Below are positions 1-64,000 of a DNA stretch of 64,000 nt, one piece after another. Each line of letters opens with the position of its first letter. Positions within the stretch are counted from its first letter, which is position 1. The DNA comes from Bacteroidota bacterium. GTDB lineage: Bacteria > Bacteroidota > JABWAT01. The notes below the pieces were generated by a model. The model searched no databases, was not told the DNA's origin, and was given only the letters and a program-made list of their open reading frames with translations. Made by a program: the position numbers and the translations under genes. The stretch covers positions 1 to 64,000 of the forward strand of contig JAKLJL010000003.1 in the NCBI GenBank assembly GCA_023151185.1. Direction: 5' to 3'.

Positions 1-674
1 CGGGCTTTATTATTTTTAATTTCTCCAAAGGCAAAAGCCGGGGAGGATAGGTCATCACTGGTAATCCAGACATGCGTGTCATCCCCCCAGATATCTATGA
101 AGTGATTGGTCACTCCGGTTGGAATATCGGTAAAAGTCGTTCCGTCATAATGAGTCAGACCACCATTGATTCCCGTAAAGTAAATGTCCGTTTCGGATCG
201 GGCCCAAATAAAGGAAACAGGAGATTTTGCATTTTTATAGGATAATTTCCCGTTTTTCTTAAACACACACTCAGCCCCAACTGACATGAATAAAAGCGAA
301 TTTGGTCCTATTTTTCTGATTTGCTTTATTGGTGACTCCTGGAAGTTTGGGCTATTATCATTTAATTGAAATTTTACCTTTTCAAATAACCACTTCTTTC
401 CGTCCCAGACGGCCAGATTGTACCGGTCACTAACCGACAGGTCGTTCGGGTTCGGGTAAACAAAAAACTCACCGCCAACATAAATTTCAGTTTCATTTAC
501 AATCTCAATGCTCATTGCCGTTGAAAAAATCCCGCCCAGTGTATCTACCCGCCACACAAAGTTGTGACTCGTCGTATCCGGTTCTGGGGTATCTTTGGGT
601 TCAGTGGGTTTTTCACAACCGGTAAATCCGGTAAGTAAAAAGCATGAAATAAGCAACGGGATCAGGTGTTTCAT
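1..674 (-). CDS. Putative lipoprotein, partial (C-terminus beyond window start)
   Basis: I read this frame directly on the minus strand: an ATG at 674 opens a frame that stays open to base 1, giving about 224 visible residues with no stop. The N-terminus is a lipoprotein signal: MKHL, a hydrophobic stretch, then GFTGC with Cys20 as the likely lipidated residue, so the product is probably anchored to a membrane facing the periplasm or the cell surface. The linker after Cys20 is rich in Pro, Glu and Thr. The body has recurring Trp/Gly-rich stretches (WDGKKW, IWARSETDIYF, THYDGTTF, DIWGDDTHVW) that resemble WD- or sialidase-like beta-propeller blades. No catalytic motif is visible and no function is assigned. 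It lies 513 bases downstream of the persulfide dioxygenase gene on the same strand, too far to assume one operon. Confidence 0.75.
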   Translation of the reverse strand, partial: MKHLIPLLISCFLLTGFTGCEKPTEPKDTPEPDTTSHNFVWRVDTLGGIFSTAMSIEIVNETEIYVGGEFFVYPNPNDLSVSDRYNLAVWDGKKWLFEKVKFQLNDNSPNFQESPIKQIRKIGPNSLLFMSVGAECVFKKNGKLSYKNAKSPVSFIWARSETDIYFTGINGGLTHYDGTTFTDIPTGVTNHFIDIWGDDTHVWITSDDLSSPAFAFGEIKNNKA

Positions 675-890
675 CCGGGATCAGTCCTCTGACAAGGGTG
701 CACTATTGAATTCTGTTTATGCAATATTACCTAATTTTTAACTACCTGCAACGATCTGTAACTTCATTAAAAATTGACACCTGCCGTGTAAACCGTCTCA
801 TTTTGCCAAATCAATCACATCGAACATCCTTTTCGCCTTCATCACAAACCTGCCTGAATAACCAAAGTGGAATGGGTTGTTAGTGTTCCC

Positions 891-917
891 TTTTCGTGCT
901 TTTCGTGTGTTTCGTGG
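891..917. repeat. Three-copy imperfect 9-base tandem repeat (TTTCGTG core)
   Basis: Three adjacent 9-mers read TTTTCGTGC, TTTTCGTGT and GTTTCGTGG. On the minus strand this gives the CACGAAA-type series that recurs in intergenic DNA of many environmental bacteria and is often mis-called as a small protein rich in His-Glu-Lys or Thr-Lys. A looser CACGAA-CGCACG fragment appears at about 57875-57886 in another gene-free stretch of this window. Confidence 0.6.
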
Positions 918-1118
918 TAAAAATCCTTTGGTGATTTTTTGGGGGGAAAGGTGTGGAACTTCCACCTGCCAGTGTCAATTTTCCTGTATGCTGGGTGTAT
1001 CCTTCTTTCGTTGTAGCTTCGTTGTGGAACCGGTGTGAGTGCTTCCATCGTATTGGCTTTTTAGGAAGCCCAAAGACCTGTCTGCCAACTGAAAAGGCAA
1101 AAGGGAGGCCTTAAATTT

Positions 1119-1140
1119 CCCTCTCCGGGAACGGGGAGGG
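1119..1140. repeat. GC-rich palindrome downstream of the dioxygenase gene
   Basis: The arms CCCTCTCC (1119-1126) and GGGGAGGG (1133-1140) pair over 8 positions with one G-T wobble around a 6-base loop. It lies about 50 bases past the stop of the minus-strand dioxygenase gene. There is no T-run after it on either strand, so it is more likely a dispersed extragenic palindrome or mRNA-end hairpin than a classical terminator. Confidence 0.45.
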
Positions 1141-1187
1141 TCAGGGCGGGGGCATTGCCTGCGTGAAATCAGCAAGGGAAAGCCACT

Positions 1188-2273
1188 TTACCTGGAAACC
1201 GGCAGGAAGTTCAGTTGCCAGAGCATCATACCGCCCGTCATGTTGTAAACCGACGGCCAGCCGTTCTGGTGAAGGAAGTTGCAAACCTGGGTACTTCTGC
1301 CGCCCGACTGGCACACAACTGCAATCCGCTTGTTTTTTGGGATTTCGGAGAGACGGCTTTCCAGTTCGCTGAGGGGAATGTTTACTGCCTGCGGAATTTT
1401 GCCGTTCCGCAGTTCGTAGGGTTCCCGAACGTCGATGACCATCCAGGTTCCGTCATCCCTGACGGTTTTTTCCTGAAGTTCGGGAGGCAGAATGGTGAAT
1501 AGTCCCTGTTCAGGTTTTTCCTGGCCGCCTGCAGCCCCGCACTGAATGCGGGAAATACCGCCCATATCCTCAAGTTTAAGCGGCGGGAAGAATCCACCGG
1601 CAAATTCAATAAAGTCAATCTCGGTTTGGGGCCGGTAAAAAGCATTTTCTTCGATTTCGTCTTTCAGCAGCCGGGAGGCGTTATGATCGTAATCGTGCCC
1701 CGGGCAAAGCAGAAGAGTGTCATCTGCCAGAGGCCGGATCACCTCATTCAACGTCCTGAACATGGTGGCGGCATCTCCGCCCGGCAGGTCCAGACGGCCG
1801 GTCTGCCCGATCATCAGTGAATCACCGGTGAACAGGTACCGTCCGGCAAGAACTGATATGGAATTCAGGGTATGCCCGGGTGTTTCAAAAAAGGTAAGGG
1901 TGCCGGAACCGAACGGAAGGGTTTCACCATGGCCGGCCAGGATATCCACCTGAATGCCCGCATTGTAATCCAGAATATCCCGGATGCCGAATTTTTCTCC
2001 CAGACGGGTGTCAAATTCCCGCTGCTTGAGAGTGGCTTTTCCCATAACGACCTGACTGCCAAGGGCTCCGGCGATCAGTCCGGCACCCGAAAAATGATCA
2101 GCATGACTGTGAGTGTCAATCACATAGGGAACTTCATAGTGGTTTTTCCGGATCAGGTTAAGCAAGTCGTCTGTCCGTTCCTTAACCGGATCAATCACCA
2201 GAGCAAAATTGGTTTTTGTATCGATAAGCAGATAGGCCAGATTGCCTTCATCATTAACTGTTTTCAGAAGCAT
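1188..2273 (-). CDS. Persulfide dioxygenase-like MBL-fold protein fused to rhodanese
   Basis: A 361-residue two-domain protein. Residues about 1-230 are a metallo-beta-lactamase fold of the ETHE1/persulfide dioxygenase type: THSHADH metal motif, ETPGHT, FTGDSL and CPGHDY supply the His/Asp ligands. The C-terminal 100 residues are a rhodanese domain with an intact active-site loop (VVCQSGGRS, Cys present). Known PDO-rhodanese fusions oxidise glutathione or other low-molecular-weight persulfides to sulfite and exchange sulfur with thiosulfate in the cytoplasm; that activity here is inferred from the family. I chose the ATG at 2273 because AAAGGAAT lies just upstream and the MBL domain begins there; the open frame continues upstream to 2537 but would overlap the divergent sigma factor gene. 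No signal peptide. It links to the sulfur genes at 34.2-39.7 kb by theme, not by position. Confidence 0.87.
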   Translation of the reverse strand: MLLKTVNDEGNLAYLLIDTKTNFALVIDPVKERTDDLLNLIRKNHYEVPYVIDTHSHADHFSGAGLIAGALGSQVVMGKATLKQREFDTRLGEKFGIRDILDYNAGIQVDILAGHGETLPFGSGTLTFFETPGHTLNSISVLAGRYLFTGDSLMIGQTGRLDLPGGDAATMFRTLNEVIRPLADDTLLLCPGHDYDHNASRLLKDEIEENAFYRPQTEIDFIEFAGGFFPPLKLEDMGGISRIQCGAAGGQEKPEQGLFTILPPELQEKTVRDDGTWMVIDVREPYELRNGKIPQAVNIPLSELESRLSEIPKNKRIAVVCQSGGRSTQVCNFLHQNGWPSVYNMTGGMMLWQLNFLPVSR

Positions 2274-2387
2274 TTCAATTCCTTTTACTGTTCTTCTGTC
2301 GGTCAGACAAAAATAACTATTTTTCAGGGCTTTTGGATGGGAAAACAGGTTTTCGGTGTCAGGCTGGAAAAAGAAGCCGGTTCCCCG

Positions 2388-2395
2388 TACCTTTG
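2388..2395 (+). promoter_or_regulatory. Possible Bacteroidota-type -7 box (TAnnTTTG) for the sigma/anti-sigma operon
   Basis: TACCTTTG matches the TAnnTTTG consensus of Bacteroidota primary-sigma promoters and lies 38 bases before the chosen sigma-factor start. No good upstream TTTG is seen at the usual 19-21-base spacing, so this is tentative. Confidence 0.3.
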
Positions 2396-2433
2396 ACATT
2401 TTTGCACAGACACTCCCATCCAACAGGAACACT

Positions 2434-3030
2434 ATGCTTAAACTTTCCGGCGACCAGTTGGCGTTGGCAATGAAGCTGGATCCGGCAGTTATCAGCCTGA
2501 TCGTAAAAAAAACAACCGGGCCTCTGTACAACCTCATTTTCCAGATGGTCAGAAACCGGGAAGATGCCGAAGATGTTTTACAGGAAACCTATATCAAAAT
2601 GGTGAACAACCTTGCCGGTTTCCGGGGAGATAGTTCCCTGACCACCTGGCTGTACCGGATTGCCACCAATTCTGCTCTTGAAAAGATCAGAAAATCGGGG
2701 GCAGAACGGGGGATTCAGGATTTCCATGATGAAGAATTCCAGGAAATCACAATTCATGACCGCCGGGCTCTGGATGAATTCAATCCGGAAAAGATGCTGA
2801 TGAGTGAGGAATTCAGGTCTGTTCTGACGGCTTATCTGAATGAACTTCCAGAGAAAACCCGGCTCGTGTTCATTCTGCGTGATCAGGAAAGCCTGACGAT
2901 TGAAGAAATTGCTGCTATTACCGGTGATACCGACTGGTCAGTGAAAGGACGGCTGAAGCGGGCAAGGTCCTTTCTGCGTGAAAAACTGGCCGGTTACCTG
3001 AATGAAGGAAGTGTTGACTATGAAGCATAA
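2434..3030 (+). CDS. ECF-family RNA polymerase sigma factor
   Basis: A 198-residue sigma-70 family protein of extracytoplasmic-function type. Region 2 is seen in REDAEDVLQETYIKM and the following FRGDSSLTTWLYRIATN, and region 4 near the end as EEIAAITGDTDWSVKGRLKRAR, a helix-turn-helix for the -35 element. Regions 1 and 3 are absent, as expected for an ECF factor. I start at the ATG at 2434, preceded by CAGGAAC; the frame extends 26 codons upstream, but those lack sigma similarity and overlap the divergent dioxygenase leader. The next gene, an anti-sigma factor, overlaps its 3' end by 11 bases, so the two are translationally coupled. The divergent arrangement with the persulfide dioxygenase raises the possibility that redox or sulfur stress is the signal; this is inference only. 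Confidence 0.9.
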   Translation: MLKLSGDQLALAMKLDPAVISLIVKKTTGPLYNLIFQMVRNREDAEDVLQETYIKMVNNLAGFRGDSSLTTWLYRIATNSALEKIRKSGAERGIQDFHDEEFQEITIHDRRALDEFNPEKMLMSEEFRSVLTAYLNELPEKTRLVFILRDQESLTIEEIAAITGDTDWSVKGRLKRARSFLREKLAGYLNEGSVDYEA

Positions 3031-3298
3031 CGACAGTATGAGTCCCCAATGTTATAAAGTTGTAACCGAAGTTTGTGAACGGCTGGGTGAGGATATGACC
3101 TCGCCGCATTGCCGTGAACTGATGCATCACATCGAAGGCTGTCCTGAATGCAAAGCCTATCTGGAAAGTCTGAAAAAAACGGTGAGGGTGTATCAGAAAA
3201 GCCGGACTGAAATTCCGCCCGGGCTTGAAGAACGGATGCTGGCTCTGGTTACCCGCGGAGGCGGGCATTCTCATCAGCAGGCCGGCAGGGAAGAGTAA
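3020..3298 (+). CDS. Zinc-finger anti-sigma factor
   Basis: A 92-residue protein with the anti-sigma zinc motif His-x3-Cys-x2-Cys (HIEGCPEC) at residues about 37-44, flanked by a helical N-terminus (YKVVTEVCERLGEDM). No membrane segment is visible, so it resembles soluble, RsrA/ChrR-like ZAS proteins that bind the cognate sigma factor and can release it on oxidation or metal loss. I prefer the ATG at 3020 because AAGGAAG sits 8 bases upstream; another in-frame ATG at 3002 adds six residues. It overlaps the sigma gene at its 5' end. Its 3' end overlaps the convergent histidine kinase gene by 50 bases, leaving no room for an intergenic terminator. Confidence 0.82.
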   Translation: MKHNDSMSPQCYKVVTEVCERLGEDMTSPHCRELMHHIEGCPECKAYLESLKKTVRVYQKSRTEIPPGLEERMLALVTRGGGHSHQQAGREE

Positions 3299-4673
3299 TA
3301 ATCACTTCGGTCCCCACATTTTCCTCGCTGAGAATCCGGATTGTTCCCTGATGAAGGTCCACAATCCGTTTGCTGATGGTCAGTCCCAGTCCTGAGCCGC
3401 CGGTAGACCGCTGCCGGCTGCTGTCGACCCGGTAAAACCGGTCAAATAACCGCCCGATGGCTTCTTTCGGGATACCGATGCCCTGGTCTACAATCCGGAT
3501 GACCGAAAAATGACGGTCTTTCGATTCGGTGTACACTTCAATTTTCCCGCCTGCGTGTGAATATTTGATGGCATTCGTCAGCAGATTCTGGACCAGTTGC
3601 CTGAACAGGCTTTCATTGACGAAGGCCTCGATCGGTTCCGTTTTGTAGGAAATGGTTAAATTGTGCGAGTAAATCAGAGGGGCAAGATTGTCGACCTCTT
3701 CCTGAATCATCACCCCGATGTTGGTTGTCCGTCTCTGTAATGAGCCGTAAGGCGGTTCACTCCGGGCCAGGAACAGCAGGCTTTTTACCGTATCCACCAT
3801 CCGCTGAGATTCCCGTCGCATTTTTTTAAGGGTCTCGTCGTATTCTTCGGCAGTCCGCTGCCGCCGGAGGGTGACATCAATGTTGCCGATCATGGCCGTC
3901 AGCGGGGTCAGAAGTTCATGCGAGGCGTCTGAGGTAAAATCACTGATCCGGATGAAGCTTTCCCTGAGCCGGTCGAGCAGTTCATTCAGGGTGGTTGCCA
4001 GTTGCTGGATTTCAACGGCTTCCTTTTCATAATCCGGGAACCGGACATCCATCTGTGGTGAGTGGATCCGGGCAGCCGTGGCCAGAATTGAGTCGATGGG
4101 AGCCAGCATTTTACGGGCCAGATAGTATCCGATCAGGGCAGAAAGGATCAGTCCGAACGGTACGGAATACAGCATCCAGTTCTGAAGCCAGGAGAGAAAA
4201 CTGGTAATCCGTTTTTCGAAAGCGCCCACCTGAATCCAACCCAGAAACGCACCGCCGTCTTTAACCGGATGGTACAGTATGTAATAAGGTTCACCATTGA
4301 ATTTGGTCTCGGTAATGGTTTCGAGGGTGGTGATCACGGTTGAAACCGGTGCTTCGAGTGTTGTTTGGGTTTTGTTCAGGTTTCCCGACTGGTGAAGGAT
4401 TTTTCCCTGATAGTCCACAACCTGAACCATAACAGCATAATCCGACATGACATTGAATTCAAGCTGCTGCCAGGGGAAGGAATTCCGGACTTCAAATCCG
4501 GATGATTTCCAGGTGAGGGATTCTGCAAATTCGCCGGCTTTCTGGGAGAGCTGGCTTTTCATTTCTTCGGTTACCGCCCATTTAACAACGTAATAGTGAA
4601 CGACCGCAAAGCCGATCACCAGAACACCCAGAAGGAAGGTGTACCAGAGGGTGAGCTTTAAACGAAGACTCAT
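3249..4673 (-). CDS. Sensor histidine kinase (EnvZ/CusS-like architecture)
   Basis: A 474-residue membrane sensor kinase. Order: transmembrane helix about 9-31; periplasmic sensor of about 130 residues; second helix about 165-187; HAMP linker; DHp domain with the phospho-accepting His at about 251 (SDASHELLTPL); and an HATPase domain with NLLTNAIKYS (N box), DQGIGIP (G1) and GGSGLGLTIS (G2). It would autophosphorylate and pass the phosphate to the response regulator encoded 6 bases upstream on the same strand. The combination with an OmpR-type regulator resembles metal- or envelope-sensing systems such as CusRS, but the periplasmic domain shows no metal-binding cluster I recognise, so the signal is unknown. 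Confidence 0.93.
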   Translation of the reverse strand: MSLRLKLTLWYTFLLGVLVIGFAVVHYYVVKWAVTEEMKSQLSQKAGEFAESLTWKSSGFEVRNSFPWQQLEFNVMSDYAVMVQVVDYQGKILHQSGNLNKTQTTLEAPVSTVITTLETITETKFNGEPYYILYHPVKDGGAFLGWIQVGAFEKRITSFLSWLQNWMLYSVPFGLILSALIGYYLARKMLAPIDSILATAARIHSPQMDVRFPDYEKEAVEIQQLATTLNELLDRLRESFIRISDFTSDASHELLTPLTAMIGNIDVTLRRQRTAEEYDETLKKMRRESQRMVDTVKSLLFLARSEPPYGSLQRRTTNIGVMIQEEVDNLAPLIYSHNLTISYKTEPIEAFVNESLFRQLVQNLLTNAIKYSHAGGKIEVYTESKDRHFSVIRIVDQGIGIPKEAIGRLFDRFYRVDSSRQRSTGGSGLGLTISKRIVDLHQGTIRILSEENVGTEVIITLPCRPADENARLRG

Positions 4674-4679
4674 TCCGGA

Positions 4680-5369
4680 TCAGACAGGCTGTTCTTCGGC
4701 CCGCAGAACATACCCCATCCCTCTCACGGTATGAATCAGTTGTTTGGCTGAATCCGAAATCTGGAGTTTCTGGCGCAGGTAGGTAACGTAAACGTCGATA
4801 AAGTTGGTATTGGTCTCGAAATTGATATTCCAGACGGCCTGGGCAATATCTGCCCGGGAAAGTACCCGTTCCGGATTCCGCATGAAATATTCCAGAAGAG
4901 AGAATTCTTTGGCCGTCAGGTGCAGGATCTTTTCACCCCGGGTCACCGTTTTCCGCTTCAGGTCCATGGAAATTTCGGCAAAGTTCAGCGATTCGTTGGC
5001 TGCTGAGGGTGACAGCCGCCGGGTCAGGGCTTTGATCCGGGCAATCAGTTCTTCAAAGGCAAAGGGCTTGGTCAGATAGTCATCTGCGCCCGAATCGAGC
5101 CCGACGACCCGGTTTTCAACCGAGTTCATGGCTGTAAGCATAATAATGGGAGTCAAAACTCCGTTTGTCCGCAGGTTCTTGCACACATCCAGACCACTTT
5201 TTTCGGGAAGACGCCAGTCCAGAATGATAGCATCGAAAGAAGGCTCCATTCCCAAACGCTCCCCGGCAGCCCCATCCCCGACAACCGTAACTTCAAACCC
5301 CTCTTCAATCAGCCCTTTTTCGATGAATTCCCTGACCGAGGCTTCATCTTCAACGACGAGAATTTTCAT
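4680..5369 (-). CDS. OmpR/PhoB-family response regulator
   Basis: A 229-residue two-domain regulator. The N-terminal receiver has the acidic pair (VVEDEA), the phosphorylatable Asp51 (ILDWRLP), the Thr switch (MLTAM) and the Lys (TKPF). The C-terminal winged helix has the typical RIKALTRRLS linker, LTAKEFSLLEYF and VYVTYLRQKL. The ATG at 5369 is supported by an upstream purine-rich GGGAAAACGGA; the longer frame to 5438 adds Ser-rich non-family sequence. It is the first gene of a two-gene operon with the kinase. The divergent neighbour is the deaminase gene at 5564, with about 194 bases between the two starts. Confidence 0.93.
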   Translation of the reverse strand: MKILVVEDEASVREFIEKGLIEEGFEVTVVGDGAAGERLGMEPSFDAIILDWRLPEKSGLDVCKNLRTNGVLTPIIMLTAMNSVENRVVGLDSGADDYLTKPFAFEELIARIKALTRRLSPSAANESLNFAEISMDLKRKTVTRGEKILHLTAKEFSLLEYFMRNPERVLSRADIAQAVWNINFETNTNFIDVYVTYLRQKLQISDSAKQLIHTVRGMGYVLRAEEQPV

Positions 5370-5563
5370 TCCGTTTTCCCTTTGACTTGATGCGGATGAT
5401 GGTGAACTTTGTGTGCTGGAAATCACACCTGAATTCACAAATAGAAGGGATTTGCACTAAAAATTCAAGTCCCATGCCGGAATTCTGGATTTTAAATTAC
5501 AAGTTAATTAGGATTTCGGGACAGCCCCGGCCTGTTTTTCCATCAATCAGAAAGGTTACCGTC

Positions 5564-6556
5564 ATGATTTCTGCTGCCGATCTGTACAAACTTCCCAAAG
5601 CCGAATTGCACCTGCACCTCGAAGGCGCCATCCCGCTTGATTTTCTGGCCCGGCTGATCAACCGGAATTCGCCCGGCGCCCTGGCAACTCCGGAAAACCT
5701 GAAAGCCGGATTTCAGTTTAAAAACTTCGGTGAGTTTGTGCGGAAATGGATGTGGACGGTCGGGAAGTTCAGGTCAGAAACCGATTTTTCGGATCTGGTT
5801 CTGGCCGTTGCCGGCAACCTGATCCGCCAGAACATTGTTCATGCCGAACTGTTTTTCTCTCCGTTTGACTATCCGCCCGGCGGACTTCAGGCCGAGAAAA
5901 TTACCGAGCAGGTGCTTCTCGGGGCAGAAAAGGCACGGGCTGAAACCGGAATTTCTCTATTATTTTTTGCGGATATCGTCCGGAATCACGGTGCAGAAAC
6001 CGCTGCCGCCCGGGTAAAACGCCTCATCCCCTTCAGGTCGCCGGTCCTGGCCGGGATCGGGCTTGGCGGAAGTGAATCCGGATTCCCCAATGAAGGATTC
6101 TTCCCGGCATTTGAAACGGCACGTGAAGCCGGATTCCGGGTGGTTGCCCATTCCGGCGAAACCCAGGGAGCAGAGTATGTCCGGTCGGCGGTGACCGGGT
6201 TGAACGCCGAACGGATCGGCCACGGGATCAGGTGCCTCGATGATCCTGAGGTGACTGAACTGGTCAGATCCCGCCGGATTCCCCTCGAAGTCTGCCCGAC
6301 CTCAAACGTGAAAACCGGCGTAGTTGCCCGGATTCAGGACCATCCCATCCGGAAACTGATCGATGCAGGACTGATAGTCACCCTGAACTCGGACGATCCG
6401 TCCTTTTTTGACACCAGCCTGAATCAGGAAATTGAGATTTTGATCCGGGATCTGGGATTTTCGGCCGGGGACGTTTTGACCCTGCTGAAAAACAACCTTA
6501 CAGCCAGTTTCCTTCCGGAAGAAAAAAAACGGAGCATTCTGACTCTTTATCCGTAA
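5564..6556 (+). CDS. add: Adenosine deaminase-family amidohydrolase
   Basis: A 330-residue amidohydrolase of the adenosine/AMP deaminase family. The zinc-binding HLHLEG lies at residues about 16-21. AHSGE supplies a metal His and the catalytic Glu; RIGHGIR, CPTSNV and NSDDPSFF are further family signatures. The expected reaction is hydrolytic deamination of adenosine or deoxyadenosine in purine salvage. Close relatives act instead on adenine or on aminodeoxyfutalosine in the alternative menaquinone pathway, and sequence inspection cannot separate these. The ATG at 5564 follows AAAGG and begins immediately before the conserved LPKAELHLHLEG; the upstream extension of the frame is non-conserved. 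The gene stands alone between two divergent or tandem units. Confidence 0.85.
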   Translation: MISAADLYKLPKAELHLHLEGAIPLDFLARLINRNSPGALATPENLKAGFQFKNFGEFVRKWMWTVGKFRSETDFSDLVLAVAGNLIRQNIVHAELFFSPFDYPPGGLQAEKITEQVLLGAEKARAETGISLLFFADIVRNHGAETAAARVKRLIPFRSPVLAGIGLGGSESGFPNEGFFPAFETAREAGFRVVAHSGETQGAEYVRSAVTGLNAERIGHGIRCLDDPEVTELVRSRRIPLEVCPTSNVKTGVVARIQDHPIRKLIDAGLIVTLNSDDPSFFDTSLNQEIEILIRDLGFSAGDVLTLLKNNLTASFLPEEKKRSILTLYP

Positions 6557-6620
6557 ACCTGCATCAATAACCCGTTACGGATTCAATTATCCGGATTATA
6601 AATTGATGATAACTTCCCGG

Positions 6621-6628
6621 TATTTTTG
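6621..6628 (+). promoter_or_regulatory. Possible TAnnTTTG box ahead of hypA
   Basis: TATTTTTG fits the TAnnTTTG pattern and would give a leader of about 40 bases before hypA. The leader contains an unusual poly-T tract (about 6651-6667). The sequence is AT-rich, so a chance match is likely. Confidence 0.2.
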
Positions 6629-6676
6629 GAAAGGGAAGAAAAACAGCAGTATTTTTTCATTTTTTTTAAGGGCAGC

Positions 6677-7024
6677 ATGCACGAACTTTCTGTAACCCAG
6701 GAACTTCTTGAACTTGTCGGACGGTCGGTTCCTCAGGGGCAACTGCATCTGGTCAGAGAGATAAAAGTACGGGTTGGCATGAACGGACATCTGCTTCCTG
6801 ATTCACTGGAATTCTGCTATGAAGCCATAAAAGGCGAATTCGGGTTGTCTGCCGCCAGAATGGAAATAATTAAAATCCCGGTGACGGCCCGGTGTAAAAC
6901 CTGCGGGCTCAGGTTCGAGGTTCAGGAGAACCGGTATCTGTGTTCGGCATGCGGCAGTTCTTCTCTGACGGTTCTGACGGGAAATGAACTTCACCTGTCT
7001 GAATTAATTCTGGATGATGAATAA
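6677..7024 (+). CDS. hypA: Hydrogenase nickel-insertion protein HypA
   Basis: A 115-residue HypA/HybF protein. The N-terminal MHE provides the nickel-binding His2. The zinc-finger pair is CKTC and CSAC in the C-terminal half, separated by about 15 residues. HypA works with HypB to deliver nickel to the large subunit of [NiFe]-hydrogenases before proteolytic maturation. The start at 6677 is fixed because His2 must follow the initiator Met; GGGCAGC precedes it. It forms a two-gene unit with the downstream AAA+ activator (12-base gap), which faces the structural hydrogenase operon. hypB and hypCDEF are not in the window. Confidence 0.92.
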   Translation: MHELSVTQELLELVGRSVPQGQLHLVREIKVRVGMNGHLLPDSLEFCYEAIKGEFGLSAARMEIIKIPVTARCKTCGLRFEVQENRYLCSACGSSSLTVLTGNELHLSELILDDE

Positions 7025-7036
7025 GGATCTGACGGT

Positions 7037-8032
7037 ATGAATGAAAATTCGGGCCGGACGATCAGTCTGGTTACTTCCAACCGCGAAATGAAACAGCTTC
7101 TGGCCGAACTGGACCGGTTTACAGCCACTGAAGTTCCTGTTCTGCTCATTGGGGAGACCGGCGTCGGCAAGGAATTGTTTGCCGAGTACATTCACCTGAG
7201 CAGTCACCGTTCGGGCCGGCCGTTCGTCCGGCTGTCCCTGTCATCTCTTCCGGAATCTCTGCTGGCCAGTGAACTTTTCGGCCATGAAAAGGGATCTTTT
7301 ACAAGTGCCTCCACAGAAAAAAAGGGCCTGTTTGAAATCGCCAGCGGCGGAACGCTGTTTCTGGATGATATTGATGATGTTCCCATGGAAATCCAGACCA
7401 AACTGCTCAGGGTGCTTGAAAGCGGTGAAATTTTCCGGGTAGGGGGCATCCGGCCGATTGCAGTCGATGTCCGGCTGATTTCAGCAACCAAAGTCGACCT
7501 GAAGCTCCTGGCTTCTGAAGGGAAATTCCGGTCGGATCTGTACTACCGGATTCTCGGGTATCCGGTTAAAATTCCGCCGCTTCGTGACCGTTTGGATGAC
7601 ATCCCGCTGCTGGTCAGACATTTTATCCGTCATTACGCACCGTCGAAACCCGTATCGGTTCATCCCGATGCAATGAAGGCTATGGAACTGCATGCCTGGC
7701 CGGGCAACATCCGGGAACTCAGGCACGTGGTTCAGCGGCTGGTGTATCTGGCCGAGGAAGAAATTCTGTTTCAGCATCTGCCCGAAGACATCCGCCTGAC
7801 GGCAGATAAACCGGGTTCCCAGTCTGATCTCTGTCTGAACTGTCTGATAGAGGAAAAAATGAACCATGAAGATATCATGGCCTGTCTTGAGAAAAAACTG
7901 ATTGAGTTTGCCGTGAAGGAATCCGGCGGGAATAAAACCCAGGCGGCAAAACGGCTTGGGCTTAGTCCTTCAACCTTTCGGGATAAATTAACCCGGTACG
8001 GACTTTCCGAACCGGATCAAACTACCTCCTGA
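7037..8032 (+). CDS. Sigma-54-type AAA+ transcriptional activator with variant motifs
   Basis: A 331-residue enhancer-binding-protein-like regulator made of an AAA+ domain plus a Fis-type helix-turn-helix (GGNKTQAAKRLGLSPSTFRD), with no N-terminal receiver, GAF or PAS domain. Walker A is GETGVGKE, and FRSDLYYRI and PLRDR are intact. Two hallmark motifs differ from consensus: the sigma-54-contacting GAFTGA loop reads GSFTSA, and the Walker B segment reads LFLDDIDD where DE is usual. The linker before the DNA-binding domain has a CLNC pair and another Cys (MACLEK). It lies directly behind hypA and overlaps the convergent maturation protease gene by 16 bases. The obvious candidate target is the hydrogenase operon, whose upstream region carries a GG-N10-GC element. 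Without a sensory domain, activity may be set by expression level, the cysteines or a partner protein (inference). Confidence 0.88.
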   Translation: MNENSGRTISLVTSNREMKQLLAELDRFTATEVPVLLIGETGVGKELFAEYIHLSSHRSGRPFVRLSLSSLPESLLASELFGHEKGSFTSASTEKKGLFEIASGGTLFLDDIDDVPMEIQTKLLRVLESGEIFRVGGIRPIAVDVRLISATKVDLKLLASEGKFRSDLYYRILGYPVKIPPLRDRLDDIPLLVRHFIRHYAPSKPVSVHPDAMKAMELHAWPGNIRELRHVVQRLVYLAEEEILFQHLPEDIRLTADKPGSQSDLCLNCLIEEKMNHEDIMACLEKKLIEFAVKESGGNKTQAAKRLGLSPSTFRDKLTRYGLSEPDQTTS

Positions 8033-8505
8033 CCTGCTGTAACCTCTGAACGGGAAAGGTCACGGGCGAGTGTTAAAACCCGGGTTGCCAGTTCGGGCAT
8101 TTTTTCGAGGATCGGCCCGGTTAACTGATCAGAAATGGATTGAAACTGAGTCACTGAAACGGCAAACAGGTAAATTTCGGGTGAATATCCGAGAAGCTGA
8201 GCTGATTGAACCAGATCATGCAGTCCGATGTCATGTGCCGAAAGAGAAACCGGGTAATCGGAAGCAAACCGGGGTCTGATCAGTCTTACCGTTCCGTCCG
8301 GATAGTCATCCAGGCTGGCATCCACCAGAATAATGGTCTTGAAATCCTGGAAAAAGCCGAGCAGATGAAATCCGCCGGTACCGCCGTCTTCACTTTCCCA
8401 GCCTTCCGGAAGGCGTTCCTTTTCGATCAGACGGATGAGATGAGGGCCAACGCCCTCATCTCCCATCAGACTGTTGCCGATTCCGAGAATCAGTCCTTTT
8501 TTCAT
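8017..8505 (-). CDS. hyaD: [NiFe]-hydrogenase maturation endopeptidase (HyaD/HybD family)
   Basis: A 162-residue M52-family protease. LGIGNSLMGDEGVGPHL carries the conserved Asp/Glu nickel-probing residues, LVDASLDD the second acidic site, and SAHDIGLHDL the conserved His. It removes the C-terminal peptide of the large subunit after nickel insertion. It is the last gene of the hydrogenase operon and overlaps the cytochrome b gene by 4 bases, which suggests translational coupling. Its 3' end overlaps the convergent activator gene by 16 bases. Confidence 0.9.
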   Translation of the reverse strand: MKKGLILGIGNSLMGDEGVGPHLIRLIEKERLPEGWESEDGGTGGFHLLGFFQDFKTIILVDASLDDYPDGTVRLIRPRFASDYPVSLSAHDIGLHDLVQSAQLLGYSPEIYLFAVSVTQFQSISDQLTGPILEKMPELATRVLTLARDLSRSEVTAGQEVV

Positions 8506-9221
8506 TTTCCCTCAGCAGCCTTTTCCTGATTTTTCTTCAGGAATTTTTCCTTCGAAACGAATTTCCACCCACCGGCCATCGAGGATAGAACGCCGCTTCC
8601 GTCCACGTAATCATGGTAAAACACAAGATACACGTGAACGATGGTAAAGACGACAAAGACCCACATGACCGCATGGTGGATCATCCTGAGTATCAGATCA
8701 CCGCCAAAAACCGGAATTACCCAGCGGAACAGATCACTGAACCAGTTGTCACTCATGGCTGAGTACATGCCGAACCCGGTAATTACCTCGAACAGGAAGG
8801 CCAGAAAGGTGATAAAGTACATGAAATTGGCGACCGCATTGTGGCCGGGCGTTTCAATGTCCTTTTTCCGGATCTGGAGCACATCGACGGTAAGGACGTC
8901 CCACATGTTCTGGAAATGTTTCTTAGAATACGGGAAATAGTTTTTCCAGTTGGCATACCGGTTGCCTACAAATCCCCAGTAAATTCTGAACAGAAAATTA
9001 AAGAGGAAAAGGTAAGCGGTTGCAAAATGGATGAACCGGATCCAGCCAAAGAAATAGTGATTGGAAGCATCATTTCCGCCATGCTGCAGAACAATCGGGT
9101 TCCCGATCAGGTAACCCGTGACACACAGAACCAGGATGCAGAGGGCATTGATCCAGTGATAAATCCTCACCGGACGTTCCCAGACATACACCCTGAAAAG
9201 AGGAACTTCTTTATGCTTCAT
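8502..9221 (-). CDS. hyaC: [NiFe]-hydrogenase b-type cytochrome subunit
   Basis: A 239-residue membrane protein of the HyaC/HupC family with four predicted membrane helices. Candidate haem-ligand histidines are in RIYHWINALC (helix 1), IRFIHFATAY (helix 2) and the HHAVMW/IVHVYL pair (helices 3-4). It anchors the periplasm-facing hydrogenase dimer and passes electrons from the small subunit to the quinone pool. It lies between the large-subunit gene (12-base gap) and the protease (4-base overlap). Length and motif order fit the family well. Confidence 0.93.
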   Translation of the reverse strand: MKHKEVPLFRVYVWERPVRIYHWINALCILVLCVTGYLIGNPIVLQHGGNDASNHYFFGWIRFIHFATAYLFLFNFLFRIYWGFVGNRYANWKNYFPYSKKHFQNMWDVLTVDVLQIRKKDIETPGHNAVANFMYFITFLAFLFEVITGFGMYSAMSDNWFSDLFRWVIPVFGGDLILRMIHHAVMWVFVVFTIVHVYLVFYHDYVDGSGVLSSMAGGWKFVSKEKFLKKNQEKAAEGK

Positions 9222-9233
9222 CAGCGGCTCCTT

Positions 9234-10952
9234 TCAAAATGTATCGATCTGGTGAATGTACCTGCCCTTTTCGTCATAAATGTGGACGGCACAGGCCAGA
9301 CACGGATCAAAACTGTGAATCGTCCTGAGTACTTCGAGCGGATTTTCCGGGTCTGCAATCGGGGTTCCGATCAGCGAAGATTCATAGGCTGACCGCTGTC
9401 CGTTCGGATCCCGGGGCGATGCATTCCAGGTGCTGGGCACAACCAGTTGATAGTTGGCTGTTTTCCGGTCTTTAATGACGATCCAGTGAGCCAGAGCACC
9501 GCGGGGTGCTTCGGTCATCCCGACACCTTTGGCTTCGGCGGGCCAGGTTTCCGGATTTCTGAATTCCTGGTTAACGGTTCTGGTATCCCCGTTTTTGATA
9601 TTGGAAATCAGCATATCATAGAACTCAAGGGCCCAGTTGGCAACCAGACGGCTTTCAAGTCCGCGGGCAGCCGTTCTTCCCAGTGTCGAGAACAGGGCAC
9701 CAACCGGGACGTTCAGTTTACCCAGAGCTTCGGTAACCACTTCTTTGTACTCGGCTTTTCCGGAAGCAAATCCGACCAGCATACGGGAAAGCGGTCCAAC
9801 TTCCATCGGGTTGCCTTTCCACCGCGGGGTTTTCAGCCAGGAATATTTCTGATCCACATTCAGGAAATCATAGGGTGGTTTCGGACCCGAGTAAGCCAGT
9901 TTGGTTTCCCCTTCCCAGGGGTGACGGCCGGCATCATTCCCGTCGGAATACTCATAGTAGGACCGGGAAATGAATTCCTTGATCTGTTCACTGTCTTTTC
10001 CGTCGACAGGAACTACTTCGTTCAGGTTCCGGCCCATCACAATTCCTCTCGGAAATTTGAAGGAAGAAACATCTGAATACCCGTTGGTTGGCAGATCGCC
10101 GTAAGCCAGATAATTTTCCAGTCCGCCACCGATGGCACCCCAGTCTTTGTAGAAGGAGGCAATGGCCATCAGATCGGGAATGTAAACCTGTTCAATAAAA
10201 GTCCGGGCATCGTCCAGAAGCTGTTTAACCTGGGCCAGGCGTTCAGCATTCAGGGCATTGGTTTCATTGATGTTGATGGCGCAGGCTACCCCGCCGACGA
10301 GATAATTCGGGTGCGGATTTTTCCCGCCGAAGATGGCGTGGATCTTCACGATTTCCTTTTGCCATTCCAGCGCTTCCAGGTAGTGGGCTACCCCCATCAG
10401 GTTGGCCTCGGCCGGCAGTTTATAGGCTTTGTGCCCCCAGTAACCATTGGCAAAAATGCCAAGCTGGCCGCTGTCCACAAACCCCTTCAGTCGTTTCTGC
10501 AGATCCCGGAAGTACCCCGGTGAGCTTTTGGGCCAGCTCGAGATACTTTGAGCCAGGTTCGAGGTTGCCACAGGGTCTGCACTGAGTGCACTGACGACAT
10601 CTACCCAGTCAAGGGCATGAAGGTGGTAGAAGTGAACCACGTGATCCTGCATCATCTGGCTGCAGAACATCAGGTTTCTGATGAGTTCGGCATTTTGCGG
10701 AATCTGCCAGCCGAGGGCATCTTCAACCGACCGTACAGAAGCCAGGGCATGTACGGTGGTGCACACGCCGCAAACCCGTTCAACAAAAGCCCAGACATCG
10801 CGCGGATCGCGGTCTTTCACAATCAGTTCAATTCCCCTGACCATGGTGCCCGAACTGTAGGCATCCACAACCTTTCCGTCTTTGACTTCAAGTTCCACTC
10901 TCAGGTGGCCTTCGATCCGGGTAACGGGATCAATGACAATCCGGTTTGCCAT
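9234..10952 (-). CDS. hyaB: [NiFe]-hydrogenase large (catalytic) subunit, group 1
   Basis: A 572-residue subunit carrying the NiFe(CN)2CO site. The N-terminal nickel motif is RVCGVCTTVHALASVR (after RIEGHLRVE), and the C-terminal motif is DPCLACAVH, followed by a 15-residue tail (ending HQIDTF) that the HyaD-like protease would remove after the His. All four Cys ligands are present. It has no signal peptide and would be exported as a complex by the Tat signal of the small subunit. The expected role is H2 oxidation at the periplasmic face. It lies 5 bases after the small-subunit gene. Confidence 0.96.
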   Translation of the reverse strand: MANRIVIDPVTRIEGHLRVELEVKDGKVVDAYSSGTMVRGIELIVKDRDPRDVWAFVERVCGVCTTVHALASVRSVEDALGWQIPQNAELIRNLMFCSQMMQDHVVHFYHLHALDWVDVVSALSADPVATSNLAQSISSWPKSSPGYFRDLQKRLKGFVDSGQLGIFANGYWGHKAYKLPAEANLMGVAHYLEALEWQKEIVKIHAIFGGKNPHPNYLVGGVACAININETNALNAERLAQVKQLLDDARTFIEQVYIPDLMAIASFYKDWGAIGGGLENYLAYGDLPTNGYSDVSSFKFPRGIVMGRNLNEVVPVDGKDSEQIKEFISRSYYEYSDGNDAGRHPWEGETKLAYSGPKPPYDFLNVDQKYSWLKTPRWKGNPMEVGPLSRMLVGFASGKAEYKEVVTEALGKLNVPVGALFSTLGRTAARGLESRLVANWALEFYDMLISNIKNGDTRTVNQEFRNPETWPAEAKGVGMTEAPRGALAHWIVIKDRKTANYQLVVPSTWNASPRDPNGQRSAYESSLIGTPIADPENPLEVLRTIHSFDPCLACAVHIYDEKGRYIHQIDTF

Positions 10953-10957
10953 AAGAA

Positions 10958-12076
10958 TTATTCTCCTTCACGATCCCCGTCAGGGACCGAACTGGTTTCA
11001 ATATGTTCGTTGATTTCATCTTTTTTGCTGATGTTGGTAATGACGGCATGTGCGGCAATACCGACACCGGTGGCAACACCCAGGCCCAGACCGATTTTGT
11101 CTGCGGTGGTCTCAATTCCGAATCCCGGGAAAGAGGCGAGATGCTGATAGAACGGGCCGTGATCCCAGAAATCCGCTTCCGAACAGCCGATGCATCCGTG
11201 GCCAGACTGAATCGGGAAAGAGGTTCCCTCGTTCCATTTGGTAACGCCGCAGGCATTGTAAGTAACCGGACCGCGGCATCCGACTTTGTACAGACAGTAT
11301 CCCTTGCGGGCATTTTCATCATCGAATTCCTCGACGAACAGCCCGGCATCGTAATTTGGTCTGCGGTAGCAGGTATCGTGGACCCGGCGGCTGTAAAAGG
11401 CCAGCGGACGTCCCTGACCATCCAGTTGGGGAATGGTGCCAAAGGCCATAATGTGAACAATGACACCGGCCATGACTTCGCCGATCGGCGGGCAGCCCGG
11501 CACTTTGATCAGAGGTTTGCCGTTAATGATTTTGTGGATCGGGGTGGCTGTAGTCGGGTTCGGGTTGGCGGCTTGAACGCAGCCGTTTGAGGCACAGTTG
11601 CCCCAGGCGATGACGGCTTTTGCCCCCTCAGCAGCTTCCTTAAGGCGCATTTCAGCCGTCTTCCCGCCGATGCAGCAGTACACACCGTCTTCACCGGTTG
11701 GGACCGATCCTTCAACCAGAAGAATGTACTCACCCCAGTTGTCCTTCATGGACTTGGCCAGAGCTGCTTCAGCCTGATGACCGGCTGCAGCCTGCAGGGT
11801 TTCGGTATAGTCGAGTGAAATATTATCGAGAATGATGTCGGCAACAATTGGGTGTGAGGTCCGGATGAAGGATTCACTGCAGCAGGTACATTCCTGCAGG
11901 TGAAGCCAGATAACGGCCGGCCGTTTTTTCGTTTCCATTGCCCTGACAACAGAAGAAATACCGGTGGATTCCACACCGATGAAGGCTCCCATCCAGGCGC
12001 AGAATTTCAAAAAGTCGCGCCGGGAGTACCCCTTATTTTTCATTTCTTCCCAAACTGAACTGGTAGTCTCATCCAT
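10958..12076 (-). CDS. hyaA: [NiFe]-hydrogenase small subunit, six-Cys (O2-tolerant) type, Tat signal
   Basis: A 372-residue iron-sulfur subunit. A twin-arginine signal (SRRDFLKF) at about residues 18-25 is followed by a hydrophobic stretch. The proximal-cluster region reads ECTCCSES and later WGNCASNGC; compared with standard small subunits, both supernumerary cysteines typical of O2-tolerant membrane hydrogenases (E. coli Hyd-1 positions 19 and 120) are present. Medial and distal cluster motifs include DTCYRRP, KGYCLYKVGC and GCIGCSE. A C-terminal hydrophobic helix (about 335-355) anchors it near the cytochrome b. I prefer the ATG at 12076 because AGGAAG lies 6 bases before it; an ATG two codons upstream (12082) abuts the same ribosome site. 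It is the first gene of a four-gene operon with hyaB, hyaC and hyaD. Confidence 0.95.
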   Translation of the reverse strand: MDETTSSVWEEMKNKGYSRRDFLKFCAWMGAFIGVESTGISSVVRAMETKKRPAVIWLHLQECTCCSESFIRTSHPIVADIILDNISLDYTETLQAAAGHQAEAALAKSMKDNWGEYILLVEGSVPTGEDGVYCCIGGKTAEMRLKEAAEGAKAVIAWGNCASNGCVQAANPNPTTATPIHKIINGKPLIKVPGCPPIGEVMAGVIVHIMAFGTIPQLDGQGRPLAFYSRRVHDTCYRRPNYDAGLFVEEFDDENARKGYCLYKVGCRGPVTYNACGVTKWNEGTSFPIQSGHGCIGCSEADFWDHGPFYQHLASFPGFGIETTADKIGLGLGVATGVGIAAHAVITNISKKDEINEHIETSSVPDGDREGE

Positions 12077-12168
12077 GAGCATCTTCCTTCCTGTTTAAAG
12101 TCGAACGGTTGGTTCCGGCCCAGACCGGATATTGGTTTCTGATTGCGATTTCAGATTGGGGATTGCAA

Positions 12169-12185
12169 AGCAAAGACTTTGCCGG
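12169..12185 (-). promoter_or_regulatory. Candidate sigma-54 (-24/-12) promoter of the hydrogenase operon
   Basis: On the minus strand the sequence CCGGCAAAGTCTTTGCT has GG and GC separated by exactly 10 bases, with GGCA and TTGCT matching the TGGCAC-N5-TTGCW consensus. It lies about 93 bases before the chosen hyaA start, so the leader would be about 80 bases. A sigma-54-type activator is encoded by the facing hypA operon, which strengthens the reading. Three mismatches remain (T to C before GG, and two in the CG after GGCA). Confidence 0.5.
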
Positions 12186-12350
12186 ATTTTTTTCCGCTGC
12201 CCATTTTTCCGGATCCACCGCCCTGAACCTCTTTTTCTGGCTGAAAAGACAGATTGCGGGCTTTTGATTCAGATATAAGGATCAATATGTCGGTATATAG
12301 TTACAAAAAAATGACGAAAAACCGTCGGAGAGGTCACGGAAAACCGTGGG

Positions 12351-12980
12351 TTACAAAACGTCCAGAACCCGGTCCATTCCCAAACCTTCCCTGAGAATAA
12401 CCGGCTGCCCGTCGGTAAAGTCGAGGATGGTGGATTCGGATCCGGGATCTTCATTTTCGTCGTCGATAATATAATCGACCAGCGGGCCGTACTGTTCAAA
12501 CAGCGCATAGGTGCTGGACCAGGCCATTTCTTCCTCATCCAGTTTGGCTGAAATGGACACCAGCGGGTTACCAAGTTCCCTGAGGAGTTCGAGAGTGATC
12601 GGGTTTGAGGGAATCCGGATGCCGATGGTTTTCCGTTTCGGATCCTGAAGCAGTTTGGGGACTTCTTTTGTCGCCGGCAGAATGAAGGTGTAAGGTCCGG
12701 GAACCAGGCTTTTCATGATCCGGTAGGCGGCGTCAGGTATCCGGGCAAACTGGCTGAGTCCTGTAAACGAAGGAACGAGGATTGACAGGGGATAGCGGTC
12801 GGGCAGTTTCCGGATAAACCGGAGTTTTTCGATGGAATTCTTGTGGTTAATGTCGCACCCAAGCGCATAGTTTGTGTCGGTCGGGTATAAAATGACCCCG
12901 CCTTTTCTGAGTTTCAGAACAACTTCCTCAATCCGGTTTTTCTGCGGATTCTGAGGGTGAAGGGTGTAGACTTTTGCCAC
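12351..12980 (-). CDS. Sua5/YciO/YrdC-family protein (threonylcarbamoyl-AMP synthase-like)
   Basis: A 209-residue single-domain YrdC-fold protein. Signatures are GGVILYPTDTNYALGC near the N-terminus, the basic segment KLRFIRKLPDRYPLSIL, LVPGPYTFIL, RKTIGIRIPSNPI and GSESTILDFTDG. The family forms L-threonylcarbamoyladenylate from Thr, bicarbonate and ATP for tRNA t6A37. The position of IRK-LPDRYPLS and the length are nearer the YciO branch, whose exact role is less certain. The start codon is GTG (12980), with no strong ribosome site. A 268-base gap separates its stop from the hydrogenase start region. It is probably monocistronic. Confidence 0.85.
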   Translation of the reverse strand: MAKVYTLHPQNPQKNRIEEVVLKLRKGGVILYPTDTNYALGCDINHKNSIEKLRFIRKLPDRYPLSILVPSFTGLSQFARIPDAAYRIMKSLVPGPYTFILPATKEVPKLLQDPKRKTIGIRIPSNPITLELLRELGNPLVSISAKLDEEEMAWSSTYALFEQYGPLVDYIIDDENEDPGSESTILDFTDGQPVILREGLGMDRVLDVL

Positions 12981-13126
12981 GGATAAGGGTGATTTAGGTT
13001 AAAAAAGCCGGTTCCGGGTCTAAGTTAGGTGTTTTCGGTCTGTAAGGGAAAGAAGATCCTGAACCGGGGGTCAGATTTTAATGAAATTGTAAGGGAGAGG
13101 GATGTAGGTGCCGGGTTTGTCATTTC

Positions 13127-13152
13127 GGGAACCGGCGGGCAGGCCGGCTCCC
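13127..13152. terminator. GC-rich hairpin after the LiaF-like gene
   Basis: GGGA-A-CCGGC (13127-13136) pairs with GCCGG-C-TCCC (13143-13152) across a 6-base loop with one internal mismatch. It sits 14-39 bases past the stop of the minus-strand LiaF-like gene. No U-tract follows, so it may be a weak or Rho-assisted terminator, or only an mRNA-stabilising hairpin. Confidence 0.35.
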
Positions 13153-13165
13153 GGTTGAGAGGGGA

Positions 13166-13882
13166 TTATTTGATTTCGATGCCGCCAAACATAACCAGAC
13201 CGGTAACTCTGAGCATCGGTTTCACTTCATCGGTTCCCTGAGTCCTGAACCGTTTGTCGTCAATGCCGCCGAAAATCGCCTGAGCCTGAACGTCAAGTTC
13301 CCAGTTTTCAGGAACATGAAGTTCACATCCGCCAAAAAGAACCAGAACATCCAGGACTGCGCCCGGAGCCAGTTTGGTTTCACGCAGGTCAATATTGGTT
13401 CCGCCAAAGGCAACGGTGATTTTTCCGCCGGTGAAGTTCTGGGAGGCGCTTCTGAGTTTGGCGCCCGAAAAAACGGTCGAGTGGTTCAGCATATCATCAG
13501 TCCTTTCCTGAATTTCAGGGTCAAACGGGTTGGGTTGTGAAGAAGATTTTTTTTGGGGACGGAAGGCATTCAGGGCCACCCAGCCGCCCAGCAGAATCAG
13601 GAGAACCGGCCACCAGACTGATACCACGTCAAGTTCATTGATATCAGTTGTAAAAATCAGGAAAAAGAGACCGGCCCCCAGAACAACAGCACTTCCGGTC
13701 TGGTTTCCCTGCGGATGGGTTATCATACGGCTGGCGCCGATGTACACCAGAATCAACGGCCACCAGGTCCCGATCAGTTCATGAAATTCATAGTACCCGA
13801 TATTGTCGAGCAGAAGAAAAAATCCGATGATGATGAGAATTACCCCAAATCCAAATCTTGGGGGAAGTGATGATTTTGCCAT
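13166..13882 (-). CDS. LiaF-like membrane protein (transmembrane domain plus C-terminal beta-structure)
   Basis: A 238-residue protein. About the first 115 residues are four hydrophobic helices of the LiaI-LiaF/DUF5668 type (GVILIIIGFFLLLDNIG, WWPLILVYIGASRM, VVLGAGLFFLIF, WWPVLLILLGGW). After a polar Ser/Pro linker comes a C-terminal repeat-like beta domain (VFSGAKLRS, GKITVAFGGTNIDLRE, LDVLVLFGGCELHVP, AIFGGIDDK, VTGLVMFGGIEIK) in which FGG recurs at each turn, as in LiaF and toastrack-type folds. LiaF proteins modulate envelope-stress signalling in Firmicutes; in this group their role is not defined. I use the ATG at 13882 after GAGAGGG rather than the longer frame to 13978. It lies downstream of the glycan operon on the same strand, 58 bases from its last gene. 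Confidence 0.8.
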   Translation of the reverse strand: MAKSSLPPRFGFGVILIIIGFFLLLDNIGYYEFHELIGTWWPLILVYIGASRMITHPQGNQTGSAVVLGAGLFFLIFTTDINELDVVSVWWPVLLILLGGWVALNAFRPQKKSSSQPNPFDPEIQERTDDMLNHSTVFSGAKLRSASQNFTGGKITVAFGGTNIDLRETKLAPGAVLDVLVLFGGCELHVPENWELDVQAQAIFGGIDDKRFRTQGTDEVKPMLRVTGLVMFGGIEIK

Positions 13883-13940
13883 GGCACCCTCTCTGGTCAA
13901 AAAAGTTAAAGGCAGTTGTACGGCACCGGCCGGGAAAAGG

Positions 13941-15026
13941 TTACTTCCTGTGACGGCGGCATTCAGACAGAAACTCATCCAGATCCTGCTTCATCCGGTT
14001 CAGGTCAAAAAAACTGAGCACTTTTTCGCAGCCCTCACGTGCGGTATCCTGCCGTTTGGGTTCATCGGAATATAGACGGCTCAGATAGACAGCCGCCTCA
14101 TCAGCAGGGTTTTCGCCCAGAAGCCACCCGGTAACGCCATGTTCCAGAAATTCGGCAGCCCCGCCGGCGCCTGAGGTGGTGATCACCGGCAGATTCAGGA
14201 CCATGGCTTCGAGCAGGGCGTTTGAGATCCCTTCACTGGCCGACATCATCAGAAAAACCTGCCCCGAGGCAATAACCGGATAGGGATTTTTCAGGAAACC
14301 GGTAAAGTGGATCCGGTGCCCGAAACCGGTTGCATCAGCACTCGCTCTTAGGCGTTTCTCATCCGGGCCGCCACCCACGATGATCAGTGAAGCCTCATCT
14401 GCTGCTTCGGGGGTTTCGGTCAGGAACCGGGAAAAGCCCGCAATGGCCAGATCATGGCCCTTCCGGGCAGAGAGTTCACCCGAAGAGACAATCCGGAATC
14501 GGCCGGCTGGCAGGCTGGGGGCCGGTTCAGCAGCCAGCATCCTGACTTCCAGGTAATCAATTCCATTGTAAATCACCCGGATTTTCTCTGGTTTCATATA
14601 ACTGATTTCAAGCAGTTCCTTCCGGATGGATTCTGCATTGACGATGATTCCATCGGCGAGAAAGTCATAAACCAGCCGGTGAAAAATTCCGGCTTTGGGC
14701 TGACGGGCGATTCCCAGCCGGATGACTGAGACCCGGCCGGTCATCCGGGCGGCAAGCCCGGCCAGAACATAGTCTTTCCGTTTGGTGGGAAGTAAAACGT
14801 CAATCTGATGACGGTGGATGAGGGATACCAGCCGGCTAAGTGTCAGAATATCAGCCTCCGATAAAAACGGTAATTCAAAGACCGGGATCTGAAACCGGTC
14901 CCCGATTCCTTTTCTCCTGGCAGCCAGAAAGACAGAATGGGATTCACTGAGTTTTCTGATGGTCTGTGCCATCCACCGTTCATTCCCTCCCCAGACCTTT
15001 GCCGAATTCAGAAACAGCAGGTTCAT
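13941..15026 (-). CDS. Family 4-like glycosyltransferase (GT-B), last gene of the glycan operon
   Basis: A 361-residue GT-B enzyme. The N-terminal half begins with a Rossmann strand and glycine loop (LFLNSAKVWGGNERWM). The C-terminal half has the donor-binding part: SGELSARKGHDLAI, EGISNALLEAM (the E-x7-E motif of retaining GT4 enzymes) and a GGAAEFLEHGVTGWLL segment. It would transfer a sugar from a nucleotide donor to a lipid-linked or polysaccharide acceptor at the cytoplasmic membrane; sugar and linkage cannot be read. It overlaps the exporter gene by 4 bases. It resembles the enzyme encoded at 29521-30618 in the N-terminal NSxxxxGGxEKW-type start. Confidence 0.88.
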   Translation of the reverse strand: MNLLFLNSAKVWGGNERWMAQTIRKLSESHSVFLAARRKGIGDRFQIPVFELPFLSEADILTLSRLVSLIHRHQIDVLLPTKRKDYVLAGLAARMTGRVSVIRLGIARQPKAGIFHRLVYDFLADGIIVNAESIRKELLEISYMKPEKIRVIYNGIDYLEVRMLAAEPAPSLPAGRFRIVSSGELSARKGHDLAIAGFSRFLTETPEAADEASLIIVGGGPDEKRLRASADATGFGHRIHFTGFLKNPYPVIASGQVFLMMSASEGISNALLEAMVLNLPVITTSGAGGAAEFLEHGVTGWLLGENPADEAAVYLSRLYSDEPKRQDTAREGCEKVLSFFDLNRMKQDLDEFLSECRRHRK

Positions 15027-16912
15027 GCGGCTGAGTCACCTTCGTCAGGTTTTTTCGGGTCATTCCGGAACTGTAAACGGTAAAGCTTCTGGTAATCCGG
15101 AGAGGTTTCAAGCAGGTCTTCATGCCGGCCGGTTGCCACAATTTCTCCTTTGCTGAGGACTACAATTTTGTCGGCATGGGTGATGGTCGACAGGCGGTGG
15201 GCAATAACCAGGACGGTCCGGTTTTTCATAAGCCGGTAAATGGCATCCTGAACCAGTTTTTCGGATTCAGTATCGAGGGCAGACGTTGCTTCATCCAGAA
15301 TCAGGACCGGCGGGTTTTTAAGAATGGCCCGGGCGATTGAGAGCCTTTGCTTCTGACCGCCGGAAAGTTTGACTCCGCGTTCACCGGTCACCGTATCGAG
15401 CCCGTGGTCCATTTTTTCAATAAATTCCCATGCATTGGCGCTTTTTGCGGCGGCAATGATGTCGTCATCGGTAACCTGGTCCATTCCGTAGCTGATATTG
15501 TACCGGATGGTTTCGTTAAACAGCACTGACTCCTGTGCTACAATTCCGATCTGTTTTCTAAGGGATTCCAGTGTGACCCGGCGGAGGTTTTTTCCGTCGA
15601 AGGTGATTTCACCGCCGTCCAGTTCATAGAACCGGGGAACCAGATCAACAATGGTGGTTTTTCCCGCCCCTGAGTGGCCGACAAATGCCACTGTTTCGCC
15701 CCGTTTAATGGTAAGATTGATGTTATGCAGAACAACCGGGTCTTCAGGGTTGTATCTGAACCTGACATTTTTGAATTCAATGGCAGCCTGAAGCGGCGGA
15801 ATTGCAACCGCATCGGGTGCTTCATAGACTTCGGGAGCTGCATCCAGGGTTTTGACGATCCGTTCAGCAGCAGCCATACCATTCTGAATCACGTTGTTCA
15901 CGTTGGTCAGTTCCTTCAGCGGCTGAAAAATGGTAATCATAAAAACCAGAAACCGGATAAAATCTTCTGCTTTCAGTCCGGAACCCAGATAAACCTGGGA
16001 ACCGCCATACCAGAGAAGGAAAACAAGAACCATGACAATGATGACTTCATTCAGCGGGGACGTGAGATGGGTCAGGCGTGTTGCCCTGAAATTAGCCCGG
16101 AAATAGCCTTTATTAGCTTCCTTCACCCGTTGTTCTTCACGGGTTTCGTTGGTAAAGGCCTTTACCACCCGGATGGCCATGAGCATTTCCTGAAAATAAT
16201 TAAACACTACACCGATCTGGGCAAAAACCCGGCGGCTTCTACGGCGGATGCTTTTCCCGATTTTCCAGATGGAAAAAGCAGAGAGGGGAATGACCGTCAG
16301 GGTGATCAGTGCCAGATGCCAGTCGATCAGGAACATGATGATAATGTTGACCAGAATCTGGAACGGTGCCAGCAGCATCCTGCCGAAACTGTTATTTATC
16401 ATCGAGTTCACGGCATTAACATCATTGAACACGATTGAGGTCATTTCGCCGGTGTTGTTCCGTTCAAAATAAGAGACCGGCAGTCTGACCAAAACCGCGG
16501 TCAGTTTATCCCGCATGAGCGTAATAATTTTCAGTTCGATGTAACTGAGCAGAATTTTCCGGTAGTACTCGATAATGTTTTTAAACAGGTACGAAAGGAA
16601 AATAACAATGCAAACCATTTTCAGGGTGTCGAACCGGTCATCCTGTACAATCAGGCTTTTCATGGCGGTGCTCAGCCGGTCATAAATTCCCTGCCCGCCA
16701 ATGAGTTTGGTGACCTGGTTTTCCTTATGGGAGGTTTCAACCGTGGTGGTTCCCGAAATTACATCCGGACTGAAAAGCTGCTGGATAAAATCAACCGATA
16801 CCCACAGGGAAACCGAGTTGAACAGGATGTAAAACATCGTCAGGACAAAGGAAAAGGCAATGTGTTTCCACCAGGGTTTGGCAAAGGAAAGAACTTTTAA
16901 ATAGAGGTCCAT
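15023..16912 (-). CDS. MsbA-like ABC exporter (fused membrane and ATPase domains)
   Basis: A 629-residue half-transporter. Six membrane helices span about residues 15-330, with a large extracytoplasmic loop near 45-85. The nucleotide-binding domain follows: Walker A GHSGAGKTT, Q-loop IVAQESVLFNET, signature LSGGQKQR, Walker B ILDEATSALD and a switch His (IAHRLST). It would act as a homodimer. Its place in a surface-glycan operon suggests it flips a lipid-linked glycan or lipid A-core. No separate Wzx-type flippase is present in the operon. It follows the upstream glycosyltransferase by 14 bases and overlaps the downstream one by 4. Confidence 0.92.
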   Translation of the reverse strand: MDLYLKVLSFAKPWWKHIAFSFVLTMFYILFNSVSLWVSVDFIQQLFSPDVISGTTTVETSHKENQVTKLIGGQGIYDRLSTAMKSLIVQDDRFDTLKMVCIVIFLSYLFKNIIEYYRKILLSYIELKIITLMRDKLTAVLVRLPVSYFERNNTGEMTSIVFNDVNAVNSMINNSFGRMLLAPFQILVNIIIMFLIDWHLALITLTVIPLSAFSIWKIGKSIRRRSRRVFAQIGVVFNYFQEMLMAIRVVKAFTNETREEQRVKEANKGYFRANFRATRLTHLTSPLNEVIIVMVLVFLLWYGGSQVYLGSGLKAEDFIRFLVFMITIFQPLKELTNVNNVIQNGMAAAERIVKTLDAAPEVYEAPDAVAIPPLQAAIEFKNVRFRYNPEDPVVLHNINLTIKRGETVAFVGHSGAGKTTIVDLVPRFYELDGGEITFDGKNLRRVTLESLRKQIGIVAQESVLFNETIRYNISYGMDQVTDDDIIAAAKSANAWEFIEKMDHGLDTVTGERGVKLSGGQKQRLSIARAILKNPPVLILDEATSALDTESEKLVQDAIYRLMKNRTVLVIAHRLSTITHADKIVVLSKGEIVATGRHEDLLETSPDYQKLYRLQFRNDPKKPDEGDSAA

Positions 16913-16926
16913 AGGCAGGTATTGTG

Positions 16927-18117
16927 TTAAACTTCTGTTTTGGATGCGTCACGGATGAACCCAATCATGGCTTCACCCCGTTTTTTCCAGAGGAATTTGC
17001 CGGCCGTTTCACGGGCAGATTTTCTGAATTTCCGGTTCAGACCCTGATCGGTAATTAACCGGACCAGGGCATCGGCGAGAGCTTCTTCGTTTTCAGGCGT
17101 GACCAGAAACCCTTCCATGCCGTCAGTCATAAAATCCCGGACAGCAGGCAGATCTGAAGCCACAACCGGGATTCCCATCGAAAGATAATCAAAAAATTTA
17201 TTCGGTGCGGTCAGGTACCGGTTATAAAAGGCATTTGTCAGCGGGATGACACCTGCAGACAACGTCCGGAGAAGCTGCTCAACTTCAGAAAAAGGAATCC
17301 AGCCGGTGATGGTGATTACTTTTTCCAGGTCCAGATTCCTGACCAGTTCTCTGACTGGCGAAATTTCGGCCTCATTCCTGCCGCCAATCAGCAGCAGCCG
17401 GAAGGCGACCTGTCTCTGAACCAGCAGTGAGGCTGCTTTCAGCAGGGTTTCCATCCCCTTTTTAAGCTGCAGGCTTCCGCTGTAGCCGATAACCGGCACT
17501 CCTTCTGGCAGGGCTCCCCGGTCCTCATGCAGCCTGACCAGTCCCGGCATGGCAGGATATACCGGAAGTCCGGGTAAAAATTTCCGGTACCAGGCTGCCT
17601 GAGAGTCCTGCAGACAGAGCAGGCCGGTAAGGTGTTTCAGATATCGGGATTCCAGCAGGTGATATTTTCTGGAATTTTTGGGGTTCAGATCCGGCTGAAG
17701 AGAAAGATCCAGATAAAAGTTATGGGGCTGGTAAAACACCGGAACCCCGGTTTTTTTTTTGAAGCGGGCCAGGTAAGGAAGCGCACCCGGATCCCGGGAA
17801 ATGACGGCGGTGAGGTTTTTTTTCAGATTCTCTTTTCTGAGAGATCTGAAAACCGACAGATAAAACCACTGGTTGGTTTTGATTCCCAGAATTCGTTTTT
17901 CGGGCATCAGAAACAGGCTCAACTGACCGGGAGGGTTGCAGTTGAACCGGCTGAACAGGTCATTTTCCGAAAAAACGGAATTCTTTTTCTGAACATAAAG
18001 GAGGGTTTCGGCACCGGCCTCTGCCAGCCCGATAGCATTGAACAGAGTGAAATTAACTGCCGGAAGGGATTCATCCATCCGGACTTTATTCACATAGGCT
18101 ACTCTGAGCTCAGTCAC
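16927..18117 (-). CDS. GT-B glycosyltransferase
   Basis: A 396-residue family 1/4-type glycosyltransferase. The N-terminal acceptor domain begins LRVAYVNKVRM; the donor domain has VIGYSGSLQLKKGMETLL, ITGWIPFSEVEQLL, FFDYLSMGIPVVASDLPA and DGMEGFLVTPENEEAL. The classical E-x7-E is replaced by a YLSMGIP-type segment, seen in many GT4 relatives. It overlaps the upstream sulfatase-like gene by 8 bases and lies 14 bases before the exporter gene. Donor and acceptor are unknown. Confidence 0.85.
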   Translation of the reverse strand: MTELRVAYVNKVRMDESLPAVNFTLFNAIGLAEAGAETLLYVQKKNSVFSENDLFSRFNCNPPGQLSLFLMPEKRILGIKTNQWFYLSVFRSLRKENLKKNLTAVISRDPGALPYLARFKKKTGVPVFYQPHNFYLDLSLQPDLNPKNSRKYHLLESRYLKHLTGLLCLQDSQAAWYRKFLPGLPVYPAMPGLVRLHEDRGALPEGVPVIGYSGSLQLKKGMETLLKAASLLVQRQVAFRLLLIGGRNEAEISPVRELVRNLDLEKVITITGWIPFSEVEQLLRTLSAGVIPLTNAFYNRYLTAPNKFFDYLSMGIPVVASDLPAVRDFMTDGMEGFLVTPENEEALADALVRLITDQGLNRKFRKSARETAGKFLWKKRGEAMIGFIRDASKTEV

Positions 18118-20074
18118 CGGAAGCTCCGGTAATCAGGCCGGTTTTACGGTTTTGAAGCATCCATTGTGTCGTCTGGAACATGGTAAGAACATAGTCTTTC
18201 ATCCGGTTTTTCACCTCCGGCAATTCATCAGCCAGATTGTTTTCATCCCGGGTTTTATACCGGTAGAGAAACTCCTTTCCAGAAGCATTCAGAATAAGGT
18301 AATACTCTTCATTCAGGCACCCGATATTGGTTCCGTTCGAAAAATAGGCATAGGGACGGGCATTCGTCTGAAGGTCGATCCCCAGAGTATTGTTAACATA
18401 GGGAAGATTTAAAAGTCCCATTGCGGTTGCGAAAACGTCAATCTGAAGGGCAAGTTTTTCATCTGTAACCGGTACGATATGATCGGGACGGAAAAAAATA
18501 AGCGGGGTTTGGTGGTAGCACAACGGAAGATCGTATTGCGGCTCTGCATTGAAGCCATGATCGGCAATCAGGATAAACAGGGTATTGGGAAACCAGGGTT
18601 CCTGCTGAACAGACTTGAAAAATTCCCGGATACTGAAATCCTGAAGCTGGAATCTCTGATCATCAAGGGTTGCCGCCGTTGGTTTGAACCCGGCAGGTTG
18701 TGCCAGAGCAGTTTTTTCATGTCCTGAAATGGTAAGGTAAGTGGCAAAAAAAGGTTTCCCCATCTGATGAAGGGTTTTGAGTTTCGGTAGCGACCAGGTA
18801 AACATGAAATGGTCGGTAACCCCCCATTTATTGAAAACTTCCTTTGCCGGATAATTGGCCTGACTGTAGACCGAATCGAATCCGTTGAAAGAAAGAAACC
18901 CGCCCATATTGTCAAAATCTTTTTTTCCTGTGCAGAAAAAGGCGGTTGAGTATCCCAGGTTTTTTAAAGTCAGCGGGAATCCGCCATAAGGGACTCCGTT
19001 CCCGATAGAGGCCTGCATCGGACGATTGCCCATAAGGGTGGGGAAGCCGGTCAGAGTGCCATAGATTCCGTTTCGGGTATGAACGCCGGTTGTAAACGTG
19101 TTGGGGAAAAACAGGGAGACCCCGGAAAGAGAATCCAGAAACGGCGTCAGGCCCCTGGGTGCCCGGGGATAATAACTGGTTTTCCAGGCCGTTTGACTTT
19201 CCATGATAATGAGAATCACATTATCAGGTTCTGAAACCAGGCCGGGTGTAACCCGGCGTGCAACCGGGCTTTCGGGAATGGGCGTTACCGTTAAGAACTT
19301 CTGTGCCTTTTTAATTGCAGTTTCATCATCGGTGTAGTCAACTACATAAATGTAATAAGAATCAACCAGATTGAAAACCGGGTTCAGGGCAAGCTGATTC
19401 ACAAAAGTAAAATCACAGAAGAAGGCATCGGCGGTGACGGCAGGTTTACCGTTGAAATCGTAATCCCCCCGCATTCCCAGGAAAAGCCCTGTAAATGAAA
19501 GCAGAAAAACAACTGATTTTCCAGTTCCCCTATACACGGGATCCGGATTTCTGAAACAGGACACTTCGATCCGGAGAATGAAATACCAGAATAAAAAACC
19601 GATCAGAAATCCGCTGATGATATAAGGCATAAAGGACCAGTCTGCCAGAAGAACCTCCAGCATAAGGCCCGGGTGGTCACTCCAGGTCAGGATATCATTG
19701 GAAAGCCTGCTGCCGTAATAATCGAAATATGGCGGATCTGAGATGGAAAATCCGATTACGAAAGCAAAGGCCACCATAAAAAAAATGCTGATAGACCTGA
19801 TCAGCCACCGGGGCTGAAGGCCGGCGAGCCAGGTACCGGTCAGAATCAGATACGGGAGAACTACCACCCCCGAAATGACCCGGGCATCAAAGGCCAGGCC
19901 GTGGTAGAAGGCGAAAATAAGAAATGGGGACGAGGTCCGATCAATCAGATTCAGGTTCATCACCAGGAGGAGCAGCCTGAATCCGGCAGAAAGGATCATT
20001 CCGCCGGTGAAAATCCAGAACAGGTACTGCAGCCATGGGGGAGTGAGACGGCGGAGGGATGAAAAAAAGATCAA
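18110..20074 (-). CDS. Membrane sulfatase/LtaS-like enzyme (phosphoglycerol or phosphoethanolamine transferase-like)
   Basis: A 654-residue protein with about five N-terminal membrane helices (residues about 15-215) followed by a periplasmic alkaline-phosphatase-fold domain. Visible motifs are NVILIIMES (metal Glu), the likely nucleophile Thr in TGVHTRNGIYG, TISGHEK, and ILIADHGFN (metal Asp-His). LtaS, OpgB and EptA-type members transfer phosphoglycerol or phosphoethanolamine to membrane or glycan acceptors. The absence of a formylglycine CxPxR motif argues against a true sulfatase. Its place between glycosyltransferases suggests it decorates the operon's glycan. It overlaps both neighbours (8 and 4 bases). 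Confidence 0.83.
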   Translation of the reverse strand: MIFFSSLRRLTPPWLQYLFWIFTGGMILSAGFRLLLLVMNLNLIDRTSSPFLIFAFYHGLAFDARVISGVVVLPYLILTGTWLAGLQPRWLIRSISIFFMVAFAFVIGFSISDPPYFDYYGSRLSNDILTWSDHPGLMLEVLLADWSFMPYIISGFLIGFLFWYFILRIEVSCFRNPDPVYRGTGKSVVFLLSFTGLFLGMRGDYDFNGKPAVTADAFFCDFTFVNQLALNPVFNLVDSYYIYVVDYTDDETAIKKAQKFLTVTPIPESPVARRVTPGLVSEPDNVILIIMESQTAWKTSYYPRAPRGLTPFLDSLSGVSLFFPNTFTTGVHTRNGIYGTLTGFPTLMGNRPMQASIGNGVPYGGFPLTLKNLGYSTAFFCTGKKDFDNMGGFLSFNGFDSVYSQANYPAKEVFNKWGVTDHFMFTWSLPKLKTLHQMGKPFFATYLTISGHEKTALAQPAGFKPTAATLDDQRFQLQDFSIREFFKSVQQEPWFPNTLFILIADHGFNAEPQYDLPLCYHQTPLIFFRPDHIVPVTDEKLALQIDVFATAMGLLNLPYVNNTLGIDLQTNARPYAYFSNGTNIGCLNEEYYLILNASGKEFLYRYKTRDENNLADELPEVKNRMKDYVLTMFQTTQWMLQNRKTGLITGASGD

Positions 20075-20991
20075 GAAATTCCTTTGGTTTTAAGTCGGAT
20101 CCAGCTTTTTACCCACCGCCTGAGGCTACGGGGCGATACAGAAGCTTTGCTCAGCCGGGCTGCAATATAAAAGTTTTCGAGAAATTTTTCATAATTCCGG
20201 CTGCTGAAGAAGGTGTGAGCCCCGATCATAAACACCTCGGCTTTGGCCCGGTTTTCAAGCGACCGGTACCTCTCGGGAAGAAAGCTGAGGCTGAAGATTT
20301 TATCCATTACCTTCACCCGGTCCAGGTGCATGACTTCGGTTTTCCGGCTGGTATTTTCGCCATGATACCGGTATAGGGTAAGCGGTTCGGGCAGATACCT
20401 GAAATTCATATCCATTGCGGCCATTCTGAGCCAGAGTTCATAATCCCCGCAGGTTTTAAAAGAAGGATCAAATCTGCCGGCATGCATGAAGCTTGATTTT
20501 TTTACCATGACTGCGCTGGGCATCAGCACATTTTTAACGGCCAGTTTTTTAAACAGGTTTTCACTGGTCAGAGACAGGGCCAAAGTGTGTTTGTCTGAAG
20601 CGTGATGCCGTTTGCCACCCGGGAAAAATTTGATCAGATCGGTAAAGACCAGGTCCAGAGACGGGTCTGCAGAAAACAGGGCAATTTGCTTTCTTACCTT
20701 TTCGGGCTCCCAGAGATCATCCTGGTCCAGAAAAGCCAGAAACTCCCCGCGGGCGGCTTCGGCTCCGGCATTCCGTGCAGAGGATACATCGCCGTTTTTC
20801 TGGCGGATCAGGGTTTTGGGTCCCGGCCAGTTTTCGGCAATTTCCATCGAACGGTCTGTTGATCCGTCATCCACAATAAGGGTCTCAAGGGTCTTGTATG
20901 TCTGAGAGGAAACACTGTCGAGGCAGGCCTGAAGATACTTTTCACCGTTGTAAACAGGAATGATTACCGAAACAAGGGGGCTTTCAATCAT
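20071..20991 (-). CDS. Family 2 glycosyltransferase
   Basis: A 306-residue GT-A enzyme. It opens VSVIIPVYNGEKYLQACL, has VDDGSTD for nucleotide binding, FLDQDDLW as the DxD-like metal site, and a later CGDYELWLRMAAM segment typical of GT2 enzymes of polysaccharide clusters. It adds an unidentified sugar on the cytoplasmic side. A basic C-terminus (RSLRRWVKSWIRLKTK) may bind the membrane surface. It follows the next gene upstream by 3 bases and overlaps the sulfatase-like gene by 4. Confidence 0.9.
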   Translation of the reverse strand: MIESPLVSVIIPVYNGEKYLQACLDSVSSQTYKTLETLIVDDGSTDRSMEIAENWPGPKTLIRQKNGDVSSARNAGAEAARGEFLAFLDQDDLWEPEKVRKQIALFSADPSLDLVFTDLIKFFPGGKRHHASDKHTLALSLTSENLFKKLAVKNVLMPSAVMVKKSSFMHAGRFDPSFKTCGDYELWLRMAAMDMNFRYLPEPLTLYRYHGENTSRKTEVMHLDRVKVMDKIFSLSFLPERYRSLENRAKAEVFMIGAHTFFSSRNYEKFLENFYIAARLSKASVSPRSLRRWVKSWIRLKTKGIS

Positions 20992-20994
20992 AAG

Positions 20995-22092
20995 TCAAAG
21001 AAATTTTCTGGTAAAACGGATCGCAGGTTGCAAAAACCGGAATTTTCGTTTGTTGTTGATACTGTACTGAATCCGGTTAAGAAAAATATTTTTTTTACGC
21101 AACAGTTTTTCAATTCCGGAGGTCTGTAAACCAGGACCTGCAAATTCCTGAACAGACCGAAGTCCATCCGGTTCTGGAAATCCAGGTGATGGTAAAGGCA
21201 AGTTGTTTTTTTTGGCTAAAAGATAGGTCCAGATTTCAAGGTGTTTAAGTGTGTAGGTCTCCCAGGACCAATTCTGAACGGCCTGCCTTCTTGATTTTTT
21301 TTGGACAGAAATAGTATTAAATATTGACTGAAGTTCATTTTCAGTGGTAAAAAAATATTCAATCTGGTCTTTTACATCCAAATGATAGCCTTGAGGTGTA
21401 GTGATTACCTTAACCCCAGCATACAAAGCATCTATAACGCCAATCTGCCCTTCATCAAGTCCTGGGTACAAGTAATAATCAAGGGCTGGGATCATCTCGG
21501 TGTAAATTTTGAGATCAAAATTTTCATGCCAGATTACCGAAAAACCGAGACGGTTCATTTTATCTACGACTTTTTCCCAGCCCCCTCCCATTATAACCCA
21601 CGAGAAGTCCTTGGGGGAGATTTTTTCAAGCAGATTCTCGATCAGATATTCTCTTTTTCTTCCGTCCGAATAAATTCTGGATGCGAGCCCAATAGTGGTG
21701 GGTTTTATCTGAATAATCTGATCATGTGCCGGATCAGCAAAGGCAAGTTTGGCTCTTGGGTTTCCTTCCTCTTCAATCAGCCTAAGGGTATCTTCAGACA
21801 TACAGATACCCATATCAGCCCCTGCTATCTGTTTTTTTAATTTTTCGGATTTGCCTTTTGAGTCCACATGAGTAATCATCAGGGTTTCGATTCCGGTTCG
21901 CTGGTGATCCGGCTTATAAAAAAAATAATGAATATGATGATTGACATCTGCATGAGGATCAGGCATCATTGAAATTGAAGCTTTATATCCGTTTGCAAGA
22001 AGGACTTCCTGCATTTTCAGAGCAAACTTTCCAAGGACCCATGAATGAACATCTTCGTAACTAACCAGGTGTATTTTAAAGTTCTTAGTCAT
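20995..22092 (-). CDS. Putative GT-B-like glycosyltransferase, no assigned family
   Basis: A 365-residue protein with a weak GT-B appearance: an N-terminal region opening IHLVSYEDVHSWVLGKFA, a central IMGGGWEKVVDKMNRLGF, and a donor-like segment YLYPGLDEGQIGVIDALYAGVKVITTP. The last residues are strongly basic (FRFLQPAIRFTRKFL). I do not recognise a defined CAZy family. Three Met codons lie close together; I prefer 22092, where ATGACTAA overlaps the methyltransferase stop. Bases 21000-24400, including this gene, are visibly more AT-rich than the flanking DNA, which fits recent acquisition. Confidence 0.65.
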   Translation of the reverse strand: MTKNFKIHLVSYEDVHSWVLGKFALKMQEVLLANGYKASISMMPDPHADVNHHIHYFFYKPDHQRTGIETLMITHVDSKGKSEKLKKQIAGADMGICMSEDTLRLIEEEGNPRAKLAFADPAHDQIIQIKPTTIGLASRIYSDGRKREYLIENLLEKISPKDFSWVIMGGGWEKVVDKMNRLGFSVIWHENFDLKIYTEMIPALDYYLYPGLDEGQIGVIDALYAGVKVITTPQGYHLDVKDQIEYFFTTENELQSIFNTISVQKKSRRQAVQNWSWETYTLKHLEIWTYLLAKKNNLPLPSPGFPEPDGLRSVQEFAGPGLQTSGIEKLLRKKNIFLNRIQYSINNKRKFRFLQPAIRFTRKFL

Positions 22093-22864
22093 GTGCTGCA
22101 TGTCCCGCAATCAGGCAACAATACCAGGTTTCAACGGTTGGTTTTTCTTTTGTCATCCAATGGTAACTTTTCCTTACCTCAAGTCCGCAGGCTTTAAGCA
22201 GAAAGTTCAATTCCGGCAAAAATAAATAGCGCATCCGGTGAAGTTCATTTATTTCACTTGTTTTGCCGTTTGATTTGTCTGTAATTAAAAGTGTAAAATT
22301 AACGTCAACAACATTTTCATCCGGAACAAGATTAGGTTCAGTAAACCTAATTATTCCAACTGCTTCATCTTCAAATCGCTTCATCCTGAATTGTGGTTTG
22401 TCTGACAGAACACCAGGGCCGTACCAGAAATCAAAAATAAAAATGCCATCAGGTTTCAGGCCAGTTTTAACGGTTTTGAAAGTGTTGATTAAATCTTGGT
22501 TTGCTATCTGGTAACTCATAACATGAAAAAGGGACAGGATAATGTCAGATTCAGGAAAACTTACCAGATTTCTGATGTCACCAACCTGAAATTTAAGTCT
22601 ATCGGCAACAGATTCAGGAAGAGATTTTTTCTTTTTTTCTGCTTCATCAATCATGGTCTGGCTTAAATCAAAGCCGTTAACCGTGAATCCCTTTTCAGCG
22701 AAATGAACTGCATGCCCCCCTGTACCACAACCTAATTCAGTAATGGATTCAGCCCCCTGGGTTTCCTCATGGATTAAGTCAAGAATATAACTGGTTTCTG
22801 CTGCATACTCTTTGTTTCTGTAAAGCAGGTTGTAATAATGAGAGTACAAATTAAATACACTCAT
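22085..22864 (-). CDS. Class I SAM-dependent methyltransferase
   Basis: A 259-residue enzyme with the SAM-binding motif ITELGCGTGGHAVHFAEKG, the acidic loop FDLSQTMIDEA, and IILSLFHVMSYQ as post-motif II. A C-terminal beta extension resembles small-molecule or sugar methyltransferases. Next to a PLP aminotransferase in a glycan operon, it probably methylates a sugar or amino-sugar precursor, though O- or N-methylation cannot be told apart. It overlaps the aminotransferase gene by 14 bases and the downstream gene by 8. Confidence 0.85.
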   Translation of the reverse strand: MSVFNLYSHYYNLLYRNKEYAAETSYILDLIHEETQGAESITELGCGTGGHAVHFAEKGFTVNGFDLSQTMIDEAEKKKKSLPESVADRLKFQVGDIRNLVSFPESDIILSLFHVMSYQIANQDLINTFKTVKTGLKPDGIFIFDFWYGPGVLSDKPQFRMKRFEDEAVGIIRFTEPNLVPDENVVDVNFTLLITDKSNGKTSEINELHRMRYLFLPELNFLLKACGLEVRKSYHWMTKEKPTVETWYCCLIAGHAAHD

Positions 22865-23984
22865 GAAGAATACCCAGAAATCGTTTTGCAGATTCTCTAA
22901 TTTGATCTTCAGTTAAAGAAAGGCCGCTGGGAAGGTAAAACCCCTTCTGGGCCATTTTTTCAGCAACAGGCATTTTTACTCCGCTGAATAACCCCATTTT
23001 TAAAAAAACAGGCTGCAGATGCATCGGGTAAAAAAATGGTCGGGTTCCCACCTTAACTTCAGTAAGTTTTCTCATGGCGGTTTCTGCAGACATCCCAGCA
23101 GACCCGGTCAGAATAACTCCGAAAACCCAGTAGATATTTTCGGCATAGTCAGTTTTGGGCAGCGGCAGGATCACCTTTTCCGTCCCACCCAGCAGATCCT
23201 GGTAAAGTGTTCCCATCCGTCGTTTCCGTTCCACAAACTCAGGTAACCTTTCAAGTTGGGCAAGGCCAAGTGCGGCCTGCATATTGGTCATCCTGAAATT
23301 CCATCCCAAATCTTCATGGTAAAACCGTTTTTCAGGAATGAAGCACAGGTTTCTGAGAGATCTGCATTTTTCTGCAAGTTCTTCGCTGTCGGTGACGATC
23401 ATGCCACCTTCACCTGTTGTGATGTGCTTGTTTGGATAAAAGCTGAACGTTGAAATATCACCGAAACTTCCACAGGGCTTTCCTTTGTAGGTTTGTCCGT
23501 GCATTTCGGCGGCATCTTCAATCACTTTCAATCCAAATTGCCTGGCGATTTCAAGAACAGGGTCCATGTCGACCGGTAATCCGTAAATATGGACAACCAG
23601 TATGGCTTTTGTTTTGCTGGTAATGGCTTGCTTTAGTAGGGATGGATCCATATTCCACGTACTGGGGTCAGAGTCAATTACGACCGGAGTTGCTCCGGCT
23701 CTGACAATGGCTGCAGCACAACTGATTATCGTAAACGCAGGCAGAATAACTTCATCTCCAGGTCCGATACCAAGCGCCTTAACGGCGGCATCAAGTGCCA
23801 CCGATCCGTTTGATACGGCAATCCCGTATTTTCTTCCTGCAGCAAAAGCAAATTTTTCTTCGAATTGTTTAATAAAAGGGCCTTCGGATGAAATCCAACC
23901 CGTATCAATGCATTCTGTCAGGTACTTTTTTTCATTTCCGTTGAGTAGGGGTTCATTAACCGGAATCGGATATAACTCGGGCAT
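22851..23984 (-). CDS. DegT/DnrJ/EryC1 sugar aminotransferase
   Basis: A 377-residue PLP-dependent enzyme. It opens with PVNEPLLNGNEKKYL and GWISSEGPFIKQFE, as perosamine synthase-like enzymes do. SFYPNKHITTGEGG contains the PLP-binding Lys, and VIEDAAEMHG the Asp that contacts the pyridine nitrogen. It converts a nucleotide-linked keto-sugar to an amino sugar, with glutamate as the usual donor. With the adjacent cupin and methyltransferase this makes a small module for a modified amino sugar. No matching dehydratase lies in the operon, so its substrate must be made elsewhere. Confidence 0.9.
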   Translation of the reverse strand: MPELYPIPVNEPLLNGNEKKYLTECIDTGWISSEGPFIKQFEEKFAFAAGRKYGIAVSNGSVALDAAVKALGIGPGDEVILPAFTIISCAAAIVRAGATPVVIDSDPSTWNMDPSLLKQAITSKTKAILVVHIYGLPVDMDPVLEIARQFGLKVIEDAAEMHGQTYKGKPCGSFGDISTFSFYPNKHITTGEGGMIVTDSEELAEKCRSLRNLCFIPEKRFYHEDLGWNFRMTNMQAALGLAQLERLPEFVERKRRMGTLYQDLLGGTEKVILPLPKTDYAENIYWVFGVILTGSAGMSAETAMRKLTEVKVGTRPFFYPMHLQPVFLKMGLFSGVKMPVAEKMAQKGFYLPSGLSLTEDQIRESAKRFLGILHECI

Positions 23985-23987
23985 TGA

Positions 23988-24416
23988 TCAGGCTTTCATG
24001 TTTATTGTGCGGATATCAGAGGAAAACCGGGTTTTATCCTGGTCACCTGCATAAGGGCCCTGTTTGACTTCAAACATTTCGAGTTCCTCAAGTACCTCGA
24101 AACCGTGTCCACCTTTAATCAAAAGGATCACATCATTTGCACCAAGGAGATAGCTTTCAAAGTAAATCTGGTCTTCATCAAAAAAATCAACCCGAAGCTT
24201 GCCTGACCTGATTAAAAGGACCTCTTGAGTGTAGTAAACTTCACGGGCTACAGAATTGTGAATGTGAGGCTGAATTTTTTTCCCTGCCGGATGCTTCATA
24301 AACGCCAATTGTTGAGACAGGTCATTCTCTGTAAAGAAGTGGATTCCGGGTTCAGAAAATCCGGCCCTAACTATAATTGCATACAGCTCATCATTCCGCT
24401 TTATCTGGAAAATCAT
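23988..24416 (-). CDS. Cupin-fold protein
   Basis: A 142-residue single-domain cupin: PAGKKIQPHIHNSVAREVYYTQEVLLIRSGK is the first conserved segment in outline (His-x-His at about 52-54), and LLIKGGHGFEVLEE the second, with a Gly-x-His. It may be a sugar 3,4-ketoisomerase or epimerase-like enzyme (FdtA/WxcM group) or a metal-binding accessory protein. Its position 3 bases upstream of the aminotransferase favours a role in making the amino sugar. The exact activity is not assignable from sequence alone. Confidence 0.7.
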   Translation of the reverse strand: MIFQIKRNDELYAIIVRAGFSEPGIHFFTENDLSQQLAFMKHPAGKKIQPHIHNSVAREVYYTQEVLLIRSGKLRVDFFDEDQIYFESYLLGANDVILLIKGGHGFEVLEELEMFEVKQGPYAGDQDKTRFSSDIRTINMKA

Positions 24417-24441
24417 CGGTTACTCTGTTTTTCTGGTTTTC

Positions 24442-25455
24442 TTATCTTCGTAGTTTAATGACCTTAAATATGAGCTTAATCTGTTCTGAACGGTGAACAT
24501 TTGGGCTTTTTCCCAATGGATGGCTCAGAAAAAGTCTTAGGTGCCTGAAGCTTAATCCGTCAACCCCATCCATCAGGGTAAACCATAACCGGCCGTACTG
24601 ACGGTTAAATTGGGATACAGGAAATGCACCGGTTGCCTGGTTAAGTTCAAACAGCTTTTTTAAAACCTGTGCAGTATCCTGAAAATCAGTAATAGATTCC
24701 GGACTTTTTTTGTTTAAAAAATTCAAATATACTCTTTTTTCTGAATCATTCAGTGCAGCACTGACGGGTTGAATAGCTCTTAACCGGATCTTGTCAGAAA
24801 ACTGATTTTGCTGGTCTTTTAATTTATTAGAAATCTGGCCGGTATGATTATTGTATTCAAGTAAAACCTCAGGAATATTTGCCAGTTGAGTAATTAAAGA
24901 TAAGCGTTGCCATAAGTCAAAATCCTGAGCACTTGGAAATTCGGTGTTATAGGTAAGTCCTGATTCTTCCAAAACCCGCTTCCGCAGAATAACGGAAGGG
25001 TGGGCAAGGGGGCATCTGACTATCATGGCAGTTCTGATTTCGTCATGAGTTATGGGAAAACGAACCGTTCTGCCCGAAACCCTCATTTGCATCCAGGTTC
25101 CTGAAACACCAATATTTGGGTTTTCCTCCATAAACCGGACTTGCTTTTCGATCCGTTCCGGAAAAGACAAGTCATCTGCATCCATCCGGCAAATGTATTT
25201 TCCTTTGGCCAGATTAAGCCCTTTGTTTAGGGTTGCCGGTAATTTAATATTGTCGGGGTTGACAATATACCGGATCCGCTTGTCTGTAAAGGTGTGTATT
25301 AAGGCGTCGGATCCGTCTGTAGATCCATCATTAATCAGCAAAATCTCAAGATTCCGGTACGTTTGGTTCAGAATACTCGAAAGAGAGGCTGCAAGAGTTT
25401 CTTCTGCATTGAAAACCGGAATCAGGACCGTGACCAGAGGTGCTTGCCGACTCAT
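24442..25455 (-). CDS. Family 2 glycosyltransferase
   Basis: A 337-residue GT-A enzyme: VTVLIPVFNAEETL, INDGSTDGSD, the metal site RMDADDLSF, and SAQDFDLWQRLSLI as the acceptor-side signature. The last third is variable and Gln/Asn-rich. Gene order and overlaps (4 bases with the GT9 gene upstream, 25 bases before the cupin) place it inside the glycan operon. The sugar is unknown. Confidence 0.9.
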   Translation of the reverse strand: MSRQAPLVTVLIPVFNAEETLAASLSSILNQTYRNLEILLINDGSTDGSDALIHTFTDKRIRYIVNPDNIKLPATLNKGLNLAKGKYICRMDADDLSFPERIEKQVRFMEENPNIGVSGTWMQMRVSGRTVRFPITHDEIRTAMIVRCPLAHPSVILRKRVLEESGLTYNTEFPSAQDFDLWQRLSLITQLANIPEVLLEYNNHTGQISNKLKDQQNQFSDKIRLRAIQPVSAALNDSEKRVYLNFLNKKSPESITDFQDTAQVLKKLFELNQATGAFPVSQFNRQYGRLWFTLMDGVDGLSFRHLRLFLSHPLGKSPNVHRSEQIKLIFKVIKLRR

Positions 25456-26453
25456 TTCGTTTCCTGACTAATAAGTTGATCAGCCAGAGTGAAAACTTCC
25501 TGAACAGACAATCTGAGCAGACAGTCATTCTCGCCTCTGCTGCAGTGGTCTGAAGATTCGTATTGCCTGCATGGTCTGCAGTCTATGTCCTTAATGGCAA
25601 GGGTGATGTTACCAGCAACCGGCCGGATTCTCTTTTCATTGCCGGGACCCCAGAGAACCAAAGCTGGCTTTCCGTACAGCCGGGCAATATGGGCGGGTCC
25701 GGAGTCATTCCCGATAAAAAACATGCAGGAGCCAATTGCAGACATCAAGTCTGACACCGACCGGGTGATCACCAGGTTTTTATTGTATTGTTCTGAAAAG
25801 AAGGAAATCAGATCTATCTCAGATTCATTCAGAAGAAACCTGACTTTTCTGCCAGATTGCTCAAGTAGCCCGGCAAGTTCAGCAAACCGGTCGGCGGGCC
25901 ATCTACGGGGTTTCCATTTGCCGCCGGGATGAAGAAGAATTTCATGACCTTCAGATCCAGTTAAAGCAGACCCGGGAACAGATTCGGGAAAAAGATCAGC
26001 CTGGAGTCCTTTTTCGGCCAGTCTTGCGAATCTGGAATAAACATGGTCATCCCGATTTACTTGAACCAAATCGTCGAAGGCAAGGCGGCTGCCAGAAAAA
26101 TACCGACCGTCTTCAACCATACCGAATCGTTTTTCCGCTGGGATTTTCATGGAAAGCAGGGCAGCCGTAGGGCTGATAGAAGCACAATAAATCACATTTA
26201 TGTTTTTGATCTGGCTAACTGAACCGGCCGTGTAAACCCGGTCTTCCGGCAGGAAGGTTAACCAAAAATCCCGGAGTTCCGGTCGGCAAAGAATGCCAAC
26301 CGGCAGGTTTTTTCCAATAAACCAAGCAATTACCGGAGCAAGTGTTGCAGCATCTCCCAGGCTGGTTAGCTGAATCCAGAGGTGCAGGGTTCCCTGCCCT
26401 TTTTGCTTGCGGAACCAGACGGATAGAAAGTGAATTTTTTTCCGGATATTCAT
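25452..26453 (-). CDS. Family 9 glycosyltransferase (heptosyltransferase-like)
   Basis: A 333-residue GT-B enzyme of the ADP-heptose:LPS heptosyltransferase family. The signatures are LHPGGKWKPRRWPADRFAEL and the donor-side FIGNDSGPAHIARLYGKPA with the conserved Asp. The C-terminus contains Cys residues (DIDCRPCRQYESSDHCSRGENDCL), common in this family. GT9 enzymes build LPS inner core or add heptose-like sugars to surface glycans. It overlaps both neighbours by 4 bases. A second GT9 gene lies at 28488-29546. Confidence 0.87.
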   Translation of the reverse strand: MNIRKKIHFLSVWFRKQKGQGTLHLWIQLTSLGDAATLAPVIAWFIGKNLPVGILCRPELRDFWLTFLPEDRVYTAGSVSQIKNINVIYCASISPTAALLSMKIPAEKRFGMVEDGRYFSGSRLAFDDLVQVNRDDHVYSRFARLAEKGLQADLFPESVPGSALTGSEGHEILLHPGGKWKPRRWPADRFAELAGLLEQSGRKVRFLLNESEIDLISFFSEQYNKNLVITRSVSDLMSAIGSCMFFIGNDSGPAHIARLYGKPALVLWGPGNEKRIRPVAGNITLAIKDIDCRPCRQYESSDHCSRGENDCLLRLSVQEVFTLADQLISQETK

Positions 26454-27352
26454 GGAACCCTGAAGTTAATCTCTCTGGCCCATTTCTGAAGATAAAAGAG
26501 ATCGTTTAAAATGTTTTTTCCGAAAACTTTTTTTAACGGCCGCACCAATCTTGCAACCAGTTCCGAATTGGAAGGAAGCCAGAACAGGATTAAATTTATT
26601 TTCCGCTGCAGAATTTCTTTCTCGGGTTCAGATAAAGTCACTTCTGCTGAAAAAAGAGACAGAGCCTTAACATAGCCGGCTCTCATTTCCCTGATATTTT
26701 TAGTAAGACCGCCCGGCGTTTTGCGGTAAACTGCCAATACCTCTTGGGTATAGCAAATTTCAGGAGATCTCCAGAAAATTCGCAGCCACAAATGAATGTC
26801 TTCGTGGTTTTTAAGTTCAGGAGAGAAAAGAAAGAGTTCTGCTGGGATTTGAGCCCTGTCAAATAAAAAGCAATGAATCGGAATGCTGAGGTTTCTTTCC
26901 CAATTAAACAGTAGATCAAGTTTTTTATTTTCCCCGAGCCGGATCCGGTGAAAATTTTCCTGAATGGGAGTCAGAAGATCATCCGGACCTGATTTATGAT
27001 AATCACATACAGATAAAGCTGCTCCGGTCTGGTTTAGGGATTCTACCTGAACGGCAAGTTTCCTGGGGAATAAATAGTCATCTGCGTCCAGAAACTGGAT
27101 AAACCTTCCGGAAGCATTTTTAAGTCCGTTGTTTTTTGCTGCCGATGTTCCTGAATTAGACTGAAATATATATCTGAAACGGGAATCCTTGTTCTCATAT
27201 GCAACCGCAACTTCTTTTGAATTGTCAGTCGAACCGTCGTCAACAATAATGGCTTCCCAATCCTGAAAGGTCTGGTTCAGAACCGAATCCAGTGCTTCTC
27301 CAAGAAAATGACCGTAATTATAACAGGGAATGATAATACTGACGGCTGGCAT
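26450..27352 (-). CDS. Family 2 glycosyltransferase
   Basis: A 300-residue GT-A enzyme: VSIIIPCYNYGHFLGEAL, VDDGSTDNS and the metal site QFLDADDYLF. LKNHEDIHLWLRIF is the later acceptor signature, and the C-terminus is basic and amphipathic (RLVRPLKKVFGKN). It overlaps the downstream GT9 gene by 4 bases and lies 3 bases after the upstream GT4 gene. Base composition is AT-rich compared with the hydrogenase and Psr regions. Confidence 0.9.
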   Translation of the reverse strand: MPAVSIIIPCYNYGHFLGEALDSVLNQTFQDWEAIIVDDGSTDNSKEVAVAYENKDSRFRYIFQSNSGTSAAKNNGLKNASGRFIQFLDADDYLFPRKLAVQVESLNQTGAALSVCDYHKSGPDDLLTPIQENFHRIRLGENKKLDLLFNWERNLSIPIHCFLFDRAQIPAELFLFSPELKNHEDIHLWLRIFWRSPEICYTQEVLAVYRKTPGGLTKNIREMRAGYVKALSLFSAEVTLSEPEKEILQRKINLILFWLPSNSELVARLVRPLKKVFGKNILNDLFYLQKWAREINFRVP

Positions 27353-27355
27353 ATC

Positions 27356-28501
27356 TTAATTTTCCTTCCCGGTTAGTTTTTTTGCAAGTGCGGCCCAGGT
27401 CAGGTCTTTCAGAATCCGGTTATGGCCGTTCTCTCCCAAACGGGCAGCCAGACCGGGGTTCCGGAACAGGATTAAAATTTTTTCGGACAAAAGATTCTCA
27501 TCGGTCGGCGGTATCAGAAAACCGGTTTCGCCGTCCAGAACAGCATCCGAAACACCACCCGAGTTTCCGCCGATGACCGGCTTACGGCAGGCATTGGCTT
27601 CCAGGTAAGTTATCCCGAACCCTTCGGTGTCGCCGTTGATTTCCCGGCTGGGCATCACATAAACATCCGCCAGATTATAATACCTGTTTTTCTCGGCCGG
27701 ATCGACAAATCCCGTAAAAATCACCTGATCCTGAACGCCGCAGTCCAAAGCCAAAGCTTTCAGCTTATTGATGTATTCTGCATCTCCCTTGCCGCAGATC
27801 AGGTAAATCAGATCCGGAAACTCTTTCCGGATTGCCGGCAATGACCGGATGACCACATCATGTCCCTTCCGTTCAATTACTCTGGCGAAGGTGAGAATCA
27901 CTTTTTTTCCTTCAGTGTGATGGCGGTTTTGCAGGGCTTTCACATCAGAAACCGGGAAGAAATCAGCAACATCAACACCGTTGGGAAGTACAATAACTTT
28001 TCCTTCGGGAAGGTGATAATTGGTGTCAATCTGATCTTTGGTAAACTGACTGACGGCAACAATTTTGGTGACCTTGTTGAGCGTGTGCTTCAGCCAGAGT
28101 TTTTTCAGAAACGGCATCGGACGGGTGACTTCAAGTCCGTGAACAACAAGAACCAGCGGAATGTGCTGTGACCGGCAGAGGGAAACCAGTCCACGGGCCA
28201 TGTTCCACGTAGTGGCAATGATCAGATCGGGTTTTGTTTCTGCCGCCAAAAGATTTTTCACAGCCCGCCTGCTGATCCAGGTTCTGAACCGTTTCCAGTT
28301 TTTCCCCTCAATCGGCTGGGTTCTGAACGGCCATTTTTCCTGATCAAACTCAGCGAGTTCAGGCCTTGGGCGAAAGAATACGGTTACCTCATTCCCCGCA
28401 GAAACCAAACCTTTTCCAATTCCGGCAGCCCATTGGGCAATACCGCCGGGGTAGGGCGGGAAATCTTCAGAAACAATCCAGATACGCTCAGATGCGGGCA
28501 A
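27356..28501 (-). CDS. Family 4 glycosyltransferase
   Basis: A 381-residue GT-B enzyme opening with WIVSEDFPPYPGGIAQW, a glycine-rich N-terminal loop typical of GT4. The donor domain has LTFARVIERKGHDVVI, VIFTGFVDPAEKN, the E-x7-E motif in EGFGITYLEANA, and GGVSDAVLDGETGFLI. It resembles PimB/PimC-type mannosyltransferases in general layout, but the donor is not determinable. It overlaps the GT9 gene upstream by 14 bases. Confidence 0.9.
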   Translation of the reverse strand: MPASERIWIVSEDFPPYPGGIAQWAAGIGKGLVSAGNEVTVFFRPRPELAEFDQEKWPFRTQPIEGKNWKRFRTWISRRAVKNLLAAETKPDLIIATTWNMARGLVSLCRSQHIPLVLVVHGLEVTRPMPFLKKLWLKHTLNKVTKIVAVSQFTKDQIDTNYHLPEGKVIVLPNGVDVADFFPVSDVKALQNRHHTEGKKVILTFARVIERKGHDVVIRSLPAIRKEFPDLIYLICGKGDAEYINKLKALALDCGVQDQVIFTGFVDPAEKNRYYNLADVYVMPSREINGDTEGFGITYLEANACRKPVIGGNSGGVSDAVLDGETGFLIPPTDENLLSEKILILFRNPGLAARLGENGHNRILKDLTWAALAKKLTGKEN

Positions 28502-29546
28502 GAAAATCCTCCGTTGCAGATAAAAGCCGGTCGGGTGACAGGTCGGTCAGCCGCCAGGTGTCAGACTGAAGTGCAAGATACGGAATATTGAACGGATGGA
28601 ACCGTTTAAAGTGCAGATCTCCGGCCTGGAAAAGTCCGATAACCGGTGTGGAAGAACAGCTTGCTACATGGATCAGGCTGGTGTCGGGCGTAATCAATAC
28701 CCGGCTGGCAGCGATCAGGAGACCAGCTTCGGTCAGATTCCGGGTAACGGGTGAGGGAACTATCTGGCTGAACCGGGCCTCGAGGCTTTCCTTGTCCCGC
28801 ATCCGGCTGCCGACAGCAAGAACAATCGCCGGTGTCTTCAACCGGGTCAGCACCGTTTCCCAATAAGCCAGGGGCCATTCCCGGTCCGGGCTTCCGGCAC
28901 TTAAATTAATGACAAGAACCTGTTTTGGTCTGATTTTTTCTGCAAACAGCCCGATTTCTTCGCTGACCGGCTGAGGAGGAAGGTACGGCCTCAGAGTCTC
29001 CGGCTCGTAGGAAATTCCCAGGTATCCTGCAAAAAGAGCATTTTTGTACGCAACCTGACTGTAGAACTCAGGGGTAAACATCCAGTTGAAATACCGGGTG
29101 TGATACACGTGATCGATTCCGGCTTTTACCGGTGCCTTGATCCCCAGTACCGCCATCATGAAATTGAATGAGGGATGGTCTTTGGTATTGAACAGGACAT
29201 CGGGTCTGAGGGCGTTGAGTTCAGAAATCCCCCGGCGGAACCGTCCCTTCATCTGAACAATCCGGGTAATTCTCGGATCGGATTCAAAAAAGGAGGCTGA
29301 AGCCTTCGAAAAGCAGGCAAGAGTGAGTTCCATTTCGGGACGGGCATCCTTCAGAATCCGGATAAGCGGTGTCAGCAGAATGCAGTCCCCCAGTTTTTCC
29401 TGGGCCAGAATGACGACTTTGTCCGATTTCAGCACCGGTCCCGGTTCCGGCGTCACTCCGCCGGAAAGCCAGCCGATCAGCCGGATGGCGGACCGCTTCA
29501 CCTGCCGGGTGAATTCCTTTTTAAGACTGGACTTTTCTTTTTTCAT
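28488..29546 (-). CDS. Family 9 glycosyltransferase (heptosyltransferase-like)
   Basis: A 352-residue GT9 enzyme. The N-terminus has KVVILAQEKLGDCILLTPLI, the typical acceptor-domain start. The donor domain has LVINLSAGSPDREWPLAYWE and VLITPDTSLIHVASCSSTPVIGLF, with the conserved Asp before Ser/Thr. A basic N-terminal extension (KKEKSSLKKEFTRQVKRS) may hold it at the membrane. It overlaps both neighbours (26 and 14 bases). It probably adds a heptose-like or related sugar to the inner part of the glycan. Confidence 0.87.
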   Translation of the reverse strand: MKKEKSSLKKEFTRQVKRSAIRLIGWLSGGVTPEPGPVLKSDKVVILAQEKLGDCILLTPLIRILKDARPEMELTLACFSKASASFFESDPRITRIVQMKGRFRRGISELNALRPDVLFNTKDHPSFNFMMAVLGIKAPVKAGIDHVYHTRYFNWMFTPEFYSQVAYKNALFAGYLGISYEPETLRPYLPPQPVSEEIGLFAEKIRPKQVLVINLSAGSPDREWPLAYWETVLTRLKTPAIVLAVGSRMRDKESLEARFSQIVPSPVTRNLTEAGLLIAASRVLITPDTSLIHVASCSSTPVIGLFQAGDLHFKRFHPFNIPYLALQSDTWRLTDLSPDRLLSATEDFLARI

Positions 29547-30618
29547 CCAGTTTCGACTGAAAGTAAGTTTCTAACTGCTGAACCATAGCCGGGATGGTGA
29601 ATCCGGCTTTGACTTTTTGTTCGCCGGCCTTTCCGAAGGCAGCCAAACGGTCGGCATCATCCAGAATTTCGAGCATTTTTTCTGCCAGAACAGCCGGATT
29701 TTTCGGTGGGACAATGATCCCGGTAACACCATCCGTCATCAGTTCCCGGGCGCCGTTCACGTCGGTGGCAATCACCGGCTTGCCGACAGCCATGGCTTCC
29801 ATGACGACGTTGGGCATCCCCTCAAAAAGGGAACTGAGAACAAATAAATGGCACCCTTTCATCAGCGGATCCACATTTTCGATGAAACCGGCGAACTTTA
29901 CCCTGTCTTCGACACCCAGCGTTTTTGCCTGGGTTTTCAGCTCCTCTTCGAGTTTTCCCTTTCCGGCAATCACCAGAACGAGGTCATCTCTTTTGGCTGT
30001 CACAGCAGCAAAAGCCGTGATCAGATCATCAAACCCTTTCTGCTCAGAAAGTCTTCCGGCACTGAGAATCACCTTTTTACCGGGGAAGTCCCGGCTGAAA
30101 TCGTAAGCCTGAACTCCCGATTTATCTGCAATTCCGTTATAAATCACTTTCACATGACCGGGTTTAAACCACCCGTACCCTTCGTAGGCTTTCTGGATGG
30201 TGATGGAATTGGTGAGAATTCCGTCGGTGAGGTTGGTCAGAGTGATTTTGTGTTTCCATTTTTTCCCGGCAAGCTGAATGCCGTGACGGGCAATGACCAC
30301 CGGTTTTTTTACCAGCCGGGCAGCAAGACCGGCCACCCGGACGTCCTTGTTGAGGTTGCAGACGAGAATATCAATCTCTTCCTGCTTCAGAAACCGGGCA
30401 ATCCGCCAGGTCATTACCGGACCAATATCCGCACGGATGTTGAAAATCCGGGTCTGAACACCGGCTTTCTGAGCCTCCTGAAGAATTTCTGCGTTCGGTT
30501 TACCGCCCACGAAGACCTTATGCCCGGCTTCGTGGAGGCCTTTTGCGGCCCGGACCATCCATTTTTCGCCACCGCCGAGTTTGTTGGGTCCGATCGAATT
30601 GATAAAGAGAATATTCAT
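29521..30618 (-). CDS. Family 4 glycosyltransferase, first gene of the glycan operon
   Basis: A 365-residue GT-B enzyme beginning MNILFINS with NKLGGGEKWMVRAA as the N-terminal loop. The donor half has ILSAGRLSEQKGFDDLI, VKFAGFIENVDPLM, SSLFEGMPNVVMEAMAVG with the E-x7-E motif, and DGVTGIIVPP. It is the first of fifteen consecutive minus-strand genes with gaps of 25 bases or less, so its upstream region (30619-30748) should hold the operon promoter. A GATATTTG box at 30638-30645 (minus strand) is one candidate, about 20 bases before the start. Confidence 0.9.
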   Translation of the reverse strand: MNILFINSIGPNKLGGGEKWMVRAAKGLHEAGHKVFVGGKPNAEILQEAQKAGVQTRIFNIRADIGPVMTWRIARFLKQEEIDILVCNLNKDVRVAGLAARLVKKPVVIARHGIQLAGKKWKHKITLTNLTDGILTNSITIQKAYEGYGWFKPGHVKVIYNGIADKSGVQAYDFSRDFPGKKVILSAGRLSEQKGFDDLITAFAAVTAKRDDLVLVIAGKGKLEEELKTQAKTLGVEDRVKFAGFIENVDPLMKGCHLFVLSSLFEGMPNVVMEAMAVGKPVIATDVNGARELMTDGVTGIIVPPKNPAVLAEKMLEILDDADRLAAFGKAGEQKVKAGFTIPAMVQQLETYFQSKLDEKRKVQS

Positions 30619-30748
30619 ACCTATCCGGAATAAAAATCAAATATCCGAAACTGTGCGGAAAAATTCTAATCTGCAGGATCAGAAGGTTTGGGATTGAAAA
30701 ACCCCGCAGAAAATAGGCCGGGAAAGGAAAGCCATGCAGAACCCTGAA

Positions 30749-31540
30749 TCAGAACCGGTTCAGGTTAATTCCAATTCCGAACGTAAACGAAAGGGTCGTT
30801 TCTTTACTGGAAACCTGGTCTGCAGCCGAAAAATGATAGTGTCTGAGCGGGACCAGATAAAACGTTGATCCGGCAGAAAGAACCATTCCGGTTCCGTGAA
30901 ACGGTTCGTAGTCCATTCCGGTTTGGAGGAAAGGCAGAAATTGCACCCTGTCCGGTTCTGGCAATAATGAATTTGCCGAAGAAAAAACTCCAAATCCCAG
31001 AAAGAGCTGAGGCCGAAAAATAACCGGATATTTATACCCGATTGCGGCTGTACCGGAATAGGCATTCAGGAATTTATCCCGGTTATCAGCATTCCCGACC
31101 GCAAGATCAACCCTCAGCCAAACCGGCAGGAGGTAATTTGTCTGGTAATCCAGCCTCAGGCCGGCCAGCGTGACAGGTGCTGAGGATAAGATCCCATATA
31201 AAAAAGTGTTTTGAATCCGGGTGCTGTCCGAAGGTAAAATGACCGGGAAGACGCAGGACCGGAGGTCAATACTGACAAAGTCTGGTTGGACTGATGTCTG
31301 CTCACCTTCAATTGAGAGGGAAATCCGGTCAGCAAGAGCCCGGTCTGGAGTCCGAAGAGAATCGGCAACTCTGAAGTAGATCAGCAGGTTTTCATCAGTA
31401 AGCAGACCATTCGGCCGTACTTCCCGGATCTGGCAGGTTATGATTTGCTTGTTTTTCAAAAAGATGTCTGCTGAACCGGTTTGTGAAAAACCGGTTGCGA
31501 AGGGTAATAGAAAGAAACAAAAAAGGAAGGGTTTAATCAT
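30749..31540 (-). CDS. Putative outer-membrane or exported protein, uncharacterised
   Basis: A 263-residue protein with a cleavable-looking signal peptide (FLFCFFLLPFATGFSQ, cleavage near residue 20). The mature part starts with a short beta region (ADIFLKNKQIITCQIREV), then alternating hydrophobic strands, several with aromatic ends (NYLLPVWLRVDLAVG, FRPQLFLGFGVFSS, GMVLSAGSTFYLVPL, TTLSFTFGIGINLNRF). The C-terminal Phe is typical of outer-membrane beta-barrels. I do not recognise a named family. It lies upstream of, and on the same strand as, the glycan operon, separated by 130 bases, and is divergent from the second two-component kinase. Confidence 0.68.
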   Translation of the reverse strand: MIKPFLFCFFLLPFATGFSQTGSADIFLKNKQIITCQIREVRPNGLLTDENLLIYFRVADSLRTPDRALADRISLSIEGEQTSVQPDFVSIDLRSCVFPVILPSDSTRIQNTFLYGILSSAPVTLAGLRLDYQTNYLLPVWLRVDLAVGNADNRDKFLNAYSGTAAIGYKYPVIFRPQLFLGFGVFSSANSLLPEPDRVQFLPFLQTGMDYEPFHGTGMVLSAGSTFYLVPLRHYHFSAADQVSSKETTLSFTFGIGINLNRF

Positions 31541-31651
31541 AGCTCTGGTTTCTTAGACGGACCGTTTAATTCAGATAAACTGAAGTTAACCCGGTTGGTC
31601 TCAATATTCAATTAAAGGAACGGGAAAGTCATCCGGCGGTCAGCCTTCCGC

Positions 31652-31683
31652 TTTGGTTCCGCCCTGCCTTCTCCCGATATTTG
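31652..31683 (+). promoter_or_regulatory. Possible promoter of the second two-component operon
   Basis: TTTG at 31652-31655 and GATATTTG at 31676-31683 are 20 bases apart and resemble the TTTG-N19-21-TAnnTTTG promoter of Bacteroidota, with one mismatch in the first base of the second box. The kinase ATG is at 31703, which would make a very short leader. Confidence 0.35.
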
Positions 31684-31702
31684 CAGTTTATCTGAAAGCA
31701 GA

Positions 31703-33259
31703 ATGTTTAAACGGTTCACCTTTGTTTTTCTGGTCGTCATCTTTCTTCCGGTAATTTTTTATGCCGGCTGGGTGATCAATTCCCTGAATACCAGCGAAAA
31801 AATTCTGTCTCAGGTGTATAATCAGCAGCTAAATGCCGCCCTGATTACACTGAACCAGTATGCCTGGAACCAGATTGATGAATGGGCTACTGCTGTTGAC
31901 CAGCTATCGGGAACCAATATAGATTCCCTGCAGGAATTTCTTTCCCGGAATCCATCCCTTCGTCTGATCCTCATCACCGACAGCCTGCAGTCTTCAATCC
32001 GGATGGTGGGGGCCTCGGCGGTTCACAATGTTTTCCCTGCCGGACTGAAGGATAGCCTGGTCCTGCGCAGGCCGGTTCTTTCGGATCTGAACCGCTTTAT
32101 GGTATTGAATAATTACCGCAAATTTGAACCGTTCCTGCTGCCTTCAGGGAATGAATCCGAAAAAATGGTGGTTCTGGTTTTTTCATCCCGGAAACTGCCG
32201 CGGCGGGTTCTGGGTTTTGCCTTGGATGCCGGACGGTTTACCCGTGAGGTACTCAGGTCACGGCTGAATGAAGTGTCAGGGGAACAATTCATTATCGGGG
32301 TGATGGCCGGACCGCGAAGCCGGCTGGTCTATGCCACCCGCGAGGTTGAGACCAGTGAATTCAAGGTAACCAAACCGCTCTGGATTTTACCTGAATACCG
32401 GATCGGCATCCGGCTGATGGGAAAATCCGCCGATGAAATCATTGAAAACCGGCTGGTTCTGAATATGATCCTCATCGGGGTACTGTCCATTGTACTGATC
32501 ATCGGTGTTGTCTATATCTACCGGCTCGTCCGACGGGAAGTGGATCTGGTTCGGCTGAAAACAGATTTTGTGTCGAACGTCTCACATGAACTCCGGACTC
32601 CGCTGACCCTCATCCGGATGTATGCCGAAACCCTTGACCTGCACCCGAACCTGAAGGAAGAGAAACGCCAGACTTATTACCGGATTATTCTGAATGAGTC
32701 TGACCGGCTGGGCCGGCTGATTAACAATATTCTGAACTTTTCACGGATCGAATCCGTAAAGGACCCCTACCGGAAATCGGTGATAGAAGTGACCCAGGTG
32801 GTTTCAGCCGTGGTTTCCCTCTATGAAGTTCAGTTTACGGCTGCCGGATTTGACTGGGCCTATGAGCCTGGTGAAACAGCTCCTGTTCTGGCAGACAAGG
32901 AAGCGGTTTCTGAGGCGGTCCACAACCTGATTGACAATGCCGTTAAGTATTCCGGCGAGACCAAATGGATCCGGATTTCGACCCGGACCACCGGAAAGGA
33001 AACCGGAATTACGGTCGAAGATCACGGGGTCGGAATTGATCAGAAGCATCACGGCATGATATTTGATAAATTTTCACGGGTGGCAACCGGTCTGGTTCAC
33101 AATACCAAAGGATCAGGACTGGGGCTTGCCCTTGTACATCACATTATGAAACATCACGACGGCAGGATTGAACTTGAAAGTTCACCGGGCAAAGGCTCCC
33201 GGTTCACTCTCTGGTTCCCGGTAACCGGTACAGAATCCGGCCAGCAGAACTTGAAGTAA
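31703..33259 (+). CDS. Sensor histidine kinase
   Basis: A 518-residue membrane kinase. Helix 1 is at about 5-27. An extracytoplasmic region of about 220 residues follows, starting with a helical segment and lacking a recognised ligand motif. Helix 2 is at about 250-272, with no clear HAMP. The DHp domain is VSNVSHELRTPL with His at about 295. The ATPase domain has NLIDNAVKYS (N), DHGVGID (G1), FDKFSRV (F) and GSGLGLALV (G2). Its regulator is encoded 93 bases downstream on the same strand. The signal is unknown; the neighbouring envelope genes make an envelope-related input plausible. Confidence 0.93.
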   Translation: MFKRFTFVFLVVIFLPVIFYAGWVINSLNTSEKILSQVYNQQLNAALITLNQYAWNQIDEWATAVDQLSGTNIDSLQEFLSRNPSLRLILITDSLQSSIRMVGASAVHNVFPAGLKDSLVLRRPVLSDLNRFMVLNNYRKFEPFLLPSGNESEKMVVLVFSSRKLPRRVLGFALDAGRFTREVLRSRLNEVSGEQFIIGVMAGPRSRLVYATREVETSEFKVTKPLWILPEYRIGIRLMGKSADEIIENRLVLNMILIGVLSIVLIIGVVYIYRLVRREVDLVRLKTDFVSNVSHELRTPLTLIRMYAETLDLHPNLKEEKRQTYYRIILNESDRLGRLINNILNFSRIESVKDPYRKSVIEVTQVVSAVVSLYEVQFTAAGFDWAYEPGETAPVLADKEAVSEAVHNLIDNAVKYSGETKWIRISTRTTGKETGITVEDHGVGIDQKHHGMIFDKFSRVATGLVHNTKGSGLGLALVHHIMKHHDGRIELESSPGKGSRFTLWFPVTGTESGQQNLK

Positions 33260-33318
33260 AACACTTTTTCTAATCCAAAACAGTTAACACCATCAAAACA
33301 ACTCCGGCAGGAATTCAG

Positions 33319-33326
33319 TACTTTTG
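33319..33326 (+). promoter_or_regulatory. Possible TAnnTTTG box ahead of the response regulator
   Basis: TACTTTTG fits TAnnTTTG and lies 26 bases before the regulator ATG, in the 93-base gap after the kinase gene. It could give the regulator its own promoter. No matching upstream TTTG is visible. Confidence 0.3.
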
Positions 33327-33352
33327 TAAGTTAACCGGAGAGACAGGCAGAT

Positions 33353-34039
33353 ATGACTCATAAAATACTTATTGTGGAAGACGAAATTCAGCTTGCATTC
33401 GGGCTGAAAGATAACCTTGAAATTGAAGGCTACCAGGTTGAAGTGGCCAATACCGGCACCGACGGGTATGAACTGCTGACCAAAAATACCTACGACCTTA
33501 TCCTTCTGGATGTTATGCTTCCCGGAATGTCGGGTTTCGAAATTCTGAAGCGGATCCGTCAATCGGGAAATGTAACCCCGGTCATAATGGTGACGGCCAA
33601 GTCTGATGAAATTGACAAAGTGCTGGGGCTGGAACTGGGTGCTGATGATTACATGACCAAGCCCTTCAGTCTCAGAGAACTTTTTGCCCGGGTGAAGGCC
33701 GTCCTTCGCCGCCAGTCGGGTTCCTCGGTTTCAGTTGCAACCCCGGTCAATCTGGGCATTCTGCTGGTTGATTTCGGTAATTATACGGCCTCAAAAGACG
33801 GCGAACAGGTTCCTATGACACCGAAGGAAATCGAAGTCCTGAAATTTTTGTGGGAAAGAAAGAACCAGACCGTCAGCCGTGACGAACTTTTAACCCAGGT
33901 TTGGGGTTATGATGACAACATCAGTTCCCGCACGGTGGATAACTTCATTCTGAAGATCCGCCAGAAAATGGAAAGTGACCCTGCCCACCCCAAACACATC
34001 ATTACAATTCATGGTGTGGGGTACAAACTCATCCCCTGA
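33353..34039 (+). CDS. OmpR/PhoB-family response regulator
   Basis: A 228-residue regulator. Receiver: IVEDEI acidic pair, Asp53 (LLDVMLPG), MVTAK and TKPFS. Winged helix: PMTPKEIEVLKFLW, LLTQVWGYDD, SSRTVDNFILKIRQKM and HGVGYKLIP. ACCGGAGAG lies upstream of the ATG as a ribosome site. It pairs with the kinase encoded just before it and ends 5 bases before a strong terminator. Target genes cannot be read from the window. Confidence 0.94.
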   Translation: MTHKILIVEDEIQLAFGLKDNLEIEGYQVEVANTGTDGYELLTKNTYDLILLDVMLPGMSGFEILKRIRQSGNVTPVIMVTAKSDEIDKVLGLELGADDYMTKPFSLRELFARVKAVLRRQSGSSVSVATPVNLGILLVDFGNYTASKDGEQVPMTPKEIEVLKFLWERKNQTVSRDELLTQVWGYDDNISSRTVDNFILKIRQKMESDPAHPKHIITIHGVGYKLIP

Positions 34040-34044
34040 CAGAA

Positions 34045-34078
34045 AAAAAAAGGGCTGAATTTTTCAGCCCTTTTTTGT
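34045..34078 (+). terminator. Intrinsic terminator after the two-component operon
   Basis: AAGGGCTGA and TCAGCCCTT form a perfect 9-base-pair stem around a 6-base AT loop. The arms are flanked by A-runs and T-runs (seven Ts), so the structure can work on both strands. It lies 5 bases past the regulator stop and also faces the end of the Psr operon. Confidence 0.92.
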
Positions 34079-34221
34079 TTGAACTCCTTTGAAGCGTAGC
34101 AAAGGGGATGTGAATTCCCGCCCTGCCCTGCCTATATCACCCTTCCCGGTTTTCCTTAGAACTGATCTGTATCGAACCTGATTTTGTGAAACTGACCAGC
34201 CAGCGGATCCGGGAATCAGAT

Positions 34222-34860
34222 TCAGCACCCGCCGGAAGCTTTTTTCTTCTTGGGGGTGATCGAGGTTTTGGCAGCCGGCGGTGTCATGGGTTTCGCGGTG
34301 GACTCAGTGGAAAGTCCGCCGCCACCACCGAGAGCCTGAGCAGCCCCCATCCGGAAGTTATACCGGGCAAATTCTTCATCCGGGCTGGTGGTTTTGGGTG
34401 CCTGCGGGTTCAGAATTGTTTCGAACCAGTAATTCAGCCCGCCTTCCAGAACAAAATTGTTCAGATACCCAAGCTGACGGGTAATCATCCAGGCTTCGTT
34501 TGCCTGAAGGGTTCCGTTTGAATAAAAGACATTGGCCTTGATATCCTGGTTCAGCAGGTCGGTATACTGGTCATTCAGCAGATCGGCCAGCGGAATGTTG
34601 ATGGCGCCCGGCAGACTGAATTTCTCGAATTCATCGGGTGACCTGACGTCGATCAACTGAAGGGAGGGGTCTTTGGCTACCAGCATCGAAGCAACCTGAT
34701 CGGCTGAATAAAAGTGCTCTTTCTGATTGACAAGCTGGACCATCTGGGCTGCCGTCAGTTTATACGGCCGGATGCTGTCTGAAGGAACTGCAGCAATAAT
34801 CAGCGCCAGCGGAAGCAGGAAAGCAGCCAGAATAAGGATGGGTTTAAAATTGGGTTTCAT
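34222..34860 (-). CDS. Exported rhodanese-like protein lacking the catalytic Cys, with a Cys-terminated tail
   Basis: A 212-residue protein with an N-terminal signal or anchor helix (FKPILILAAFLLPLALIIAA). The rhodanese fold is clear: LQLIDVRSPDEFEKFSLPGAINIPL. The active-site loop, however, reads VFYSNGTLQANEA, so the persulfide-forming Cys is Ser. After GLNYWFET the chain ends in a low-complexity tail: a GGGGG run, Thr/Pro/Ala-rich sequence, KKKK and the final ASGGC. That last residue is the only cysteine in the whole protein. The ATG at 34860 follows AAGGAAAAC; the longer frame to 34905 overlaps the transporter gene. It is the last gene of the Psr/YeeE operon. It cannot be an ordinary sulfurtransferase; a carrier role for the terminal Cys is my inference. 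Confidence 0.85.
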   Translation of the reverse strand: MKPNFKPILILAAFLLPLALIIAAVPSDSIRPYKLTAAQMVQLVNQKEHFYSADQVASMLVAKDPSLQLIDVRSPDEFEKFSLPGAINIPLADLLNDQYTDLLNQDIKANVFYSNGTLQANEAWMITRQLGYLNNFVLEGGLNYWFETILNPQAPKTTSPDEEFARYNFRMGAAQALGGGGGLSTESTAKPMTPPAAKTSITPKKKKASGGC

Positions 34861-34862
34861 GG

Positions 34863-35462
34863 TTAGTTTTCCTTTCCGGATTTGGCCATACGGGATTCGA
34901 CCCACTCAGATACAAAAAAGGCTGCAAAGGCAATCACCACAATTGCCAGGGCCATCAGTCCATCCGAAATACCCAGCCATTCGCCGATTTTCGGACTACC
35001 CATATTTCCGGCAACATACATATCCTTCCAGAGATCAAAGCCGAATCCCCAGATGTAAACACCCAGAAAAAGACCGCCGATGAAAACCATGGCATCGACC
35101 TTACCGATGGCGGCGCCGCAGAAAGACGTTCCCGGACAGTATCCGCCGAGAATGAATCCGGCACCCATAATTACCCCACCCGAGATTGCTGAGGTGAGGA
35201 AGGTCGGATTCACGTACACCATGCTCAGATCCATCCAACCGAAAAGACCGAATAACAGAATTCCGGTCATGGCGGTAATGCCGCCGGTAAAGAAAACCTT
35301 GAGCACGGTCATATCATAACCGTAAAAAACGCCGGCAAGACGGCGGCTGCTTGAAAATCCGGCCTGTTCGAGAACGAACCCGAAAGCTATGCCGATGAAA
35401 AAGGCGAGCAGAAAATTGGTGTCGCCCGAGATAATGTCGTTAACTGATAGGGGTCCCATCAT
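34863..35462 (-). CDS. YeeE/YedE-family transporter half (C-terminal-type module)
   Basis: A 199-residue membrane protein with five or so helices and the family signature GGYCPGTSFCGAAIGKVDAM, containing two Cys. YeeE/TsuA proteins move thiosulfate or other sulfur compounds across the inner membrane through a line of conserved cysteines. TsuA itself is about twice as long, and here the two halves are separate genes. It follows the other half by 15 bases and precedes the rhodanese-like gene by 2 bases. Sulfur traffic is well supported; the exact substrate is not. Confidence 0.85.
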   Translation of the reverse strand: MMGPLSVNDIISGDTNFLLAFFIGIAFGFVLEQAGFSSSRRLAGVFYGYDMTVLKVFFTGGITAMTGILLFGLFGWMDLSMVYVNPTFLTSAISGGVIMGAGFILGGYCPGTSFCGAAIGKVDAMVFIGGLFLGVYIWGFGFDLWKDMYVAGNMGSPKIGEWLGISDGLMALAIVVIAFAAFFVSEWVESRMAKSGKEN

Positions 35463-35477
35463 TCAAATCCTTTAGGT

Positions 35478-36014
35478 TTAGATCCAGTTTTTTCTGAAAA
35501 AGTAGGCCAGAGCATAGCCGGTGCCGAATATGGCCATCATGGTCAGGATTCCGCCGGCAGACATAACGGCAAGACCGCTGAGTGCAGAACCACTGGTGCA
35601 GCCCCGGCCAAGCTGTGAACCGAAGCCGAAGAGGATACCGCCGGCTACGGCAAAGATGAGCCGTTTTTTAGAAGTTGTTTGCGGTCCATGTTCCGTTTTA
35701 AGGCTCAGTCTTCCCGAAAGGATTCCGGAAACAAAAGCACCCAGGATGACTCCCATCATCTGGAAGACCAGCCAGTTTTTCATGGGATTTCCTGTATGTC
35801 CCTTTTCGTAATCCCTGATAAAATCTGAACTTTCGGCCGCATGGGGGTTAACTGTGACCACCGAAGTGACCACAACACTTTTTACGGCTCCGCTGGCGCC
35901 GAGCCCCCGTCCTGAAATGAAGTTTGCAGCAAGCAGAACAAGCCCGAGCAGAACCCCTGCAAGGTAAGGGTTCATGTAGGCTCTTACTTTTTTGGTTGGT
36001 GATGAAGATTCCAT
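35478..36014 (-). CDS. YeeE/YedE-family transporter half (N-terminal-type module)
   Basis: A 178-residue membrane protein with about four helices: a first one at residues 18-34 (LAGVLLGLVLLAANFISG), a periplasm-facing loop of about 40 residues, then MMGVILGAFVSGILSGRL and the signature FGSQLGRGCTSGSALSGLA with one Cys. It is homologous in general plan to the downstream YeeE gene, and together they should make one functional unit or heteromer. It lies 15 bases downstream of the PsrC-like gene. An N-terminal Ser/Thr/Lys-rich stretch (SSSPTKKVR) is cytosolic. Confidence 0.85.
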   Translation of the reverse strand: MESSSPTKKVRAYMNPYLAGVLLGLVLLAANFISGRGLGASGAVKSVVVTSVVTVNPHAAESSDFIRDYEKGHTGNPMKNWLVFQMMGVILGAFVSGILSGRLSLKTEHGPQTTSKKRLIFAVAGGILFGFGSQLGRGCTSGSALSGLAVMSAGGILTMMAIFGTGYALAYFFRKNWI

Positions 36015-36029
36015 AGATAATCCGGAGTT

Positions 36030-36971
36030 TTAGTAGAGATAACGGCTTTCCTGACCGGCAAACGAGATCAGAAACCTCAGCATCAGGCTGCCGGCAAGCA
36101 CCAGAAGTGAGGGAACAATGGCTGGAACGTGGTAATCAAACAATTCAAGAACATCCAGAATGGCGGGGACCACCAAACCCAGAAAAACCACAAAAATCCA
36201 GAATGGTGCGGTGTAGGGTCCGCCTAAAAACAGATTGGCAGCTTCTATCTGAACCTGGGTGCTGGCCATAAAGCCCATGAACATGTGGGTGATCAGAAAC
36301 AGTTCAATGCCGATGATGATAAGATCAACCCGGGCAAAATAGGCCCGTTCTTCCTTGCTTCTGGTAAACATGACAATGGCTGCGGCCCCCGCTGAAAGTC
36401 CGGATGCCAGGAAAAGCGGACCCAGAATTGAAGTGTTCCACAGGGGCCGGGCGTTAAATGCCGAGAACAGAATGCCGGTATAGACCCCCAGAATGACCGA
36501 ATAAATGAGCATTACCCAGGCCAGAGCCAGTTTATACTTATTAGCAAATTTTTCAGCTTCCTTCAGCCAGGTATATTTCCAGTCCCAGTTGGGGAAAAAT
36601 TCCCGGATGTGCAGGGCACTCCAGACAATTGAAAGCGGCGTTACGACGAGCAAAACCCAGGCTCCCCACGACATGGGGGACTGAAGTTTGACCGTCGTAT
36701 ACAGGCGCCAGAAAAACAGCTTATGGTTCAAATCGAAAAACAGGCAGGCAAGACCGGCCACCAGAAGCACCGGAGCAAGAAAGGGAACCTTTTTAACTGC
36801 CCAGGGATGAGCTTCTTCCCGTCCCCTGATGTAGCTTAGGGCGGCAAAGACCAGGATTCCGGCGGCCAGTCCGCCAAGGAACAGGTAAAGAGGGATCTGC
36901 CAGTGCCAGATATTCAAAGTCGGATCCACATAAGGATTCATGCGTCCGCTGATGATCAGTTCTTCTTTCAT
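36030..36971 (-). CDS. psrC: NrfD/PsrC-family membrane subunit of polysulfide/thiosulfate reductase
   Basis: A 313-residue integral membrane protein with about eight helices (for example LYLFLGGLAAGILVFAALSYI and GPLFLASGLSAGAAAIVMF). NrfD/PsrC proteins anchor the molybdoenzyme and its ferredoxin-like subunit and exchange electrons with quinones. It lies 15 bases after psrB. PsrC usually spans about 300-320 residues, so the length fits. Whether it oxidises quinol (reductase direction) or reduces quinone is not visible, but the paired PsrA type favours reduction of a sulfur compound. Confidence 0.9.
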   Translation of the reverse strand: MKEELIISGRMNPYVDPTLNIWHWQIPLYLFLGGLAAGILVFAALSYIRGREEAHPWAVKKVPFLAPVLLVAGLACLFFDLNHKLFFWRLYTTVKLQSPMSWGAWVLLVVTPLSIVWSALHIREFFPNWDWKYTWLKEAEKFANKYKLALAWVMLIYSVILGVYTGILFSAFNARPLWNTSILGPLFLASGLSAGAAAIVMFTRSKEERAYFARVDLIIIGIELFLITHMFMGFMASTQVQIEAANLFLGGPYTAPFWIFVVFLGLVVPAILDVLELFDYHVPAIVPSLLVLAGSLMLRFLISFAGQESRYLY

Positions 36972-36986
36972 AGGAGCTTCCGGAGG

Positions 36987-37520
36987 TTAAATCAGAAAAT
37001 AGAGTTGCGGATCCGTTCCGGCTTCCGGAATCAGAGTTTTGAACTTCCGTTTTTTCAGGATGACCGAAACTTCGCTGTTGGCATCATCCAGATCACCAAA
37101 GTACAGGCATTTGGTGGGGCAGACTTCGACACAGGCTGGTTTTTGTCCTTTCTGAACCCGGTGGAAACAGAAAGTACATTTGTCGACGTAGCCATCGGGG
37201 TGCGGGTACCGGGCATCATACGGGCAGGAGGCGATACAGGCACCGCAACCGATGCAGTCGTTGTGGGTTACCAGAACGATACCGCCATCCACGATATGAC
37301 TGGCACCGGTGGGGCAGCATCTCACACAGGGCGCATTGGCGCAATGGTTGCACCGTTCGCTTCTGAGTTCCAGTTCAAGCTGCGGGTAGGTTCCGTTGGT
37401 TTCTTCAACAATCCAGTCACGGCAGTACCCGATCGGAACGTTGTTTTCGGTCTGGCAGGCAACGACACAATCACTGCAGCCCACACATTTTTTGGTATCA
37501 ATGGCCATTGCATAACGCAT
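36987..37520 (-). CDS. psrB: Four-cluster [4Fe-4S] ferredoxin-like subunit (PsrB)
   Basis: A 177-residue electron-transfer subunit with four Cys clusters: CVGCSDCVVAC, CNHCANAPCVRCC, CIGCGACIASC, and CTFC...CVEVCPTKC. The first Cys of the chain starts at about residue 12, with no signal peptide, so it is exported with the catalytic subunit. It passes electrons between PsrC and PsrA. Gap sizes (11 and 15 bases) place it firmly in the operon. Closest families are PsrB, PhsB and NrfC; all share the same layout. Confidence 0.93.
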   Translation of the reverse strand: MRYAMAIDTKKCVGCSDCVVACQTENNVPIGYCRDWIVEETNGTYPQLELELRSERCNHCANAPCVRCCPTGASHIVDGGIVLVTHNDCIGCGACIASCPYDARYPHPDGYVDKCTFCFHRVQKGQKPACVEVCPTKCLYFGDLDDANSEVSVILKKRKFKTLIPEAGTDPQLYFLI

Positions 37521-37531
37521 ATCTTACCTGC

Positions 37532-39748
37532 TCAGGCTAAAACTTGAGGAATAAAAGTCACAAAGTTGCCCCGCATTCCGGTCCCGCCCATGACGGGATC
37601 AACTTTGACACGGGTGATCATCTGGGTATCAGAAACTCCTTTCCCGAAGGATCTTTCAAGCTGTTTCTGTTTATGTCCGAAACCGTGAACCATGTAAACG
37701 GAATCCCACCGTATTCTTTCGGTTACCCTGACCTTGATGGCAAAGTCAGACTGGATACCGTCCTGGTTTTTCAGGAAAATGGGGTCGTTGTTTTTCAGTC
37801 CCCATTCTTTGGCAACTTTTGGGTTCATCCACAGGACGTTTTCATCCATCAGATCGGTCAGGTTCGGGTTGTTGGCCGTCCGGCTGAAGGTGTGCATGGG
37901 TGCCCGGCCGTAAATCAGGCGGTAAAAACCTGCCGGTGGTTCTTCGTGGGCGGTATATTTCGGCATCGGGTCAAATCCGGCCTGTTCCAGAGAAGTGGAA
38001 TAAAATTCAATTTTACCTGAATTGGTGAAAAACTCGACCTTTTCACCGTCTTTGAAATACAGATCATCGTCATCCCGGTCCCAGGTGATCACCCCTTTTT
38101 TCTTCAGTTCTTCGAGGGAGGATCCCATCTGTTTAAGCTGCCAGTCGAGATAGTCTTCCTGGTTTTCGAAGTGGAAATAATCGCCAAGGTTCAGCCGGTG
38201 TGCAAGCTGATAGGCCATCCAGTACGCCGGTTTGGTTTCCCAGGCCGGCTCCATGGCCGGCATTCTGAGGGCAATGGCCGGTTTCCGGTGCGGACTGTCC
38301 CGCAGCGAGTCGTAGCGTTCCAGATAGGTGCATTCGGGCAGGACAACATCGGCCCAGCCGGTAATTTCCATCGGCATAGTATCAACTACGACCAAAAACT
38401 CAAGGGCCTGAATGGCTTCAAGGGTATGAGCCTGGTTGGGCATGGTGAAAATAAGGTTGGTTCCATTTACGATCCAGGCCTTCAGAAAGGCATCACGTTC
38501 CTTTGTGGGGATGGAGGCATCCACAAAGGCATTTGCAACCGGACTTTCAGCCAGCGGGTAAAGACCGGGGAACCAGTCGGTCCAGGTCATTTTTGGTTTC
38601 GGATACTCGGGATGCGGGAAGGACGGTACCGATTTTTTTGCCGGCCGGTAAAATCCGCCTCTTCTTCCCCATGAGCCCAGAAGTCCGTTCAGAATGGCAA
38701 TAGCCCGTTCACGCTGGGTGTCATCGCCGTACCAGGTCACGTGCCGTCCCGGGTGAATAATCACAGCCGGTTTGGCGTTGCTCATTTCTCTTGCTGTCTG
38801 CCGGATAAGTTCAGGTTCGAGGGTTGTAATGCCGTAAGCCCATTCGGGTGTATAGGATTTTACGTGTTCTTTAAGTTGCTCAAATCCGGTGGTGTATTGC
38901 TCGACATAGGCTTTATCGTACCAGCCGTTGTAAATGATTTCATGAATCCAGGCCAGAAGGAGGGCAATATCGGTCGCCGGTTTAATCGGCAGCCAGTATT
39001 TCGATTTGCTCGCCGCTGTTGAGAATCTGGGATCCACGGTAATGATGGTAGCCTTTTTATCGATGGCATCCGACATTTCCTGTACCTGGCCGTTGTGCAT
39101 ATTTTCGCCGATATGAGATCCAATCAGAACCAGACATTTGGTGTCTCTCAAGTCAGTAATTTCGGGGGAATCCGGCTGTTCGCCGAAAGTGGCAATAAAG
39201 GCGGCATCCCGTGGCCCCCGGCACTGAGCATAGGAGGGCTGGGTGATGTTGGTCGATCCCATGGCCTTCAGAAGGTCGCCGAAATACTTTCCGCCGCTTC
39301 CGTGGGTAAACAGGGCAATAGCCTCAGGGCCGTATTTGGCCGAGACTGCCGAGAGTTTTTTGGCAGTGTAATCCAGAGCTTCCTCCCAGGAAACTTCACG
39401 GAACACCTGTTTGCCTCTTTCTTCAACCCGGATCAGCGGTTTTTTAAGCCGGTTCTGATCCGTATACATCCCGACACCGCCGGTACCCCGGGGGCAGAAC
39501 CTTCCGTTTGAGTGCTGGTCATCGTCATTTCCGGTGATCTTCCAGAGTTCTCCCTGTTCATTTTTATAAGCCCAGCCGGCACATTTCCAGAAACAGATTT
39601 CACAGTAGGTGGGTGTTTTCATATCCAGAGCCACCGGAGGACGGCTGCTTTCCTTCCGGTCGGTTGCGAAGGCAAGTAACCCTCCGCTGAAAGCCAGTGC
39701 ACCGGTTCCCAGCGCCATGATTTTAATGAAATCCCTGCGGGTAGTCAT
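37532..39748 (-). CDS. psrA: Molybdopterin oxidoreductase, polysulfide/thiosulfate reductase-like (PsrA/PhsA)
   Basis: A 738-residue catalytic subunit with a Tat signal (TTRRDFIKIMALG) and a [4Fe-4S] motif C-x2-C-x3-C (CEICFWKC) completed by RFCPRG. SYAQCRGPR probably supplies the Cys ligand of molybdenum. Further Mo-bisPGD contacts are visible: IGSHIGENMHNGQ, VDPRFSTAASK, VNGTNLIFTMPNQ and a C-terminal cofactor-binding domain (YMVHGFGHK). Cys-ligated members include PsrA, PhsA, SrrA-like and periplasmic nitrate reductase, but the PsrB and NrfD-type partners exclude Nap. YeeE neighbours favour thiosulfate or polysulfide as substrate. First gene of a six-gene operon. H2 from the hydrogenase region could be the electron source (inference). 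Confidence 0.9.
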   Translation of the reverse strand: MTTRRDFIKIMALGTGALAFSGGLLAFATDRKESSRPPVALDMKTPTYCEICFWKCAGWAYKNEQGELWKITGNDDDQHSNGRFCPRGTGGVGMYTDQNRLKKPLIRVEERGKQVFREVSWEEALDYTAKKLSAVSAKYGPEAIALFTHGSGGKYFGDLLKAMGSTNITQPSYAQCRGPRDAAFIATFGEQPDSPEITDLRDTKCLVLIGSHIGENMHNGQVQEMSDAIDKKATIITVDPRFSTAASKSKYWLPIKPATDIALLLAWIHEIIYNGWYDKAYVEQYTTGFEQLKEHVKSYTPEWAYGITTLEPELIRQTAREMSNAKPAVIIHPGRHVTWYGDDTQRERAIAILNGLLGSWGRRGGFYRPAKKSVPSFPHPEYPKPKMTWTDWFPGLYPLAESPVANAFVDASIPTKERDAFLKAWIVNGTNLIFTMPNQAHTLEAIQALEFLVVVDTMPMEITGWADVVLPECTYLERYDSLRDSPHRKPAIALRMPAMEPAWETKPAYWMAYQLAHRLNLGDYFHFENQEDYLDWQLKQMGSSLEELKKKGVITWDRDDDDLYFKDGEKVEFFTNSGKIEFYSTSLEQAGFDPMPKYTAHEEPPAGFYRLIYGRAPMHTFSRTANNPNLTDLMDENVLWMNPKVAKEWGLKNNDPIFLKNQDGIQSDFAIKVRVTERIRWDSVYMVHGFGHKQKQLERSFGKGVSDTQMITRVKVDPVMGGTGMRGNFVTFIPQVLA

Positions 39749-39952
39749 AACGGCTTTGTCCTATTGATTACATTTTCAGAATTTGACTGCGACTTTGACA
39801 GGTGAATTTGCAGGAAAATGTCAGCAATCTCACTTAGAATCAGACATTTTAATCTGATTCTAATCTTGGGGGATTCCTGCCGGCCTGCTGAAGATCACAC
39901 CTGGCGGCGGTTATCTTGTGTCTGGGAACTGAAGGGATTAATTTGCGCAACG

Positions 39953-41473
39953 ATGAAAAAGTTAGTTCTATGGATAGTCGCCGTCTGTACAGGTCCATCT
40001 TTTCCTGATTCCGGGCATGCCCAGGTGCTTCTGCTGGGAAACCGGGACCTGGTTTCTGCCGGGTCTGATCTTGAAATTTTCAGGGATTCATCGGGTGATC
40101 TCACCTTTGATCAGATCAGAAGGCCGCCGTTTGCGGGAAAGTTCATCCGGTCGGAGCAGGAAAATCCTAATCTGGGCTACTCAACCGATGTTATCTGGGC
40201 CCGGCTGGTGATCCGGTGCGAAACTGAAAGCCACCGGCATTGGGTTCTCGAAGTGGCCTACCCGAACCTGGATCACCTCATTGTATTTCAGCGGGAGGCA
40301 TCGGGCAGATTTGCCGGGTTTGAAACCGGTGACCGGCTTCCATTCAGTTCCAGGGAAATCAAACACCGCAATTTTGTATTTACTCTTCACCTTCAGCCGT
40401 TTAAAACTGATACTGTTTTTTTCAGAATTGCCTCTGAAGGGGCTTTGTCGTTCCCGGTTGTACTGAGAAGTGAGGATAATTTTAAAGAGACAGATCATGA
40501 AAGCCAGCTGGCATTCGGATTTTATTACGGGATCTTTCTTTCTCTGATGCTGTATAACTTCCTGCTGTTTCTTTCAATCCGGGATAAAAACTACCTGCTG
40601 TACGTGGGCTATATTGCCACATTTCTGATTCTGCAGATGATCTTCAACGGCCTGGCCTATGAATATCTCTGGCCTGGTCTGCCAGGCTGGAACAATGTCT
40701 CGCTGATTGTCTTCATTGGCCTGGTTTACGCCTGCAGTCTGTGGTTCACAACCAGTTTTCTGAATCTGAAACAGTTTCATCCGGTTTTCTACAAGGTGAT
40801 GAAAGGCCTCAGAATGCTGGGGGTTTTGCTGGCCGTGCTGGCCTTTTTCATCCCCTACCATCAGATGGTGATGGCGGCGGCTTTTATGACGTTGCTGGTT
40901 GCACCGTCTATTCTGGTTGCCTCGGTGTACGGCATCCGCAAAAAATACCGGCCAGCCTGGTTTTTTCTTTCTGCCTGGATCCTGTTTCTGGTCGGGATGA
41001 CTCTGTTTGCCCTTAAAAATTTTGGCGTTCTTCCGGTTAATTTCCTCACCACCTACGGACTTCAGATCGGGGCAGCCATTGAGATCATTCTGCTTTCCCT
41101 TGCTCTGGCAGACCGGATCAATCTGCTGAAAAGCGAACTTGAGGAAACCGAAAAGGAAAAACAGAAACTCGAAATGGAACGGTTCCTGCTCGCCCGGCAG
41201 GTGACAATCGGGATTTTACACGAAATCAGACAGCCGCTTCAGATCATACGGGGAATTCTGGATGTGATGGAACTGCCCGAGGAAACAACCCGGGAAGAGA
41301 AAAAACAGTATATTTTCAAAGCCCAGAGCAGTGTCGGGAAAATAAACCGGTATCTGCAGCGTCTCGAGCAGCTCGATAAAGGATATTTTAAAAATACCCG
41401 GGCTTACACCCGGGATGAGAAAATGATTGACCTGAGTGAACAGGACGCCGACGAGTCAGCCCGGCGTAGCTGA
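39953..41473 (+). CDS. 7TMR-DISM receptor with His box but no ATPase domain
   Basis: A 506-residue membrane receptor. After a signal peptide (LVLWIVAVCTGPSFPDSGHAQ) comes a 7TMR-DISM extracellular beta domain (residues about 25-185; VIWARLVIRCETESHRHWVLEV, LDHLIVFQREASG). Seven helices follow (about 190-395; FGFYYGIFLSLMLYNFLLFLSIRDKNYLLYVGY is the classic start). A coiled coil (ELEETEKEKQKLEMERF) leads to ILHEIRQPLQIIRGILDVM, an H-box with the expected His, and a second helix. The gene then ends after an acidic tail: there is no N, G1, F or G2 box, so it cannot phosphorylate itself. The ATG at 39953 is the start of the signal peptide; the frame's upstream part is non-family. It is divergent from psrA (204 bases between). 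Confidence 0.85.
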   Translation: MKKLVLWIVAVCTGPSFPDSGHAQVLLLGNRDLVSAGSDLEIFRDSSGDLTFDQIRRPPFAGKFIRSEQENPNLGYSTDVIWARLVIRCETESHRHWVLEVAYPNLDHLIVFQREASGRFAGFETGDRLPFSSREIKHRNFVFTLHLQPFKTDTVFFRIASEGALSFPVVLRSEDNFKETDHESQLAFGFYYGIFLSLMLYNFLLFLSIRDKNYLLYVGYIATFLILQMIFNGLAYEYLWPGLPGWNNVSLIVFIGLVYACSLWFTTSFLNLKQFHPVFYKVMKGLRMLGVLLAVLAFFIPYHQMVMAAAFMTLLVAPSILVASVYGIRKKYRPAWFFLSAWILFLVGMTLFALKNFGVLPVNFLTTYGLQIGAAIEIILLSLALADRINLLKSELEETEKEKQKLEMERFLLARQVTIGILHEIRQPLQIIRGILDVMELPEETTREEKKQYIFKAQSSVGKINRYLQRLEQLDKGYFKNTRAYTRDEKMIDLSEQDADESARRS

Positions 41474-41503
41474 AAGGGACTTTCTGAATTGAACCGGGCC
41501 GGA

Positions 41504-42559
41504 TCAGAACACAAAGTTGACCGAGAAATTCTGGGTTAGTCCCCGCAGATTCAGATTATGTGATTTCGTCAGCGGAACGAAATATCCCACCCGGGTATCC
41601 AGAACAACGAACTGATTTTTAAACAGCTCAAGCCCGATATGCGGATTGATAAACCCGATTTCCAGTTTTTGTGTTTTGGAGGTCATAAACGTTCCGCCCA
41701 TAATCAGACCGCTGTAAAGATTGAACCACCGGTTCTGGCCCCGCCCAAAATGCCGGGAGTAAAAATCAACCCCGTAGCCGTAAACCAGAATATCCCGGAT
41801 TCCTGTTGAATCGCCCGGTGCAATGTCGTAGGCTTTCAGCACTGAAAGGGTAACATAGCTTTTTCCTTTGGTGAACATGTACCTGATGCCCGCCCCATTG
41901 TAAAATCCGGAAGACAGGTTGGTTTTCGGATTATCAATTTTCAGAATGTGGCTTTCAACGCCGGGCATGTTAATAAATTCAGGCCAGCCGCTGTCCATCG
42001 GTTCCGGGTGCTGTTCTTCCAGCGTTACCGCTACCACATAATTCCGGGTTTCCTGCTCCCGCGCCAAAATCTGTTTTTCCATGTCAAAAATCCGGGAATC
42101 AAATTCCCGCAGTTTATTCCAGAAGTTTTCATAGGCTGTTTTGTTCATTTCCTTGTTAATCGTCAGAAATTCGGCCTGGTAAATCTCCCGCTGGGTTTTC
42201 AGATGCTTCAGTTCAAGCTGAAGGGCTTCATAGGGTCTCTGGTTATCAGTTGTGGAAATCTGATTCGATTTCACCGTTCCTATTGTGGGGAGATTCTTCC
42301 TGAAAAATTCAAACCCGTCATGACTGACCAGCAGGGTTGTCTTCAGGGATTTTGCTGAAGAATAGGTGGTATTTCTTGAGGATTCATCCACAACGGCATT
42401 CTGTCCTGAAATCATGATGTTCAGTTTTTGTTCTGCTTCATCCAGTTCAAGGATTTCGAGGGATATGGTCATCCGCTGACTGACAAATCCGGGAGGGGAT
42501 GGTTGAGAAAAGGCCGGAATCTGAAGAAAGAAAAGTCCGGCCAGCATAAGTGTTTTCAT
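41504..42559 (-). CDS. Exported protein with coiled coil and C-terminal barrel-like region, uncharacterised
   Basis: A 351-residue protein with a signal peptide (LMLAGLFFLQIPAFSQ). Residues about 25-105 include a beta-rich part with ISLEILELDEAEQKLNIMISG. Residues about 110-175 form a helical, possibly coiled-coil segment (QLELKHLKTQREIYQAEF). The C-terminal half has alternating strands (YVTLSVLKAYD, WFNLYSGLIMGG, VVLDTRVGYFVPL, NFSVNFVF) ending in Phe, as in outer-membrane proteins. The N-terminal part recalls DUF4349-type proteins only loosely, so no name is given. It lies between the receptor and kinase genes, convergent with the receptor (30-base gap). Confidence 0.68.
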   Translation of the reverse strand: MKTLMLAGLFFLQIPAFSQPSPPGFVSQRMTISLEILELDEAEQKLNIMISGQNAVVDESSRNTTYSSAKSLKTTLLVSHDGFEFFRKNLPTIGTVKSNQISTTDNQRPYEALQLELKHLKTQREIYQAEFLTINKEMNKTAYENFWNKLREFDSRIFDMEKQILAREQETRNYVVAVTLEEQHPEPMDSGWPEFINMPGVESHILKIDNPKTNLSSGFYNGAGIRYMFTKGKSYVTLSVLKAYDIAPGDSTGIRDILVYGYGVDFYSRHFGRGQNRWFNLYSGLIMGGTFMTSKTQKLEIGFINPHIGLELFKNQFVVLDTRVGYFVPLTKSHNLNLRGLTQNFSVNFVF

Positions 42560-42700
42560 AGAGTTTATCTCCCAGGTTATCTGCCGGAAAGGTACTTATT
42601 TACCCGGTAAAAAAAAAGAGTAACCGGTCTGAAGGCCTTTGAATTTGGAATTGGCTCAGGGCTGGAGGTGCGAAAACAGGCTAGGATAAACCTGATCAGA

Positions 42701-45700
42701 TCAAGTTTCCGAGTTCAGCCACAGTTTCAGTGCAGTCCCGAATTCTGATGCCGAACGGAACCGGTCTTCAGGCTGTTTCTGGATTGCTTTTTGGATAAGG
42801 GAATCCAGTTCGGGTGTAATTTCCTGGTTGAAATTCTGAAGCGGCAGCGGTTTCTGATTAAAAATATTGTACACGAAGGCCATGTCATTGTCGCCGGTGA
42901 CCGGAAGGGTCCCGCCCGAAAGAAGTTCATACCCGATCACCCCAAGGGAATAAACATCCGAAGATTCATCAAGCGGCATTCCGACCGCCTGCTGGGGAGA
43001 CATGTAGGCCAGCGTTCCTACCGAAGTCCCCATGCGGGTCATTGTGGCAAAAATGGTTGTCTTTGCCAGGCCGAGATCCATGATTTTAACCTTCAGGCCG
43101 GGGGTAACCCGGATGTTTTCAGTTTTCAGATCCCGGTGAAGAATTCCGGATTTGTGCATGTAGGCCAGGGCTTCGGCAAGCTCAGAAAGCCAGAGGACAG
43201 TTTGCCGGACACTCAGGTCCCGGGTCAGCCAGTTCCGCAGATTTTCCCCTTCCACAAGTTCCATGGTCAGATACCGGTTCTGATCCTGAGTTCCCTGCCC
43301 GTGAATTTTTACAATTCCCGGATGGTCAAGCTGCATCCCGGCGGCAACTTCCCGCTGAAACCGGATCTGCCCTTCGGGTGAATCGAACGTGCGGGCATGG
43401 TAAACCTTAACCGCCAGCTTCTTTTTATTGGCGGCGCTGTAGACTTCATAGACTTTTCCGGATGCTCCTTCGCCGATCAGCCGTTCTATGCGGTACGGAC
43501 CGATATAATTGGTTCTGAGGTACCGTTTCCAGGCAAACGTGACGGCACTGCCGGTTCCGGCAAACAGAAATCCGGCCAGAGAAGGGAAAACCCAGTTGAT
43601 GAGTGCACTTTCCTGAACCGTGAAATAATACGAAATCAGATAAATCCCGGTAAAGCCGGTCCACCAGACCGGTTTCAGAAAACTATCCCGCAGGTCACGG
43701 GCTTTCATCAGCCGCCAGACGGACCAGATCAGTCCGATATGAAGGATCAGTTTAAGCAGTTCCTGCCAGCCAACCAGGTACCCGGCCAGTTTACCTGCGG
43801 CGCGGATGCCCAGCCGGATGGAGTGGAGCGGTTCGGGGAATTCTGTTACTGTAACCGTTGATCCGGCCGAAACAGGATCGGTCCACCGGTCAGAACCCGA
43901 AGGAAAAATGACCCGCAACCTGACTTTGGACTTTCCGGCGGTCGAGACCAGAACCGGAAGCGGCTCAGACGTGGCAGCCGGTGAACCGGAAAGACCGGGA
44001 TAAACAACGGCCAGCGGCTTGTCTGCGACAGAATCGGGAGACCAGACTTCGATCCGGCAGTGTGATCCGGCAAAGGCCGATGCAGACCCTTCGGGGATTA
44101 CCCGGATGGCATCCGGTGATCCTGCCAGCCCGGACCAGAGACGGGTGGATTTTTTCCCGAATTCGCTTCCCTGAGTAATCAGAACATCCGGCAGAAAATC
44201 GCCGTTGACGTCGGAAACGGTCAGGTTGCCCTCCGGACTGAGTCCGTTGGTTTCCCGGCTGTCAGAATAGCCTGAACTGTCGGCAATGAGCAGGTGGGTG
44301 CTGATAAATAAATCGGGCTTTCCGTCCAGATTCATATCCCGGACCAGATTAAATCCGTTGGGGAAACCCGGATAGACCGGTTGAGAACCCAGCCGGACGG
44401 GTTTTCTGATGGTGATCAGGCTATCGCCGGAAATCTGTCCGAAGCGGTCGTGAATATTCCGGTCGGGCAGAAAAAACACGGGGAGGGAATCGGATCCGTC
44501 AGGGAAAGGAACGGCAGCGGTTACAGTAAGTTTCGGGTACGTTTTCAGGGATCTGAATGTCAGGGTTTCAGGATCCAGAATTCCCAGCCAGGAACCCGCA
44601 CCGGCGGTAGCTATGAAATGTGCCCAGGTTCCGTCCGGCCTCAGGATCCAGTGAGCCGACATGATCCGGTGATCTTTTTTGGAATTGATGAAGGAATAAT
44701 CGGGCAGGGCTGACCGGGAAAACCGTCCGGTTCCGTCATTCAGGAAAACAATCAATCCATCATCCCAGTCCGATTTGATCAGATCCAGATCGCCATCGAG
44801 GTCAATATCGGCGGATTGCAGCGAGTGACCCCAGTAAACCGGCGAGTACGCCGGCGAGAATTCTCCGAGGCCTGACCAGGCGGTAACATCAGAGAACCGG
44901 CCGGATCCTTTATTCCGCCAGATCTGAAGCCGGTGTGAATCGGTACGGACGGTGACCAGGTCCTGATCGCCGTCATTATCAAAATCAGCAGCGACAGCCG
45001 TGAGAGATCCGTTGCTGCTGGTAAGCAGTCCCGATTCAAAGGTGACGTCCGAAAAAATCCCGGTTCCGTTATTCATAAGCAAAAGGTCCGGCTGGCTCAT
45101 TTCACCGGTAAGCAGAAGGTCGGGAGCCAGATCGCCGTTGGCATCAAAAAACAGTCCGCCCCGTGCTGCAGCGGTGATGTTCGCTTCTGCTGTAGTTTCC
45201 CGGAAACTGACCTTTCCCCGGGGTGCTGATCCGTAAATTCCCTCGACCGTTAAAAACGTGAACCGGCCGGAACCGTCATCCGTTGTGACCAGATCGAAGG
45301 CGTTGATTCCGGTTTTCAGTCCTGAGGCATCCAGCAGAACTTGCCAGGACGAGTCCCCGGTCAGCCCGTAAATCCTGCCTTCCTGGGCAAAGGCAGGCTG
45401 ACGGCGGTTCAGCAGTTTCAGAAAGGGAATCCGGGCACCGGGTTTCGGCGAGGTCAGAACCCGGCAGGATTTGCCGTTCCAGTTCAGTATTTCCCCTTTG
45501 TCGGTTCCCATCCAGAGAGTACCGTCCGGGGCCAGATCCAGAGTCAAAATTCCGGAAGTAACCGGCAGGGGAATCTGCTTACCCGCTGACCCCTGAAACC
45601 GGAGCAGTATGCCGGAGTTTCCGGCAATGAATACATCATCCGGCCCCACTGCTTTAACGACGTTGAAATCCTTTTCGAAATCGCCATCCCCGTCGGTCCA

Positions 45701-46210
45701 CCTGACCGGAGACTGAACCGGAATCCACCGGTGGTTTTTGTAGTGCAGCAGGGTGGCTTTCTGGCCAGCCAGCCAGAGGTCCTGATCCGACCAGCCATCC
45801 ATCGACTTAATAATCACATAATCGGTCTGGTCCCAGTGAACCAGAGGAATATCCAGACGGGTCCAGTTGGATCCGTCGAAGTGGTAAAACAGGTATTTCC
45901 AGTTGTCATCATGAACCCGGTGGTGAAGGCCGTAAACCGATTTTTCCGAAAAAACCTTCAGGATTGGTGAGTCTGAGTAAGGGAAAGCGAGAGACAGTTT
46001 CCATTTTCCGCCGGTAAGCTGATAGAATCCGCCGGCAGTTTCGAATCCGGCACCGCAGGCCGAAGCAAATCCCGATTGTGCATCCAGCAAAACGATCTGG
46101 CTGGCATTGGCCGCCTTCTGTTTAAAGAAGGGAACCAGATCCTGTGCCGCCAGCGGCCGGAGTCCGGAAAGGAAGAAAAGAAGAAAAAAATGAAAATACA
46201 GCCGGTTCAT
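42701..46210 (-). CDS. Transmembrane Ser/Thr protein kinase with extracytoplasmic VCBS/propeller-like region
   Basis: An 1169-residue protein. Signal peptide 1-22. Residues about 25-330 are beta-rich with propeller-like blades (LYHYKNHRWIPV, DLWLAGQKATLL, DDVFIAGNSGILL, GTLWMGTDKGEIL). Residues about 340-680 hold VCBS/FG-GAP repeats with Ca-type loops (DFDNDGDQDL, DIDLDGDLDL, DMNLDGKPDL, DVNGDFLPDV). A beta domain (about 700-805) and three or four membrane helices (about 812-895) follow. The cytoplasmic kinase (about 903-1165) has IGEGASGKV, LAVKVY (VAIK Lys), LHRDLKTEN, MDLGLAKT (DLG for DFG) and MSPQQA. All catalytic residues are present. This is inverted relative to most bacterial STKs, which have the kinase first. 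It is divergent from the giant VCBS protein at 46514. Confidence 0.9.
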   Translation of the reverse strand: MNRLYFHFFLLFFLSGLRPLAAQDLVPFFKQKAANASQIVLLDAQSGFASACGAGFETAGGFYQLTGGKWKLSLAFPYSDSPILKVFSEKSVYGLHHRVHDDNWKYLFYHFDGSNWTRLDIPLVHWDQTDYVIIKSMDGWSDQDLWLAGQKATLLHYKNHRWIPVQSPVRWTDGDGDFEKDFNVVKAVGPDDVFIAGNSGILLRFQGSAGKQIPLPVTSGILTLDLAPDGTLWMGTDKGEILNWNGKSCRVLTSPKPGARIPFLKLLNRRQPAFAQEGRIYGLTGDSSWQVLLDASGLKTGINAFDLVTTDDGSGRFTFLTVEGIYGSAPRGKVSFRETTAEANITAAARGGLFFDANGDLAPDLLLTGEMSQPDLLLMNNGTGIFSDVTFESGLLTSSNGSLTAVAADFDNDGDQDLVTVRTDSHRLQIWRNKGSGRFSDVTAWSGLGEFSPAYSPVYWGHSLQSADIDLDGDLDLIKSDWDDGLIVFLNDGTGRFSRSALPDYSFINSKKDHRIMSAHWILRPDGTWAHFIATAGAGSWLGILDPETLTFRSLKTYPKLTVTAAVPFPDGSDSLPVFFLPDRNIHDRFGQISGDSLITIRKPVRLGSQPVYPGFPNGFNLVRDMNLDGKPDLFISTHLLIADSSGYSDSRETNGLSPEGNLTVSDVNGDFLPDVLITQGSEFGKKSTRLWSGLAGSPDAIRVIPEGSASAFAGSHCRIEVWSPDSVADKPLAVVYPGLSGSPAATSEPLPVLVSTAGKSKVRLRVIFPSGSDRWTDPVSAGSTVTVTEFPEPLHSIRLGIRAAGKLAGYLVGWQELLKLILHIGLIWSVWRLMKARDLRDSFLKPVWWTGFTGIYLISYYFTVQESALINWVFPSLAGFLFAGTGSAVTFAWKRYLRTNYIGPYRIERLIGEGASGKVYEVYSAANKKKLAVKVYHARTFDSPEGQIRFQREVAAGMQLDHPGIVKIHGQGTQDQNRYLTMELVEGENLRNWLTRDLSVRQTVLWLSELAEALAYMHKSGILHRDLKTENIRVTPGLKVKIMDLGLAKTTIFATMTRMGTSVGTLAYMSPQQAVGMPLDESSDVYSLGVIGYELLSGGTLPVTGDNDMAFVYNIFNQKPLPLQNFNQEITPELDSLIQKAIQKQPEDRFRSASEFGTALKLWLNSET

Positions 46211-46513
46211 TTTATTAAAATCGCTGTTCCGGTCAGTTTTTCAAAGCCGGACTCCGGATTTTGCCCATTTCTGTGGACTTCAGGGGGAAACCAGTTACGA
46301 AAAATGAAGGTAAGATTCAAAGATTTAAGGATTAAATATCCATTAAAAGTAATCATCACCTGTAAAAAGATGATTGTTTATGTGACCGGAAACGGAACAG
46401 TTTAGTGGATAACTTGCTAAATTTGCCAGACCAGTTTCAGAGACGGATATCCGTTTTTTATTCATAATTTCAAAATCAGGCAACTTTATCAGTCGTAATC
46501 CTTCAGGTATATC
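46211..46513. other. Divergent promoter region between the VCBS-kinase and the giant VCBS protein
   Basis: This 303-base, mostly AT-rich region holds no gene. It contains a TAAATTTG box on the plus strand at 46418-46425. The two starts are divergent, so shared regulation is possible. No long inverted repeat is evident by eye. Confidence 0.7.
46418..46425 (+). promoter_or_regulatory. Possible TAnnTTTG box for the giant secreted protein
   Basis: TAAATTTG fits the TAnnTTTG consensus. It would give a leader of about 85 bases before the ATG at 46514. No good -33 TTTG is visible. Confidence 0.35.
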
Positions 46514-49500
46514 ATGAACAAGATGATCCGGCTTTTTATTCTTTTGCTGTTCTCCTTTTCGGGGCAGGTGCTTTTCGGGCAAAATTTTTCAACTATCAAT
46601 CCCGCAGTACCGTTGGCCTACTCGACTCATACTGTCTGGGGCGATTATGACAATGATGGTGACCAGGATATGCTGTATTCCGGAAACCAGGTCGGGTCGA
46701 ACGGACCGGTAACCTATTTGTTTAAAAACAACAACGGAGCCTTTGTCAATTCGAACCTTACCTTCAGGGCCGTGGCAACGGGAGTTCCCAATGTGGTTGA
46801 CTTCGGTGATGTGAATAATGACGGCTGGCTGGATATTCTGGTTTGCGGAAACGGTAAATACGGGCTTTATCTGAACAATCAGGCCGGCGGATTTTCTCTG
46901 TACACTGTGGCACTTTATGATTATGTGGATACGTACGGCGGTTTCTATGACCTGAACAGTGACGGCCGGCTGGATATTCTGCTGGGTGGTTATGTCTGGA
47001 TCAACGAAGGAGCCATGGCCTTTTCCCAGAAAACGTCGGGCATACCTTACTTCCAGTTTGCGGGAATTGATGTAGCCGATTATGATCTGGACGGATATCC
47101 GGATGTTGCCATCATCGGTAACGGCGAGTTTGATATTTACCGGAATGACGGAACCGGGTCTTTTTACCGGATCGGTGCGGGAATTGATGGTCTGTCTCAT
47201 GTTAATATTGGAAACGGGATATATTCCGTCCCGGGTGTCAGGTGGGCAGATTATGATCAGGATGGCGATCCGGATTTCCTGATGTACGGTTACCAGGAGT
47301 TATCGGGGTTGATGGAAACCCACTTATACCGGAATGACGGTTTCGGGACCTTTACCTGGATCGATTCAAACCTTCCGTATATCGGCGGGAATAATCTGTG
47401 GGCTGATATCAACTACGACGGATACCCGGATGTTGTCTCTTCCGGACTGAATTACACCCTGTCAGAAAACCTTACCTACATCAGTCTGAGTAAGCAGGAC
47501 GGCACATTTGAATACTCAAAAATAGAGAATGTCGGGTCTGAGTCAGCCGGACTCTCTGTTTGTGATTTTGAACAGGACGGTGATCTGGATTTCCTGATGA
47601 CCGGGCAGACCCAATCGAAAATGCTGCGAAGGATTGATGCTGATATCAATACCCGGCCGGATCCGCCATCGACCTTAAAGTGGGAATTTTCGGGTACCCA
47701 GACTCACTTTTACTGGGAACCGGGAAGTGACAAGGAAACCCGGCCGGAAGCCCTGACCTATAACCTCCGGATCGGAACCCTGGCCAACCCGAGCAGCATT
47801 CAGGCTTCGGATGCCAATCCTTCAACCGGATTTGCACGGCTGACCCGGAATGGGAATACCGGAACTTACCGTGACCGGTACGTCCCGGCCCTGACTGCCG
47901 GAGGGACCTATGTTGCCTCCATTCAGTCGGTTGATAACGGTTACCGGACCTCTGACTGGATGACGGATCAGGTTTTTACCCTTCCGCCGGCTGCACCGGA
48001 TTTTTCGGCTGTTTCTGACCGTTCAGCGACAGGATTCCGTTATAACTGGCAGGCTTCCTATGGTGCAGACCACTATCTGGTTTACGCCTCACTTGACGAA
48101 AACTTTTCTTCATACCTTCCCGGGTTTGGGCCGGCATCGACTACAGAAACCGGTATCCGGATTTCTGATATCCCGACTTATAACACCGTATACATGAGGG
48201 TGTATGCCGTTAATTCCGGTGGAGACAGCTCACCGCTGGAAGGAAAAGTCTTTGTAACCGACGGGCTGGCTGTGAGATATGATTTTACCGGGAGCATTTC
48301 AGACCAGGGTCCGTACAGTACCCACCTGACCCAAACCGGGAATGCACGGTTCGTTGAGGACAGATTCGGAAATGAGAACTCCGCGATTTACCTGGATGGT
48401 TTTTCTTATCTGTCTGCAAGCGCATCTGCCCTGCCGACCGGGGAAAGAACGCTTTCTGCCTGGGTTAAAATGGAAGATACAACCTTGGTCAGAACGATAC
48501 TTGGTTATGGGGGCAATGGAAATTATGCAACTTCACAGATCATGTCCTGGAGTTACCAGAATGGGCGTTGGGGGTGGTATAACTCTGCCATGATGGCGGG
48601 TTATTCAACTGCGCATTCCCTTTTTTCACCTGCAAAAGGAAACCCGTTCGGGAGCTGGATTCACGTAGCATTTGTCATTAGCCAGGCCGGTACTAAAATT
48701 TTTGTAAACAACCAGTTGGTTGCTGTCAATGGCGATTATAATACCGATCCCGTTGTGACAGGTAAAAAACTGTTTATCGGAGTTGAACCCAATTATTTTG
48801 GAGAAACACCGCAGAACAATCCGTTTAAAGGGGTTGTTGATGATATCCGGATCTGGAGCCGGGCACTTTCGGACGAGGAACTGACAACTTTGTATTCTGA
48901 AGGAGGGTATGACCCTATACCGGGAAATATTTCGGGGTTTTCAGTGACAAAGGTAACAGGAAGTGTCATTAAAGCTTCCTGGGACATACCGTTCAATTCT
49001 TCAAATTTTGAGTTTCAGGCTGCTAAAGATGATTTGTTTACCCAAAAACTTACCGGTTATGAATCGGTTCTGACAACCGCAGACTCACTGGTTCTGGTTG
49101 ATCTTGCTCCCGAAACAGATTATTACATCCGGGTAAGGGCACTGGGCTATGCCGTAACAGGTGACTTTTCCACTTCAGGTGTTATCAGAACAACAAACGG
49201 ACTTGCTGCCAGCTATGAGTTTTCCGGAAATAACCTTGATTCAGGTCCGAACAATTCTCATCTGACTCAAACCGGATCCACTGAATTTGTAACTGACCGG
49301 TTCGGAAGTCCGCAATCTGCTCTTTATCTGAATGGATCGTATTCTTATCTTTCCGGAGATGCCACTCATTTACCAAGCCGGGGCCGTACTCTTTCAGTTT
49401 GGGTAAAGCCGGAGGATTCTGCTTTTGTCAGAACCATTTTAGGTTATGGCGGCAACACGTCATACAATTCATCCCAGATTCTGTCACTTTCCTACCAAAA

Positions 49501-52500
49501 CAGCCGGTATGGCTGGCTCAGCTCTGCAATGATGGCCGGCTATTCGGCAGATCATACTCTTTTTTCACCTGCAGCCGGTGATCTTACCGGGAAATGGACA
49601 CATCTTGTTCTTGTGGTCGACGGGTCGGGTACAAAATTATACATCAATAATTCCCTAACCGCAGCGAATGCGAGTTTTAATACCAATGTTTTTGTAAGCG
49701 GTAAAAAACTGTTTGTTGGCGTTGAGCCGAATTACTCTGGCGATACACCGCAGAACTATCCGTTTAAGGGTGCCATTGACGATATCCGGATATATGACAT
49801 TGCGCTTTCCGGGGCTCAGATTGCGGGACTTTATGAGGAAGGGGGATACAATCCGACTCCGGATATTACCGGGTTGTCGGTTTACCGGATAACCGGCAGC
49901 AGTTTTACTGCCCGCTGGGACCCTCCGTCAACAGGATCGCAGGTCGAGTATCAGGTTGCAAAGGACAACCAGTTTCTGACCCTGGTTGCTGGGTATGAAA
50001 GCAGTGTCACGACCGGAAATTCCGTTAAAATTGTGGGTCTGAGTCCGAATGGAACCTATTATTTCAGAGTCAGAAGCCTTGGCAGCACTCAAACAGGTAA
50101 TTTTTCCCAGTCAGATGAAATTCTGACCACCAATGGCCTGATTGCCGAATATACGTTTGACGGGCATCTGACTGACGGCGGCCAATTCAGCAAGCATTTA
50201 ACCAATCACGGCGCTGTCTATACGGCCGACCGTTTCGGCAATGAAGGATTTGCCCTGTATCTGAATGGAAATTCCTATCTGACTGCCGATGGAACTGAAC
50301 TGCCTGACCGGGAACGAACCTATTCTTTCTGGACAAAAATCAGCAGCACGAGCCGGGTTAATTATTTCTTCAGTTCCGGGTCAAACAATAATTACAGTTT
50401 CTATCAGAATTTCTCACAGTGGATAGCAGATGATCAAACCGGCGAGATTCTGAAAACAGATATCGTGGAATCCCCTGAAAGCAAATGGGTTCATCTGGTT
50501 TTGATGACAGGGGCTTCAGGCACAAAATTATACGCTGACGGAACTCTTCTAAGTGCCAATGCACGGTACACTTTCAGTGAAAGCATTTCAGGAAAAAATA
50601 TCATTTTGGGTGGCAGTGCAGATGCTACCGGGACCACAATTGGCGGTTCTTACCTGCTGGGAAGTCTCGATGACTTCAGGATATATGATTACGAACTAAA
50701 TGAAACCGAGATTACTACTCTCTACACCGAAGGTGGCTGGCAGGGAGTTCCGGATGCACCGGCAGCCCAGGAATCTCCGACTGTATCCGATCAGTCCTTC
50801 GTTGCCGCCTGGAAACCCTCAGACCGGGCAACCGGTTACTATCTGGATGTTTCGACGGACCCCGCATTCGGTTCCTTTGTTGACGGATATCAGAATTATG
50901 AAACTGCTGCGACCGAAGTTTCCGTTTCCGGCCTGACGGAACAAACCCGTTATTACTACCGGATCCGGGCCTTTAATCTGGCAGGAGTTTCTGGATATTC
51001 TTCTGCCATTTCGGTTACCACAACCGCTTCACCACTATCCGCACCGGTCGTGCTCGAAGCCACTTCGGTTCAGGATACCCGGTTTGTGGCCAACTGGCAG
51101 GAACTTCCGGCAGCAGAGTCCTTTCAGTTATTTGTTTCGTCAAGTCCGCTGATGCTGCCTTTGGTACCGGGCTTTGATCCTAAAACGATTTCCAATACCG
51201 GCGGTGGGGTTACCTCAGCCCAGGTCTCGGGGTTGGCTCCGTCAACTACTTATTATTACTGGCTTAAAGCAGTCAGGGGAACTGAGACCACCGGGAATTC
51301 ATCCCTTCAGCAGGTCACAACCACGGCAACCCCGGTCATTCCGGCAAAACCGGTTGTCCTGGAAGCTTCCGGTATTGATCTTCACCAGTTTACAGCCAAC
51401 TGGCAGGCCTCAGAAGGCGCAACGGGTTACAACGTGTATGTTGCAACAGATTCCCTTTTCAATTCACAGCTTACCAACTGGGATCCGAAACAGGTAACCG
51501 AAACGTCGGTTACGGTCGGCTCACTGAATGCAGGCCGGACGTACTGGTACCGGGTGAAAGCCGGCAATACCGCCGGTTTATCGAACTATTCAGATTCCGT
51601 AAAGGTTCAGACTTCGTTTTCAGCACCGGTCTCACAACCCTCCTCGGCTCCGGTCAACGGCGGATTTACCGCCAACTGGCTGGCTGTTACCAATGCGGCA
51701 GGCTACTATCTGGATGTTTCTGAATCTCCGGCCTTTGCGACCTTTATTGACGGATATCAGAACAAACCGGTCAGCGGCACCAGTCATGCGGTTACCGGAA
51801 TAACCCAATCGGGAACCTATGTGTACCGGGTCCGGGCTGTGTCTGCCTTTGGTGTTACCAGTCCGAATTCTGAAACCGTTCAGGTTTCGGTTTCCTACTC
51901 ACCGGTCGTTGCACCGGTTGCAACTGCTGCCACTCTGGTTGCAGCATCCGGGTTCAGAGCCAACTGGCAGGCCGTTACCGGGGCCACTGACTACGAGTGC
52001 CAGATCAGTACCGATCAGTTTACCTCCTGGCTGACCAGAACCTCTGCAACTCCCGGTGTTCTGGTTACCGGACTGACTTCATTTACCGATTACCAATACC
52101 GGGTTAAGGCAAAAATTGCCGGCTCCTGGAGTGACTGGTCCAATACAATTGACGTGACCACCACGGGGACTCTGGCGGCACCGGTTCTGACTTCGGGCAA
52201 CATCACATCAACCGGATTTTCACTGACCTGGACGGCGGTTAACCTTGCCCAGGGATACAGTCTGGTCATTTCCAAAAATGCAGCGTTTACCGACCTGTTC
52301 GACAGTCTGTATACCACCTCTACCTCATCTGATATTTCAGGGCTGACTGCCGGAACGAAATACTGGGTTAAGGGGTATTCGGTTCGGGGTTCTTATTCGG
52401 GTGAGGCCTCATCTCCCATTACGGTAACAACAACCGGCGGAACCCCGGATGCACCGGTTGCAACTGCCGCCACGGCCATTACCGCCACCAGCTACACGGC

Positions 52501-55500
52501 TAACTGGAATTCAGTCCCCAATGCGAATACCTATGAAGTTCACAATTCCTCGAATGACTTTGCTTCCTGGACCTCACAGTCGGTTTCGGAAACGTCTGCA
52601 ATATTCAACTCCCTGACGCCGGGTCAAACCTATAAATACCGGGTTCGGGTAACGGATCTAACTGGTAAAACCAGCGGATGGTCGAACAGTATTCCGGTAA
52701 CAACATTGGCACCCCTGTCTGCTCCGGTTCTGACCTCTGCCACGGCACTTACCCAGAACGGATTTACTGCCAACTGGGGCGCCGTTTCGGGTGCGACCGG
52801 CTATCAGCTTGATCTGGCAACTGATGCTGCTTTCCTGAATAAAGTTGCCGGATTTGATAACGCCCAGACGGCACAGACCTCCTTTGCCATTGCCGGACTG
52901 AATCCCGGTGTCCTGTATTATCTGAGAGTCCGGGCCTATAATGCCACCATCACCAGCAGCAACAGTACAACCCAGCAGATTACCACACTTCCTGAAGTGC
53001 CTGGTGTCCTGTCTGCTTCTGAAGTTTTCGCCCTGGGATTCAGAGCCCGCTGGTTTACCGTCAGTTCGGCAGAAAGCTATCAGCTTGATGTATCGACGTC
53101 ATCCGCTTTTTCATCCTTTGTCTCCGGATATAATTCCAAAGCAATTCTCGGCGGAACGACCATGGAACGTGTGAAGGGACTTCAGCCCAAAACCGATTAT
53201 TATTACCGGGTCAGATCCGTTAAAAATACGGCAGTCAGCGGTAACTCTGATTTCATCAAGGTAACCACTGCCGATACCACTCTGTTTACGGCTGAAGCCC
53301 TTCAGGCTGGGGATACGAGCAGCACGGCCTTTCTGGCCAAATGGACCAATCCGGGTGCGGGATACACGGTTGTACTCGATGTATCGACCAATTCCGGTTT
53401 TACCACGAAGGTTTCGGGATTTAATGAAAAACCCGTTACCGGACTCTCCGAAACCGAGGTTTCCGGACTCTCGCCGGTCACTTTGTATTATTACCGGATT
53501 AAAGTAACCGACGACAAATCCAACTCGGTGTATTCGAATACCATAACAGTTAAAACCCGTGTTGCCAAACCGCTGGTCAATGCTGCCTCTCAGGTTACTG
53601 AAAGCTCCTTTGTTCTTTCCTGGGCCACTGTTTCGGGTGCCAACGGATATGCGGTTCTTCTCTCGAAAAATGACCTGATGGTTCCGCAGGAAACCGGTTT
53701 CCCGAAACTGGTTCTGGGTTCACCGCAGACTGTTTCCGGGTTGACGAAAGCAACAACTTATTATGCAGCGGTTCTGGCACTGAATTCAGACGGAACAGGC
53801 GATGTATCGGATGTGGTCATGGTTACCACTCAGGACATTTCAATACCCGTACCGGTTCTGAATGCCCCGACCGGAATCACCCAAACCGGATTTACCATCA
53901 CCTGGGGCGCTGTTTCGGGTGCAACTGCCTACCGGTTTGATGTTGCAAAAGACAAAGATTTCATTAATACGGTTACCCAGTGGCTGAATATTTCGGTTAC
54001 CTCTGCCGGTGCCACCATCACCAATCTCACTCCCAATACGGCGTATTTCTTCCGGGTAAAAGCAACTGCTTCCGGTATTGAAAGCGACTATGCTGTTTCG
54101 GGTGAAATCAAAACCCTTCCGCAGATTCCGTCCGTACCCGTCAGTCTGGCGGCAACTGCGATTGGTCCGTCAACGTTTACAGCAGGCTGGCAGGCGGTTT
54201 CAGGTGCAGACAGTTACCTGCTGGATGTTTCAACCGAATCGGGATTCGGCAGTTACCTGACCGGATATGATGACAAGGAATTGAGCGGAACCACCGAAGT
54301 TCTGACGGGACTGCAGCCCTCGACTACCTATTATTACCGGGTAAAGGCAAAAAATCCGGCCGGTGAAAGTTCCTACTCAAGCACCCAGCAGGTAACCACA
54401 ACTTCCGGACTGGCGGCTGTACCGGTGTTTGCTTCCACAACAGATATTTCGGCAACTGCTGCGACTCTGAACTGGGGCGCCTCTTCGGGTGCAGACAGTT
54501 ACCGCCTGGATGTTTCAGCCGGCAGCGGTTTCACAACTTTTCTGGATGGATATGAAAATCTGGAAGTACCGGGAACGTCGAAAGTTCTGACAGGCCTGTC
54601 TTCGGGAACCACCTATTATGCCAGACTCCGGGCGGCAAACAGTTACGGATCGTCATCCAGTTCAACGCCGGTTTCCTTCCTTACGCTTCCGGCTGCACCG
54701 GTTGCCAATGAGGTAACCGGGTCTCAGCCGACCTCATTTACAGCATCGTGGCAGACCGTGACCGGTGCCGGATCCTACCGCCTGGATGTTTCAACAGCAG
54801 AATCCTTCTCCTCTTTCCTGACCGGGTATGAAAACCTGACTGTTTCCGGAACCAGCCAGGGGGTTTCAGGACTGACTGTCCACACAACGTATTACTTCCG
54901 GGTTCGTGCCGTGAATTCCTCGGGCGTTTCTGCCAATTCAAATGTCGTAGCCGTTACGCTGTTCCCGTCGGTTCCGTCCATTTCGACTCCTGTATCTAAT
55001 CCGGTTCAGCCGTCACTGGGATCGAATGATGTGACCCTGACCGCCCAGATTTACAATCTGCCCACGCAGGTCAGGTTATACTACGGGAATCCGGCCGCCA
55101 CCACACTGACCGAAAGTGAAATGAGCAAAATTTCAGCAGATCAGTATCAGGCGGTGATTCCTGCCTCTGCCGTGGTCAAGGAAGGACTCGTGTACCGGAT
55201 TTCGGCCACGAATGAACGGGGAACGGCCTGGTTCCCGGGTGAAAATTCTCTGGTCAGTATTCAGGTCATCGTTCCGTCCACCAATATTGTTAACGAAATT
55301 ATCCCGGTTTCCAGCTTCCCGTCCGGAATTCAGAAAGAGACCTGGAATACCCTGTCACTTCCGTTCAACGGATCGGTTTCTCTGCCAGCTATCCTTGGCA
55401 CGCAGCAGTTGAGCAACGGGGAGCCGGTCAACTGGGCCGCCTACACCTTTTCGGGCGTATTTAATTCCGTTTCCACCCTGACGGGCGGGCAGGCCATTTT

Positions 55501-56599
55501 CCTCTATCACAAGGAAGGTGACGGGGCAAATCTGATTAAATCCGCAGTGGAAAATGCCGGATCCATTACCACCTACGACATCAATGCCTTCGGGAATACC
55601 CAACTGGCCAACGGCTGGAATCTTGTGGCTTGGCCGTATACCTTCGGTGCCCAGATTTCGGTTAAGGATGGATCCAAAATCGGATCTGTCTGGCAGATGA
55701 AGGCCGGAAGCTGGGAGAAAAACACCTCGGTGAAACCGTTTGGCGGGTATGCAATCTATAATAAAACCGGATCAGGCGGGGTTAAGGTTTCGGATGTTCT
55801 GACCTGGACCAACCAAAGCCTGGCTAAACGGTCTGCTTCCGATCTGGCACAGTATCAGGCCGACTGGCTGATCAGGCTCGGTGTTTCAGGAGGTGATTTT
55901 GCCGACAGGTGGAATTACGTCGGGGTTAGCCGGGCTGCTGAGGCAGGTTACGATCCGGTTGATGAACTGAATCCGGTTGCTCCCGGGCAAATGCTGGATC
56001 TCGCCATTTCTGAACAGGCAGGTGACCGGGTGGCTGAACTGGCTGCATCTCTGAAACCGGCTGAAAATTCTCTGAAAACCTGGACGGTAACCGTGAAAAA
56101 TGCCCAGCCCGGCAAGCCGGTGACCTTAACCTGGGAGCCCATGGATCTGCCCGAAACAGAAACCGTTCTCCTGGTCAACCTTTCGGCAAAACGAACCCTT
56201 CCGCTTAAAGAAGAGGGATCTGTCACTCTCGGGTCAGAATCCACCATCCGGCTGCAGATTCTGGCCGGAACCGAAGCTCAGGTTTCGGGTGCAGTTCAGG
56301 GGTTGAAATCAGACCTGGCGGCCAGTTTCCGGCTGCTGCCCAACTATCCGAACCCGTTCAACCCTTCGACCCTGATTTCACTGGAAATGGGACGTGAAGA
56401 CCATCTTGAACTGGCTGTATTCAATTCACTGGGTCAGAAAGTAAAAACTCTGCATTCCGGTCGGAAGGAAGCGGGCCGGCACGATTTTGAATGGACGGCC
56501 CGTGATGATGCCGGTAACCCGGTTGCAAGCGGAGTTTATTTCTGTGTGATGACGGCCGGACCGATAACGAAAACCCAAAAAATGATTTTGACGAGGTAA
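46514..56599 (+). CDS. Giant secreted VCBS/LamG/FN3 protein with T9SS-like C-terminus
   Basis: A 3361-residue protein. Signal peptide 1-22. Seven FG-GAP/VCBS repeats (about 40-375) have Ca-binding loops such as DYDNDGDQDM, DVNNDGWLDI and DYDQDGDPDF. FN3-like domains follow, then three LamG/concanavalin-like domains starting at about 584, 896 and 1208, each followed by an FN3 domain. An array of 15 FN3 repeats covers about 1409-2815; many share TGYYLDVS and YYYRVRA-type strands. Residues about 2820-3265 form an uncharacterised region, and the C-terminal 90 residues (YPNPFNPSTLISLE, GVYFCVMTAG, KMILTR) are a T9SS type A-like sorting domain. It is probably carried to the cell surface as an adhesin or glycan-binding scaffold. 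No catalytic domain is evident. Confidence 0.9.
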   Translation: MNKMIRLFILLLFSFSGQVLFGQNFSTINPAVPLAYSTHTVWGDYDNDGDQDMLYSGNQVGSNGPVTYLFKNNNGAFVNSNLTFRAVATGVPNVVDFGDVNNDGWLDILVCGNGKYGLYLNNQAGGFSLYTVALYDYVDTYGGFYDLNSDGRLDILLGGYVWINEGAMAFSQKTSGIPYFQFAGIDVADYDLDGYPDVAIIGNGEFDIYRNDGTGSFYRIGAGIDGLSHVNIGNGIYSVPGVRWADYDQDGDPDFLMYGYQELSGLMETHLYRNDGFGTFTWIDSNLPYIGGNNLWADINYDGYPDVVSSGLNYTLSENLTYISLSKQDGTFEYSKIENVGSESAGLSVCDFEQDGDLDFLMTGQTQSKMLRRIDADINTRPDPPSTLKWEFSGTQTHFYWEPGSDKETRPEALTYNLRIGTLANPSSIQASDANPSTGFARLTRNGNTGTYRDRYVPALTAGGTYVASIQSVDNGYRTSDWMTDQVFTLPPAAPDFSAVSDRSATGFRYNWQASYGADHYLVYASLDENFSSYLPGFGPASTTETGIRISDIPTYNTVYMRVYAVNSGGDSSPLEGKVFVTDGLAVRYDFTGSISDQGPYSTHLTQTGNARFVEDRFGNENSAIYLDGFSYLSASASALPTGERTLSAWVKMEDTTLVRTILGYGGNGNYATSQIMSWSYQNGRWGWYNSAMMAGYSTAHSLFSPAKGNPFGSWIHVAFVISQAGTKIFVNNQLVAVNGDYNTDPVVTGKKLFIGVEPNYFGETPQNNPFKGVVDDIRIWSRALSDEELTTLYSEGGYDPIPGNISGFSVTKVTGSVIKASWDIPFNSSNFEFQAAKDDLFTQKLTGYESVLTTADSLVLVDLAPETDYYIRVRALGYAVTGDFSTSGVIRTTNGLAASYEFSGNNLDSGPNNSHLTQTGSTEFVTDRFGSPQSALYLNGSYSYLSGDATHLPSRGRTLSVWVKPEDSAFVRTILGYGGNTSYNSSQILSLSYQNSRYGWLSSAMMAGYSADHTLFSPAAGDLTGKWTHLVLVVDGSGTKLYINNSLTAANASFNTNVFVSGKKLFVGVEPNYSGDTPQNYPFKGAIDDIRIYDIALSGAQIAGLYEEGGYNPTPDITGLSVYRITGSSFTARWDPPSTGSQVEYQVAKDNQFLTLVAGYESSVTTGNSVKIVGLSPNGTYYFRVRSLGSTQTGNFSQSDEILTTNGLIAEYTFDGHLTDGGQFSKHLTNHGAVYTADRFGNEGFALYLNGNSYLTADGTELPDRERTYSFWTKISSTSRVNYFFSSGSNNNYSFYQNFSQWIADDQTGEILKTDIVESPESKWVHLVLMTGASGTKLYADGTLLSANARYTFSESISGKNIILGGSADATGTTIGGSYLLGSLDDFRIYDYELNETEITTLYTEGGWQGVPDAPAAQESPTVSDQSFVAAWKPSDRATGYYLDVSTDPAFGSFVDGYQNYETAATEVSVSGLTEQTRYYYRIRAFNLAGVSGYSSAISVTTTASPLSAPVVLEATSVQDTRFVANWQELPAAESFQLFVSSSPLMLPLVPGFDPKTISNTGGGVTSAQVSGLAPSTTYYYWLKAVRGTETTGNSSLQQVTTTATPVIPAKPVVLEASGIDLHQFTANWQASEGATGYNVYVATDSLFNSQLTNWDPKQVTETSVTVGSLNAGRTYWYRVKAGNTAGLSNYSDSVKVQTSFSAPVSQPSSAPVNGGFTANWLAVTNAAGYYLDVSESPAFATFIDGYQNKPVSGTSHAVTGITQSGTYVYRVRAVSAFGVTSPNSETVQVSVSYSPVVAPVATAATLVAASGFRANWQAVTGATDYECQISTDQFTSWLTRTSATPGVLVTGLTSFTDYQYRVKAKIAGSWSDWSNTIDVTTTGTLAAPVLTSGNITSTGFSLTWTAVNLAQGYSLVISKNAAFTDLFDSLYTTSTSSDISGLTAGTKYWVKGYSVRGSYSGEASSPITVTTTGGTPDAPVATAATAITATSYTANWNSVPNANTYEVHNSSNDFASWTSQSVSETSAIFNSLTPGQTYKYRVRVTDLTGKTSGWSNSIPVTTLAPLSAPVLTSATALTQNGFTANWGAVSGATGYQLDLATDAAFLNKVAGFDNAQTAQTSFAIAGLNPGVLYYLRVRAYNATITSSNSTTQQITTLPEVPGVLSASEVFALGFRARWFTVSSAESYQLDVSTSSAFSSFVSGYNSKAILGGTTMERVKGLQPKTDYYYRVRSVKNTAVSGNSDFIKVTTADTTLFTAEALQAGDTSSTAFLAKWTNPGAGYTVVLDVSTNSGFTTKVSGFNEKPVTGLSETEVSGLSPVTLYYYRIKVTDDKSNSVYSNTITVKTRVAKPLVNAASQVTESSFVLSWATVSGANGYAVLLSKNDLMVPQETGFPKLVLGSPQTVSGLTKATTYYAAVLALNSDGTGDVSDVVMVTTQDISIPVPVLNAPTGITQTGFTITWGAVSGATAYRFDVAKDKDFINTVTQWLNISVTSAGATITNLTPNTAYFFRVKATASGIESDYAVSGEIKTLPQIPSVPVSLAATAIGPSTFTAGWQAVSGADSYLLDVSTESGFGSYLTGYDDKELSGTTEVLTGLQPSTTYYYRVKAKNPAGESSYSSTQQVTTTSGLAAVPVFASTTDISATAATLNWGASSGADSYRLDVSAGSGFTTFLDGYENLEVPGTSKVLTGLSSGTTYYARLRAANSYGSSSSSTPVSFLTLPAAPVANEVTGSQPTSFTASWQTVTGAGSYRLDVSTAESFSSFLTGYENLTVSGTSQGVSGLTVHTTYYFRVRAVNSSGVSANSNVVAVTLFPSVPSISTPVSNPVQPSLGSNDVTLTAQIYNLPTQVRLYYGNPAATTLTESEMSKISADQYQAVIPASAVVKEGLVYRISATNERGTAWFPGENSLVSIQVIVPSTNIVNEIIPVSSFPSGIQKETWNTLSLPFNGSVSLPAILGTQQLSNGEPVNWAAYTFSGVFNSVSTLTGGQAIFLYHKEGDGANLIKSAVENAGSITTYDINAFGNTQLANGWNLVAWPYTFGAQISVKDGSKIGSVWQMKAGSWEKNTSVKPFGGYAIYNKTGSGGVKVSDVLTWTNQSLAKRSASDLAQYQADWLIRLGVSGGDFADRWNYVGVSRAAEAGYDPVDELNPVAPGQMLDLAISEQAGDRVAELAASLKPAENSLKTWTVTVKNAQPGKPVTLTWEPMDLPETETVLLVNLSAKRTLPLKEEGSVTLGSESTIRLQILAGTEAQVSGAVQGLKSDLAASFRLLPNYPNPFNPSTLISLEMGREDHLELAVFNSLGQKVKTLHSGRKEAGRHDFEWTARDDAGNPVASGVYFCVMTAGPITKTQKMILTR
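48263..51070 (+). repeat. Three tandem LamG-FN3 units with 936-base period
   Basis: The conserved start of each unit (a Gly-Leu after Asp or Asn) lies at 48263, 49199 and 50135, so both intervals are exactly 936 bases (312 codons). The first two LamG copies are the most alike, for example around 48790-48845 and 49728-49782. The third is more divergent. The boundaries fall in frame, as expected for a module duplicated by recombination within the gene. Confidence 0.8.
50740..54965 (+). repeat. Array of 15 FN3-type repeats within the giant gene
   Basis: Fifteen consecutive units of roughly 85-100 residues share a Trp in strand B (FTANW-type), a hydrophobic YxLDVS-type strand C and a YYYRVRA-type strand F. 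Units 13-15 are strikingly alike (for example GADSYLLDVS, GADSYRLDVS, GAGSYRLDVS), suggesting recent duplication near the C-terminal end of the array. Confidence 0.75.
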
Positions 56600-57177
56600 T
56601 GACCGTGATCCGGAAAGTCGTGTTTTTCAGTTTTCTGTTTTTCCTTCCTGCAGGTGTCCTTCTTGCCGGAAAGCCCGATTCGACTACGTTAAAAACGGTG
56701 GTTAAACCCGGTGATTTTGCCCCGACTTTTGTTTTGCAGAATGTTGAGGGAAAATCAGTTTTTCTGCGGGATTACGCCGGAACGCCGAGACAACTGGTTG
56801 ATCTACCCAGAAAACCGGTATTGCTCAGTTTTTTTGCAAGCTGGTGCAAACCCTGCCGACGTGAAATTCCGGAACTGCAGAAACTGATCAGCCAGATTCC
56901 GCCCGACTCCCTTCAGGCCTTTCTGGTTAATGTCGGGGATGATGCAGAGGCAGCGCTGAAATTTATTGCCGATTTTAAAACGACCATGCCGGTTCTTCTG
57001 GATAAGTACGGTGTGGTAGCCAATAAATACTGCCCGCAGGAAACGGCCGACCGGGTTTTCCTTCCCACACTGGTTCTGATCGGGAAAGACGGAAAAATCA
57101 TCCATACCAAAATCGGGTATAAGGATGGGGATATGGCCGCTCTGGAACAGATTTTAAAAGAATTACTTAAACTTTGA
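56599..57177 (+). CDS. TlpA/ResA-like thiol-disulfide oxidoreductase
   Basis: A 192-residue thioredoxin-fold protein with a signal peptide or anchor (VVFFSFLFFLPAGVLLAG). The active-site motif is SFFASWCKPCRREIPEL (WCKPC), with a conserved cis-Pro region LPTLVLIGKDGK. TlpA and ResA-type proteins reduce or isomerise disulfides in the periplasm. The ATG overlaps the giant gene's stop by one base (TAATG); an in-frame GTG two codons later has slightly better spacing from GAGG. Being next in the giant protein's operon, it may act on that protein or its export partners, but the giant protein has few cysteines, so this is uncertain. Confidence 0.87.
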   Translation: MTVIRKVVFFSFLFFLPAGVLLAGKPDSTTLKTVVKPGDFAPTFVLQNVEGKSVFLRDYAGTPRQLVDLPRKPVLLSFFASWCKPCRREIPELQKLISQIPPDSLQAFLVNVGDDAEAALKFIADFKTTMPVLLDKYGVVANKYCPQETADRVFLPTLVLIGKDGKIIHTKIGYKDGDMAALEQILKELLKL

Positions 57178-57184
57178 GGTTACC

Positions 57185-57817
57185 ATGAAAAAGTGGATCC
57201 TGCTCCTTTTGCTGACCGCCTTTGCCTGGACTTTGTATGCCCAGCAGCCGGCCCAGCGGAAAGCAACTGTCGCCGTTCTGGATTTTAAACTGATCTCCGG
57301 GCTGACCAAGGAAGAAGTCGCCGCCCTCACCAGTAAATTCCGGACGTCACTGGCGAAAACCAATACTTACGACGTACTGGAACGAACCAATATGGATGCG
57401 ATCCTTCAGGAACAGAACTTTACCCTGACGGATGCCTGCAATACCGATGAATGCGTGATCCAGATTGGTAAACTGCTGTCGGCAGAAAAAATCATCAACG
57501 GTGACATCGGGCGGCTTGGCGATACTTACACGATCAATGTGAAAATGATCAATGTTACCACCGGCCGGATTGAACTGGTTGAGAACCAGGAATACGAAGG
57601 AAAACTCGACGGACTGCTTCAGGTCTTTGATGATCTGGCCCGGAAAATGGCCGGGACCTACGATGACGGCTCCTCCTGGGTCTGGTGGGTCGGCGGTGCG
57701 GCCATTATCGGCGGCGGTGCTGCAGCAGCCGTTCTGCTTGGCGGGAAAAGTTCCTCCGGCGGATCGACCACCCCGACTGCCACTATTAAAAACCCAACCT
57801 TCCCGGGAACTCCCTGA
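57185..57817 (+). CDS. CsgG/LpoB-like exported protein with C-terminal membrane-like segment
   Basis: A 210-residue protein. A signal peptide (WILLLLLTAFAWTLYAQ) is followed by the CsgG/DUF2380-type core: ATVAVLDFKLISGLT, LTSKFRTSLAKTNTYDVLERTNMDAILQEQ, IGKLLSAEKIINGDIGRLGDTYTINVKMINVTTGRI. After this a hydrophobic Ala/Gly-rich helix (WVWWVGGAAIIGGGAAAAVLL) leads to a Ser/Gly tail. Classical CsgG is a lipoprotein pore with a longer chain; this one has no lipobox Cys and is shorter, so LpoB-like or FlgO-like roles are also possible. It begins 7 bases after the TlpA-like gene and closes the operon. Confidence 0.78.
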   Translation: MKKWILLLLLTAFAWTLYAQQPAQRKATVAVLDFKLISGLTKEEVAALTSKFRTSLAKTNTYDVLERTNMDAILQEQNFTLTDACNTDECVIQIGKLLSAEKIINGDIGRLGDTYTINVKMINVTTGRIELVENQEYEGKLDGLLQVFDDLARKMAGTYDDGSSWVWWVGGAAIIGGGAAAAVLLGGKSSSGGSTTPTATIKNPTFPGTP

Positions 57818-57838
57818 GCAAGGGGAGCGGGCTTTTTA
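57810..57838 (+). terminator. Weak terminator overlapping the stop of the CsgG/LpoB-like gene
   Basis: CTCCC and GGGAG pair over 5 bases around an 8-base loop, followed by CGGGCTTTTTAA. The stem contains the end of the coding region, including the stop. It is short but placed as expected. Confidence 0.4.
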
Positions 57839-58103
57839 ACCACGCCAATCATATGCACAGGGTTAGGGGAAAAACACGAAACGCACGATTGAAATGCAAC
57901 TGTCAGGTTTTATAAATTTAAGTCTTAAAAAATAGAGCACTCCAGAGTTTTAAAACTACCAGATAGCCATTTTCTCTTGAAAATTTAGGGGTTTCAAGGG
58001 ACTCTTTTTAAAACCTGGTCCGACTTTTTTCGAGTCCATCGTGTGTTTTCCGCAGACCCGCGTCATGAAATGACTAGGGCGTGGGTAAAAGTAATTTCCC
58101 CCC
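57818..58103. other. Gene-free region between convergent genes
   Basis: This 286-base stretch has an AT-rich centre (about 57900-57985) and fragments resembling the CACGAA repeat seen at 891-917 (AACACGAAACGCACG at about 57873-57887). No gene or strong hairpin is evident beyond the weak terminator at its start. Confidence 0.55.
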
Positions 58104-59522
58104 TCAGATCATCCCTGCCGTTTTTTTCCAGTGAGTAATAAACCGGTTCGCCTCTTCACGGCTTTGGGTAAGCCCGGCAAGCCCGGTGTTCGGGAAGTCG
58201 GTTTCTTCGGAAAGCAGGGTGATACAGTTCATCAGGGCCCGGCCGGTATGGTAGGTACATTTCCAGATGTGGCTTTTGGGCCCGGTTACAAAATGCGGCT
58301 CCCGGTCAATACCGCCTTCATACCAGTCGCCGTTTACCGGATCGAGAATATAAGCCGACACGTACTCCCACAACTGGAGAAACTTCTCATAATACACCGG
58401 GTTTTCCGGGAAAATGCGGCTCATCAGCAGCAGAATATTTAACCCTTCAGCCTGGGCCCACCAGTTTTTCGTGTCTTTGATGATCGTGCAGGGCCCATCT
58501 TCAGACAGGTAGTAGCCTCCGTCAAAGAATCCGCCGGATACCGGGTCCCAGCCGTTGGCGATCGCATGATCCACCATTCTTTTTGCCACTGTCAGAGTTT
58601 TGACATCATTTTCAATTCCGAGAACGAATGAGGCCTCGAGCATTAAAAAGGCTGTTTCATAATCATGTCCGAATGAAACATGGTCCAGCCGGTAGTTTTG
58701 TTTCCTGATATCGGGGGTGGCATTCCGGAAGGAAACCGGCGTCCAGCCGGGCTCAAAGAAAAGCTGCAGGTATCCTTTCGGATGGGTCTGAACGTCACGG
58801 ATCAGATGCAGCAGACCGTCCAGTTTTTCACGGAGCTGGGGACTTTCCCATACCCGGTAAAGTTCGGTATAGGCTTCCATCATGTGGATGGATGAATTCT
58901 GGTCCTTGAAGCCAACTTCAGGTTCATCTGTGGCCAGACTTTTATGCTCGGAATTGCGGTCAAAAACCATCCCGTTCCGGAGCATAAACTGGAAGTATCC
59001 GCCATAAACCGGATCATACGCATGGGCTTCGATCCAGAAAAAGGCCCGTTTGGCGAGGTCGAGCACCTCCGGGTCATGGGTCAGATGGGCCAGGGCAGCC
59101 AGCGAATAGATGGCAAAGGCATTTCCGTAAGTCCGTTTTTCCTCCATCCAGCCTTCCACATCAGAAAGTCCGCCTTCCCGGCTCCGGATCTGGAAGAAGC
59201 CGCCAAATTCCGGATCCCAGAGCACATCCCTCAGAAAGGCAAATCCGTGTACGGCACCTTCCCTGTACAGTGAAGAATCCGAAAAGAAACCGGCTGCTTT
59301 CGAAAGGGTCCAGATGTGGCGGGCCTGCGATACCACCATTTTTTCCTGATGGGGTGTCAGCTTCCACTGGTTGGTCACGTTGGTAAAATATCCGCCGTTT
59401 TGTTCATCAAAAACCAGCGGATACCACCGGTCGAGAATCTGATTTTTAAGGATGGCCAGCAGGTCCTGCTGGAGCTCAGTCCGGGATTTTGCTGTTGACA
59501 GGAGGACGAGATCTTCTTTCAT
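58104..59522 (-). CDS. N-acylglucosamine 2-epimerase-family (cellobiose/mannobiose 2-epimerase-like) enzyme
   Basis: A 472-residue (alpha/alpha)6-barrel enzyme of the AGE superfamily. Conserved sites include RHIWTLSKAAGFF, EEKRTYGNAFAIYSLA, NSSIHMMEAYTELYRVW, VSFGHDYETAFLMLEAS, KNWWAQAEGLN and CTYHTGRALMNC, with the His, Trp and Glu pairs seen in cellobiose 2-epimerases. The likely reaction is epimerisation at C2 of the reducing-end sugar of a beta-disaccharide, for example mannobiose to mannosyl-glucose. It is somewhat longer than the usual 400 residues. No signal peptide. It is divergent from the glycosidase, with a 242-base gap that contains the sigma-54-type promoter on the other strand. 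Confidence 0.85.
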   Translation of the reverse strand: MKEDLVLLSTAKSRTELQQDLLAILKNQILDRWYPLVFDEQNGGYFTNVTNQWKLTPHQEKMVVSQARHIWTLSKAAGFFSDSSLYREGAVHGFAFLRDVLWDPEFGGFFQIRSREGGLSDVEGWMEEKRTYGNAFAIYSLAALAHLTHDPEVLDLAKRAFFWIEAHAYDPVYGGYFQFMLRNGMVFDRNSEHKSLATDEPEVGFKDQNSSIHMMEAYTELYRVWESPQLREKLDGLLHLIRDVQTHPKGYLQLFFEPGWTPVSFRNATPDIRKQNYRLDHVSFGHDYETAFLMLEASFVLGIENDVKTLTVAKRMVDHAIANGWDPVSGGFFDGGYYLSEDGPCTIIKDTKNWWAQAEGLNILLLMSRIFPENPVYYEKFLQLWEYVSAYILDPVNGDWYEGGIDREPHFVTGPKSHIWKCTYHTGRALMNCITLLSEETDFPNTGLAGLTQSREEANRFITHWKKTAGMI

Positions 59523-59708
59523 AGTCTGCTTTCAAGGTTCAGTTCTGATACTGCTGAAAGCCCTTACAAAAACCGTGCTAAAGATGAAAATGCCCTCAGA
59601 AAGGTCTCTGCGCTGAATTTTTAATGGGAATTCCCGTTCATTCAATTCTGTCCTGCGGGATGGTTTTATTATTTTGATAAAAACCGGATCAGAACGATAA
59701 ACTCCGTT

Positions 59709-59725
59709 CTGGCACCGGATTTGCA
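59709..59725 (+). promoter_or_regulatory. Near-consensus sigma-54 promoter ahead of the glycosidase
   Basis: CTGGCACCGGATTTGCA matches the sigma-54 consensus YTGGCACGRNNNTTGCW at every defined position except one (C where G is usual after GGCAC). GG and GC are exactly 10 bases apart. The expected start of transcription would be near 59737, 28 bases before the ATG at 59765. This is the strongest promoter match I see in the window. Confidence 0.72.
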
Positions 59726-59764
59726 ACAGGAAGGAGCATTCCTTCCAACAAAACCGGACTTCAC

Positions 59765-61561
59765 ATGAAAATTACCCTGTTCCTGCCGATCCTGTTTATC
59801 CTCACCGGCTGCTCCGGCGGGTTTGATCATTTCATCACCCGTAACGGCGACCAGCTTTACGACGGAAACCAACCGTTTCATTTTGTTTCCTACAACATTC
59901 CGAATCTGCACTACCTGGAAGACCAGCTTCCGTTTGATGAACCGAATCCCTGGCGTCTGCCCGATGAGTTCGAAATCCGGGATGCCCTGAAAGCTGTCTC
60001 TCAGTCAAACGGGAAAGCTGCCCGCATCTATGTCCTTTCGGTGAAAAGCAGTCAGGACGGGCCCGAGGTGATCCGTCATGTCGAGGGGCCGGGCAAGTTT
60101 AATGAGTCTGCCTTCCGGGCCCTCGATCTGGTTTTCCGTGTGGCAAGGGAAGAACAGGTCCGGCTCATTTTACCGCTGGTGGATAACTGGAAATGGTGGG
60201 GTGGTCCGGCAGAATATGCCGCTTTCAGAGGTAAGGAGGCCTCTCTGTTCTGGACCGATCCTGAATTGAAGGCCGATTTCCGGAAGACGATCGAATTTAT
60301 CGTGAACAGGGTCAATACCGAAACCGGAATCCCATACCGGGAGGATAAAACTCTGCTGGGCTGGGAAACCGGGAATGAACTGGATGCGCCTTATGCCTGG
60401 CAGGCAGAAATGGCGGCCTATCTGAAATCACTCGATCCGAACCATCTGGTAATTGAAGGACGGCGAAGCCGGGAACTGGATACCCTGGCGGTCAATGATC
60501 CCAATCTGGATGTCATGACCACTCATCACTATCAAAAAGCTGAAGAGGCCATTCCGGTTCTGCAGAAAAATCTGTCGTTAACAAAAGGAAAGAAGCCCTT
60601 TTTTATCGGTGAAATCGGGCTGACTACCTTTTCTGAACTGAAGCCGATCATTGATTTCACGGTCGAAAACCGGCTGGCTGGTGTGATGCTCTGGAGTTTA
60701 AGGTTCAGGTCACGTGACGGCGGATTTTACAGTCATACTGAATGGAACAGTACCATGCCGTACCGGTGGCCCGGATTCAGCCAGCCCTTCCATGCCGAAG
60801 AACGGCGGGTAACGGAGTACGTCAGGGAAAAGGCATTTGAAATAAACGGGGAAAAACCAGATGACCTGCCTGTTCCCTTTAAACCCGTTATGCTGAACAC
60901 CGGGTCGGTCTACGACCTGCGGTGGCAGGGATCGGCCGGGGCAGACTCTTACCGTCTGGAACGCCGGGAAGCCGGTTCCGAAACCTGGACGGTTCTGGAA
61001 ACTGCACTTTCTGATGCTGCTGCTGTGCACCGGCCACTTTACTCAGATGAAACTGCCGAACCGGGCACCTCTTACCAGTACCGGGTTACGGCAGCCGGGC
61101 CTTCGGGGGAAAGTGAGCCCTCAGAACCAACACCGGTCATTCCGGTTACTGACCGGCGTCTGACCGATGATCTGTCTTCGGGGAAAAAGATGAATTCCTG
61201 CGATACGACCCTTCGCTTTCTGGTGACGAAAGACCTCAGAAAAGCCAAAGAAGACCGGAACCGTCTGGCAGGTCCCGAGGGCAGCCGGTTCAGCTACCTG
61301 GTGGCAAATCCGGTGAAGTCAGTCGAAGCCGATGCTTTTCTGGTTGAACCCGGGGATTCTCTTGGAATTTTCGGTTCTGCTGACGGTCAGACCTGGACCC
61401 GGATTCCGGCACGGATCACCGATTATTCATCTGCAAAAAATGAATATGGGTTTTTCCGTCCCGTCCGGTATAAGGCCGGGGCAGCAGGCGGAGTTTACCG
61501 GTATATTCAGTTCCGCCTCTCCGGAAAAGTTCAGCCGGCCCACATTCTGCTGACGTATTGA
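59765..61561 (+). CDS. Lipoprotein glycoside hydrolase, GH5-like (possible beta-mannanase)
   Basis: A 598-residue protein with a lipoprotein signal (ILFILTGC, Cys17). The N-terminal catalytic (beta/alpha)8 domain covers about 18-355: NIPNLHYL, WKWWGG near the sugar site, GWETGNELDAP with the acid/base Glu at about 205, MTTHHYQ, and FFIGEIGLT with the nucleophile Glu at about 284. Residues about 375-465 are an FN3-like domain (LRWQGSAGADSYRLERRE, YQYRVTAAGPSGES). The last 125 residues are an uncharacterised beta domain. GH5-type mannanases and glucanases share this plan; the substrate is inferred from the neighbouring epimerase. It is probably displayed on the cell surface or in the periplasm. 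Confidence 0.83.
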   Translation: MKITLFLPILFILTGCSGGFDHFITRNGDQLYDGNQPFHFVSYNIPNLHYLEDQLPFDEPNPWRLPDEFEIRDALKAVSQSNGKAARIYVLSVKSSQDGPEVIRHVEGPGKFNESAFRALDLVFRVAREEQVRLILPLVDNWKWWGGPAEYAAFRGKEASLFWTDPELKADFRKTIEFIVNRVNTETGIPYREDKTLLGWETGNELDAPYAWQAEMAAYLKSLDPNHLVIEGRRSRELDTLAVNDPNLDVMTTHHYQKAEEAIPVLQKNLSLTKGKKPFFIGEIGLTTFSELKPIIDFTVENRLAGVMLWSLRFRSRDGGFYSHTEWNSTMPYRWPGFSQPFHAEERRVTEYVREKAFEINGEKPDDLPVPFKPVMLNTGSVYDLRWQGSAGADSYRLERREAGSETWTVLETALSDAAAVHRPLYSDETAEPGTSYQYRVTAAGPSGESEPSEPTPVIPVTDRRLTDDLSSGKKMNSCDTTLRFLVTKDLRKAKEDRNRLAGPEGSRFSYLVANPVKSVEADAFLVEPGDSLGIFGSADGQTWTRIPARITDYSSAKNEYGFFRPVRYKAGAAGGVYRYIQFRLSGKVQPAHILLTY

Positions 61562-61766
61562 TTATTGAAATAATAAATTTTATCAATTTGATAAGAAAGA
61601 CAGCCGGTGACATCCGGTTACACAGCCCGGAGCCGGTTTCGGGGACCGGGCAGGCGCAATTTCAGACTTTGGCATCATTTGTGTTAAGGGTTGCTGCTGA
61701 ATGTGGAATCCGCTTTGGGACACACAATCAAAAAAAGCAATCGCAGTCAAAACAATGGAGAAAGCA

Positions 61767-64000
61767 ATGAAAAAAGTGTTAGCAGTTGTACTGGGACTGA
61801 TGCTGTATGCATCCGGCCTCCAGGCACAGGTACTGGCTGACTTTGAATCACCGGCTGCCGGGACTCAAGGTTTTGCCGACGAAAACTGGGGAACGTTTAT
61901 CAGCAGCGTTTCACAGGCAGCCGATCCGAGCGGTGCGAGCAGTGGCGTGTTGAAAGTCACCCTCGATGCCAAGGATTACCGTCCTGCCGGTGACCCGAAA
62001 GATCCGATTGCCACCTCGACAATCAAAACCCTGAAAGGGAAGTTTCTCGTTTATTATGTCTGGCTTCCGGCTTCCATTCCGAACGGAATCAACATCAATC
62101 CGTTCATGCAGTCGGGCGATGGCTGGGCCTGGCAGAATGCTTCGTACCTGACCGATAATCTGGCCAAAGAAAAATGGGTACCGGTTTATATAGATCTCGA
62201 AGCCTTTGCTGCCGGCGGTGCCGATCTGGGCAAAATCCAGAAAATGGGCATTGAATTCCAGGGCTGGAACATGGCCGCCGGAACCGAGTGGACCGGTGAT
62301 GTCTATGTTGATAATATTTCGCTTCTGGGGGCAGAACCCAAATTTCTGGCTCAGTTCGAAGATCCTGCTGCCGGGACTCAGGGCTTTGCAGATGAAAACT
62401 GGGGAACCTTTATCACCGGTCTGGCTCAGGTTGCCGATCCCAGCGGAAAAAGTGCCGGCGTTCTTGAAGTCAGCATTGATGCCAAGGATTACCGTCCTGC
62501 CGGCGACCCGAAAGACCCGATTGCAACCTCTTCTGTAAAATCACTCGCCGGAAATTTCCTGGTATATCACGTCTGGCTGCCTGCCGACGTTCCTGCCGGA
62601 GTCAACATTAACCCGTTCTTCCAGACCGGCGACGGCTGGAAATGGCAAAACCTGGCCTTCCTTTCAGAAAACCTTGAAAAAGAAAAATGGGTCAGCCTCG
62701 TAGTGGATTTAAATGCCCTGACGGCAGACGGTGCTGATTTCTCGAAAGTTCAGAAGATGGGAATTGAGTTCCAGGGCTGGAATCTGGCCGCCGGAACCGA
62801 CTGGAAGGGCAAAATCTATGTGGATGATATTGCCGTTCTCGGAACTGAAACCGGTGCCAAATGGGTCGTTGCCGGATTTGAATCTGCTGCAAACCCAACC
62901 CAGGGTTTCGGACTTGTTACCTGGGGTGCGGCCTTTACCAAACTGACCCGTGAAGTAGTTGCAGGAAACGGCGTTCTGCAGGCTCATATCGATTTTTCTG
63001 TCGGAACTTCAGAAGCAAAAGGTGTAATCCAAAAAGACAATATTGCCATGTACAATGCCGATGTTGCCCGCCGGGCCTCCCGCCTGTCTCTTGAAGTTTA
63101 TATTCCTGAAAATATGCCACTGGGCGGACAGATCGGAATGGCTTATACCGGTGCTGCAACCAACTTTGGCTGGATTGAAGACGTGTTCCAGATTGACACC
63201 TCTTCGGTACTGGAAAAGAAAGTGATTCCCGGGAAGTGGAATAAAATCTGGTTTGATTTCGATAATCATGTGGGAACCGGTGAAATTACCGATACCACCA
63301 AAGCTGCCACCCTTTACGTTCAGGTCTTCTACGGAAATGCAGTTTGGGAACCGAACAAAACATTTGCCGGTGATTTCCAGTTTGACAATCTGACTCTGAT
63401 TGGTATTCCTGAGCCCAAAGGTTCAGTTGTCTCTCCTGTAATTGTGACCAGTGTGGTTCCCTATGCCATTCCTTCGGATGCCTCCTACGAATGGGTGAAA
63501 ATCCTTTGGGAAGACAATAAGGTTGGGACCGAAACCTATAACATTTACCAGAGTGAAAGTCCCGTTACCGACGTCAATGCAGCCGGCGTGAAGAAAATTG
63601 CCGGTGGCGTTCCTCACGGTATGCAGGGATATGCCATTCGCCCCTGGACTCTGGATGGCGGCGTTAAAACCTACTATTATGCTGTCACCGCCTTTGACGG
63701 GGCCGAAGAAAAACCGCTGTCGCCGGGTTCTGCCTCTGAAGGAATTACCGTCAATACATCGGCTGCCTACAAAGTTAAATTTGTGAAAGATTTTGCCTTC
63801 CAGCTTGATGGTCTCAATGATGAATTTCTGCCTTATGAATCCTATCAGATCCGCCCGGATGTTGCCGGAAACGGCCGGGGACCAAGCTGGACACCTGAGT
63901 CGATGGATATGAATTTCAGGGCAACTTTCGTGATTGATGAAAAATATCTGTACATCTCTGCTGAAGTGGATGATGACAACCTCCGTCACGATCCGGCTGC
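61767..64000 (+). CDS. Secreted multi-domain carbohydrate-binding protein, partial (3' end beyond window)
   Basis: I read this frame directly: ATG at 61767, open to base 64000 (about 744 residues), after GGAGAAAGC as ribosome site. Signal peptide is about 1-20 (LAVVLGLMLYASGLQA). Two near-identical beta domains of about 172 residues follow (each starting with an ADFESPAAGTQGFADENWG-like line), then a third, divergent copy starting FESAANPTQGFG. Residues about 555-660 look like FN3 (VKILWEDNKVGTETYNIYQ). The last visible part (LNDEFLPYESYQIRP, ATFVIDEKYLYISAEVDDDNLRHD) is a CBM9/DOMON-like domain. It lies 205 bases after the glycosidase gene on the same strand, so co-expression is plausible. 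Confidence 0.82.
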   Translation, partial: MKKVLAVVLGLMLYASGLQAQVLADFESPAAGTQGFADENWGTFISSVSQAADPSGASSGVLKVTLDAKDYRPAGDPKDPIATSTIKTLKGKFLVYYVWLPASIPNGININPFMQSGDGWAWQNASYLTDNLAKEKWVPVYIDLEAFAAGGADLGKIQKMGIEFQGWNMAAGTEWTGDVYVDNISLLGAEPKFLAQFEDPAAGTQGFADENWGTFITGLAQVADPSGKSAGVLEVSIDAKDYRPAGDPKDPIATSSVKSLAGNFLVYHVWLPADVPAGVNINPFFQTGDGWKWQNLAFLSENLEKEKWVSLVVDLNALTADGADFSKVQKMGIEFQGWNLAAGTDWKGKIYVDDIAVLGTETGAKWVVAGFESAANPTQGFGLVTWGAAFTKLTREVVAGNGVLQAHIDFSVGTSEAKGVIQKDNIAMYNADVARRASRLSLEVYIPENMPLGGQIGMAYTGAATNFGWIEDVFQIDTSSVLEKKVIPGKWNKIWFDFDNHVGTGEITDTTKAATLYVQVFYGNAVWEPNKTFAGDFQFDNLTLIGIPEPKGSVVSPVIVTSVVPYAIPSDASYEWVKILWEDNKVGTETYNIYQSESPVTDVNAAGVKKIAGGVPHGMQGYAIRPWTLDGGVKTYYYAVTAFDGAEEKPLSPGSASEGITVNTSAAYKVKFVKDFAFQLDGLNDEFLPYESYQIRPDVAGNGRGPSWTPESMDMNFRATFVIDEKYLYISAEVDDDNLRHDPA
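61857..62900 (+). repeat. Tandem domain repeats in the carbohydrate-binding protein
   Basis: The segment starting GCCGGGACTCA at 61857 recurs at 62370, an offset of 513 bases (171 codons), with high identity over the unit, for example GATGCCAAGGATTACCGTCC in both. A third, much more divergent unit begins 519 bases further on, at about 62885. Confidence 0.8.

Follow-up and report, generated by a model that had tools for sequence, protein, structure and literature searches.

A rhodanese-like protein with a conserved C-terminal cysteine is a candidate periplasmic sulfur carrier beside split YeeE transporters

Genes and Features of the Locus

The window, a 64,000-nucleotide stretch of a Bacteroidota bacterium contig (JAKLJL010000003.1), contains six codirectional genes on the minus strand, running from 39748 to 34222. 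They encode a molybdopterin subunit, a 4Fe-4S protein, an NrfD protein, two halves of a YeeE transporter and, last, a rhodanese-like protein. The names RhodC, YeeN and YeeC are coined here for the rhodanese-like protein and the two YeeE halves. A sequence-only reading of this DNA had singled out 34222-36014, a range that is real but shorter than the unit, as the operon extends to 39748. The features of the operon and its surroundings are as follows:

37532..39748, minus strand: molybdopterin subunit of the Psr/Phs family with Tat motif MTTRRDFIK (PDB 2VPW, E 8.6e-190, residues 4-731)
36987..37520, minus strand: 4Fe-4S ferredoxin subunit, PsrB-like (profile matches)
36030..36971, minus strand: NrfD/PsrC-type membrane subunit (Pfam NrfD, E 6e-47)
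35478..36014, minus strand: YeeC, split YeeE half with Cys139 (Sulf_transp profile 172-308; counterpart in S. thermophila TsuA: Cys293)
34863..35462, minus strand: YeeN, split YeeE half with Cys109 in GGYCPGTS (Sulf_transp profile 11-159)
34222..34860, minus strand: RhodC, rhodanese-like protein of 212 aa tethered to the membrane, without the catalytic Cys and ending GGC (Pfam Rhodanese, E 1.6e-14)
34789..34842, minus strand: predicted N-terminal transmembrane helix of RhodC, residues 7-24 (family charge asymmetry N-in/C-out)
34519..34521, minus strand: Ser114 codon at the rhodanese catalytic Cys position (read from sequence; family column of 125)
34423..34704, minus strand: rhodanese domain of RhodC, residues 53-146 (Pfam; model pLDDT about 96)
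34225..34320, minus strand: disordered Pro/Gly/Lys-rich tail of RhodC, residues 181-212, ending KKKKASGGC (pLDDT 44-57)
34225..34233, minus strand: terminal Gly-Gly-Cys codons of RhodC (read from sequence; conserved in the locus survey below)
34052..34070, no strand assigned: bidirectional hairpin resembling an intrinsic terminator (sequence read directly)

The three upstream genes supply a PsrA-type Mo subunit with the Tat motif RRDFIK, a ferredoxin and an NrfD membrane subunit, and the Pfam and 2VPW matches confirm the Psr-type reductase that the sequence-only reading had placed beside the transporter. The best NCBIfam match of the Mo subunit is PhsA, at a score below the equivalog cut-off (465 of 694 bits), and its C terminus bears no GGC-type tail extension. 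Downstream, the hairpin separates the operon from a converging response-regulator gene (33353-34039). Elsewhere in the same genome (G000:C1:74578-75342) lies an 878-aa protein with several rhodanese-like stretches behind a part resembling pyridine-nucleotide-disulfide oxidoreductases.

RhodC is a genuine open reading frame with an ATG start at 34860. Its Pfam scan returned the Rhodanese family only, with no match to SoxY (PF13501) or the DsrC family. An AlphaFold model (mean pLDDT 85.2) is confident for the rhodanese domain and disordered in the tail from residue 181, and its top Foldseek matches are rhodaneses. The active-site loop reads VFYSNGT, with Ser114 at the position expected for the catalytic Cys, and the only Cys of the protein is the final residue, Cys212. 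Pfam, model and Foldseek thus bear out a rhodanese fold with Ser for the catalytic Cys, and the single Cys does sit at the end of a Gly-, Pro- and Lys-rich tail, both as first proposed.

The location of RhodC was predicted from the charges flanking its transmembrane helix. Of 90 proteins, 76 have a higher net charge on the N-terminal side and 3 have a lower one, although raw K+R counts separate the two sides poorly (among stand-alone RhodC, 22 N>C, 26 equal and 12 N<C). Together with the positive-inside rule, the net-charge asymmetry places the rhodanese domain and its arm, by prediction, in the periplasm, in agreement with the Tat-exported reductase partner.

Conservation of the Terminal Cysteine

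To survey loci without bias, an alignment of YeeN was used for a profile scan of one genome per species, making the choice of locus independent of the tail. Of the 80 loci recovered, 76 were assessable (two are cut inside RhodC by a contig end and two end before RhodC). All 76 encode RhodC, directly downstream of YeeN in 49 and fused to it in 27, and Cys is the last or last-but-one residue in 76/76, a count over loci related by descent and hence not of independent events. A second survey, anchored on RhodC, searched 296 genomes of the window's phylum; 40 neighbourhoods were read, and the terminal Cys is present in 36 of 37 loci with long-type YeeE halves. The single exception, L175, contains a frameshift, and its other frame ends KKKKREGC. 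Relatives collected earlier have the terminal Cys in 11 of 11 cases. Over these three sets the tails end in GGC (87), EGC (16), GCS (12), MGC (4) and five single variants. Many of the surveyed loci are metagenome-assembled, and locus types were called from profile matches within the fetched stretch; named strains include Labilibaculum sp. K2S and a Carboxylicivirga.

The catalytic column of 125 RhodC sequences reads S63, A40, G18, D2 and C2, such that the family has the fold of an active rhodanese and a residue other than Cys in the catalytic loop of 123/125 members. In 105 of the 125, domain and tail together contain no Cys besides the terminal one. Median pairwise identity of the rhodanese domains is 29%, yet Asp71, Arg73 and Cys212 are invariant, although for Cys212 this holds partly by construction because the 125-sequence set was filtered on the terminal Cys; figures free of this bias come from the loci (76/76, 36/37 and 11/11). 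The family tail has a median length of 34 aa and a mean net charge of +4.8, and none is negative.

Among ORFs of at least 100 aa in the loci of the first survey, 79 of 83 RhodC-profile matches end in GC(S/G), compared with 0 of 989 other ORFs, which argues that this ending is not due to chance; any C-terminal Cys occurs in 7 of the 989. Likewise, 40 of the 899 ORFs in L126-L263 terminate in GC followed by 0-2 residues, and every one of them is part of the RhodC/YeeE module. Conservation of both the lost catalytic Cys and the terminal Cys, the check named by the sequence-only reading, is therefore well supported, and few homologues combine a normal catalytic Cys with absence of the terminal Cys, the pattern that would speak against it.

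A Class of Split YeeE Transporters

YeeN and YeeC match complementary parts of the Pfam Sulf_transp profile, and each carries a Cys that is invariant among its homologues (Cys109 in 78/78 for YeeN, Cys139 in 74/74 for YeeC). The pair is thus a split YeeE/YedE (PF04143) protein, as the earlier description of two separate half-genes, each with Cys, had it. Aligned to TsuA, the YeeC Cys falls on Cys293, and a second, weaker alignment places it on Cys91; both residues are reported to be indispensable for the transporter (PMC11582611). A PDB profile search with the YeeN alignment gave no match. The AlphaFold model of a YeeN::RhodC fusion has a pLDDT of 63.5 with a weak membrane half, and its Foldseek matches are rhodaneses.

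RhodC is absent from 12 of 12 assessable YeeE loci of other classes in the window's phylum, 9 of which have short PmpAB-like halves, and several of these loci come from genomes that also hold the RhodC module. PmpA and PmpB are likewise encoded by two genes corresponding to two YeeE halves, each with a conserved Cys (PMC11582611), but they are shorter than YeeN and YeeC and have no RhodC in the loci examined. Because short halves of this type lack RhodC, being split is not the point. The proposed genomic link of the tail to split YeeE and Psr genes consequently stands for one YeeE class (76/76), and falls for the split state as such and for Psr as such. A TusA motif scan returned nothing next to the long-type loci except matches that look like chance, and one match adjoining the divergent YeeE in L260; the scan is too coarse to argue for replacement. 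In the window genome a SoxY search gave zero matches, but its control likewise matched nowhere, so this does not establish absence.

Reductase Partners and Distribution

About half of the loci have a Psr-type operon as partner, as in the window. In about 50 of 125 the partner is an octahaem cytochrome, usually accompanied by cytochrome b561, and here RhodC is nearly always fused to YeeN. The cytochrome matches PDB 1SP3 (E 2.7e-126), which we take to be the Shewanella tetrathionate reductase. PsrA and the octahaem cytochrome are unrelated periplasmic reductases that alternate as partner, which indicates that the tail follows the transporter and not Psr. In a third, small class the module lies with multi-domain sulfurtransferases and the RhodC tail is mostly MGC; L178, L181, L184 and L189 each combine a rhodanese-domain sulfurtransferase, a split YeeE and a RhodC ending MGC; L178 and L184 additionally have an aminotransferase class V protein adjoining the module. 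L120 holds parts of both the octahaem and Psr module types, diverging in one stretch. Across all sets, the YeeN::RhodC fusion occurs in 50 loci. In a phylogenetic tree the module types cluster, and fusion and reductase partner have changed more than once; the main argument is independent of the tree.

The module occurs in about six phyla. Record titles from the YeeN survey name Bacteroidota, Ignavibacteriota, Neomarinimicrobiota, Acidobacteriota, Armatimonadota and LCP-89. A plasmid search found one locus, on a Gemmatirosa megaplasmid (Gemmatimonadota), with the tail RRRGC, and no relatives were found on the viral contigs searched. A search centred on an Acidobacteriota genome yielded the tails GGCGG (L250), GGGCSA, GGCSS, EGC and RGC, of which that of L250 is identical to the SoxY carrier motif (PMC6067878).

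Exceptions and an Arm on PsrA

In four related genomes, the arm appears on PsrA instead of the rhodanese. The PsrA homologues there carry an extension ending EEEEGGC (47 aa in L259), and the rhodanese has no tail; in L259 its catalytic Cys is intact. The four PsrA genes are:

L259:8638-10956, minus strand: PsrA homologue ending EEEEGGC
L270:3532-5847: PsrA homologue ending EEEEGGC
L271:3258-5579: PsrA homologue ending EEEEGGC
L272:2419-4734: PsrA homologue ending EEEEGGC

Rhodanese, YeeN and PsrA share one operon in L259, L270 and L271. In G450, the fourth genome, the genes fall on two contigs, L272 with PsrA and the beginning of YeeN and L273 with the YeeN end and the rhodanese, making linkage of PsrA and rhodanese likely. 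L259 also encodes a YeeC fused to cytochrome b561 (6658-7920, minus strand), which physically joins the transporter to an electron-transfer subunit.

Other departures are scattered. The sister loci L036 and L156 retain both the tail and a Cys at the catalytic position, and L115 has a tandem second RhodC copy with neither. The divergent YeeE locus L260, with TusA nearby, has an intact-Cys rhodanese and no arm, and L251, L256 and L257 of the Acidobacteriota set also depart from the plain pattern. In L262, a protein combining a metallo-beta-lactamase and three rhodanese domains (10151-12253, minus strand) ends in the arm KKRKSVGC and adjoins a YeeN-fused rhodanese without an arm. ORF 13 of L050 is a second rhodanese with a catalytic Cys (VVYCKKG), a terminal GGC and a lipoprotein-like N terminus.

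Comparison With Known Sulfur Carriers

DsrC and TusE relay sulfur through a Cys near a mobile C terminus and in this respect resemble RhodC, but they are cytoplasmic and of a fold other than rhodanese, and RhodC has no Pfam match to their family. The sequence-only reading had offered them as the analogue; SoxY is closer, being a periplasmic protein that carries sulfur between enzymes on a Cys in a Gly-rich C-terminal swinging arm, GGCGG (PMC6067878, PMC5336275), just as RhodC, predicted by its charge asymmetry to be periplasmic, has its Cys on a Gly-rich arm at the C terminus (GGC in the window protein; homologues have GGC, GGCS, GGCG and GGCGG). Unlike RhodC, whose Pfam match is Rhodanese only, SoxY belongs to another family and pairs with SoxZ. 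RhodC further differs in having a transmembrane anchor and a cationic linker, and in adjoining reductases and YeeE instead of Sox enzymes. Sud of Wolinella is a rhodanese-fold protein that uses an in-loop catalytic Cys, whereas RhodC lacks an in-loop Cys and has its thiol on the tail. Sud acts in the periplasm as a sulfurtransferase during polysulfide respiration and is able to carry a polysulfide chain (PMC3397948 and the 1998 work cited there).

YeeD/TsuB is a partner of YeeE/TsuA that is sometimes fused to it and supplies a reactive Cys (PMC11073785), and RhodC too is a sometimes fused YeeE partner with a candidate reactive Cys. However, YeeD is a small TusA-fold protein with a CPxP motif that works in the cytoplasm (PMC11073785, PMC11582611), unlike the rhodanese-fold, predicted periplasmic RhodC with its C-terminal thiol. 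In the open literature (subscription papers lay outside the scope), we found no description of the RhodC family or its tail.

A Proposed Role for RhodC

We propose, with a probability of about 0.65, that RhodC works in the manner of SoxY, as a swinging thiol arm in the periplasm that relays sulfur between a periplasmic sulfur enzyme and the split YeeE. RhodC would be the dedicated periplasmic partner of one class of split YeeE, its rhodanese fold having given up the catalytic Cys to serve as a tethered scaffold, and the working thiol would be the tip of a cationic flexible arm of about 34 residues ending (G)GC. This thiol may pick up sulfur, as a persulfide or S-thiosulfonate, at PsrA (in the window) or at the octahaem cytochrome (in sister loci), and may exchange it with the YeeE conduit at its conserved Cys, as SoxY does between Sox enzymes. 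We infer sulfur carriage by Cys212, its chemical form, its docking at YeeE and its direction. In favor of a carrier, the terminal Cys is kept despite the low identity of the rhodanese domains. Against it, the reductase active site is already periplasmic, leaving the need for a transmembrane sulfur conduit unexplained. The envelope sulfur hand-off suggested by the sequence-only reading therefore survives in part, as the pattern endures in most loci, without the Psr-specific link and the DsrC/TusE analogy.

The conserved terminal Cys could serve another thiol role. One is a structural or regulatory disulfide, which would tie RhodC to YeeE or to the reductase or work as a redox switch, with no carriage of sulfur. 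Such an assembly disulfide would equally need a single conserved thiol on a flexible arm beside Cys-bearing proteins, but we judge it quite improbable: the conserved Cys of YeeN and YeeC lie in motifs matching the functional Cys91 and Cys293 of TsuA (PMC11582611), fused YeeN::RhodC needs no extra lock, a known sulfur carrier has its Cys in a matching GGC context (PMC6067878), and the partner enzymes all act on sulfur compounds. Ligation by the terminal Cys of a metal, haem or Fe-S centre in the partner would suit cytochromes and Fe-S/Mo enzymes, yet the same tail accompanies two unrelated main partners and a 34-residue linker that moves is ill suited to permanent ligation, making this reading extremely unlikely. 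A signal function of the tail in sorting, processing or lipid anchoring is also very unlikely. Basic tails with a final Cys do resemble membrane-targeting tails elsewhere in biology, but RhodC already has a transmembrane helix, residues may follow the Cys (GGCS, GGCGG), and a tail also occurs on PsrA bearing a twin-arginine motif. A lipid anchor in particular was rejected because the tail persists in the YeeN fusions, which YeeN, an integral membrane protein, already holds in the membrane.

A carrier working outward, with cytoplasmic sulfur leaving through YeeE and being loaded by RhodC onto the periplasmic reductase, seems unlikely. Genomic context gives no direction, and the arm that PsrA bears in four genomes would suit both delivery and pick-up; the one reason for favoring import is that characterised YeeE/TsuA and SoxT proteins import (PMC11073785, PMC11582611). 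A broader form of the swinging-arm carrier, which we put forward tentatively and at somewhat less than even odds, is that the terminal-Cys arm is an interchangeable element coupling periplasmic sulfur reductases covalently to the YeeE conduit, with the rhodanese relic as usual bearer and PsrA as a possible one. This would constitute a previously undescribed form of sulfur channelling in thiosulfate, tetrathionate or polysulfide respiration in several phyla.

If the swinging-arm reading is true, RhodC would join SoxY as the second periplasmic sulfur carrier of the swinging-arm kind, sharing its tip chemistry but not its fold, and a conserved gene now named only rhodanese-like would gain a function. 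The family offers a natural comparison between a thiol in the catalytic loop and one on an arm, rarely both. YeeE transporters would, moreover, be tied to respiration instead of assimilation.
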